A stretch of DNA of 32,395 bases from a virus: positions 1-32,395 of IMG/VR virus record IMGVR_UViG_3300037852_000123. One strand, 5' to 3'. Of the stretch, positions 1 through 32,395 are shown piece by piece (the stretch's first letter is position 1; every line of letters starts with the position of its first letter). The translations under genes and the position numbers were made by a program. The notes under the pieces are model-generated. The model ran no database searches, had not been told where the DNA came from, and saw nothing but the letters and a program-made list of their open reading frames with translations.

Positions 1-67
1 GTTCAGCGCGCCAGGCAGCCCTGACCAGAAAACCCCATACCCCTGACAGCGTCGCGAACGCTCGAGT

Positions 68-286
68 TCAAGTCGCTCGCACGAAGTACGTGCCGTCAGC
101 ACCGTAGAAGGCGACTGGATCCTCGCCTACCAGGTACACAGTCCCGAGTCGCGAGCCACCACGATGGATCTCGCGCATTGATAGTGGCTTACGATGCACG
201 ACGCGCACCATGCGCAGGCGCTCATCATAATCATCACGCGTGCAGCGCTTGAAGCTATAGCCAAGGTCAAGCAGTTGCGCGCTCAT
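68..286 (-). CDS. Hypothetical protein, 72 aa
   Basis: I do not recognise a family. The ATG at 286 overlaps the stop of the HNH gene upstream as ATGA, so I prefer it to another in-frame ATG nine bases earlier. The protein is basic in its N-terminal half and ends in a hydrophobic/aromatic stretch (VAFYGADGTYFVRAT). It has no signal peptide, membrane segment or Cys cluster. It is the last complete gene of the leftward block. The 67 bases between its stop and the window edge contain only a 22-codon TTG-initiated frame (3-71), which I do not support as a gene. Confidence 0.6.
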   Translation of the reverse strand: MSAQLLDLGYSFKRCTRDDYDERLRMVRVVHRKPLSMREIHRGGSRLGTVYLVGEDPVAFYGADGTYFVRAT

Positions 287-594
287 CGATTCCACGCATG
301 ATCTGGATCCAGTGCCCGGCCATCAGCGTCGCAACCCTTGATCCGGAACTTGCCGCCTTGCTTGCGAATACCATTTTGTTCTTTTACCTGCGCGTCATGC
401 TGTAGGCAAAGCGTCCGCAGATTATCGAGCCGATCCGCCGGCGTTGGTATCGGCGATCGCGATCGCGTTTCAATATGGTCAGCGACAACGCCTGGCTGCT
501 TGCAGCCTTTCACGACACAACAATGGTTGTCGCGATCCAAACAGGCATCTCGCAGCCTTTTCCAGTGGGCGGAATGGTAGTAGCCGCTGCTCAT
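283..594 (-). CDS. HNH endonuclease, small phage type
   Basis: This 103-aa protein has the layout of small phage HNH nucleases: a YYHSAHWKRLRDACLDRDNH opening, a Cys pair (CCVVKGC), the catalytic VADHIETR segment, and a distal LDNLRTLCLQHD segment that supplies the last metal-binding positions. Members nick or cut DNA with one metal ion, and many sit next to terminase genes and assist genome packaging. The ATG at 594 overlaps the stop of the preceding gene as ATGA. That excludes a longer upstream reading in the same frame, which would run antisense-like through the neighbour. The position suggests that terminase genes lie just left of the window, but this is inference. Confidence 0.85.
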   Translation of the reverse strand: MSSGYYHSAHWKRLRDACLDRDNHCCVVKGCKQPGVVADHIETRSRSPIPTPADRLDNLRTLCLQHDAQVKEQNGIRKQGGKFRIKGCDADGRALDPDHAWNR

Positions 595-1091
595 CGAATC
601 GAAATTATTAGCTCGGCGCGATAGATCGCGCCTGACTTCATCGTGACAAGCACGTTGACCGTGTAAATCTCCCCGAGTGTGCCGCCGCCGATCAATGCCA
701 GCGCGGTGAGCGCAGCAGGCGCCGATGGCGTGACGGTGAGCAATCCATCCGGCGGCGCGGCCTGCGTCCAGCTCACGCTTTGAATCGTATCCTCGCTGAC
801 CGCCGGCGGCGCTATGGCAGTCCATGTTACGGAGCCATCAACGACGGTGCCGCCGGCACTCATCGGCCATGCTGGTTGATTGAGTCCAGTTTGACCGGCC
901 CCGCCTGCCTGATAAACGAATCCAGTGTCGTTTGTCGGCGTGGGCTGAATCAGCTGATTCGCCGCAATCGAGATGCCTGCGGCCCACGGCATCACCGCGA
1001 CATTGCCGACATCAACGACGTACGGCAAATTTTGGCCGGCGAATTGACTCAGCTCGACCGGCGTCGCGGCATTGACTTGAACGTCGGTCAT
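591..1091 (-). CDS. Probable virion protein, 166 aa
   Basis: The protein is rich in Ala, Thr, Pro and Gly with few charged residues, as in phage fibre or decoration proteins. The middle part (QAGGAGQTGLNQPAWP, then GGTVVDGSVTWTA) matches a short module common in phage tail-fibre and baseplate proteins, where a loop with GxTxPxWP is followed by GxTVxDGxVxW. The start ATG abuts the stop of the repeat protein gene upstream (TGAATG), and its own stop overlaps the HNH start. There is no signal peptide. The virion role is inferred from composition, this module and the neighbours. Confidence 0.6.
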   Translation of the reverse strand: MTDVQVNAATPVELSQFAGQNLPYVVDVGNVAVMPWAAGISIAANQLIQPTPTNDTGFVYQAGGAGQTGLNQPAWPMSAGGTVVDGSVTWTAIAPPAVSEDTIQSVSWTQAAPPDGLLTVTPSAPAALTALALIGGGTLGEIYTVNVLVTMKSGAIYRAELIISIR

Positions 1092-3680
1092 TCAGCTTTT
1101 CCAAATAAATCGAATGATGCGAGGGCTCTGCGGATCTGTGATCCGAATCCATTCAGCCTGATTGATAAAGCGAATCGGCTCCTCAATGCTGGTCAAAACA
1201 ATCGGCGCTGGTGCATCCACCAAGACGACATGCGGATCATTGCCGATGAGCGATATCACGACGCCAGGCGGCGGCACGATATTCAGCCGCGGAATGACCG
1301 CGAGGTTCGGGAATATATCGACCTGCGGCCAGCGCCGCTTGAAGTAGGTGGGCTCCACGAATGGCGGCAGACCCGCCTTGATCAGCACCGCGACGTTTGC
1401 CGGCAAATCCGGCTGCGTCCATTTGCGAATCGTGAGCTGCGGATCGATCGGCAGCGGCGGCACTCTGACCGGCAGATTCACCGCAATGTTCGGCCAGATA
1501 TCGATCTGCGGCGCGACTCGGCGCGTAAGCTGCGGCTCGATGGGCGGCGCAATCGCGATTTGCGGCGGCGCTTGCGCTGCGAGATTCGGGAAAATCTCGA
1601 TCTGTGGCGCGAGTCTGCGCGTCAGCGTCGGATCAATCGGCGGCGATATCAGAACCGGCGTCGGCGCCAGTGGCGCGGCGATATTCGGATAGACATCGAT
1701 TTGCGGCGGATAGCGTTTTGCTATCTGCGGCTCGGTGAACGCTCGAGGTATCAGCGGTGCTTCGACCGGCTCACGGATCGCGACATTGACCGGCTGATCA
1801 ATCTGCGGCGGCAGGCGCTTCGTCGTCGTCGGATCAATCGGCGCCGGTATCGAAATTGCCTGAACCTGACGGACGGCAATGTTGGGTGCAATATCCGGCG
1901 CAGTCCATTTGTGCGCGGATGGCTGCCAATCGAGCGGCGCCGACGGTACATATGTCAGTAACGGCGCGTTTACCGCGACGTTTGGATACAGATCAATCTG
2001 CGTCGCCGGCTTTCGCGTGAAAGTCGGATCCAGATACTCGCCGGCAAGCTGTATGGTCTGGAACTGGACCGCGATGTTCGGCGCGAGGTCTATCTGCTGG
2101 GCTGGACGCTTATAGTAGGTCGGATCAGCATCTTGGAAAACTATGAGCGCATTGATGGCGGATGCCGCCAACGCAATATTTGGCGCAAAGTCGATTTGTG
2201 GCGCTGGGCGCTTCGCGATCTGCGGTTCAATCGGCGGCGGCGCAACGCGACTCGGCGGTTGTTGCTGTATCGCCAGATTCGGAAACAGATCCGGCTGCAC
2301 CCATTTAGCGGGCGGCAGCTGGTCAAAGTCCGAAACGTTGCCTATGGCCGGCGCGAGCATCAACGCGACATTCGGCAGAATGTCGATTTGCGGCGGTAGG
2401 CGCCTGTAGTAGGTCGGCTCGACGACCTTGGCAATAGTCAGCGCGTTGACGTTTGGCGCTGCAGGCAGTACCGCCAGATTCGGAAAAACATCGACCTGGG
2501 GCGCCTTGCGCAGCCACGGGTTTACATAGAACGCTGCCCGGGTAATTGGCTGCGGCGGTGCGAACGCCGCTAGATTCGGAAAGACATCCAGCTGCGGCGG
2601 CAGACGTTTGGTAAGCGTCGGCTCGACAACACCTCTTGGCAGTAACGGCGACTCACCTGGTTCGCGGATCGCAACGTTGACTGACAGATCTATCTGCGGC
2701 GCCGAACGCTTGGCTGTCGTCGGATCAATCGGCGCAGGAATCGGCGTCTGCGGCGGAGGCGTCGTGGTGGCCGCGATATTTGGCGGCAGATCGATCTGCG
2801 GTGGCGCTCGTTTGATGAGCTGCGGATCGAGATATTCACCGGCCAGCTGTATGGTCTGTAAATTGACCGCAATGTTTGGCGATAGATCAATCTGCGGCGC
2901 GAGCCGCTTGTAGTATGCCGGCTCGGTCAGCGTGGCTGGCACATAGACGACCGAAGGTACCGCGGCGGCGACGTTCGGGAAAACATCCGCCGGCGTGAAT
3001 CGCTTATTCGCGACGTTGACGTAAAGCGGCGCGCGAATTACCGGAACAGTCTCAGTCTGCGCGGCCGGATTCGGAAAGATATCCGGCGGCGGCGATCCGC
3101 GCTTGGCGAGCGTCGGCTCGATGGGCGGCGGCGGTATGAACGGCGGCGGCGGCGAATTGGCCGCAATGTTCGGCAGCTGATCGAGCTGCTGCTGCGGCCT
3201 GGGATAGAACTTGGTGTCGTAATCCTGCGCGATGACCAGCGCAGCCGGACCTTGGGCCTGCACCGCCACGTTCGGCACAATATCCATCTGCGGCGGTTTC
3301 CGCGGATAGATGTGAGGCGTCGTCTCTTGCTGAATTATCAGCGCATCGGCCGCATGAGCTGCGACCGCGACATTGACCGGCTGATCGATCTGCGTGCCAT
3401 GCTTCCAGGGCACATTGACGATGAGCGGCGCGCGCCCAACAATTACCGTTGCGGCCGCGGCGATCGCGAGAATCGCGACATTGACGGCTAGATCAAGCGC
3501 GCCGCCTTGATACCTGCGATATGTCGTCCAAGTGACGCAATCGCTAGATGCATTGAATGGGATCGGGACTGGTGGATCAATGTAGCTGATCCAGGGTAGG
3601 TCGATGCCGGCCGCGTTGTCCTGCGGCACCCACCCTAAATCATCAGAGAGTGGATTCCCATTGTTCTGAGTGATTGCCAC
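1092..3680 (-). CDS. Large repeat protein, 862 aa, about 23 imperfect units
   Basis: Most of this protein is a chain of imperfect units of roughly 30-45 residues, each carrying a core like KRxxPQIDxxPNIAV. I count about 23 cores by eye. Linkers are Pro-rich and often contain (I/V)(D/E)P(T/Q) just before the core. The final 60 or so residues drop the repeat and look like a capping domain (VISLIGNDPHVVLV..., ending RIIRFIWKS). There are no Cys clusters, signal peptide or membrane spans. I do not know the family. Its place between probable virion genes suggests an extended fibre, spike shaft or multivalent binding protein. The start lies 1 nt after the previous stop, so translation is probably coupled. 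Confidence 0.65.
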   Translation of the reverse strand: MAITQNNGNPLSDDLGWVPQDNAAGIDLPWISYIDPPVPIPFNASSDCVTWTTYRRYQGGALDLAVNVAILAIAAAATVIVGRAPLIVNVPWKHGTQIDQPVNVAVAAHAADALIIQQETTPHIYPRKPPQMDIVPNVAVQAQGPAALVIAQDYDTKFYPRPQQQLDQLPNIAANSPPPPFIPPPPIEPTLAKRGSPPPDIFPNPAAQTETVPVIRAPLYVNVANKRFTPADVFPNVAAAVPSVVYVPATLTEPAYYKRLAPQIDLSPNIAVNLQTIQLAGEYLDPQLIKRAPPQIDLPPNIAATTTPPPQTPIPAPIDPTTAKRSAPQIDLSVNVAIREPGESPLLPRGVVEPTLTKRLPPQLDVFPNLAAFAPPQPITRAAFYVNPWLRKAPQVDVFPNLAVLPAAPNVNALTIAKVVEPTYYRRLPPQIDILPNVALMLAPAIGNVSDFDQLPPAKWVQPDLFPNLAIQQQPPSRVAPPPIEPQIAKRPAPQIDFAPNIALAASAINALIVFQDADPTYYKRPAQQIDLAPNIAVQFQTIQLAGEYLDPTFTRKPATQIDLYPNVAVNAPLLTYVPSAPLDWQPSAHKWTAPDIAPNIAVRQVQAISIPAPIDPTTTKRLPPQIDQPVNVAIREPVEAPLIPRAFTEPQIAKRYPPQIDVYPNIAAPLAPTPVLISPPIDPTLTRRLAPQIEIFPNLAAQAPPQIAIAPPIEPQLTRRVAPQIDIWPNIAVNLPVRVPPLPIDPQLTIRKWTQPDLPANVAVLIKAGLPPFVEPTYFKRRWPQVDIFPNLAVIPRLNIVPPPGVVISLIGNDPHVVLVDAPAPIVLTSIEEPIRFINQAEWIRITDPQSPRIIRFIWKS
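1285..3525 (-). repeat. Degenerate tandem coding repeats in the 862-aa protein
   Basis: The DNA shows a recurring pattern on the + strand (gaca/t-tcgat-ctgcggcg-type blocks) that encodes the PQIDxxPN core on the minus strand. Unit length varies and the linkers diverge, so the array is old and held at the protein level. It is not a recent exact duplication. Confidence 0.7.
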
Positions 3681-3681
3681 A

Positions 3682-4797
3682 TTACTCGCTCACCGTCAGG
3701 ACAATGCCAGAATACGTGCAGGCACTCGCCGCAGCCTTCGGCAACTCCAGAAAATTAAGGCAAGCATTGTCGTAGACCTGCTGCAGATTGAACGCGCTCG
3801 CGACGCCATCGATGTTCAGCATCAAATTTGCGATCGGGCAGGCCAGCACGGCAATTGGATGGCCGACGCAGATATCGCCCGTCCCGCTCGTAACATCCGC
3901 CGAGAGCTGCACTTGCGTCATGGCCTTGACGCCAGTATCGCCGCTTGCCAATGGCATGAACCAGTTGCCGAGCGCAAGATCGATCTGATTTTTTGCGCAC
4001 GCGCTGATGCCGGCGATCGATGGGATAGACTGCCCCGTGGTGCCCCCCTGGTTGGTGTACTGGCAGACCGTCCAATTGTGCGCGACGGCTGCGAGAACGG
4101 TGCCGGTGACGGCAGGATAAGCGAAATTTCCGGCAATCGAATCGAGCGATCCTGCTGTTTGGTCCTGATAGCGCGAGTATGTACCGGTTACGGACTGGGT
4201 CGTCGTCGCCGTCATCGTCACCGCGCCGCGAAACAGCAAGTCATACAGCAGCAGCGAATTCGGCGCTACAGTCGCTCCCACCTGGGCGTTGACGAAATGC
4301 CCGCTGTTCGCATTCACGACCGCGTTGATGTAACCCAAATTGCCGGCAGTCGAATTCGTTGGCGATGTCCCCGTTGGCAGAGCGGCGCCTGCAGAGCCGG
4401 CCACCGGCTGCGCGCCATACATCCAGGTATCCATCGCTCCATTGATCGCAGTTGGTGCGGTGCCGGTCTTATTGAACAGCATCGTGACAGACTTGCCGGA
4501 CGTCTTGGCAGTAATCAGAGCCGAGAGGCCACTATACGATCCACGCTGCCGCCAGAAACGTCGCAGGAACTTTTGCCGTTCAATCCGCCGCACGAGCTCG
4601 CGGGCGTAATCGGCCGGCCGCAACTCACTCGAGCCTCTATACTCGCCGCAAAAATCACCGCCGCCGGTGACATAAACCGCACCAGGCACGCCGGCGAGTG
4701 CTACCGGCGGTCCATACCAATTACTAAACGAAAAAGAAAGATTGCGCACAGCCTGCGCCCCGAGCCAATTCTCAAGGCGCTGGCTGTGTGGTGTCAT
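3682..4797 (-). CDS. Probable virion protein, 371 aa
   Basis: No family is recognised. The N-terminal 90 residues are basic and aromatic, including a RELVRRIERQKFLRRFWRQR segment. The remainder is rich in Ala, Thr, Gly, Ser and Asn with little charge (for example SVTMLFNKTGTAPTAINGAM), which fits a capsid- or tail-associated protein. Four Cys residues fall in the C-terminal third. It is followed after 1 nt by the repeat protein, so the two are probably translated together. The ATG at 4797 has only a weak purine-rich site upstream. The two-part composition suggests a basic anchoring or nucleic-acid-contacting head and a beta-rich body, but no function can be assigned. Confidence 0.5.
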   Translation of the reverse strand: MTPHSQRLENWLGAQAVRNLSFSFSNWYGPPVALAGVPGAVYVTGGGDFCGEYRGSSELRPADYARELVRRIERQKFLRRFWRQRGSYSGLSALITAKTSGKSVTMLFNKTGTAPTAINGAMDTWMYGAQPVAGSAGAALPTGTSPTNSTAGNLGYINAVVNANSGHFVNAQVGATVAPNSLLLYDLLFRGAVTMTATTTQSVTGTYSRYQDQTAGSLDSIAGNFAYPAVTGTVLAAVAHNWTVCQYTNQGGTTGQSIPSIAGISACAKNQIDLALGNWFMPLASGDTGVKAMTQVQLSADVTSGTGDICVGHPIAVLACPIANLMLNIDGVASAFNLQQVYDNACLNFLELPKAAASACTYSGIVLTVSE

Positions 4798-4819
4798 CTT
4801 GATTCGATTCGAACCGATT

Positions 4820-5344
4820 TTACATCGGCTCGTACATGATTACCGCAGACTGCGGGCCGCTCGTGACACCGCCGGCCGTTGATGCAGACAGGCTCGATTC
4901 GGACACCGAGACCGTCTGCCCGATGATCCACCATGCTTCCGAGAGATCAGCCGGCTTCCATCTCGCAATACCGCCCAAGGCATTGACCGACAGCGGCAGC
5001 TGCGCAGTCGTGGTCGTGTTGCTGCGCGAGGGGCCGGTGGTAGCCGCGACAAAAGTTAGCGGCAGCGTGCCAGGAGCCACGTTCATCGAGCCGGCCATCG
5101 GACCGTCGCGATTGGGAGCCGCGAGCGCCGTAGGCGTGGCGCCTAGCACCAGGTCGCGCGCGAATACATTGTTGTTCACGTTCGTCGAGGACGTGCCGAG
5201 GCCTTGAATGAAAATCTCGGTGATCTGCAAGCCCTGCGTCGCGCTGTTCGCGCCCACGGCCATGTATGTGCCATTCGCGAGCGTGCTGTTGTCGGCGGTC
5301 GCCGTCGGCGTGAAAGAAGGAACGGAGAATAAACGGCGTGACAT
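4820..5344 (-). CDS. Probable virion protein, 174 aa
   Basis: This small protein is rich in Ala, Thr, Ser and Asn. It has a conserved-looking NALGGIARWKPADLSEAWWI segment near residue 125 and a Gly/Ser-rich end. A strong Shine-Dalgarno (AAGGAG) sits 7 nt before the ATG at 5344, which fits an abundant structural protein. There is no signal peptide or membrane span. It could be a capsid decoration or tail accessory protein. The role rests on composition, strong initiation signal and position only. Confidence 0.5.
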   Translation of the reverse strand: MSRRLFSVPSFTPTATADNSTLANGTYMAVGANSATQGLQITEIFIQGLGTSSTNVNNNVFARDLVLGATPTALAAPNRDGPMAGSMNVAPGTLPLTFVAATTGPSRSNTTTTAQLPLSVNALGGIARWKPADLSEAWWIIGQTVSVSESSLSASTAGGVTSGPQSAVIMYEPM

Positions 5345-5353
5345 GTTGGCTCC

Positions 5354-5740
5354 TTAAGGGACGATGATGGAAACAGATTTCGGCGAGTTCGGGTCAAACA
5401 TTTCGCCGCGACTCGCCGAAGTCATCGCAGCAGCAAAAAGCGCCTCTTTGGTCCGATGCACGTAGCCGGCGTGCGTCCGCAATCTCCCGCAGCGGTCGCA
5501 AATGTAGTGATCGCAGAGCTTGCAGTATTCCCGCGGCCGCGTGCGCAGCGGATTTTTCTTCCACGCATTGCCGCAGTGATTGCAGGTGAGTGTCGCGGCC
5601 TCCATGAGTCTGCCGCCGGCGACTTGCTTTGGATCAAGACCGAGCTTGATCGCAATATCCGCCGGTATGCCGGGGCTCGCTCGATGATCGATCATCAGCC
5701 AGCCCTCATGGCGCTTCAATGACAGGACACGCCGAGTCAT
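5354..5740 (-). CDS. Zinc-finger phage protein, 128 aa
   Basis: The centre contains a series of Cys pairs, CNHCGNAWKKN, YCKLCDHYICDRC, with nearby His residues (H in KLCDHY, and THAGYVHR). This is enough to bind two zinc ions in a treble-clef or RING-like fold. The N-terminus (MTRRVLSLKRHEGWLMIDHR) is basic. I place the start at the ATG at 5740 because a GGAG site lies about 9 nt upstream. Longer in-frame readings begin with a poor codon. The protein lies between probable structural genes, so it may be a virion or assembly factor rather than a regulator. The family looks phage-specific, but I cannot name it. Confidence 0.6.
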   Translation of the reverse strand: MTRRVLSLKRHEGWLMIDHRASPGIPADIAIKLGLDPKQVAGGRLMEAATLTCNHCGNAWKKNPLRTRPREYCKLCDHYICDRCGRLRTHAGYVHRTKEALFAAAMTSASRGEMFDPNSPKSVSIIVP

Positions 5741-5845
5741 GCAGCTCGTCTCCAAAAAATAAGGTAATCGAGTGCTTTGCGGGCACCCGCTCAATCAAGG
5801 AAGGGAATCGGCTCGGCTACTCGCGGATGGCGAGTTCGCTAAGCT

Positions 5846-7261
5846 CTATGCAGCTCGTTGCCGAAATTCGGTAAGGAACTTGCTCTCGCGCGCGCGGCGC
5901 TCGCTCTGGAAATCGCGCTCGCGGCGCGTGGGATACTTGGAAATCAGACATGATTGGCCCATCAGGATTGGGGCCGCTGCGCCGCCAGAATCGTACAGTC
6001 CTTGCGTCATCGACAGCCAATTCGACGCAGCATTCAACGTCGCAGAGAAGTTTGTCGCTCCCGGGTTGTTGTATTGCAAGCAGTACATTCCTGGCGACGT
6101 CTGATAAATGAGCGGAATACCAGATAGCCACGGCAACAGCGACGGGAACGTTGAACTGAAATATGTCGTGCTCGCCGGCAACACAAACAGAATTTCATTG
6201 TTGTAATACGTCGAGACTGCTGCCGTCTGCGTCGTCGAAGTCCCCGAATTATTCACGAGATAGTTCGATACGGATGGATCAACGGTCGGGGTACCTTGCC
6301 ATCCCCTGACGTTGTTTAGCGTCATACTGAAATCAACGCAAGACGTTATTGCAATGTTCGGCGTCGCCGTAACAGTAGGTGCAGCGCCTGCGACGCTCAC
6401 CTTATAGTAAGCCCCAGCAAACAGATTGGTACCAGAATCCCAGTACGGCGTACCCATCGGCAGATAATTTCCGCTGTTGATGGTATCCGTAACGGCAAAG
6501 GGGAATGGGGTGCTGGGCGATTTACCCCACACCAGCGTCACCAGGACATCGCCAGACACTACCGCTTTAACAAACGCCTGCTGATCGGCGTAGGACGGTA
6601 CCGTTCCAAAATAACAATTACCGTTGTAATCCGCCACCGACAAAACATTGTTTGGGTAAACAATGAACTGAATCGTTGCATAATCGCTCGAATCAGACGC
6701 GGTAAAGGTCGGCTGGAAATAACCGCCTGATCCCGACCATTCAGCGATGCAAAAACCCAATCCGTTTAGTGTCCCCGAGTTGCGCGTCGTACTCCCGCCG
6801 GCAGCCGGTGTCGGAACCGCGGTCGCGCCTTGGTTAATGCAAAATGCAACGATCAACGCACCTGTCGGAACCGGCATCGATATGCCCTTGACTGCTCCTG
6901 CGCCAGTGCCGGGACCGAACTGTAATTGTCCTTGAAAGACGGTGTTCGCCGCGCCACTGTATTCTACAAACAGCCCACCGACCGTATCGCCACCCGTACC
7001 GGTGATCGTTATCGCTTGCGAACCCGCAGAAATCGACGGATTCAAAAACGCGTATTGAGCCACTGGATCGTTCATCGACACGTTGTAGGACGGCGGAATT
7101 ACATTCGTGGAATAACCGGAAGCAACGCCCGTGATCGCATGAGCGGCGTAGTCGAGCGCTATGCCAAAGACGACATCCCCTGCAGTCCCAGTGAAAGACG
7201 ATCCGGCCGTGCCCGAGGTCGTGCTCCACGGCGTGACATATTGGCGAAACGCAACAGCCAT
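5846..7261 (-). CDS. Probable tail/host-recognition protein, 471 aa
   Basis: The protein is rich in Gly, Thr, Ser, Ala and aromatics. It shows at least two related lengths in its first half, in which GGLFVEYSGAANT and GLGFCIAEWSG occupy equivalent places. The pattern SFTGTAGDVVFGIALDYAAH at the start is typical of phage beta-sandwich adhesin modules. The last 30 residues are strongly basic (YPTRRERDFQSERRARESKF), unlike the rest. A GGAG site precedes the ATG at 7261. It lies directly downstream of the beta-propeller gene, so both may form the receptor-binding apparatus. The binding target is unknown. Confidence 0.5.
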   Translation of the reverse strand: MAVAFRQYVTPWSTTSGTAGSSFTGTAGDVVFGIALDYAAHAITGVASGYSTNVIPPSYNVSMNDPVAQYAFLNPSISAGSQAITITGTGGDTVGGLFVEYSGAANTVFQGQLQFGPGTGAGAVKGISMPVPTGALIVAFCINQGATAVPTPAAGGSTTRNSGTLNGLGFCIAEWSGSGGYFQPTFTASDSSDYATIQFIVYPNNVLSVADYNGNCYFGTVPSYADQQAFVKAVVSGDVLVTLVWGKSPSTPFPFAVTDTINSGNYLPMGTPYWDSGTNLFAGAYYKVSVAGAAPTVTATPNIAITSCVDFSMTLNNVRGWQGTPTVDPSVSNYLVNNSGTSTTQTAAVSTYYNNEILFVLPASTTYFSSTFPSLLPWLSGIPLIYQTSPGMYCLQYNNPGATNFSATLNAASNWLSMTQGLYDSGGAAAPILMGQSCLISKYPTRRERDFQSERRARESKFLTEFRQRAA

Positions 7262-7277
7262 TCAAGCCATCTCCACT

Positions 7278-9494
7278 TCAAGGCGTGAAATAGGCACAAC
7301 TGCTTCCGGCGCCGTACCCGCCAGCACCGAATCCGCTGAAGCCAACGTACCAATAATTGTAATTGTCCATATCGCCAGACATCGTGACGACCGTGGCCAA
7401 TCCGTTAGGCCCTGCAAAGGTGCCCATATTATTCCAAGTTGCGCAGTCGTCGTCCGAGCGCCAGAACCCGAACACGCCATTCACAAAACCGTTAACGAGG
7501 ATCGCTGGATATCCGCCTCCTCCGGGCTTTGGTTGTCCGAACCCGAATGAACTGACTTGCAATACGTTCGCAACCTGCGTCCATGTCACGCCGCTGTTGG
7601 TCGAGCGGTAAAAGTACGCGTCCGACGCAGGCGATGTCTGCGTGGTTCCATTAAACTGGTTAGGACCGGAGCAGTAAAACAGGTGTCCCGCATTACCGGG
7701 TACCGACTTTAACTGCGGTGCTAATACACTGGCATAGCTGCTATTACTTTCAATGTACCCAGAGTGCTGCTGCGTCCAACTCGCTCCGCCGTTCGTCGAG
7801 ACGTAGACACCATTGCCAGCGGAGAGCCCGCTCGCATACAGATAGAACGTATTGGCGGTGACTCTGTCCGCGCATATCTTGCGACAGGTGCCGTTAGGAG
7901 TAACGGTGAAGCCAGTCCAACTGCTGATTCCTGAAATCGAAATCTGGGTCCAGCTCGTGCCGCCGTTCGTCGTGTAAGACGGTGCATTATTCCCTGGCAC
8001 CATGACTAAGATATTGGACGGCGTGCTTGCCGCTATGCAGCCGCCGATACCGAGTCCAACTGGGAGCGACGAAAAGTTAGTCCACGTCGCGCCGTTGTTA
8101 TGAGAGTAACCGCTAACCCCAGCAGGACCGCTATAGTTGAAAACGATCCCGCAAGTGAACGTTGCATCGCTCGACGCGTAGTCGACCGCCCAGCCAGCGT
8201 TAATTCCCTGGTCCGTGACCGGCAGGTAATAGTTCGGGTACGTACCTGGTGTCAGGTAAAAGTACGGTCGATCCCAGCACGCGACCACCGGCCCTTGACC
8301 TGGTGGGACGACGATCTCATTCACAACGAGATTCTCAATCCCCACCGACATATCATTCCAGGTGAGCGCGGTGCTGCTAGTCGGGCTCGACGGCACGGTC
8401 ATCGACCACATGCCAACACCTGTTGAATAATACAACAAGCCGTTGGTCAACGGACTGAATACGGCATTCCCCGACGTTAGATAGAAATCCGTGCCAGATC
8501 CACCCGACGTACTCGTTGGGCCGAGCCAGGGTATGTCAGTCGAAACAAGAGATGTGTTGGTGTTTATTCCACTCCAGGTGGCTCCCCCGTTGGAGCTGAA
8601 ATTCATCTGACTGCCAGAATTATCGACGCAGACTATTTGGTTATTATTGAACGGATTTATGGCGACCGCCTGCACGCCATTGCCGCCGCCGGTAAGAAGG
8701 TTCGCCCATGTTCCACCGGAGGCGGTGTACTTCCAAACATCAGCACCGTTACCGGCGCACCAATAGTTTCCAGACGCATCGAGCGAAGCATTCTGCACCG
8801 TAGTCGGACCGCTCGACGTGAGTGCCCAACTTGTACCGCCATTCGTCGTAACGTAAACCCCGGTACCTTGGCGGCAAGCATAGATGACTTGAGTGACACC
8901 ACCGACCTGATTGCTCGCAGGTCCAAAGACGATTCCGCAAATGCCCGCTGTTGTACCCGCAGGGACACTCGAAACCAAGTTCCAAGTCGTACCGCCATCG
9001 ATTGTAACGTAAAGACCACCACCCTCTACCCCTGCGTAAACGATGTTTGGATTGTTCGGATCGACAGCCATTTTCTGGCCGATCTGAGCGTTACCGTCAC
9101 TGCCATCACAAGAATGAGTTCCCCATCCGGTAAGCTGCGTCCATGTGGCACCTTGATTGGTGCTCTTAAACATAACGTTCGCAAAATTCATGTAGAGAAC
9201 TTGAGTATTCGACGGCGCTATCGCGACCTCGTACACCCCGCCCAGACTGGCTTCGATATTTGCCGCGATCCAAGTCGAAGGCATGCTGGTCGGATTGACA
9301 ATCTGGTTCCAGCTCGAGGTGCCGTAGTTATAAAGATACGCCCCTGACGTATCCGTGCGCCCAATCATCGTGCCATCGGCAGCGACGATGAGACCGCGCA
9401 CGTAGCCGCCGCCGCCGATTGGAAGAGTCTGCCACCGGGCCAAGTTGGCAGCTTGATTAGCCACCATCGGCGCCGAATATTGGAGGAGGCCCAT
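7278..9494 (-). CDS. Asp-box/BNR beta-propeller protein, 738 aa, GH74/sialidase-like fold
   Basis: The sequence contains many Asp-box turns of the form S-x-N-x-G-x-T-W (KSTNQGATWTQL, SSNGGATWSG, TTNGGTSWAL, STNGGASWTQ, RSTNSGVTWTQ), one per propeller blade and spread over the whole length. The beginning (IGGGGYVRGLIV, then RTDTSGAYLYN) resembles the start of GH74 xyloglucanases and Vps10-type propellers. Such folds bind or cleave glycans, and in phages they can serve as receptor-binding or depolymerase proteins. I cannot identify catalytic acids with confidence. Start: ATG 9494 with a near-perfect GAGGAGGA site upstream. It is the first gene after a terminator, so it probably opens a transcription unit. 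Confidence 0.75.
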   Translation of the reverse strand: MGLLQYSAPMVANQAANLARWQTLPIGGGGYVRGLIVAADGTMIGRTDTSGAYLYNYGTSSWNQIVNPTSMPSTWIAANIEASLGGVYEVAIAPSNTQVLYMNFANVMFKSTNQGATWTQLTGWGTHSCDGSDGNAQIGQKMAVDPNNPNIVYAGVEGGGLYVTIDGGTTWNLVSSVPAGTTAGICGIVFGPASNQVGGVTQVIYACRQGTGVYVTTNGGTSWALTSSGPTTVQNASLDASGNYWCAGNGADVWKYTASGGTWANLLTGGGNGVQAVAINPFNNNQIVCVDNSGSQMNFSSNGGATWSGINTNTSLVSTDIPWLGPTSTSGGSGTDFYLTSGNAVFSPLTNGLLYYSTGVGMWSMTVPSSPTSSTALTWNDMSVGIENLVVNEIVVPPGQGPVVACWDRPYFYLTPGTYPNYYLPVTDQGINAGWAVDYASSDATFTCGIVFNYSGPAGVSGYSHNNGATWTNFSSLPVGLGIGGCIAASTPSNILVMVPGNNAPSYTTNGGTSWTQISISGISSWTGFTVTPNGTCRKICADRVTANTFYLYASGLSAGNGVYVSTNGGASWTQQHSGYIESNSSYASVLAPQLKSVPGNAGHLFYCSGPNQFNGTTQTSPASDAYFYRSTNSGVTWTQVANVLQVSSFGFGQPKPGGGGYPAILVNGFVNGVFGFWRSDDDCATWNNMGTFAGPNGLATVVTMSGDMDNYNYWYVGFSGFGAGGYGAGSSCAYFTP

Positions 9495-9513
9495 TTTTGT
9501 TCCTCCTCAAAAC

Positions 9514-9540
9514 GCAAAAACCCCGCTCGATGGCGGGGCT
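9514..9540 (-). terminator. Rho-independent terminator, leftward
   Basis: On the minus strand a stem CCCCGC / GCGGGG with a short loop is followed by TTTTTGCGTTTT. It lies between the end of the replication-side operon (9578) and the start of the propeller gene (9494), so it should stop leftward early transcription before the virion genes unless antiterminated. Confidence 0.85.
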
Positions 9541-9577
9541 TGGGGGTCTGTAAGACCAGACTTGCGCCGAAATATGC

Positions 9578-10060
9578 CTAGACTGCCGGCAGTTGTAAAG
9601 TCCTCCGCTCACGTTTTTGCTGTGTGCGCTCGCGCCAGGTCTTGATATCGGGCAGCAAAACCTGATGCAGAGCCCACTGCGCGCCCGTGAGTCTCTGGCT
9701 GTAAGCCGTTCTTTTTAATCCAATTTTGTACCATTTCGCTTCCTGCGCGAGCGACCAGTAGCGGCCCTGCCAAAGATTCTGGTACTCCAGCTGAATTATT
9801 TCTCGCAGCCGCTCCGCGAGAGTGGCGATCTTCCCGTCGACCAGGGTGAATTCATCGTCGCTCAAATTCAGGAAGTATCTGCCCTCATGAACCGAGATCA
9901 CGCCCAAGAGATTGCCCGCCGCGACTGGCGGCGATGGTCCGCGCTCGCCCCTGACCCAAAATGCGTGACCGACTAAAACGAGATCGACGTAGACAGTTTC
10001 CTCGCCGCGCTCTTCGATTCTTTCCAGATAGTCGTGCCGTATCGCCATCGAGTTGATCAC
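9578..10060 (-). CDS. Hypothetical protein, 160 aa
   Basis: No family is recognised. The protein is soluble and mixed in charge, with aromatic-rich stretches (QLEYQNLWQGRYWSLAQEAK) and a very basic tail (RERTQQKRERRTLQLPAV). The GTG at 10060 overlaps the previous stop as GTGA, and an ATG four codons later is the alternative start. It is the last gene of the leftward early operon, directly before the terminator at 9514-9540. Lambda-like phages often have an antiterminator or delayed-early regulator at this position. The basic tail would suit nucleic-acid binding, but there is no motif to prove it. Confidence 0.55.
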   Translation of the reverse strand: MINSMAIRHDYLERIEERGEETVYVDLVLVGHAFWVRGERGPSPPVAAGNLLGVISVHEGRYFLNLSDDEFTLVDGKIATLAERLREIIQLEYQNLWQGRYWSLAQEAKWYKIGLKRTAYSQRLTGAQWALHQVLLPDIKTWRERTQQKRERRTLQLPAV

Positions 10061-10332
10061 GAGAGCAAAATTTTCAGTGATCTTCGACGATCGATTTCGT
10101 AATCGAAAACCTTGGCGAACGAGCTCATTCTCACGAGATTGTCCAGTGCCGCTGCCTGCTGTTTGAGAAATCCGTCGACATGCTCCGGCACCTGGCGGCG
10201 AAAGTAGATCAGTTCCTCATCCGTCATGCTGCGGACCTCTTTGACATCGCCCGCGCTCGTGAGCAGTGAAAACGCCGGCGGTGCACCGGCCGGAAGATCG
10301 CTATCACTCAATGGCTCATTCGACTTATCCAT
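10057..10332 (-). CDS. Hypothetical protein, 91 aa
   Basis: The start at ATG 10332 is supported by a GGAGGG site upstream. The N-terminal 35 residues are acidic and Pro/Ala-rich. They are followed by MTDEELIYFRRQVPEHVDGF and a helical, basic C-terminus with FDYEIDRRRS. The MTD(V/E)EL pattern recurs in the protein encoded at 10616-10921 (MTDVELQRHIDG), so the two may be distant relatives made of a short helical hairpin. No function can be given. Confidence 0.6.
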   Translation of the reverse strand: MDKSNEPLSDSDLPAGAPPAFSLLTSAGDVKEVRSMTDEELIYFRRQVPEHVDGFLKQQAAALDNLVRMSSFAKVFDYEIDRRRSLKILLS

Positions 10333-10528
10333 GATCTTTGCCCTCCTTTTTCTTCCTAGATATTTCCTCGGCGAGTTCGAGCGCATAGGTCAGTGATGGA
10401 TCCCTGATCGCAGCGCCGCGATTGAATCGCCAGATGCGTGGAATGACGCGGCCCGGTATTTCGTACACTTGAGGCCTACAGCCAAAGATGACGCGCACCA
10501 GGTAGCCGCGGTTATCGAAACGAGACAT
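10325..10528 (-). CDS. Hypothetical basic protein, 67 aa
   Basis: This small protein has a beta-like N-terminal half (YLVRVIFGCRPQVYEIPGRV) and a Lys-rich end (SRKKKEGKDHG). It overlaps its downstream neighbour by 8 nt. There are no Cys pairs, signal peptide or membrane span. A function cannot be inferred beyond membership of the leftward early operon. Confidence 0.5.
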   Translation of the reverse strand: MSRFDNRGYLVRVIFGCRPQVYEIPGRVIPRIWRFNRGAAIRDPSLTYALELAEEISRKKKEGKDHG

Positions 10529-10628
10529 GGCTGATCGCGAGCAGCGTGACCAGTATCGCCGCGGTGCGCGCGATAATCAGTAAAACGCGGCGGATCCGCA
10601 GATAGCGCGGATTTTCTACGGGATACAT
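10512..10628 (-). CDS. Small single-span membrane protein, 38 aa
   Basis: Reading from ATG 10628 gives a 38-residue peptide with a basic N-terminus (MYPVENPRYLRIRR) and one hydrophobic helix (VLLIIARTAAILVTLLAI). It overlaps the stop of the gene upstream by 13 nt and contains the start of the gene downstream, so it exactly fills an otherwise empty gap in a tightly packed operon. The topology rule predicts the N-terminus in the cytoplasm. No function is assigned, and the Shine-Dalgarno is not clear. Confidence 0.45.
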   Translation of the reverse strand: MYPVENPRYLRIRRVLLIIARTAAILVTLLAISHVSFR

Positions 10629-10921
10629 ATCGAAACCTGCCGACGCTGCAGCTCGTAGCGGCACAGATTGTGCGCGATGTTGATATTGGACAGTGTCACC
10701 GCCGCCTGCGTGACCGCCTGCTGTGCGGCGATGAGGCCTTGTTGCGCCGTTGTGATCACTGCCATCGATCCGTCGATGTGACGCTGCAGCTCGACATCGG
10801 TCATCTCACGCAACGGCCGAAACTTGCCGGTTGACGGATCCGTCAAGCCGAATCGAGCTTCGGCCGGCGGCGGTGCATCAGTGCTGCCATTGATCGGCTT
10901 TTCCAATTTGTGTTCGCTCAT
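10616..10921 (-). CDS. Hypothetical helical protein, 101 aa
   Basis: After a Pro/Ala-rich, hydrophilic first third, the protein continues with MTDVELQRHIDG and a long Ala/Gln-rich segment (TTAQQGLIAAQQAVTQAAVT) with strong helical and coiled-coil character. It ends near YELQRRQVSICIP. Its ATG overlaps the rusA-like stop as ATGA. No enzyme motif is visible. It may be a small oligomeric accessory protein. Confidence 0.6.
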   Translation of the reverse strand: MSEHKLEKPINGSTDAPPPAEARFGLTDPSTGKFRPLREMTDVELQRHIDGSMAVITTAQQGLIAAQQAVTQAAVTLSNINIAHNLCRYELQRRQVSICIP

Positions 10922-11424
10922 TCTGCAATCCTGATTTCGATGACCGCGCCTGGCCCTTCGAGCGCCTCGATATCCTCACCGGGAAATACTTTCGCGAGCC
11001 GGTCGTAGCCGACCACGCGTGCGTCATCGGCCCACACCCCAGCTTCTGTCAATGCGTCCTCGGTCGAGCGCGCGAGCTTCGAGACATCGGGATATCGCAT
11101 CGGCCATGTGCGGCGGCGCTTCGGCGCGCTCTTCGGCTTTGGCATCGTGAAGATCATTCGCACGGTGAGTGGACAATCGAGCGGCGGCGAATCGAGTATC
11201 GCCATTTTTGCCGCGACCATCACCTTTCTGCGCCAGGGACGAACCTTCTTCGACGATTCCTGCATGTTCGCGTGCTCGCGGCCGTCTTTGCCGGTGATCA
11301 TCCCGACGAATTTTTTCGAGCCCTGGGGACCTGGTGTGCCATAGACCACGATGCGAAGCACTGAGGCGCCGCTCGCGAAGGATGCGACGTCTGGCATCGA
11401 CGAGCTGCGCTGAAGGGCATGCAC
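10918..11424 (-). CDS. rusA: RusA-family Holliday junction resolvase
   Basis: RusA enzymes are homodimers that cut four-way DNA junctions symmetrically in the presence of Mg2+. This 168-aa protein shows the family pattern: an opening strand with VYGTPGPQGSKKF, then SSKKVRPWRRKV, a basic loop before MRYPDVSKLARSTEDALTEA, and the catalytic acidic segment WADDARVVGY. The Asp residues in PDVSK and in DDA are the expected metal ligands. I take GTG 11424, which follows the previous stop after 1 nt. An internal ATG at 11397 is an alternative that still keeps the whole domain. It sits in the replication operon and should resolve replication or recombination intermediates before packaging. Confidence 0.88.
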   Translation of the reverse strand: MHALQRSSSMPDVASFASGASVLRIVVYGTPGPQGSKKFVGMITGKDGREHANMQESSKKVRPWRRKVMVAAKMAILDSPPLDCPLTVRMIFTMPKPKSAPKRRRTWPMRYPDVSKLARSTEDALTEAGVWADDARVVGYDRLAKVFPGEDIEALEGPGAVIEIRIAE

Positions 11425-11425
11425 G

Positions 11426-12097
11426 TCAATTCACCGTCGCGCCATCGCTCGGCTTGCGGCGGCCGCGCGGCTTCTTGTCGGTGCCATTGATCTTGCGCTC
11501 GCGCTCGTGCGCCTTCGCGCGTTCCTGCTCCGGCGTGCCGATCGCCGCGGCCGCGCGACTGTGGTCAAGGTCGAGGCCTTCCTGCCGCGCATCCTCATCG
11601 TCGTCTTCGTTATCATCGTCGTCGCCTGGATCGCCGATGACCAGCGCCGCACTCGCCGGCTGCGATAAGAATTCATCGAGGCGCGCGAGATCGCCGCTGA
11701 CATTGGACTTGAGGCATACGATTTTTAAGGAAAGCGCAGTATTACCGCCAGACGTGCGATCGAGTTTCAATCCCTTGAGTTTCGCGTCGCTGAACTCCAC
11801 CTCGTAGGGCTTCAGGCCGAACGATAATTTCACGTTCGATTCCTTGAACGTGCCTAAGACGCTGAGCGAGCCTAAGCGGTCGGCAAAGATGGGTTCATGC
11901 GGCTTGCCTTTGTTCTCGATGTACAGTGCATCCCAGGCGTGTTTGTCGCCGAGCAACTCATTGAGCAGCTCCTTGCCCAGCATGATGTTCTTGAGCGCGA
12001 TGACTTTCGCTGGGACGCGTTCGTCGGGGCCCATCCTCTGGGTGGGAGTATTTAAATATACTCCGAGCAAGCATCCTGTTTTTGCGATCTCTAGCAT
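11426..12097 (-). CDS. Hypothetical protein with acidic and basic tail, 223 aa
   Basis: The first 135 residues look like a compact alpha/beta domain. They are followed by an acidic run around residues 155-170 (DPGDDDDNEDDDED) and a basic end (ERKINGTDKKPRGRRKPSD). An acidic linker followed by a basic tail is common in phage single-strand-binding or annealing accessory proteins, and the position next to RusA fits a role in DNA metabolism. However, I see no OB-fold signature, so this is only a possibility. A GGAGAAACGAA site precedes the ATG at 12097. Confidence 0.5.
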   Translation of the reverse strand: MLEIAKTGCLLGVYLNTPTQRMGPDERVPAKVIALKNIMLGKELLNELLGDKHAWDALYIENKGKPHEPIFADRLGSLSVLGTFKESNVKLSFGLKPYEVEFSDAKLKGLKLDRTSGGNTALSLKIVCLKSNVSGDLARLDEFLSQPASAALVIGDPGDDDDNEDDDEDARQEGLDLDHSRAAAAIGTPEQERAKAHERERKINGTDKKPRGRRKPSDGATVN

Positions 12098-12471
12098 TTC
12101 GTTTCTCCATTTGCCGGTTTGGAAATTGTGACGGTCATGTCTCCAGCTTTATGAACAGCGAGCGTCGGTGTCTTCAGATCGCGACGGATCGAGGCCGCGA
12201 CCGCAGGATCAATCTTGTCAGCAAAATCCCGCGCGACCCGTCGCAGCATCAAGCGATTGATCGTGACGATTTTCTCCATGCTGTTCGCCTGCCGAATGCA
12301 GGTGTTCGCAACGAGTTGCATGTCGAGCGAGATTTTTTCCTGCGCATCCGCGATGCGATTGAGATGTTGAAAAACCTGGAACACGAGCTCGTGTAAATCG
12401 CTGAGTGAGGTTTTCTTGACCGTCATCACAGTCGGCGCCTTCGCCTTCTTCGGTGGCTTCCGTTTGCTCAT
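12091..12471 (-). CDS. Hypothetical protein, 126 aa
   Basis: The ATG at 12471 overlaps the stop of the gene upstream as ATGA. Longer in-frame readings are shadows of that gene. The N-terminus is very basic (MSKRKPPKKAKAPTVMTVKK). It is followed by a helical domain with LHELVFQVFQHLNRIADAQE and a distal SIRRDLKTPTLAVHKAGDM segment. The protein may bind nucleic acid through its N-terminal tail. The family is unknown. Confidence 0.55.
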   Translation of the reverse strand: MSKRKPPKKAKAPTVMTVKKTSLSDLHELVFQVFQHLNRIADAQEKISLDMQLVANTCIRQANSMEKIVTINRLMLRRVARDFADKIDPAVAASIRRDLKTPTLAVHKAGDMTVTISKPANGETKC

Positions 12472-12722
12472 GTGCGCTTTCCTTCCAGTGGTTCGCCATA
12501 GATGCGTTGGAACAACTGTGAATAATTTTCGACTTTGCCGGCCGTGTTGCGCCCGACGATCACGCAGTCCTTGCCGCCCTCGAGGATCGCCTTGCGGAAT
12601 CGTTCCTTGCGGATCGCAGGATCGGTGACGCCGATGAATACCAGGACGCCGTGATCCTTGAGCCGCCTGGCGAGATAGGACTCGGCGTCGAAGTGCGAGA
12701 ACTCGGCGGCGTGCTGGCTCAT
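12468..12722 (-). CDS. Hypothetical protein, 84 aa
   Basis: The sequence has a short alpha/beta character, with LARRLKDHGVLVFIGVTD and GGKDCVIVGRNTAGKVENYS as the most ordered parts. There is no recognised motif and no signal peptide. The start and stop both overlap neighbours by four bases, so it is embedded in a translationally coupled chain between the Tat-like protein gene and the 126-aa protein gene. Confidence 0.55.
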   Translation of the reverse strand: MSQHAAEFSHFDAESYLARRLKDHGVLVFIGVTDPAIRKERFRKAILEGGKDCVIVGRNTAGKVENYSQLFQRIYGEPLEGKRT

Positions 12723-13024
12723 GCGGATCTGCTGACCACACGCCAGAGACGGTTTCCACCACCGAACTGGATGATGTCACCGACTTCATAGGGGTTAGCT
12801 GAACGCCAGCTTATCGAAGTCACATCGCCGCCCGGAGCAATAAGATCAATCGCTACAAAGTTTGGATGGGCGCGTCGCAAGGCCTCCTGGTATGCGCGAG
12901 TTAAGGCCTCCTGCTCGGCAAACCACCATCCGCCCACCGGCGGCAGAAAAAACTTCCGCGTCGGCAAGAGCAGCGCGGATCCGGCCGCAGCTCCGAACAT
13001 AGCGAGGAGATCGCGGCGGTTCAC
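12719..13024 (-). CDS. Phage protein with Tat-like N-terminus, 101 aa
   Basis: The first residues (MNRRDLLAMFGAAAGSALLL) show a twin-arginine motif followed by a hydrophobic Ala/Leu helix, as in Tat-exported proteins. The following PTRKFFLPPVGGWW has no clear AxA cleavage site, so the segment could instead be a membrane anchor. The remainder contains a predicted beta-rich region ending VGDIIQFGGGNRLWRVVSRS. The position is odd: it is directly downstream of the replication protein gene, with an ATGA overlap. I recall proteins with this opening in other phage genomes, but the role is unknown. Confidence 0.6.
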   Translation of the reverse strand: MNRRDLLAMFGAAAGSALLLPTRKFFLPPVGGWWFAEQEALTRAYQEALRRAHPNFVAIDLIAPGGDVTSISWRSANPYEVGDIIQFGGGNRLWRVVSRSA

Positions 13025-13902
13025 GGCGCGACTCGCTTGATGACGCGGCCAACTCGTTCCGAGATGGGCAGCATAACCGGCTGGACCGCAGCGAGTTTAA
13101 TTGACGTCATGTAAGCCGCGGCCGTTTCGTGCGGATATGGTTCGCGGGAATAGCCGATGGATTTTGCTAAGGCCTTCGCTTCAGCCCAAGCCGCTACATC
13201 ATTGCTCGGCGCTGGATGATGGCCGTTCGGCTTCGGGGCGGCACGCTCGGTGCGACACCAATTACGCCAGGTCGCATCCCAATCCAGTTTCGTGCCTTTG
13301 ACCGCGGCGTTCCAATAGTCGCGGAATTTATCCAGGGTCGCGACCGGATCCAGCTGGTGCTTGATGGCGAAAGCCTTCCGGGCATCATTCAAAGCAAAGT
13401 CGTCGGGGATGCGCGTCCCGCGCCTCTGATTCTTATTCTGTTTCTTCTGTTTGGTCTGGTCTGGTTTAGCAGCGTTATCGGCGTTACCATCCGTTACACC
13501 GGCGTTACCCTTCAGGCCACGATTCTTTGCTTTGAATCTGGCCTGGCGCTCAGCATTGAGCTTTCTCTCTCGCGCCGAGGTTCCGTTATGGTTAACAAAA
13601 TCAGTCAGTTGTACGTGGTCAGGGTCCACGACCTTAAGCCAATCCCCTGGGAGACTTTGGCAGAAGTTCTCGATCCCGACGAGGTCGTTTATGTCGTCGA
13701 CCGAGCCACGCAAAAGATCGTTCTCGCTGATGTGTTCATCAGCGTGCAACCACAGCTGCGTGAGTGCGCCTAGCACTAGCGTTATGGTAACGGGCGGTAA
13801 CGACTTATCAGCGTTACCGGAGATACCTGCGATCTTGCGCACTACCTTTCTAAATCGTAGATCCGACAGCAGCGAGCGCTCGATCTTGATCCAGCCACTC
13901 AA
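13021..13902 (-). CDS. Phage replication protein, lambda O-like
   Basis: The N-terminal domain begins MSGWIKIERSLLSDLRF and continues with LVLGALTQLWLHADEHIS, then WLKVVDPDHVQLTDFVNHNG. This is the winged-helix pattern of phage origin-binding/helicase-loading proteins. A charged Lys/Gln linker (residues about 165-190) is followed by a DnaT/O-type C-terminal segment (FRDYWNAAVKG..., LDWDATWRNWCRTE). I place the start at TTG 13902 because it overlaps the previous stop as TTGA and gives the family-typical beginning. The in-frame reading further upstream is antisense to nothing useful and lacks a start signal. The gene probably recognises the iteron-like repeats inside itself, as lambda O does. 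Confidence 0.72.
   Translation of the reverse strand: MSGWIKIERSLLSDLRFRKVVRKIAGISGNADKSLPPVTITLVLGALTQLWLHADEHISENDLLRGSVDDINDLVGIENFCQSLPGDWLKVVDPDHVQLTDFVNHNGTSARERKLNAERQARFKAKNRGLKGNAGVTDGNADNAAKPDQTKQKKQNKNQRRGTRIPDDFALNDARKAFAIKHQLDPVATLDKFRDYWNAAVKGTKLDWDATWRNWCRTERAAPKPNGHHPAPSNDVAAWAEAKALAKSIGYSREPYPHETAAAYMTSIKLAAVQPVMLPISERVGRVIKRVAP
13420..13821. other. Candidate phage replication origin inside the O-like gene
   Basis: At 13472-13510 the + strand holds four GTTA-centred units spaced 9, 10 and 11 bases apart (GCGTTATCG, GCGTTACCA, CCGTTACAC, GCGTTACCC). A second group of four related elements in mixed orientation lies at 13779-13821. Next to the first group, at about 13420-13471, is a stretch that is A-rich on the minus strand and much less GC-rich than its surroundings. 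Iterons followed by an AT-rich segment inside the initiator gene is the design of the lambda origin. The repeats also encode a GNA(D/G) pattern, so protein-level constraint is a rival explanation. Confidence 0.35.
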
Positions 13903-14129
13903 GTCTGCGACTCCATCGGCGCCGCGACTTCTTCCGCGCCGTTGTACATTTTCAGCGCGACACAGCGGGAGCATTCTTTGGTGAGCGTGCGCTCAAGTGG
14001 GCTCTGATTCCCGCCGCTCCAGGTCGGCACGCCGCGGGCGTTGCGCGCGTATTCGCATCGGCACGGCATCGACTTCAGAGCGAGCGCGAGCCGTGCAGCG
14101 ATGCGACGCCAGTCAGCCACCAGAGCCAT
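13899..14129 (-). CDS. Hypothetical Cys-containing protein, 76 aa
   Basis: The protein starts MALVADWRRIAARLALALKS and holds two Cys pairs, CRCEY near residue 25 and CSRC near residue 55, so a zinc site is possible. The ATG at 14129 gives a family-like start, but its AAGG lies too close to the codon. A GTG at 14225 in the same frame is the alternative and would add 32 residues. It lies between the ribbon-helix-helix gene and the O-like gene, the place of cII in lambdoid phages, but it has no helix-turn-helix. Confidence 0.5.
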   Translation of the reverse strand: MALVADWRRIAARLALALKSMPCRCEYARNARGVPTWSGGNQSPLERTLTKECSRCVALKMYNGAEEVAAPMESQT

Positions 14130-14250
14130 CCTTGTAAAATCTATCGTCCGGTACCGCACAGACGCGCAGGCCTGGTCGGGATATAAACTCCGCCGCCGGA
14201 ACCCATGGTCGAAACGCGGGTGCACTTAACATAGTTTTGTCACGCACCCC

Positions 14251-14457
14251 TTATTCCCGGCCGATCCCTGATTTTCCCAGGCGCGGAACCTTTGCCGCTA
14301 TATGCTGGGCATCATGGACGCGCTTACGCACAATCCGTTCGATCTCACGCTCGATGAAGGCACCGATGTCGATATCGTCTGCCTCACAAATAGCGGTCAA
14401 GGCCTCATGAATTTCGGGATCTAACTTCGCCCTAATGTCCTTGCGTTCGAGCGACAT
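14251..14457 (-). CDS. Ribbon-helix-helix-like regulator, 68 aa
   Basis: The first 45 residues (MSLERKDIRAKLDPEIHEAL, then the acidic stretch ICEADDIDIGAFIEREIERI) follow the Arc/MetJ pattern of a short beta strand, helix A, a turn and helix B. The strand would be DIRAKLD. Such dimers bind DNA through paired strands. The remainder is a basic tail. It is the second gene after the Cro-like gene in the leftward operon, so it may be a delayed-early regulator. Initiation is weak, with no clear Shine-Dalgarno. Confidence 0.6.
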   Translation of the reverse strand: MSLERKDIRAKLDPEIHEALTAICEADDIDIGAFIEREIERIVRKRVHDAQHIAAKVPRLGKSGIGRE

Positions 14458-14492
14458 GGATTAAGTGAAAACCAAAGAATAAAAAAAAATGC

Positions 14493-14717
14493 TCATGCCG
14501 TGTTACGCAGAAACTGCCAGTCAACATCGGGGCGTAGATCCTCGCAGCGCACCTCCCCTTTCGTCTCCCGCTCGATCGATATCACGAGCTTCTCGCTTAA
14601 TTGCTGCCCGATGGAAATAGCCTTGCGAAGGTAGCCGACCGATGTCTCACAGCGATTCGCGAACGCGGTCTGCTTTTCGGACGGCAGACTATTCAAATAG
14701 ACCCGGAGCTTCTCCAT
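14493..14717 (-). CDS. Cro/YdaS-like helix-turn-helix regulator, 74 aa
   Basis: The protein begins MEKLRVYLNSLPSEKQTAFA and continues RCETSVGYLRKAISIGQQL, the helix-turn-helix of the YdaS/Cro group. It ends with the family-typical VRCEDLRPDVDWQFLR. In lambdoid phages such proteins occupy the cro position, opposite the repressor. I choose ATG 14717 because family members begin ME(K)LRxYLNSL and because codons upstream lie inside the promoter. The -10 element at 14726-14731 predicts transcription starting at about 14719, which leaves almost no leader. Three operators overlap or lie just upstream of its promoter, so it should be repressed by the product of 14804-15196 and probably by itself. Confidence 0.85.
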   Translation of the reverse strand: MEKLRVYLNSLPSEKQTAFANRCETSVGYLRKAISIGQQLSEKLVISIERETKGEVRCEDLRPDVDWQFLRNTA

Positions 14718-14725
14718 GGCGCGGA

Positions 14726-14753
14726 GCATTACCCAAAGGTAACGTTTCGTCAA
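14726..14753 (-). promoter_or_regulatory. Leftward early promoter (PR-like)
   Basis: On the minus strand TTGACG (14748-14753) is separated by 16 bp from TAATGC (14726-14731). The operator at 14729-14742 covers the -10 and spacer, and the one at 14753-14766 touches the -35. It should drive the cro-like/replication operon. The predicted start at about 14719 lies 2 nt before the ATG. Confidence 0.7.
14729..14742. promoter_or_regulatory. Operator copy 1, TTACC-N4-GGTAA
   Basis: This is the perfect inverted repeat TTACCCAAAGGTAA. It overlaps the -10 of the leftward promoter. Confidence 0.8.
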
Positions 14754-14766
14754 TACCCGCGGGTCA
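14753..14766. promoter_or_regulatory. Operator copy 2, degenerate
   Basis: ATACCCGCGGGTCA matches the TTACC-N4-GGTAA consensus except at two outer positions. It touches the -35 of the leftward promoter and lies 24 bp from copy 1, which suggests cooperative binding on one DNA face. Confidence 0.65.
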
Positions 14767-14767
14767 T

Positions 14768-14781
14768 TTACCTATTGGTAA
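14768..14781. promoter_or_regulatory. Operator copy 3, TTACC-N4-GGTAA
   Basis: This is the perfect inverted repeat TTACCTATTGGTAA. It lies 22 bp upstream of the repressor start codon and is well placed to regulate repressor synthesis, like OR3 in lambda. Confidence 0.75.
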
Positions 14782-14803
14782 TTGTCGGCAGAATGTCCGT
14801 AAC

Positions 14804-15196
14804 GTGACCGTGTATGAACAAAGGCAGAGCAAGGTAGCGGCAATCATCCGCGACAGATTCGGCGACGGCAAAACCCAGTTCGCCGAAGCGACAGACATCG
14901 CACCCAGTACCGTCTCGCGCTGGTTTATGAAGGGCGACGGCCATAAAAATATTGGCGAAAAAATTGCCAGAAAAATCGAGAGCCGACTGAAGTTGGGTAA
15001 ATATTCGCTCGACAGCGATGATCCTGTGCCTATGCCCGTGCCAGAGCGGCGAGCACAGCCCATAATCGGCGACGATCATTTCGCTCGAAAGTTAGCCAGA
15101 ATCTGGGAAGAACTCCCAGACGACGCCAAAGGACAAATCCTGGCGTTCGCTCAGGTGAGCGCTATAACCAGAGCCGCCGCCGCAAAAAAAGCGTGA
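14804..15196 (+). CDS. Phage repressor, short HTH protein without peptidase domain
   Basis: The N-terminal half holds an XRE-type helix-turn-helix: KTQFAEATDIAPSTVSRWFM is the HTH core. It is followed by a linker rich in Pro and Asp and a short C-terminal helical region (HFARKLARIWEELPDDAKGQ). At 130 aa it lacks the Ser-Lys LexA/CI-like autoprotease domain. I place the start at GTG 14804; a second GTG at 14810 is equally possible, and the same frame upstream runs into the operators. It is divergent from the Cro-like gene, with three operators just upstream and two more beyond its 3' end. It is therefore the most likely lysogeny repressor. Confidence 0.75.
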   Translation: MTVYEQRQSKVAAIIRDRFGDGKTQFAEATDIAPSTVSRWFMKGDGHKNIGEKIARKIESRLKLGKYSLDSDDPVPMPVPERRAQPIIGDDHFARKLARIWEELPDDAKGQILAFAQVSAITRAAAAKKA

Positions 15197-15290
15197 ACCC
15201 ATGGACGGGGCCCACGTCAGAAAATAGCTTGCCGCCGTGGAGAGCCCTAGAGCTACTAGAAAAACCAGACGTTGAGTGACCCAAATCCAA

Positions 15291-15304
15291 TTACCTCGGG
15301 GTAT
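15291..15304. promoter_or_regulatory. Operator copy 4
   Basis: TTACCTCGGGGTAT matches the operator consensus except at the last position. Its final base is the first base of the -35 of the rightward promoter, the same geometry as copy 2 at the leftward promoter. Confidence 0.75.
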
Positions 15305-15332
15305 TGACTTTGATATTACCTACGGGTAATCT
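15304..15332 (+). promoter_or_regulatory. Rightward early promoter (PL-like)
   Basis: TTGACT (15304-15309), a 17-bp spacer and TAATCT (15327-15332) make a strong sigma70-like promoter. Transcription should start near 15339, giving a 15-nt leader that carries the CAGGAGG ribosome site of the gene at 15354. Operators 4 and 5 overlap the -35 edge and the -10. The 15197-15353 gap holds only this region, with no gene seen. Confidence 0.82.
15316..15329. promoter_or_regulatory. Operator copy 5, TTACC-N4-GGTAA
   Basis: This is the perfect inverted repeat TTACCTACGGGTAA. It covers the spacer and the first three bases of the -10 of the rightward promoter, so bound repressor would block RNA polymerase. 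Confidence 0.8.
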
Positions 15333-15353
15333 CGTCTCCAGTCAGGAGGCGAT

Positions 15354-15536
15354 ATGTCCAGTTCCCCGAAACTCTACCGACTGCCCTGCGGCTGTCTTTT
15401 CAGCGTTGAGCGCGACACCGAACGGCTTGTCGAGATGTGCACGTGCTGCGCTAAGGAATTCAACGTGCGCCACGAGGCCTCGGCGGCCGAGCGAGCCGCG
15501 GCGCGCGAGCGCATCAATGCGCGGAAGTCCGCATGA
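15354..15536 (+). CDS. Small Cys-rich protein, 60 aa
   Basis: This is the first gene of the rightward early operon, with a strong CAGGAGG site before the ATG. The N-terminal part carries CGC (LPCGCLFSVE) and CTCC (EMCTCCAKEF), enough for one zinc ion. The C-terminal third is an Ala/Arg/Glu-rich helix (ASAAERAAARERINARKSA). The first gene after such a promoter often encodes an antiterminator or a host-takeover factor, and the basic helix could bind RNA. I see no diagnostic motif for either. Confidence 0.65.
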   Translation: MSSSPKLYRLPCGCLFSVERDTERLVEMCTCCAKEFNVRHEASAAERAAARERINARKSA

Positions 15537-15712
15537 ACGGCCGCCGCGACATCACCGAGCCCGAGACGCGCGTCGGCAATTGCTGCGGCTGTCAGCAGCT
15601 CGCTCTGCTCTTCAAGATCCCCGGCATATTCCGATACCGCTGCGCAACCTGCTTTGAAAAGGAAACCGGCTATCGCCATCACCTGACGCCGGCCGCCGCG
15701 GTGCCGGCGTGA
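15533..15712 (+). CDS. Small zinc-ribbon protein, 59 aa
   Basis: The ATG at 15533 overlaps the preceding stop as ATGA, and the stop at 15710-15712 overlaps the next GTG start. The peptide carries CCGC near residue 18 and CATC near residue 43, spaced as in a one-zinc ribbon, with an aromatic/hydrophobic core between (LALLFKIPGIFRYR). Overlap at both ends argues that it is a real gene. Function is unknown. Confidence 0.65.
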   Translation: MNGRRDITEPETRVGNCCGCQQLALLFKIPGIFRYRCATCFEKETGYRHHLTPAAAVPA

Positions 15713-16002
15713 ACGCGCAGATCGCGTTCGTGTTCCCCGCGCGGCGCACTGATCCTGACACATCGCATGCTGCGGCCGCATCAGTGAGGATCAGTCAGCT
15801 CGAGGATCTCGTGCTCGAGGAATTATTCAAACATGCCGGCGGGCTGACAACCCGGCAGATTGCCGCGAACTTGAAGCGCGATCTCGTTTCGATTTCCCCG
15901 CGCATGAAGCCGCTGCTGATAAAAAACGCGGTCAAGGATTCAGGACTTCGAGTATGCGGACCATCCGGTCGCGCGCAGATTGTGTGGCAAGCAATTGTCT
16001 GA
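15709..16002 (+). CDS. Winged-helix DNA-binding protein, 97 aa
   Basis: After a basic start (NAQIAFVFPARRTDPDTSHAA) a winged-helix unit follows: LEDLVLEELFKHAGGLTTRQ as the first helices, IAANLKRDLVSISPRMKPLL as the recognition helix region, and a wing near GLRVCGPSGRAQIVW. TDPxTSxxAA followed by a winged helix is a common phage arrangement in small early regulators. The GTG start overlaps the previous stop as GTGA. It probably binds DNA. Its target is not visible. Confidence 0.7.
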   Translation: MNAQIAFVFPARRTDPDTSHAAAASVRISQLEDLVLEELFKHAGGLTTRQIAANLKRDLVSISPRMKPLLIKNAVKDSGLRVCGPSGRAQIVWQAIV

Positions 16003-16013
16003 AATGGATTTTT

Positions 16014-16646
16014 ATGCGATCAAAAATAATTCTAGCCTTGACACTGGCTCTGATCGGCGTCGCCCAGGCGCAGCAAACCACTTATACGTATTCCGGTCAG
16101 GTGATGAGCGGCTCTGGCCCCTACGTGCTGGCAGGCTACGTCACGCTCGCGCAGCCGCTTGCAGCCAACGGTGTGCAGATCGTGACGCCGGTAAATTACT
16201 TCATCGCCGGCAATGAGCCCTTGCAGATGACGAACGTCGGCGGACCGCCGCTGGTAGCTCCTGGCAATAATCCATTCTCATTTTCATTCACTACAACCAA
16301 CGGAGTCATCACGGCCTGGGATATTGAAATTCCAACATCTTCAGGTAACAGCATCGCGCAGGCGAGCATCACGCAACTGGGCGACAGTTATTCGCTGACC
16401 ACGGCGGAGCCAGATTGTCCGGTTATCCCGTCGCGATGCGTTGAACCTATCATCGCATCGAACACGACGCCCGGAATCTGGATCGTGCCGCCCGCGCCGG
16501 TTGCCTGTGCTGCGCCCCCGGCCGCAGCACCAGTACCGGCGCCAACTCCAACTCCGACCCCAGCGCCTGCACCGGCCACCGCTCCGCCAGTCGCAACAAG
16601 CACCACGACGATCCACTTTCGCGGCATTTTCGAGGGAAGGCGATGA
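16014..16646 (+). CDS. Secreted protein with Pro/Ala-rich tail, 210 aa
   Basis: A Sec signal peptide opens the protein (MRSKIILALTLALIGVAQAQ), with cleavage expected after AQA. The mature part has a beta-rich domain of about 140 residues (TYTYSGQVMSGSGPYVLAGY, ITAWDIEIPTSSG) and two Cys near CPVIPSRC. A Pro/Ala/Thr-rich spacer (APTPTPTPAPAPATAPP) follows, then a short basic end. The ATG at 16014 is chosen because the signal peptide begins there. The product should act in the periplasm or at the cell surface. In an early, repressor-controlled operon this suggests cell-surface modification or exclusion of other phages, which is not proven. Confidence 0.6.
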   Translation: MRSKIILALTLALIGVAQAQQTTYTYSGQVMSGSGPYVLAGYVTLAQPLAANGVQIVTPVNYFIAGNEPLQMTNVGGPPLVAPGNNPFSFSFTTTNGVITAWDIEIPTSSGNSIAQASITQLGDSYSLTTAEPDCPVIPSRCVEPIIASNTTPGIWIVPPAPVACAAPPAAAPVPAPTPTPTPAPAPATAPPVATSTTTIHFRGIFEGRR

Positions 16647-16960
16647 GAAGCGTCGCGATTGCGCTGGCACTCATTTTGAGCGACTGCGCGCTCGCGCCGA
16701 ATACCGTGACCCCGCAGTTAACGCACGAATCACATATTTTGCAGCATGAGCCTTTTACGTCTACGCCGACGAATTATTTCGCCAACATCGCCGAGATCGA
16801 GGCCCGATGGAAGCTGCCTCACCATTTTGTCCTATCCGTTGCGGACGGCGTGAATCTGGCTCGCTCCTACCCGAACGATCCCAGCTACGGCGAAATCATG
16901 GGCCGCACGCGGGAGACATTCAGAGCAAGCATTGGCTATTCATTTGAGGTGAAAAAATGA
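16643..16960 (+). CDS. Exported protein, possible lipoprotein, 105 aa
   Basis: The N-terminus MRSVAIALALILSDCALAPN is a signal peptide. Cys15 could be lipid-modified, but the Asp before it does not fit the classical lipobox, so ordinary cleavage after ALA is possible. The mature part contains HFVLSVADGVNLARSYPNDP and ends in an aromatic beta-like strand (FRASIGYSFEVKK) resembling an outer-membrane strand. The start overlaps the previous stop (ATGA), so it is coupled to the Pro-rich secreted protein. Confidence 0.55.
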   Translation: MRSVAIALALILSDCALAPNTVTPQLTHESHILQHEPFTSTPTNYFANIAEIEARWKLPHHFVLSVADGVNLARSYPNDPSYGEIMGRTRETFRASIGYSFEVKK

Positions 16961-17226
16961 AAGCCTTCCTCATCTGGTTCGAGTCCTTGAGCTGGCAGCC
17001 GGCACTATGTTTCACAGTCGCCGTCGGCATCCTGCTCTGCGTGCTGATCATTCTCGCCGATGTCGGCATCCGAAAGTTTGTCGCCTGGCGCGAGCGCATG
17101 CAAATCAAAGAGCGCAAATGGCAGGAGAAAAAGCGCCGGCTCATCGAGGATCTTGAAGCCAAGGCGCAGCCGCGCCGAGCGCCGCGCATTCCGCGGACGA
17201 TGCGGGACTTTAAGGTGCGGCAGTGA
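16957..17226 (+). CDS. Membrane protein with basic cytoplasmic tail, 89 aa
   Basis: One hydrophobic segment (PALCFTVAVGILLCVLIILA) spans roughly residues 15-35. It is followed by a long basic, helical tail (RERMQIKERKWQEKKRRLIE) and an RAPRIPRTMRDFKVRQ end. The positive tail predicts a cytoplasmic C-terminus. The gene overlaps both neighbours by four bases. It may be a membrane-anchored phage protein, but no family is recognised. Confidence 0.6.
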   Translation: MKAFLIWFESLSWQPALCFTVAVGILLCVLIILADVGIRKFVAWRERMQIKERKWQEKKRRLIEDLEAKAQPRRAPRIPRTMRDFKVRQ

Positions 17227-17375
17227 ACCGATTGATCAACGCCCTTTGCGTGGTGGGAACGGTGGCGCTAATAGTTCTGGGGGCACCAATATTCCTGATC
17301 TGGTGCTGGTTTCATGGCGTTCCTCGCCCGTTCAAAGCATTACGCGATTTTCTTGATGACTTGAGCCGCGAATAA
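17223..17375 (+). CDS. Small single-span membrane protein, 50 aa
   Basis: Starting at GTG 17223, which overlaps the previous stop as GTGA, the peptide runs MNRLINALCVVGTVALIVLG, then APIFLIWCWFHGV, and ends with a charged tail (RDFLDDLSRE). One membrane helix is clear. It continues the chain of exported and membrane genes from 16014. Function is unknown. Confidence 0.6.
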   Translation: MNRLINALCVVGTVALIVLGAPIFLIWCWFHGVPRPFKALRDFLDDLSRE

Positions 17376-17395
17376 CCAATGAGGGATTTAAAGCC

Positions 17396-17659
17396 ATGAG
17401 CGCCAATCCGGAGTCCGCATATATCGATCTGGTCGCCGCGAATCGGGAGATTCCGACCGATATCTACAAGCTGCTGCAGGCCTCGATCGACATTATTGAG
17501 AAGGACAATGAGATCGAAGCGCAGGCCCACGAGATCGCGCGGCTGAAAAATGCCCTCGCCATTGCCGAGCGCACCGTCGCAATTCTCCAGTGCAAGCTGC
17601 AGCGGCGCACGATTCCGTTTGATCAGCGGCCGGCATTGCTCAAGCCGCAGGCCGGTTGA
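17396..17659 (+). CDS. Coiled-coil hypothetical protein, 87 aa
   Basis: A GAGGG site precedes the ATG at 17396. After an N-terminal helix (ESAYIDLVAANREIPTDIYK) the central part is a heptad-like coiled coil (EKDNEIEAQAHEIARLKNAL), followed by a basic end. Its stop overlaps the start of the exonuclease gene. No enzyme motif is present. It may be a dimerising accessory protein. Confidence 0.6.
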   Translation: MSANPESAYIDLVAANREIPTDIYKLLQASIDIIEKDNEIEAQAHEIARLKNALAIAERTVAILQCKLQRRTIPFDQRPALLKPQAG

Positions 17660-18531
17660 TGGTCGCGCAACTCCTAGAGGTCACCGAGGCCGCATATCAC
17701 GCGGATCCCTGCCCCTCGCCATCCCTCTCCCAGTCGATCGCGCACACGCTGATCACCCAGTCGCCGCGCCATGCGTGGCTTGAGCATCCGCGCCTGGGCG
17801 GCAACGTCGAGCGTGTCTCGACAAAGGCAATGGATGAGGGCGCGATCCTGCACAAGCTGCTGCTCGGCGCCGGCGCACAGTTTGAAATGGTCGTCGCCGA
17901 TGACTGGCGCACGAATGCGGCAAAGGATGCGCGCGCCGCGATCGAGGCCGGCGGCAAGATCGCGATTCTCGCGAAGAACTTCGAGAAGCTGCGCACCGCG
18001 GCGGATCGCATTTTCAAGAATGCAGCGAATCAAGGATTCCCATTGGGAGGCCGTTCCGAGATCGCGATCCAGTTTGTCGATTACGCCGACCAGATCAAGC
18101 GCGAGCGGCCGGTCATGTGCCGCTGCCGCATCGACCAGATTGCAGCCTCGCATGCTTTCACTATTTACGACGTGAAGAAAGTCAGGTCGGCGAATCCGAG
18201 GGACATCGCACGCTGCATCGTCGAATTTGGCTACGACATTCAGGGTCACGCATACACGCTCGCCTATGAGCAGCTCTACCCGGAAGCGCTCGGCCGTTCT
18301 GACTTCGTGTTTTTATTTTGCGAGACAGAGCCGCCATACGAAGTCGTCGCGGCGCGCCTCGATGGCTATCACCGCGAGATCGGCAAGCGGCGCTGGGAGA
18401 AAGCAGTTTTCCTGTGGGATAAACTTTTGACCGAAGGCAGCTATCCATGGCCGGGATATGCCGACGGCGCGATCGTCTTGATCCCGCCGCAATACGTGAT
18501 CAACCAAGAACTGGGAGATGAAGCAGCATGA
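17659..18531 (+). CDS. PD-(D/E)XK exonuclease, RecE-like (DUF3799 type)
   Basis: The N-terminus carries YHADPCPSPSLSQSIAHTLI and SPRHAWLEHPRLGG, the typical beginning of phage RecE/Exo8-like nucleases. The catalytic core shows RIDQI (Asp near residue 159) and IYDVKKV (Asp near 171, Lys near 173), then a YDIQGHAYTLAYEQL helix whose Gln completes the RecB-like motif. Such enzymes degrade one strand from double-strand ends to leave 3' tails for annealing. The ATG overlaps the previous stop as TGATG; a TTG one codon earlier is possible. The downstream ATPase gene overlaps by four bases, which suggests a recombination module. Confidence 0.82.
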   Translation: MVAQLLEVTEAAYHADPCPSPSLSQSIAHTLITQSPRHAWLEHPRLGGNVERVSTKAMDEGAILHKLLLGAGAQFEMVVADDWRTNAAKDARAAIEAGGKIAILAKNFEKLRTAADRIFKNAANQGFPLGGRSEIAIQFVDYADQIKRERPVMCRCRIDQIAASHAFTIYDVKKVRSANPRDIARCIVEFGYDIQGHAYTLAYEQLYPEALGRSDFVFLFCETEPPYEVVAARLDGYHREIGKRRWEKAVFLWDKLLTEGSYPWPGYADGAIVLIPPQYVINQELGDEAA

Positions 18532-19670
18532 GCAGCAACAGAGCGGAACGGCAATTCGAGATCGCGCCAGCCGAGCGTCGCAGCGTCGGGCTTCTCATCG
18601 GCTTGGTCGCTCCATCAAACGCAGGCAAGACATACAGCGGCTTGCGTCTGGCGACCGGAATCCAGCGCGTCTGCGGTGGCGATATAGATGTGATCGATAC
18701 CGAGAACGGTCGCGCCCTCTACTATGCGGACAAATTCAAGTTCAATCACTTGCGCTTCGGCTCGCCATTCTCGCCGCTTGATTATCTAGACGCGATCAAA
18801 TTTTGCGCTAAGCGCGGCTCGAAAACGATCATGGTCGACTCGATGAGTCACGAGCATGAGGGACCGGGCGGCGTGCTGGAATGGCATACCGCGGAAACCG
18901 AGAGACTTGCTGCGCGCTGGAAAATCTCGGAGGAGAAGGCGCAAATGGCCGCATGGAAGCCGCCGAAGGAAGCGCGGCGGCGCCTCATCAACGAGATGGG
19001 ACAGCTCAACGTCAACCTGATTCTGACGTTCCGCGCCAAGGAAAAAATCAAGATGGTCGCCGGCAAGGATCCGCAGACCTTGGGCTGGCAGCCGATCTGC
19101 GGCGATGAATTCATGTACGAGTGCGTCTTGCAATGCCTGCTGCTGCCAGGAGCCAAGGGGCGGCCGACATGGCAGGGGGAAACCAAAGCCGAGGACGCGA
19201 TGATCAAGCTGCCGGAGCAATTCCGCGACATCTTCGCGAAGAACGACGGCCAATTGAGCGAGGACATTGGGGAGCAACTCGCACGCTGGGCAGCCGGCGG
19301 GGTGCGCAATGCCGAGGCCGACGCAATGATCGCGGATTACGCCAAGGCTGCGAATGCCGCGGAACTTTCCGCGCTTGAAAAGCGCCGCGAGGCAATGTGG
19401 AAAAAGACTCCGCCGGCCGATAAGGAGCGTCTCAAGGAGGCAGCGTCCGCTGCAAAAACGCGCGTGACACCACCGCCGGCCGAGATCGCGGGGCCGGCCA
19501 TCGCGCTCGACCAGGCCACCATGATCCGCGATCACCTGCGCGAAGACAAAATCGATACCAGTCTCTTTTGCGCTGCCTTCGAGATCGGCGATGTCGAGCA
19601 ACTACCGCTCGAAAATTACCGCCCAGCGCTGATCTGGATTGAGGACATGGTCAAGCGGAGGGCGTCATGA
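18528..19670 (+). CDS. RecA-like AAA ATPase (phage recombination type)
   Basis: The N-terminal domain has a clear Walker A (APSNAGKT, residues 28-35) and a Walker B ending in Asp104 (TIMVDSMSHEHEG). VIDTENGRALYYADKF lies between them, and LILTFRAKEKIKMVAGKDPQ further on. This is the pattern of phage RecA/RadA-like single-strand recombinases and related ATPases of the Sak4 type. The C-terminal third is Ala/Glu/Lys-rich and helical (EADAMIADYAKAANAAELSA). Its position directly after the RecE-like nuclease fits a two-component recombination system with end resection and strand pairing. Length is 380 aa, longer than minimal Sak4, so the C-terminal part may bind another partner. Confidence 0.75.
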   Translation: MSSNRAERQFEIAPAERRSVGLLIGLVAPSNAGKTYSGLRLATGIQRVCGGDIDVIDTENGRALYYADKFKFNHLRFGSPFSPLDYLDAIKFCAKRGSKTIMVDSMSHEHEGPGGVLEWHTAETERLAARWKISEEKAQMAAWKPPKEARRRLINEMGQLNVNLILTFRAKEKIKMVAGKDPQTLGWQPICGDEFMYECVLQCLLLPGAKGRPTWQGETKAEDAMIKLPEQFRDIFAKNDGQLSEDIGEQLARWAAGGVRNAEADAMIADYAKAANAAELSALEKRREAMWKKTPPADKERLKEAASAAKTRVTPPPAEIAGPAIALDQATMIRDHLREDKIDTSLFCAAFEIGDVEQLPLENYRPALIWIEDMVKRRAS

Positions 19671-21232
19671 GCATCTCCGCATCAACCGGCCTGCGCGCGA
19701 TCGCGCTGACGGACATCCAGCTATCCACGACCGGCAGCCAGGCCGAGCGGCGCAAGCACTTCGATAAGGCGGCCATGGCCGAACTTGCCGGCAGCGTCAA
19801 GGCGCATGGCGTGCTGGTGCCTGTGATCGCGCGGCCGGCAAATGGTCATTTCGAGCTTGTCGCTGGCGAGCGGCGCTACCTCGCCGCCAAGCAGGCGGGC
19901 GTCGCGGCCATTAATGCCGACGTGCGCACGCTCACCGACGAGCAGGTCCTCGAGATCCAGCTCATCGAGAACCTGCAGCGCGAAGGCCTGCACGAACTCG
20001 CCGAGGCCGAAGGGTACGAAGCTCTGCAGAAACTTGGGCACTCGGCGGAGGAAATCGCAGATAAGGTCGGTAAGTCCAAAGGCTATATCTATTCGCGGCT
20101 CAAGCTCTGCGGCCTGGTGAAGGCCTCGCGTACCGCGTTCTATGACGGAAAACTAACCGCGTCTACTGCTCTGCTGCTGGCACGCATACCGCTAGAGAGC
20201 CTGCAGACGGAAGCTCTGAAAGAAATCACGAAGAAGACTTACGGCGACGAGATCATGTCGTTCCGCGAGGCGGCGCGCCACATTCGCGATCATTACATGA
20301 CCGACCTCGGCGGTGCGGGGTTTCCGACCGAAGACCTCGACCTGGTGCCGGCGGCCGGCGGCTGCAATGCATGCCCGAAGCGTACCGGCAATCAGGCCGA
20401 ACTCTTTGGGGACGTCAAAAGTGGGAACGTATGCACAGACCCGGTCTGCTTCAAGGCCAAGCGAGAGGCCTTCGCGGTCCGCGAGATCGCGAAGGCCGAG
20501 GAGGCCGGCGGCCAGGTCATCACCGGTAAAAAGGCGAAAGAGATATTCCCCTACGACGGTAGCTCGCCGCGCGCCGGCTTCGTGAGCCTCGACTATCGGC
20601 CGTATCAGGACCCAAAGAACCGCACCGCCCGCCAGCTGCTCGGCAAGGACTACGTACCGATTCTGGTCAAGAAGCCCGAGAGCGGCGAGCTGGTCAAGGT
20701 CGCGCCGGAATCCGCGATCAAGACCGCGCTGAAAGATGCCGGCGTGAAGCTGAGCAGCTCGTCGAGCGGAGACCGAACGCAATCGGCCGCGGAGAAGAAG
20801 GCCAAAGCCGAGCGCGCGTTCCGCCAGGCGCTGTTCGCCAAGGTCCGTGAAAACTACCCCGCCTCATTGTCACGATCCGACTGGAACGACCTGGCGATCG
20901 CCATGCTGCACGAGATGCAGCAGGAGACCTGCAAGCATCTATTCAGCCTATGGGATTGGAAGCCGGCGAAAGAGCAGTACGGCAACGGCAATTATCGTAA
21001 AGCGGCCGCGGCCTACATTCCGCAGCTATCCGGTGCCGAGATGTCGAAGCTGCTGTTCGATTGCATTTTCGTCAGCGAGCTATCGGTCTCGACCTGGTCG
21101 AACGCGAAGCCGACCAAGCTGTTCGCGGCCGCAAGGCGATTCAAGGTCAATGCCGAGCAGCTGCGCCGCACGCTCAATGGTGCGCAGATCCCGAAGGCGA
21201 AAGCCTCCAAGAAATCCACTAAGGGGAAATAG
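19667..21232 (+). CDS. ParB/RepB-like DNA-binding protein, 521 aa
   Basis: Residues 15-100 hold the ParB-like N-terminal domain, with HGVLVPVIARP, VAGERRYLAAKQAG and LIENLQREGLHELAEAEGY. A helix-turn-helix follows (LGHSAEEIADKVGKSKGYIY). After residue 230 there is an extra Cys-rich module (CNACPKRTGNQ..., CTDPVCFKAKREA) that probably binds zinc, and then a long C-terminal region not found in plasmid ParB. No ParA gene lies nearby, so classical partition is doubtful. The protein may instead be a transcription or replication factor or a CTP-dependent DNA clamp. ATGA overlap with the ATPase gene; the DGR target begins 4 nt after the stop. Confidence 0.8.
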   Translation: MSISASTGLRAIALTDIQLSTTGSQAERRKHFDKAAMAELAGSVKAHGVLVPVIARPANGHFELVAGERRYLAAKQAGVAAINADVRTLTDEQVLEIQLIENLQREGLHELAEAEGYEALQKLGHSAEEIADKVGKSKGYIYSRLKLCGLVKASRTAFYDGKLTASTALLLARIPLESLQTEALKEITKKTYGDEIMSFREAARHIRDHYMTDLGGAGFPTEDLDLVPAAGGCNACPKRTGNQAELFGDVKSGNVCTDPVCFKAKREAFAVREIAKAEEAGGQVITGKKAKEIFPYDGSSPRAGFVSLDYRPYQDPKNRTARQLLGKDYVPILVKKPESGELVKVAPESAIKTALKDAGVKLSSSSSGDRTQSAAEKKAKAERAFRQALFAKVRENYPASLSRSDWNDLAIAMLHEMQQETCKHLFSLWDWKPAKEQYGNGNYRKAAAAYIPQLSGAEMSKLLFDCIFVSELSVSTWSNAKPTKLFAAARRFKVNAEQLRRTLNGAQIPKAKASKKSTKGK

Positions 21233-21236
21233 TTAC

Positions 21237-21653
21237 ATGAGCCGATTTACGAAAATAGGCGCCGCCGGCGCGAAACTCGCGAGTGAGGCCACCGAGTGGG
21301 CTGCTGTCCTCGATAATACGACCCAGCTCATCTGGACCGTCAAGGAAACCGGGCGGCTCACTTGGAAGAAAGCCCAGACCGCAGTCAAGAAGCTCAAGAC
21401 CGCGGGGTTTGAGGACTGGCGCTTGCCGACCGTGGAGGAGCTCTTTCTCCTGGCCGATCGCACCAAATATTCACCGGCGATCGATACCGCATTCTTTCCG
21501 GATTGCAAATCCGAATGGTATTGGACCAGCACACCGGCAGCGTACTCGCCGGGCGTTTACGCCTGGAGTGTCGACTTCAGCCTCGGCAATGCCGACTGGA
21601 GCCACCAGGCCAACGGCTATTTCGTCCGCGCGGTGCGCGCCAGTCAGTCATAG
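21237..21653 (+). CDS. DGR target protein 1, DUF1566-type, 138 aa
   Basis: The protein matches the DUF1566 (Lcl C-terminal-like) pattern: TTQLIWTVKETGRLTWKKAQ, FEDWRLPTVEELFLLAD, IDTAFFPD, then a YWTST strand and the C-terminal variable repeat ending YFVRAVRASQS. This fold, related to C-type lectin-like DGR targets, presents variable residues on a ligand-binding face. VR1 covers about residues 101-136, so almost the whole C-terminus is diversified. There is no signal peptide. AAGGGG lies before the ATG at 21237, and the same frame upstream is a shadow of the parB-like gene. The reverse transcriptase, accessory protein and template lie within 1.5 kb downstream. Confidence 0.9.
   Translation: MSRFTKIGAAGAKLASEATEWAAVLDNTTQLIWTVKETGRLTWKKAQTAVKKLKTAGFEDWRLPTVEELFLLADRTKYSPAIDTAFFPDCKSEWYWTSTPAAYSPGVYAWSVDFSLGNADWSHQANGYFVRAVRASQS
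21538..21644 (+). repeat. DGR variable repeat 1 (VR1), 107 bp
   Basis: VR1 aligns without gaps to the template repeat at 22716-22822. By hand I find 13 differences, and all of them fall on adenines of the template (changes to G, C or T). The last 22 bp are identical to TR and VR2, followed by CAG in both VRs and GAG in TR, the expected IMH/IMH* contrast. Confidence 0.93.
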
Positions 21654-21688
21654 GTTTTTTGGGATTCTTCAGAAAAAGGGGAAATTGA

Positions 21689-22228
21689 ATGTCGGTCAAT
21701 CCATCTAGGGTCACGCTTCATATAGAAGCGGAGACGACGAGAGACCTGCTCGCGGCGGCGTCAGATCTATGCCAGGGCCACGCGAAGCTACCAGAGGCAA
21801 AGCTGCAGGTCCTCGAGATCCCCGCCGGTCCGCGCTTCCATATCGAAGGCGACACCGTCCTCGATCGCACCACGGGCCTCATGTGGTCACGTGAAAGCGT
21901 ACCGGGCGGAACAATGAAATGGGCGCCAGCGCAGGAGGCCTGTAAAGCACTGAAACTCGGCGGCCAGTCCGATTGGCGTCTGCCGACAATCCGCGAGCTG
22001 CTCACCCTGGTCGACTACGATCGGCATGATCCAGCGATCGACACCGACGCCTTTAAATGCGAATCGAACTACTACTGGACGTCGACGCCGCTCCACAGCT
22101 CGCCGGGCGTTTACGCCTGGGGTGTCAGCTTCGGCCTCGGCCATGCCGACTGGAGCGCCCAGGACTACGGCACTTACGTCCGCGCGGTGCGCGCCAGTCA
22201 GGGCTTTGACCTTTGGCACGCGAAATAG
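21689..22228 (+). CDS. DGR target protein 2, DUF1566-type, 179 aa
   Basis: This is a paralogue of target 1 with about 40 extra N-terminal residues (VTLHIEAETTRDLLAAASDL...). Its DUF1566 core is closer to the consensus: TTGLMWSRESVPGG, WAPAQEACKALKLGGQSDWR, LPTIRELLTLVDYD, then YYWTSTP. VR2 covers about residues 137-170, and nine more residues (QGFDLWHAK) follow it. AAGGGG lies 8 nt before the ATG. No signal peptide or membrane span is visible, so display would need assembly into a virion or another export route. The gene lies between target 1 and avd, all in the same direction. Confidence 0.9.
   Translation: MSVNPSRVTLHIEAETTRDLLAAASDLCQGHAKLPEAKLQVLEIPAGPRFHIEGDTVLDRTTGLMWSRESVPGGTMKWAPAQEACKALKLGGQSDWRLPTIRELLTLVDYDRHDPAIDTDAFKCESNYYWTSTPLHSSPGVYAWGVSFGLGHADWSAQDYGTYVRAVRASQGFDLWHAK
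22099..22198 (+). repeat. DGR variable repeat 2 (VR2), 100 bp
   Basis: VR2 aligns without gaps to TR 22723-22822, with 16 differences that are all at template adenines. Upstream of 22099 the similarity stops with a non-adenine mismatch, so VR2 is 7 bp shorter than VR1 at its 5' end. Eight of its substitutions are also present in VR1. Confidence 0.93.
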
Positions 22229-22232
22229 ATAG

Positions 22233-22661
22233 ATGAGCTACACGCTGCCGCCCATCGTGAAAGCTGCGGAGCGCCTCTTGCTCGAGATCGAGCAGGCCGT
22301 TCGCAGATTTCCGCGGTATCACAAATACACGCACGGAACGCGGCTACGCGAGCAGGCGATGGCGATCGCGCAGCTTACGCATCGAGCGTGGCGCGATCAG
22401 GCACATCGCGGAATGTGGACGACGAAGCTAGTTTGGGCGATCGATGATCTGAAGCTAAGCCTGCAGCTGGGCAAGCAAATCGAGGCCTTCGTAAGCTTCG
22501 CGCAATTCGAAATGCTGGCGCGCCTATGCGCCGAGCTGGGCAAGCAGTGTGGAGGGTGGCGAAAGCAGCAGCACCGAGACAGCCAGAATGGAGCCGGCGA
22601 TCGCCGGCAACAGCGAGCTGAGATACTGAGTTCCCAAGCCGCCCCTGTGGCAAATCCATGA
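22233..22661 (+). CDS. avd: DGR accessory variability protein, Avd/four-helix bundle
   Basis: The sequence has the 23S-rRNA-intervening-sequence/Avd-like pattern of four amphipathic helices: LPPIVKAAERLLLEIEQAVR, FPRYHKYTHGTRLREQAMAI, a third helix with WAIDDLKLSLQLGKQIEAFV and a fourth with FEMLARLCAELGKQ. Avd forms a basic pentamer that binds the reverse transcriptase and TR RNA and is needed for mutagenic homing. The protein has 142 residues, slightly longer than the Bordetella phage Avd, with a basic, low-complexity C-terminus (RKQQHRDSQNGAGDRRQQRA). Its stop overlaps the start of the reverse-transcriptase ORF as ATGA. Confidence 0.88.
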   Translation: MSYTLPPIVKAAERLLLEIEQAVRRFPRYHKYTHGTRLREQAMAIAQLTHRAWRDQAHRGMWTTKLVWAIDDLKLSLQLGKQIEAFVSFAQFEMLARLCAELGKQCGGWRKQQHRDSQNGAGDRRQQRAEILSSQAAPVANP

Positions 22662-23944
22662 TGAAGCCGTGCCACCAAAGCGGTCGCGCGGCTGGGTCAA
22701 AAGCGCCTGGGATAACAGCGTACTCGCCGGGCGATTACGCCTGGAATGTCAACTTCAACAACGGCAATGCCAACTGGAACAACCAGGACAACGACAATTA
22801 CGTCCGCGCGGTGCGCGCCAGTGAGTATCACGGTGAACCCAATTTTCGCGCCCTCCACGCGGCTTGGCGACGAGCTCGGCGCGGCAAGAAGCCGAGCCCC
22901 AATCAGCTGACATTCGATGCGCAATGGATCGATGGGCTCCTGGGGCTCGAGCGACAACTGGCCTCAAGTACCTGGCAACCGCGGCCGACGACCTGTTTCA
23001 TCGCGACCGCGCCCAAAGCCCGCGAAATCCATGCGCCGGACTTCGCGGATCGCATCGTGCATCATTGGGTCGTGCCGCAACTAGAGGCCATCTACGAGCG
23101 GACCTTCATTTTCGACAGCTTCTCGAATCGCCGCGGCAAAGGGACGCACGCCGGCGTCGATCGCCTGCAGGCCTTCATGCGACAGGTTCAGAGCGGCCAG
23201 GGCGGTGGCTGGTATCTGCAGCTAGACATCAAGAACTTCTTCAATCGGATCCACCGTCCGACACTCTACGGCCTGCTGAAGGCCCGGATGGAGCGGCATG
23301 GCCTGTCGGTAGAATGCCAGCGCACTGTACACGCCCTGCTGCGACGATCGCCGCTCGAGGCCGGCGTCACGTTCGCTTGCACATGGCAGGAACGCGCGCG
23401 AGTTCCACAGCATAAACGCCTGGATCAGGCTCCGGCTGGCTGCGGCATTCCGATCGGCAATCTCTCGAGCCAATTCTTCGCGAACGTTTACCTCGATCAG
23501 CTCGACCAATTCGTAAAGCGAACTTTGCGTGCGCCACGGTACCTGCGATATGTCGATGATTTCGTCTTAGTCCATGAAAGCCGCGAGCAGCTCCAAACCT
23601 GGTTGGTCGAGATTGAGAGGTTCTTACGCGATGCGCTCAAGCTTGAGCTGAAGGCCGCAATCAAACTGCGCCCGTTGGAATGCGGGTGTGATTTCTTGGG
23701 CTACATGATTTATCCGACGCACGTTGTTGTTCGCCGGCGTGTCATTGGACATTGTTGCGCCAAACTTCACGATTGGCAGCGCCGTCATATCCGCTATGGC
23801 CGCGTCGTGGCCAACCGCGAGGCCTTAGATCAGCTCCGATCAGTCTGCGCGAGCTATGGCGGTCATTTCTCCCACGCTCAGAGTTGGCGATTGCGCAGGC
23901 GCATCGACAAGCGATTCCAATGGCTGCGGAGCTTGGATCTATGA
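22658..23944 (+). CDS. DGR reverse transcriptase with TR-encoded N-terminus
   Basis: DGR reverse transcriptases copy TR RNA into cDNA with random bases opposite adenines. The catalytic motifs are intact: LQLDIKNFF (Asp190), the DGR-type motif GIPIGNLSSQFFANVYLDQL (residues 263-282) and YVDDF (Asp300-Asp301), then LKAAIKLRPLECGCDFLGYM. Upstream, FRALHAAWRRARRGK is the usual DGR-RT beginning. Unusually, the first 55 or so codons before it are the TR itself, read in the same frame as the variable repeats. The ATGA overlap with avd supports ATG 22658. The only later in-frame candidate before the core is GTG 22811, inside the TR and without a ribosome site. Length is 428 aa. Confidence 0.93.
   Translation: MMKPCHQSGRAAGSKAPGITAYSPGDYAWNVNFNNGNANWNNQDNDNYVRAVRASEYHGEPNFRALHAAWRRARRGKKPSPNQLTFDAQWIDGLLGLERQLASSTWQPRPTTCFIATAPKAREIHAPDFADRIVHHWVVPQLEAIYERTFIFDSFSNRRGKGTHAGVDRLQAFMRQVQSGQGGGWYLQLDIKNFFNRIHRPTLYGLLKARMERHGLSVECQRTVHALLRRSPLEAGVTFACTWQERARVPQHKRLDQAPAGCGIPIGNLSSQFFANVYLDQLDQFVKRTLRAPRYLRYVDDFVLVHESREQLQTWLVEIERFLRDALKLELKAAIKLRPLECGCDFLGYMIYPTHVVVRRRVIGHCCAKLHDWQRRHIRYGRVVANREALDQLRSVCASYGGHFSHAQSWRLRRRIDKRFQWLRSLDL
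22716..22822 (+). repeat. DGR template repeat (TR), 107 bp
   Basis: The TR has 29 adenines by hand count, most in AAY (Asn) or GAY (Asp) codons that can mutate to many residues but not to stops. Its 3' end holds a GC-rich block with the palindrome GCGCG-gtg-CGCGC (22806-22818), also present in both VRs. The TR lies in frame within the reverse-transcriptase ORF. Its 5' edge is set by identity to VR1 (CAGCGTACTCGCC). Confidence 0.93.
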
Positions 23945-24162
23945 GCTTCGAGGAAGACACCACTGAAGCCCATGAGCGGCGCATTACGCGCTGCTCTTCA
24001 TGCCGCGCTCGTATCATTTGGTTCAAGACGGAAGCCGGTCGGAATATGCCGGTCGATGCGGACACGGTCGAGCCGCAGGACGACGAATACGATCCGCCGC
24101 GGCACATCTCACATTTTGCTACGTGTCCAAACAGCGCGCAGCACCGGAAACCCCGTAAATGA
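23941..24162 (+). CDS. Small zinc-finger phage protein, 73 aa
   Basis: The peptide has CSSCRARIIWFKTEAGRNMP near residues 18-37 and a distal His/Cys pair (HISHFATC). These four ligands could hold one zinc, and the C-x-x-C-x-A-x-I-x-W-x-x-T-x-x-GR-x-MP pattern is frequent in phage early proteins of unknown role. The ATG overlaps the RT stop as ATGA. This coupling shows that the DGR is embedded in the phage operon rather than being a separate unit. Confidence 0.7.
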   Translation: MSFEEDTTEAHERRITRCSSCRARIIWFKTEAGRNMPVDADTVEPQDDEYDPPRHISHFATCPNSAQHRKPRK

Positions 24163-24275
24163 AGCCGCGCCCATTTCACCAACGATTTCTGAATGCCTTC
24201 TGGCTGTTCCGCGACGTCGGAATCGGCCGCTGGGAGTCGCTGCGCGGCGCTTGGGCTGTGGCGAGGGCGAGATGA
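24159..24275 (+). CDS. Tiny basic hypothetical protein, 38 aa
   Basis: The ATG at 24159 and the TGA at 24273-24275 overlap the neighbours on both sides by four bases (ATGA each time), which argues for translation. The peptide is basic and aromatic (MKPRPFHQRFLNAFWLFRDV, then WESLRGAWAVARAR), and is probably one amphipathic helix. No function is known. Confidence 0.5.
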   Translation: MKPRPFHQRFLNAFWLFRDVGIGRWESLRGAWAVARAR

Positions 24276-24553
24276 CGACAATCGTTGATCGATCTAAAAC
24301 CGTGACCAGATTCGCCATGAGCCTTTGGAACGCCTGCGGATTATGGCCGGAGGAATTCGCGTTCGGCCTTAATCGCCAGCTGACATTCGTGCGCGTCGAG
24401 GACTACGAACGGCTTGAGAATGCCCTGCGCGGGCTCGTTGCCCTACGCGATGACGCCGATAAGAGATTGATCGAATTCAATCCCTACGATATTGAACTGG
24501 TCAATCGATGCACAAAGGCATGGGACGATGCCCGCAAGGCGCTCGCGCCATGA
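24272..24553 (+). CDS. Hypothetical protein, 93 aa
   Basis: The ATG at 24272 overlaps the previous stop (ATGA), and longer upstream readings are antisense or frame shadows. The protein is a mixed helical sequence with TRFAMSLWNACGLWPEEFAF and VEDYERLENALRGLVALRDD. It may contain a coiled-coil-like segment at residues 45-70. No motif is known. Confidence 0.55.
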   Translation: MTTIVDRSKTVTRFAMSLWNACGLWPEEFAFGLNRQLTFVRVEDYERLENALRGLVALRDDADKRLIEFNPYDIELVNRCTKAWDDARKALAP

Positions 24554-24798
24554 TCCTCCGTACCTGCATCGGCTGTGGCTGCGATGACGAGAATGCCTGC
24601 AGGGACGGCTGTCATTGGGCACATGAAGCGGAGAACGCACCGCTAGGCATCTGCTCAAGTTGTGCCGATGAGATCGAAGTCGACGAGCTGGAAGGGGCAG
24701 CGCTCGATTGGCGGCGCGATTATGAAGGCACCGATGATGATGACTCGTGCTTGATCCTGCCCGGCGATCCGGAGTTCGACGACACCTTAAGGAGATAG
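24550..24798 (+). CDS. Cys-rich zinc-binding protein, 82 aa
   Basis: Cys residues at CIGCGCDDENACRDGCHW and CSSC allow one or two zinc sites in the first 40 residues. An acidic C-terminal half follows (EIEVDELEG, YEGTDDDDSC). The opening RTCIGCGCDD is a recurring phage element of unknown role. The ATG overlaps the preceding stop as ATGA. The acidic tail could imitate DNA or bind a basic host protein, which is speculation. Confidence 0.65.
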   Translation: MILRTCIGCGCDDENACRDGCHWAHEAENAPLGICSSCADEIEVDELEGAALDWRRDYEGTDDDDSCLILPGDPEFDDTLRR

Positions 24799-24801
24799 CT
24801 G

Positions 24802-25137
24802 ATGGCTGAACCATGCAAAAAGTGCGGCGGTACGGATTTCACGCCGAAAGGCACGTGCAAAGCCTGCAAAAAGCGCATGAACGATGCGTACCGCGCGAAG
24901 GCCATGGGGGGGGGTAAGACGGTGAAGGGCAAGCGCAAGAAGGCCTCGCCGAAGGCGGCAACCACGCCGGCTGCGGAGCTGGTCATCGATGCGTGCTTTG
25001 GCCTCAAGGCCTCGATCGATGGGGATTATCTGAAGGTTGAGCAAAGCGACGCTGAGGGCAACGTCGACACGCTGATGCTCTCGCGCACCGAGGCGCGGCA
25101 GCTGATCGTCAACTTTTCCAAGTGGGCGGGCGTGTGA
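24802..25137 (+). CDS. Zinc-ribbon protein with basic linker, 111 aa
   Basis: A four-Cys ribbon (CKKCGGTDFTPKGTCKAC, residues 5-22) is followed by a basic linker with KTVKGKRKKASPKAATTP and an alpha/beta C-terminal domain (VIDACFGLKASIDGDYLKVE...). AAGGAG lies upstream of the ATG. Nine consecutive G residues at 24906-24914 encode MGGG in the linker. A slip by one base there would shift the frame before the C-terminal domain. The protein probably binds nucleic acid. Confidence 0.65.
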   Translation: MAEPCKKCGGTDFTPKGTCKACKKRMNDAYRAKAMGGGKTVKGKRKKASPKAATTPAAELVIDACFGLKASIDGDYLKVEQSDAEGNVDTLMLSRTEARQLIVNFSKWAGV

Positions 25138-25334
25138 GCGAATTCAAGCGCGCGGCACTTTTAGCTTTGGAATGCGAGATGCAATCGCTCGTATCACGGC
25201 GTCACGGGATGATCGCCGCTAATAATCTCTGCGCGATGCAAAACAAGATGCCGACCTACGGGCCTGAATGCTTCGAGGAAAATGCGCGCTATTTTCTCGC
25301 TCTTGCACCGAATAAATACGAGTTCGGAGAATGA
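25134..25334 (+). CDS. Hypothetical protein, 66 aa
   Basis: GTG 25134 overlaps the preceding stop as GTGA, and the end overlaps the HerA-like start as ATGA. The protein is mostly helical (FKRAALLALECEMQSLVSRR). It ends with YGPECFEENARYFLALAPN and has no family I know. Its coupling to the ATPase may mean a joint role. Confidence 0.55.
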   Translation: MSEFKRAALLALECEMQSLVSRRHGMIAANNLCAMQNKMPTYGPECFEENARYFLALAPNKYEFGE

Positions 25335-27022
25335 TTACATTTCCCAAAGCTGCGCTCGCACAGCATATCGCTGTCTTAGGCAAGACAGGCAGCGGCAAAT
25401 CCTACGCGGTGCGCGGCATCGTCGAAGGTTTGCTCGAGGAGAGCGCTCGCGTCTGCATCGTTGATCCGACCGGTGCCTGGAATGGATTGCGATCCAGCGC
25501 GACCGGCAAGAGCGGCGGCTTTCCGGTCATCATCTTTGGCGGTGCGCATGAAGACCTCGCGCTGGCCGCCCAGCATGGCGAGGCGATCGCGGAAGTAATC
25601 GGCACATCCTCGACGCCGGCGATCATCGATACATCGCTCATGAAGATCGGCGAACGCACGCGATTTTTCGCGGACTTTGCCGATGCGTTGATTCGAAAGA
25701 ACAAAGGGCCGCTGCATCTGGTGATTGACGAGGCGCATTTATTCGCGCCGCAAGGCAAGGTTAACGATCCGCAGTCCGGGGCCATGTTACACGCGGCGAA
25801 TAACTTGGTGAGCCTTGGTCGTTCCCGCGGACTGCGAATCATATTGATTACGCAACGCCCCGCCAAGCTGCATAAGGATAGCCTGACCCAGATCGAGACT
25901 CTAGTCGCCATGCGCTTAATCGCACCGCAGGATCGCAAGGCCGTCGAGGAATGGATCAAGGATAACGCCGACGAGAAGAAAGGCCGAGAGATCATCGAAT
26001 CACTGGCAACGCTCAAGACTGGCCAGGGTTGGGTATGGGCACCAGAGATCGGCGTGCTGGATCGGATCAGTTTTCCAAAGATCAAGACCTTTGATAGCGG
26101 GCGCGCGCCAGACGGCAGCGAGACTACCGGCCAGGTCTTGGCGCCGATCGACAAAGACAGCGTCGCCGCCAAGCTGCAGACCCTCAAGGCCGATGCACTC
26201 GCCAACGACCCCGCAATCCTCAAGCGGCGGATCGCGGAGCTGGAACGCCAGGTCAAGACGGCGCCGATCTCGCCCGCGCCCGCCGACACATTGGAACTGG
26301 AACGGCTCTGCTATGACGCTGGGCACTCGGACGGCTTCAAAAAGGGCCAGGAACACATCGTAGATCAGCTGGAAGTGTTCTACACGAGTCTGGATAGCTG
26401 GATAGCTAACGCGCCAAAGCCGCCTGTTTTCAAGATCGATGCGACGCCGGTAACAACCAGGTTAAAACCAGGTAATAACCCGGTGCCGAAGCTGCCTCAC
26501 ACGCCGCTGTCGCGCGAGCTGCAGAGACGCGGGCCCGTGCTGGGCAGACTGAAATCCAACGGCCATGCCGTCAAGCTGCCGCCCGGCGAGCTCGCCACGC
26601 TGACCGCGCTCATTCAATTTCCCGAAGGCCTGCAGCGCGGCCAGCTCACCGTACTGACGCAGTACAAGCGATCCAGCCGCGATGCCTACATTCAGCGGCT
26701 GCGCGAAAAGGGATTCCTCGAGACCGCCGGCGACACGGTGAAAGCCACCGCTGAGGGCGTCGCGGCGCTACCCGACGCGGCGCCGCTGCCTACGGGCGTT
26801 GAATTGCAGCGGCATTGGCTCGATCGCCTGCCTGAAGGCGAGCGCAAGATTCTGGCGGCGTTAATCGACGCATATCCGATGACGGTGCAGCGCGACGCGC
26901 TCACCGAGATGACCGGCTATGCCCGCTCATCGCGTGACGCCTATCTGCAGCGTATGCGCGCCAAGCAATTATGGACCGAGCCGAGCCGCGGCGAGATGCG
27001 GGCGAGCGAGGATCTTTTCTAA
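25331..27022 (+). CDS. HerA/VirB4-like ATPase with winged-helix tail, 563 aa
   Basis: Walker A is LGKTGSGKS (residues 16-24), Walker B is LHLVIDEAHLF (Asp133, Glu134), and ITQRPAKLHKD supplies the following sensor region. This is the DUF87/HerA group of ring-shaped translocases that move DNA and often work with a nuclease. The C-terminal third has two related helix-turn-helix units, each with YxRSSRDAY(I/L)QR(L/M)R, at about residues 430-475 and 510-550. They look like a duplicated winged helix for DNA binding. No NurA-type nuclease gene lies beside it. The RecE-like enzyme at 17659 is the nearest nuclease. Confidence 0.78.
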   Translation: MITFPKAALAQHIAVLGKTGSGKSYAVRGIVEGLLEESARVCIVDPTGAWNGLRSSATGKSGGFPVIIFGGAHEDLALAAQHGEAIAEVIGTSSTPAIIDTSLMKIGERTRFFADFADALIRKNKGPLHLVIDEAHLFAPQGKVNDPQSGAMLHAANNLVSLGRSRGLRIILITQRPAKLHKDSLTQIETLVAMRLIAPQDRKAVEEWIKDNADEKKGREIIESLATLKTGQGWVWAPEIGVLDRISFPKIKTFDSGRAPDGSETTGQVLAPIDKDSVAAKLQTLKADALANDPAILKRRIAELERQVKTAPISPAPADTLELERLCYDAGHSDGFKKGQEHIVDQLEVFYTSLDSWIANAPKPPVFKIDATPVTTRLKPGNNPVPKLPHTPLSRELQRRGPVLGRLKSNGHAVKLPPGELATLTALIQFPEGLQRGQLTVLTQYKRSSRDAYIQRLREKGFLETAGDTVKATAEGVAALPDAAPLPTGVELQRHWLDRLPEGERKILAALIDAYPMTVQRDALTEMTGYARSSRDAYLQRMRAKQLWTEPSRGEMRASEDLF

Positions 27023-27042
27023 TGGAGCAAGGAGATTCAATC

Positions 27043-27357
27043 ATGAACGCAGAAAAAATAGAAGAAGCGCGGAATGAACTATCCGATTGCATCCATACTT
27101 TCAACTGCGAGGGCGTTGATGCTTTAAGCATGCCACTGTTCGAGAGACTGACAGAAATCCTTGACCTATTTGATAAAGCTATTGATGCCGCAGAGCAACC
27201 GACGACCATGGAAAATGACCCAATGCCGCAGCGAGCGGATCTTCGTGGTGATCGAATGCGCGACATTGAGTATGAGATTGCCGAGAGAGACTACCAAAAA
27301 CGCCTAGCGATTTGGCGTGCTCGGCAGTTCCCGACTGAACTTTTGGAGGGCGGATGA
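27043..27357 (+). CDS. Hypothetical helical acidic protein, 104 aa
   Basis: AAGGAG lies 8 nt before the ATG at 27043, which I prefer to an ATG at 27022 overlapping the HerA-like stop (TAATG). The protein is acidic and helical (EKIEEARNELSDCIHTFNCE; LFERLTEILDLFDKAIDAAE), with a charged C-terminal third. No motif is recognised. Confidence 0.55.
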   Translation: MNAEKIEEARNELSDCIHTFNCEGVDALSMPLFERLTEILDLFDKAIDAAEQPTTMENDPMPQRADLRGDRMRDIEYEIAERDYQKRLAIWRARQFPTELLEGG

Positions 27358-27722
27358 TCCAAATAACGCCGATAGGCCATTCGCTGGATCTTCGATGCGA
27401 GGTGACTGTACGCATCGCTCTCGGTTGGGACTATGCTCGATGGTATGGGCTAGAACCCATGCCGTGCAAAATCGTCGATATCCGTCTACAAGAGGACCCG
27501 CAGAACAAGACCGGAGGTGGCACATCGGTCCAACTGATGGTGATATTTCCGGATCTCGAGACGCGCGATAGATTCATTCACTCTCGCGCCCCGGAAATCC
27601 AAGACGAAGGTCCGTTTATTCAGACTTGCGAATTCTGCGGCTACACGCGCTCGATGTGGCGCGTATGTCCGAACGGCTGCAATACGTCGGAGCTGCTCAA
27701 GGCGCAACGGAGCGCCGCCTAA
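27354..27722 (+). CDS. Protein with C-terminal zinc ribbon, 122 aa
   Basis: The first 90 residues are beta-rich (MIQITPIGHSLDLRCEVTVR...). The end carries CEFCGYTRSMWRVCPNGC, a compact four-Cys ribbon. The ATG overlaps the previous stop as ATGA. A strand-rich domain plus a ribbon resembles small phage regulators or nucleic-acid-binding adaptors, but no name can be given. Confidence 0.6.
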   Translation: MIQITPIGHSLDLRCEVTVRIALGWDYARWYGLEPMPCKIVDIRLQEDPQNKTGGGTSVQLMVIFPDLETRDRFIHSRAPEIQDEGPFIQTCEFCGYTRSMWRVCPNGCNTSELLKAQRSAA

Positions 27723-27757
27723 ATGGAAGCGGCGCTATCGATATAGGAAAAAGATCT

Positions 27758-27976
27758 ATGAAAGTATGTTCAAACTGCGGTGGTTCGCACTTTGTCGAGT
27801 ACAAGCGAGTCAAGATTGGCGAGCATGTCTGGCTGATCCGTATCGACAGCAGTCGTTTCTATGCCAGGCTGGAGGGCGAAAGCAACGAACGGCAAATTCT
27901 TGAATTTAAGCACGACGACAATCCTGCATACGCGCTCGCCCAACATCTTTTCAATTTGCTTGTGGAGTCGGGCTAA
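27758..27976 (+). CDS. Small CxxC protein, 72 aa
   Basis: A short N-terminal CSNCGGSHFVEYKR with one Cys pair and a His is followed by a strand-rich centre (VWLIRIDSSRFYARLEGESN) and a helical end. A single CxxC makes zinc binding less sure unless it dimerises. The start at 27758 has a weak AGGA site, and the stop overlaps the next start (TAATG). Confidence 0.55.
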   Translation: MKVCSNCGGSHFVEYKRVKIGEHVWLIRIDSSRFYARLEGESNERQILEFKHDDNPAYALAQHLFNLLVESG

Positions 27977-28095
27977 TGAAGTTCGACGACGAATGGTTCC
28001 GCCAGCATCGCCGCGACAGCTACATCAAGATGGCAATTGTCATCGGTCTGATGTGTCTCAGTCTTTTCGGCATGTTCGTTGTGGGGCTCAAATGA
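27976..28095 (+). CDS. Small membrane protein, 39 aa
   Basis: A basic N-terminus (MKFDDEWFRQHRRDSYIK) leads to one hydrophobic helix (MAIVIGLMCLSLFGMFVVGL). It overlaps both neighbours (TAATG before, ATGA after), which supports it as a gene despite its size. The N-terminus should remain in the cytoplasm. Confidence 0.6.
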   Translation: MKFDDEWFRQHRRDSYIKMAIVIGLMCLSLFGMFVVGLK

Positions 28096-28616
28096 CATCT
28101 AAGCGCTACATCAACCAGGATGATCTGTACGATGCAGCCACCGGCAAGCTGTGCGATGAAGCCTACACTGGCGAGCTGTGTGGCGTGGAATTTGTGAAGG
28201 CCTCCGACTACGACGCGCTCGCGGCTGAGCTTGATAAAACCATGGTGCTTCACGGGCAGACAATCGCTGAGTGTTCTGGATATGTGCATCGCATTCGCGA
28301 GCTCGAAGACGAGCGCAAAACATGGCTGCACGTCGAGGCGAACGAAGCATGGTTCGCCTGTCTGAAATGCGGACTCGCCGCGCGCCGGCCGCGCGATAGC
28401 ATCACCTTTACCTGCAAACACTGCAACGGCGCGGATCCGGGCATCGGCGTTCAGGGCAGACTCAACGAAATCGAGGCGATGCTCGAAGCGCACCTGATGC
28501 AATTTCTCGAAAATCATAAATATGATGCGCCACCGCCGGACACTTTCGCGGAAGCGATTCAAAAATGGTTGATAAAGGGACAGCGGGAAAGGGCTATGGC
28601 AAGGACTGCACCATGA
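28092..28616 (+). CDS. Hypothetical zinc-finger protein, 174 aa
   Basis: The middle has a coiled-coil-like segment (ELDKTMVLHGQTIAECSGYV) and then a four-Cys ribbon split as CLKCG near residue 92 and CKHC near residue 108. A helical C-terminal domain with LNEIEAMLEAHLMQFLENHK follows. The ATG overlaps the preceding stop as ATGA. It belongs to the cluster of small zinc-ribbon genes between the DGR and the integrase. Confidence 0.6.
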   Translation: MTSKRYINQDDLYDAATGKLCDEAYTGELCGVEFVKASDYDALAAELDKTMVLHGQTIAECSGYVHRIRELEDERKTWLHVEANEAWFACLKCGLAARRPRDSITFTCKHCNGADPGIGVQGRLNEIEAMLEAHLMQFLENHKYDAPPPDTFAEAIQKWLIKGQRERAMARTAP

Positions 28617-28807
28617 GCGACGAGGAACCAGAATGCCCGAACTGCGGCTCAATCAGTTTCGATAAGGGGGCTGCCGGTGGGCATTCGACGGCGCTGGTCG
28701 GTGAGCAGACATTCCGCTGCAGGGGCTGCGGTCTGTACTTCACGCGCGCGCAAATCTGCGGTGATAACTTTGAGTGGAATGGCGAAGTGATTCGGCCGAC
28801 AGAATAA
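28613..28807 (+). CDS. Small zinc-ribbon protein, 64 aa
   Basis: CPNCGSISFDKG and CRGCGLYFTRAQIC form a typical zinc ribbon, reminiscent of TFIIS-like or transposase ribbons. The remainder is an acidic end (FEWNGEVIRPTE). The ATG overlaps the previous stop as ATGA. It is the last gene before the excisionase. Confidence 0.65.
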   Translation: MSDEEPECPNCGSISFDKGAAGGHSTALVGEQTFRCRGCGLYFTRAQICGDNFEWNGEVIRPTE

Positions 28808-28808
28808 C

Positions 28809-29174
28809 GTGACTGAATATCGCACCATGAATCTTGCCGAAGCGGCTGAATTCCTTAAGATTCACCCAGATACGCTGGCGGCCAATGCCCGTGATGGAAA
28901 AATTCCAGGTGCGAAAATCGGGCGCGCATGGGTATTCTTGCCGGACCAACTACGAGAGCACGTTATAAAGTGTCAATCTACCGCCGCAAGGGAAGTCCGC
29001 ACTGGTGGGTCAACATCTCAATCGCTGGGCGAAAGACTCGCCGCACGACGCGCACAGATGACCGCGGGGAAGCGAAGGCTTTCGAGGAACGCGAGCGCGC
29101 CAGGTTGTGGCGACTCAACCAGCTCGGCGACCGTTCTGCCGTTCGCTGGGCCGAAGCAGCGGCGCGATGGCTGA
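28809..29174 (+). CDS. Excisionase-like helix-turn-helix protein, 121 aa
   Basis: Residues 7-50 (MNLAEAAEFLKIHPDTLAAN, then GKIPGAKIGRAWVFLPDQLR) are a MerR-like helix-turn-helix of the excisionase family. The tail CQSTAAREVRTGGSTSQSLG keeps a Cys-x-Ser-Thr ... Thr-Gly-Gly-Ser pattern that I know from related phage proteins, so the part overlapping the integrase gene looks genuine. I give GTG 28809; an ATG at 28827 is a shorter alternative. The overlap with the integrase is about 205 bp if that gene starts at 28970. Confidence 0.7.
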   Translation: MTEYRTMNLAEAAEFLKIHPDTLAANARDGKIPGAKIGRAWVFLPDQLREHVIKCQSTAAREVRTGGSTSQSLGERLAARRAQMTAGKRRLSRNASAPGCGDSTSSATVLPFAGPKQRRDG

Positions 29175-30004
29175 ACGAAACCACAAAACGCAGCAAATCT
29201 AAGGACGATCACATCTTGACGTGGTTCGCAGCGCACCTGGATGACGAGCCATTAAGTGCGATCGACAGAGACGCGATTGAGCAGCTGCGGGAGATGGGGC
29301 TCGAGGAAGGTAAAAGCAAAGCGACGGTGGACCGGCACATGTGCGTGCTGCGCGCGGTGTTGAGGAAGAGTGCGAGAGAGTGGGGATATCTGGAGGCGGC
29401 GCCGAATGTGCCGATGTATGCAGCGCCGGTGCCTGAGCCGCGATGGCTCACCCGGGGCGAGATGGCGAGACTGCTGAAGCAGCTGCCGCCGCATCTGAAG
29501 TTGGCGGCCGAGTTTGCGGTCTATACGGGCCTGCGCATGCGTTCGCAGTTGCAGCTCACCTGGGACCGGATCGACTTCACGAACAAGCGGCTCTGGATCC
29601 CAGGCGATCAAATGAAAGGCGCGCGGGCGCACGGCATTCCGTTGGCGGCTACCGCAGTAAGGATCCTTCGCGAGGCGAGGAAGTTGAATCCCGCCGGCGA
29701 TCGCGTGTTCCAGTACGAGGGCAAATCGCTCGATGACTGCAACACCAGGGCGTTCCAGAAGGCCGTAGAGCGGAGCGGCGTGGGGCCGCTGCGATGGCAT
29801 GACCTGCGCCACACCTTTGCAGCATGGGCAATTCAGGACGGCGTTACGCCCTATGAACTGATGTTGCTCGGCGGATGGAAAACATACTCGATGGTGATGC
29901 GGTACGCGCATCTTGCGCCCGATCACCTCGCCGCGGCGGCGGCCAAGATAGGCGCTAGGAGGGTGACAAACAGGGCACAGCGCCGGAAGGCCTCCGGCGC
30001 GTAA
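28970..30004 (+). CDS. int: Tyrosine recombinase, phage integrase
   Basis: The catalytic set is present: Arg189 (YTGLRMRSQ), His277-x-x-Arg280 (HDLRHTFAAW), Trp303 (LGGWKTYS) and the nucleophile Tyr312 (MRYAHL). An N-terminal arm/SAM-like domain (residues 1-160) starts with SIYRRKGSPHWWVNISIAG, typical for this integrase group. I choose GTG 28970 because of that family-like start; ATG 28928 in the same frame would add 14 residues. The gene ends 13 bp before an attP-like tRNA-Ala core. It should integrate the phage at that tRNA and, with the excisionase, excise it. It is the distal gene of the rightward early operon. Confidence 0.92.
   Translation: MSIYRRKGSPHWWVNISIAGRKTRRTTRTDDRGEAKAFEERERARLWRLNQLGDRSAVRWAEAAARWLNETTKRSKSKDDHILTWFAAHLDDEPLSAIDRDAIEQLREMGLEEGKSKATVDRHMCVLRAVLRKSAREWGYLEAAPNVPMYAAPVPEPRWLTRGEMARLLKQLPPHLKLAAEFAVYTGLRMRSQLQLTWDRIDFTNKRLWIPGDQMKGARAHGIPLAATAVRILREARKLNPAGDRVFQYEGKSLDDCNTRAFQKAVERSGVGPLRWHDLRHTFAAWAIQDGVTPYELMLLGGWKTYSMVMRYAHLAPDHLAAAAAKIGARRVTNRAQRRKASGA
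29969..29981 (+). repeat. Direct repeat, possible integrase arm site (left)
   Basis: AACAGGGCACAGC occurs here, at the end of int, and again at 30154-30166. The two copies flank the att core, as arm-type sites of tyrosine integrases do. Confidence 0.5.
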
Positions 30005-30017
30005 GTCATTGAAAAGA

Positions 30018-30065
30018 TGGTGGAGGAGAAGGGGATCGAACCCTCGACCTTCGCATTGCGAATGC
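30018..30065 (-). other. attP core: 3' half of a tRNA-Ala(CGC) gene
   Basis: Read on the minus strand, the segment gives an anticodon loop TTCGCAA (anticodon CGC at 30058-30060), the 3' anticodon stem, variable loop AGGTC, T arm GAGGG-TTCGATC-CCCTT, acceptor strand CTCCTCC and ACCA. The D arm and 5' acceptor are absent, and the anticodon stem is broken at 30066. It is therefore a partial tRNA, as in phage att cores. The orientation, with CCA facing the integrase, does not fit an integrated prophage end, so I call attP. CTACC-AC-GGTAG (30065-30076) lies just beyond the core. Confidence 0.75.
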
Positions 30066-30153
30066 TACCACGGTAGTCGAATCGAGCGAAATCAAGCACT
30101 TGCCGACTGGCTAAACGACCTAAAAGGGTCTAAAACGGCCACTCAATAGCACG

Positions 30154-30166
30154 AACAGGGCACAGC
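30154..30166 (+). repeat. Direct repeat, possible integrase arm site (right)
   Basis: This is the second exact copy of AACAGGGCACAGC. Between it and the core lie three CTAAA-starting elements about 10 bp apart (30111, 30120, 30130), which may bind an accessory protein such as the excisionase. Confidence 0.5.
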
Positions 30167-30183
30167 AGGGATGGGGAGAAACA

Positions 30184-30555
30184 ATGAGAATTCTAGTAGC
30201 GGTGGTATTGGCAGGGATTCTGGCGGGATGCGTCAGCTCAGGTACGAAGGTCACTCAATCGCAGATGTCAGCCTTCCAGGTCGGCAAGACTACGGAGACC
30301 GAAGTGATCGCGGCATTTGGAGCCCCGAACAGTACATCGGTGCTGTCCGACGGATCGAAGGTCGATGTCTACGTGCACGTCTCCGCCCATGCGAACGCAG
30401 CGAGCTACGTGCCGATAGTCGGTCTATTCGCCGGCGGCGCAAAGAGCAGTAGCGATACCGCGGTGTTCAGCTTCGGCCCCGACGGCCTACTCAAGTCCAC
30501 GAGCAGCAACACGGCGCACAGCGACGTAAATACCGGCCTCGCGAATCAGAAGTGA
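30184..30555 (+). CDS. BamE/SmpA-like lipoprotein, 123 aa
   Basis: The signal peptide MRILVAVVLAGILAGC has a good lipobox (LAGC). The mature protein has the two-strand/helix pattern of the BamE (SmpA/OmlA) fold: MSAFQVGKTTETEVIAAFGA, PNSTSVLSDGSKVDVYVH and a final strand DTAVFSFGPDGLLKS. The core BamE motif around VGxTxxxVxxxxGxP is visible. GGGGAGA precedes the ATG. Cellular BamE helps insert outer-membrane proteins. A phage copy could alter the cell surface in a lysogen (a 'moron'), which is an inference. It lies just after attP and points away from it. Confidence 0.7.
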   Translation: MRILVAVVLAGILAGCVSSGTKVTQSQMSAFQVGKTTETEVIAAFGAPNSTSVLSDGSKVDVYVHVSAHANAASYVPIVGLFAGGAKSSSDTAVFSFGPDGLLKSTSSNTAHSDVNTGLANQK

Positions 30556-30567
30556 TTTTCGTGCGCA

Positions 30568-30593
30568 CCTGGCCGGGGAACACCCCGGCCAGG
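30568..30593. terminator. Perfect 11-bp hairpin between convergent units
   Basis: CCTGGCCGGGG and its exact complement flank an AACA loop. It begins 12 nt after the lipoprotein stop and lies before the end of the leftward operon at 30839, so it could work in both directions. No U-run follows on either strand, so classical termination is uncertain. In 30594-30838 I see no gene on either strand. Confidence 0.5.
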
Positions 30594-30838
30594 GCGGACG
30601 TCATGTTCGGGGTCTCGAATGATCCCACGTGGCAGCGGACGGACGGTCTACATCTCGACTCCCCGGTTTGAGCAGCCTACCGCGCTACCCTCCGTCGGCC
30701 CTCGTAATCGGCCGTGGCCCCTTTGCACCGTCAGTCAGGGGCAAGATTGCTTCGATCACGCTGCCTGCAGTACATCACCGTCAACAACCCCTTCTCGGTG
30801 GTGGCAATGCAGTGAGGCGGACGGATTGTACGCCAGAC

Positions 30839-31231
30839 TTATTTGATCTCGCCAGCAGTTATGTAGCCATGCCAATGGCCCGACGCGCTGGCATCGAGAG
30901 ATGGCGTCACGCTCATCGTCGCGAAATCATCGCTGGTTCGATTCCAAGCAGAAGTCGCCCGACAGTCGACGACATCGTGATATGCCCCCTCGGTCGGATC
31001 CGGGTGAGCCAAGTCTTTCAATGCCTCATAGAAAAGCGCGCGCTCGCCACGCGAGCCCCGCAGCGGCTCGATCGGGAAATCATCTGGCAGGCGCGGCAGA
31101 GTGGCAGCCGCGACGAAAAAACAGGTCAGCCAGGTATCGCCTTTGCTGGCGCAATGTGGACAGAGAAACATGATTGCGATGCGGGCGCCGTTATATTCGA
31201 GCCAGCGCGGCTTCAGATCGGTGAGCCTCAC
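30839..31231 (-). CDS. DUF6527-like phage protein, 130 aa
   Basis: The protein starts MRLTDLKPRWLEYNGARIAI, has a CPHC pair, and ends with a WNRTSDDFATMSVTPSLDAS segment and GHWHGYITAGEIK. This matches the small phage family whose members run from MRLxDLxPRW to a C-terminal WHGFIxxGE, sometimes with metal-binding Cys/His. The function is unknown. Its start overlaps the stop of a related gene at 31228. Confidence 0.7.
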   Translation of the reverse strand: MRLTDLKPRWLEYNGARIAIMFLCPHCASKGDTWLTCFFVAAATLPRLPDDFPIEPLRGSRGERALFYEALKDLAHPDPTEGAYHDVVDCRATSAWNRTSDDFATMSVTPSLDASASGHWHGYITAGEIK

Positions 31232-31575
31232 TTCGGCACTTCCCGCTGATCAAGATGCCACTCGCCGGCGGTCAGAAAACCGTGCCACAGCTCGATATTC
31301 GTTTTGCCATGGTCCTGGCTCGTCGAGATCCTGATGCTTGGCCGCGCGCTGATCGATCCGTCGGCGTGTACCGTGATCTGATGCCCGTGAAGATTTGCTG
31401 TGTGCCCGTTGGGCGAGCATGCGAGCCACATCGGATAATGCTTCGACCAGTCGAAATCGGTGCGCAGCGGCGAGCCGTTCGCCATGCGCTTTGGATCCAC
31501 AAGCACATAATCGCCGGGCTCGAGTTTGTCATTGAACCAGCCATTCTCATCAGGCTGTACGCGTCGGCCTTTCAT
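31228..31575 (-). CDS. DUF6527-like phage protein, 115 aa, paralogue
   Basis: It shares the C-terminal IELWHGFLTAGEWHL element and an internal SARPSIRIS segment with its neighbour, but starts differently (MKGRRVQPDENGWFNDKLEP). GGAG precedes the ATG at 31575. The pair probably arose by duplication, and the exact role is unknown. Confidence 0.65.
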   Translation of the reverse strand: MKGRRVQPDENGWFNDKLEPGDYVLVDPKRMANGSPLRTDFDWSKHYPMWLACSPNGHTANLHGHQITVHADGSISARPSIRISTSQDHGKTNIELWHGFLTAGEWHLDQREVPK

Positions 31576-31596
31576 TTCGATCTCCGATTCAGCGGG

Positions 31597-32169
31597 TCAA
31601 ATATTTCTGCCGATGTAAAACTGCCCCCAGCTCTCGACCTTGCCAGGCGTGAACCAATCGCTGTGTCCCCACACCATCGGCTCGCCGGGCGTAGCGCCGC
31701 AATTGAAGTTCGGGATGGTGGGATCGGTGCCGTCGTAGCCGGCGTGCCCGAGCTCGCCCCACACTTTGTCGACCAGACCCAGTTCCTGTTCGACTTTGGC
31801 GGCCTCGGTGATGTCATCGCCCTGGTTCCAATAGACATCGATCCGCGGAACGCACGCTGGCCGCACGATGTCTTGCTCGAGGGCGCCATTGATGAACGAT
31901 GCGCCGGCGAGCTGCGGACACTCCGGCCGGTTCATGATGTCGTAGCAGATCGCCGCGCCGTTGGAATGCCCGATGAGCCTGTCGCCCTCTTTCAGGAAAG
32001 CAAGCAGACAGCCAACGATGATGGGATTGACGAACTTGGTCTCAAGGCTCGCGATCCAGCCGTAGTCCGGATAGATGACCTCGAAGGCGGCCGCCTGCAG
32101 GATGGGTATTAAGTTGCGAACCGGCGATGGGCCCTCGGTGTGAATGCCGTGTACGAGGATGACTCTCAT
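31597..32169 (-). CDS. Alpha/beta hydrolase, lipase/esterase-like, 190 aa
   Basis: The catalytic layout is visible: VILVHGIH forms the oxyanion site, RLIGHSNGAAI holds the nucleophile Ser (GHSNG), YWNQGDDITEA an acid, and VWGHSDWF the final His. At 190 aa it is a minimal single-domain enzyme. There is no signal peptide, so it would act in the cytoplasm, in virions, or after holin action on cell-envelope lipids or esters. Some phages use such esterases in lysis. The ATG overlaps the previous stop as ATGA, with GGAGGG upstream. The substrate is not known. Confidence 0.78.
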   Translation of the reverse strand: MRVILVHGIHTEGPSPVRNLIPILQAAAFEVIYPDYGWIASLETKFVNPIIVGCLLAFLKEGDRLIGHSNGAAICYDIMNRPECPQLAGASFINGALEQDIVRPACVPRIDVYWNQGDDITEAAKVEQELGLVDKVWGELGHAGYDGTDPTIPNFNCGATPGEPMVWGHSDWFTPGKVESWGQFYIGRNI

Positions 32170-32384
32170 GAGCCCTCCCCTGCATGATTGTCGTCCCAGC
32201 TTCCGAAGCCGGTCAGCGCGGGCTTAAGCGTCTCGCGCACTTTCGCCAGGTGTTCATCCGGCAGCGGCTCGTGAATCTGCAGGCCTTTGGCCGCGATATC
32301 CTTTTTGATGGTGATGAAGGCCTCGGCCGCACCTCCGATGTTGTCGAGAATCTCGCAGAGCATCAGAAACAGACCGACGGTCAT
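32166..32384 (-). CDS. Hypothetical protein, 72 aa
   Basis: The protein begins MTVGLFLMLCEILDNIGGAA and continues with an amphipathic helix (FITIKKDIAAKGLQIHEPLP). The N-terminal hydrophobic piece is short and contains acidic residues, so it is not a convincing holin. The position upstream of the hydrolase would fit a lysis or late accessory protein. The start is 11 bases from the window edge, so its promoter and any gene before it cannot be seen. Confidence 0.5.
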   Translation of the reverse strand: MTVGLFLMLCEILDNIGGAAEAFITIKKDIAAKGLQIHEPLPDEHLAKVRETLKPALTGFGSWDDNHAGEGS

Positions 32385-32395
32385 GATGGCGCCCT

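Follow-up and report, generated by a model that had tools for sequence, protein, structure and literature searches.

The diversity-generating retroelement (DGR) of virus record IMGVR_UViG_3300037852_000123 has its template repeat (TR) inside the reading frame of its own reverse transcriptase (RT), directly behind a conserved structured RNA, which we designated R1. The phage carries an integrase (temperate phage), and very probably its DGR is functional: the RT would be translated through the TR, R1 stands 5' of the TR, and diversification would follow the mechanism proposed below. The DGR mechanism is known mainly from phage BPP-1, where a functional RNA follows the TR on its 3' side and the target is marked by a hairpin downstream of the variable repeat (VR). 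Adenine-specific errors of the RT and retrohoming into the VR give the typical DGR pattern. The element described here is of this known kind; compared with the model system, its template is placed elsewhere, its conserved RNA is on the other side of the TR, and its target-site signal is of another type.

Composition of the element

The whole virus record (32,395 bases), hereafter the window, was analyzed, and the repeats were checked by re-alignment. The locus proved to be a genuine DGR, made up of two Lcl_C/C-type-lectin targets, Avd, and RT (Table 1). The first-pass annotation had described a complete DGR with two targets, and this is borne out by two PF07603 domains, an Avd profile match, a DGR RT as the best PDB match, the RT motifs IGNLSSQ and YVDD, and adenine-only repeat differences. 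Its gene order and coordinates were also correct, except that it placed the TR between avd and the RT gene, while the TR sits in the RT ORF.

TABLE 1 Features of the DGR locus and of the R1 RNA in the window
Feature	Position	Strand	Description
Target gene 1	21237..21653	+	138 aa, Lcl_C (former DUF1566), C-type-lectin-like, C-terminal VR; PF07603 E 4.9e-31
VR1	21538..21644	+	13/13 TR differences at TR adenines
VR1 downstream site	21645..21662	+	IMH C at 21645; linear motif TCATAGGTTTTTTGG at 21648-21662
Target gene 2	21689..22228	+	179 aa, Lcl_C, C-terminal VR; PF07603 E 1.7e-33
VR2	22099..22198	+	16/16 differences at TR adenines
VR2 downstream site	22199..22216	+	IMH C at 22199; weaker, shifted motif copy GGCTTTGACCTTTGG at 22202-22216
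avd (accessory variability determinant)	22233..22661	+	phrog_3206 Avd E 6.3e-22
R1 structured RNA	22584..22719	+	Directly 5' of TR; covariance model and covariation in 50 relatives
R1 P0	22589-22593/22608-22612	+	
R1 P1	22633-22639/22705-22711	+	
R1 P2	22641-22644/22648-22651	+	
R1 P3	22660-22662/22696-22698	+	
R1 inner P3	22666-22668/22690-22692 and 22671-22672/22686-22687	+	
ATGA	22658..22661	+	RT start codon on avd stop, within R1
RT ORF	22658..23944	+	428 aa; IGNLSSQ, YVDD
TR	22716..22822	+	Inside RT ORF, in the frame of the VRs; followed by the IMH* discriminator G at 22823

Re-alignment confirmed the earlier observation that every one of the 13 differences between TR and VR1, and of the 16 between TR and VR2, is opposite a TR adenine. 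The first aligned block (TR against VR1) is 107 nt long and contains 29 adenines, so that the probability of all 13 mismatches falling on A by chance is 3.7e-9; the second (TR 22723-22822 against VR2) is 100 nt long with 27 adenines, and the corresponding probability for its 16 mismatches is 9.7e-12. Across the 207 aligned TR/VR positions, 29 of 29 differences are at adenines and none are elsewhere. The TR adenines are replaced by all three other bases (G6 T4 C3 in VR1 and G9 C4 T3 in VR2). Nearly all TR adenines (28/29) occupy codon positions 1 or 2, as expected of a template tuned for amino-acid change. No further VRs were found within the 32.4-kb record, an exact search of IMG/VR with a TR 30-mer gave no match, and a search of plasmids returned nothing but matches below 60% identity.

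In both targets, the VR lies at the C terminus of a protein with the C-type-lectin fold. The predicted model of target 2 (mean pLDDT 78.5) was closest among solved folds to the Legionella Lcl C-terminal domain 8q4e, followed by C-type lectins. The targets are small stand-alone proteins with exonuclease VIII-, AAA-, and ParB-like genes as neighbors and are thus no part of a tail gene; genes for a HerA-like ATPase and an integrase lie downstream of them, and a similar set of neighbor genes is present in one relative (L032). The targets are probably small stand-alone binders of the C-type-lectin fold.

The avd product also matched PF22296 (bAvd) with an E value of 4.7e-8, which is under the Pfam cut-off. 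The RT matched phrog_1423 (E 5e-96) from residue 63 onwards, as well as RVT_1 of Pfam, and the BPP-1 DGR RT (8ub7) was its best PDB match both by sequence (E 3e-33) and by fold. The sequence IGNLSSQ agrees with the DGR RT motif (I/V/L)GxxxSQ. Residues 1 to about 62 are encoded by the leader, the TR, and a spacer, and the RT domain begins at about 22844. In the AlphaFold model, the core is confident and residues 1-59 have a pLDDT below 50. Residues 23-53 match Lcl_C (E 0.0013), which reflects their likeness to the C terminus of the targets.

Template repeat within the RT reading frame

The frame that starts at the ATG overlapping the avd stop codon is open through the TR into the RT domain, and the reading frame of the TR there matches that in the targets. 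To characterize this arrangement, we used relatives obtained by an RT-alignment search of viral contigs (131 found, 80 kept), of which 50 with RT identity below 90% served as representatives. The avd stop was located independently of the RT frame when the ATGA junction was scored in 79 loci, and in 76 of them the ATGA shared the frame of the RT core, with no stop in between. The other three loci comprised one frameshifted (L091), one with no recognised junction (L104), and one in which avd and the RT appear to be fused in frame (L005). Assignment of VR frames by the longest ORF and motif-based target calling proved unreliable in GC-rich DNA and were excluded from the counts.

Across this region, the RT frame was open in all 50 representatives, whereas the two other frames were open in 0 and 4 of them and contained 87 and 59 stops. 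Four representatives (L061, L013, L086, and L095) read the TR in a different frame, with compensating length changes, yet their RT frame is still open; thus, it is the open frame that is kept and not the peptide. Eight genomes of the Arenimonas host family, found independently and not used in forming the rules, all share the ATGA/open-TR arrangement (8/8). It is therefore likely, judging from the nucleotide patterns, that ribosomes translate through the TR and that the encoded peptide is tolerated. Comparison of the relatives points to an avd-TR-RT RNA that would be both the RT message and the source of the template.

Conserved RNA upstream of the template

In the last avd codons, synonymous diversity is reduced to 0.15-0.34, down from about 0.5, and the RT leader varies by nucleotide and not by codon position. 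At the start of the RT core, where a hidden spacer RNA was looked for, synonymous diversity was not depressed. A consensus structure, R1, was obtained with RNAalifold on the 50 representatives. It consists of the P0 hairpin within avd and a multi-branched domain. This domain is closed by P1, which has its 5' strand in avd and its 3' strand in the RT leader; P1 encloses P2, the avd stop/RT start, and P3. The RT start codon is thus located within R1, and its G and the base after it are paired in P3. In the window, P0 has two broken pairs.

R1 is about 140 nt long, strongly covarying, and abuts the TR on its 5' side. In the 50 relatives, R1 has 96.4% of cells paired and a covariation score of 0.463, compared with no more than 0.110 in slid controls, and 18 of 24 pairs have changes on both sides. 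Protein constraint cannot explain the covariation, since P1 pairs codons of avd with the RT leader. The R1 covariance model scored 109 bits (E 5.8e-25) on the window, whose row is part of the training set, and it matched each of the eight held-out genomes with an E value of 3e-22 or lower. It also recognized the distant DGR L015 (RT 42% identical; E 6.5e-8) in the same place abutting the TR; there the RT starts behind the TR, yet R1 ends at the TR. Among 297 genomes of the host family, R1 and the RT were found in the same 10, with one R1 each, adjoining the RT. No Rfam family matched R1 in the window or in nine other clade loci, including RT-15 (RF03018) above the gathering threshold, and no consensus structure was found 3' of the TR in 44 relatives.

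Target site

The TR ends in CCRGTGAG in 46 of 46 scored cases, four more TRs reading GTCGGTGAG, and the VR ends in CCRGTCAG, with C at the discriminating position in 87 of 89 VRs against G in all scored TRs. This one-base difference between IMH and IMH* is kept across the clade and is present in the window for both VRs (Table 1). Downstream of the VR there is a linear motif of 15 bases with the consensus TAATTGGCCTTTTGG; positions 1-15 are conserved in 89 VRs, and position 16 is at background.

BPP-1 needs a hairpin after the VR, and it has been suggested that DGRs in general require one (PMC3240598). We scanned 32 and 78 nt behind the VRs, in free and fixed register, against shuffled sequences. 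No hairpin with a GRNA loop was found (0/89), the stem lengths were like those of shuffled sequence, and the BPP-1 control was detected; a hairpin was therefore rejected as the signal behind the VR.

Diversification in related phages

Two relatives, L060 and L066, are near-identical over 4.8 kb and originate from two different metagenomes. They differ at about 46 positions, 32 of which are in the two VRs, and all 32 face TR adenines; their TRs are identical. This bears out the expectation, formulated with the initial description, that related phages would vary at VR positions facing TR adenines with the TR fixed. As judged from these differences, the comparison shows activity in the two relatives and indicates that target diversification occurs in nature in DGRs whose TR lies within the RT frame. 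Another pair, L068 and L072, was rejected because its "0 upstream differences" were a contig-edge artefact, and only L060/L066 was used. The earlier description of the element as probably active thus holds for the family, while for the window phage itself we infer activity from intact genes and clean adenine-only divergence.

Comparison with known systems

The element shares with BPP-1 (mtd-avd-TR-brt) Avd, an RT with the SQ motif, adenine-specific TR/VR differences, the order target-avd-TR-RT, a C-terminal VR, and an IMH differing from IMH*. In BPP-1, the TR occupies 2887-3020 and brt starts at 2742; RF03022 (Phage_DGR) matches 2750-2882 between them and hence lies 3' of the TR, which ends 144 nt before brt. 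In the window, on the contrary, the TR sits in the RT ORF, and the RNA is 5' of the TR; no separate spacer RNA of the Phage_DGR type was found by Rfam between TR and RT. Likewise, BPP-1 has an 8-bp GAAA-loop hairpin after the VR, whereas here no hairpin exceeded chance, BPP-1-type GC-rich hairpins or cruciforms (7-10 bp, GRNA loop) were found behind none of the 89 VRs, and a linear motif is present instead.

A TR that is translated and extends the RT at its N terminus was reported in 2023 for the VHML-type DGRs of Pseudoalteromonas phages ACA1 and ACA2, whose authors term the arrangement uncommon (PMC10612066). The annotated RT start overlaps the avd stop there as well, but the RT belongs to another clade (about 32% identity) and the target is a tail antireceptor. 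In DiGReF (2012), TRs overlapping the end of the RT ORF make up group 3, and its authors judged arrangement to have no bearing on the mechanism (PMC3521204). Group 3 resembles our case in the overlap between the TR and the 5' end of the RT ORF, but it is an annotation class, defined without a translation or RNA test. Because of these two reports, the arrangement itself is not new, the TR as an RT extension having been noted once before, in the ACA phages. As far as the literature searched shows, the clade-wide conservation, the open-frame test, and the R1 RNA are added here; unlike in ACA1/ACA2, the arrangement is fixed over the whole clade and tied to R1.

A parallel to R1 was found in the RT-15 DGRs (RF03018) of phages LPPA56, Cruim01, Magia, and QDWS, where a structured RNA also ends at the start of the TR (within 3 bases in LPPA56, Cruim01, and Magia), the RT-n RNAs being judged from Rfam matches only. 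The RT-15 layout is like that of R1, with a hairpin in the avd end, P1 around P2, an ATG, and P3, and in 4 of 6 RT-15 loci the ATG within the RNA begins an in-frame reading that stays open across the TR. Differences are that the RT is about 37% identical, the TR is in a threonine-rich frame, and Magia lacks the ATGA overlap. R1 gave no match to RT-15 at E 0.5, and the R1 model matched none of the RT-15 loci. The two RNAs lie on the same side of the TR and may be akin, as their similar layout suggests.

Alternative explanations

The RT might be made from an internal start near the 3' end of the TR, such as the GTG at 22811, which is in frame in the window, and the open frame upstream would then be incidental. 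GTG or TTG occurs after the TR in 17 of 48 relatives, and the leader is conserved at the RNA level rather than at the peptide level. However, the relatives have no common start (ATG between TR and RT core in just 2/48, a Shine-Dalgarno-like site with a start in 6 representatives), and the consistently open RT frame, next to two frames that are nearly always closed, and the compensated frame changes across the TR make an internal start very unlikely. Given translation through the TR, the encoded N terminus could work as a peptide, for example, by binding Avd or the target. It is present in all relatives and matches the target C terminus, but four representatives read another frame and encode an unrelated sequence there, the codon-position pattern is unlike that of a selected protein, and the segment is modelled at low pLDDT; such a function is hardly probable at all. 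The reading of a translated but tolerated segment is preferred.

R1 could also be a translational regulator or coupling element for avd and RT that is outside the template RNA, as the pairing of the RT start codon in P3 would suit. We consider this unlikely, because the end of R1 coincides with the TR boundary in all relatives as well as in L015 with its RT start behind the TR, the RT-15 RNA of three other phages also stops where the TR begins, and a motif at the 3' end of the BPP-1 avd is reported to terminate reverse transcription (PMC12875486). That the window phage carries a decayed DGR, inactive now, is highly improbable: turnover is not visible from one assembly and the motif downstream of VR2 is weak, but RT, Avd, and both targets are open, the RT motifs are intact, and the aligned repeats are free of non-adenine differences. 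A functional DGR with R1 bounding the template remains the preferred reading.

Proposed mechanism

In the proposed mechanism, a single avd-TR-RT RNA would serve both as message and as template source. RT-Avd would copy the TR with errors opposite adenines, and R1 would be the 5' limit of the template, halting reverse transcription and/or docking RT-Avd. Going by the motif reported at the 3' end of the BPP-1 avd (PMC12875486), limiting the 5' end of the template is the most likely role of R1; R1 may also dock RT-Avd. The cDNA would replace the 3' ends of the VRs, guided by the IMH and the downstream motif, and the N-terminal peptide of the RT encoded by the TR would be a tolerated, disordered passenger.

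With the RT start codon inside R1, folding of the RNA and initiation at this codon may be mutually exclusive. It is possible, though we propose it only tentatively, that R1 is a bifunctional switch and that R1 and RT-15 belong to a wider class of 5' DGR template RNAs, which would be distinct from the 3' spacer RNA of BPP-1. Folded R1 would bury the RT start codon, and the RNA would serve as template; ribosomes arriving from avd would unfold R1, and the RNA would make RT and not be copyable. Binding of RT-Avd to R1 would stop RT synthesis and commit the RNA to mutagenesis.

Significance

Such elements will be mis-annotated by DGR-finding and gene-calling tools that expect the TR between genes or take a standard RT start for granted. 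The clade suggests what the RT-15 family of Rfam is. It is a large clade of phages and prophages with evidence of activity, in which the 3' RNA and the hairpin of BPP-1 are undetectable, a 5' RNA and a linear motif are found in their place, and the template is coded inside the RT. The clade thus offers a compact alternative model system for DGRs.

Organization of related DGRs

In the clade of the window, one compared locus, L005, has a single open frame spanning avd and RT, uninterrupted by a stop codon where the ATGA normally lies; this is possibly an Avd-TR-RT fusion, or else a sequencing frameshift. In the VHML-kind DGRs of Aeromonas and Vibrio phages, the TR lies upstream of the RT frame, whereas the related DGR of Pseudoalteromonas phage ACA1 (L133) has it inside. 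Several clade members contain additional VRs far from the DGR, and L032 has, some 6 kb 5' of its RT, a third target of the Lcl_C type. The 862-aa degenerate-repeat protein of the window (repeat about KRxxPQIDxxPNVAV) had no match in Pfam or PHROG; since one neighbouring gene encodes a Vps10/BNR-type protein and another a fibre-tail adaptor resembling gp77, these are probably fibre genes.

Features of the window and compared loci (L-numbers)
Feature	Locus	Positions	Strand	Source
862-aa repeat protein	window	1092-3680	(-)	
avd/RT frame	L005	4359-6083		
Third Lcl_C target	L032	145-606		
VHML-kind DGR, TR upstream of RT frame	L128	2679-2798		
same	L129	2694-2808		
same	L131	2699-2813		
RT-15 (RF03018), ending at TR start	L115	3635-3825		Rfam
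same	L116	3648-3840		Rfam
same	L117	3673-3855		Rfam
same	L130, L132, L134			Rfam
LOOT RNA	L019	6163-6280		Rfam

RNA elements

In a Patescibacteria MAG (L019), a LOOT RNA directly follows a DGR-like RT on its 3' side. The 3' boundary of RT-15 coincides with the TR start in DGRs of Pseudomonas, Burkholderia, and Shewanella phages, a position that makes this RNA a probable 5' DGR template RNA.
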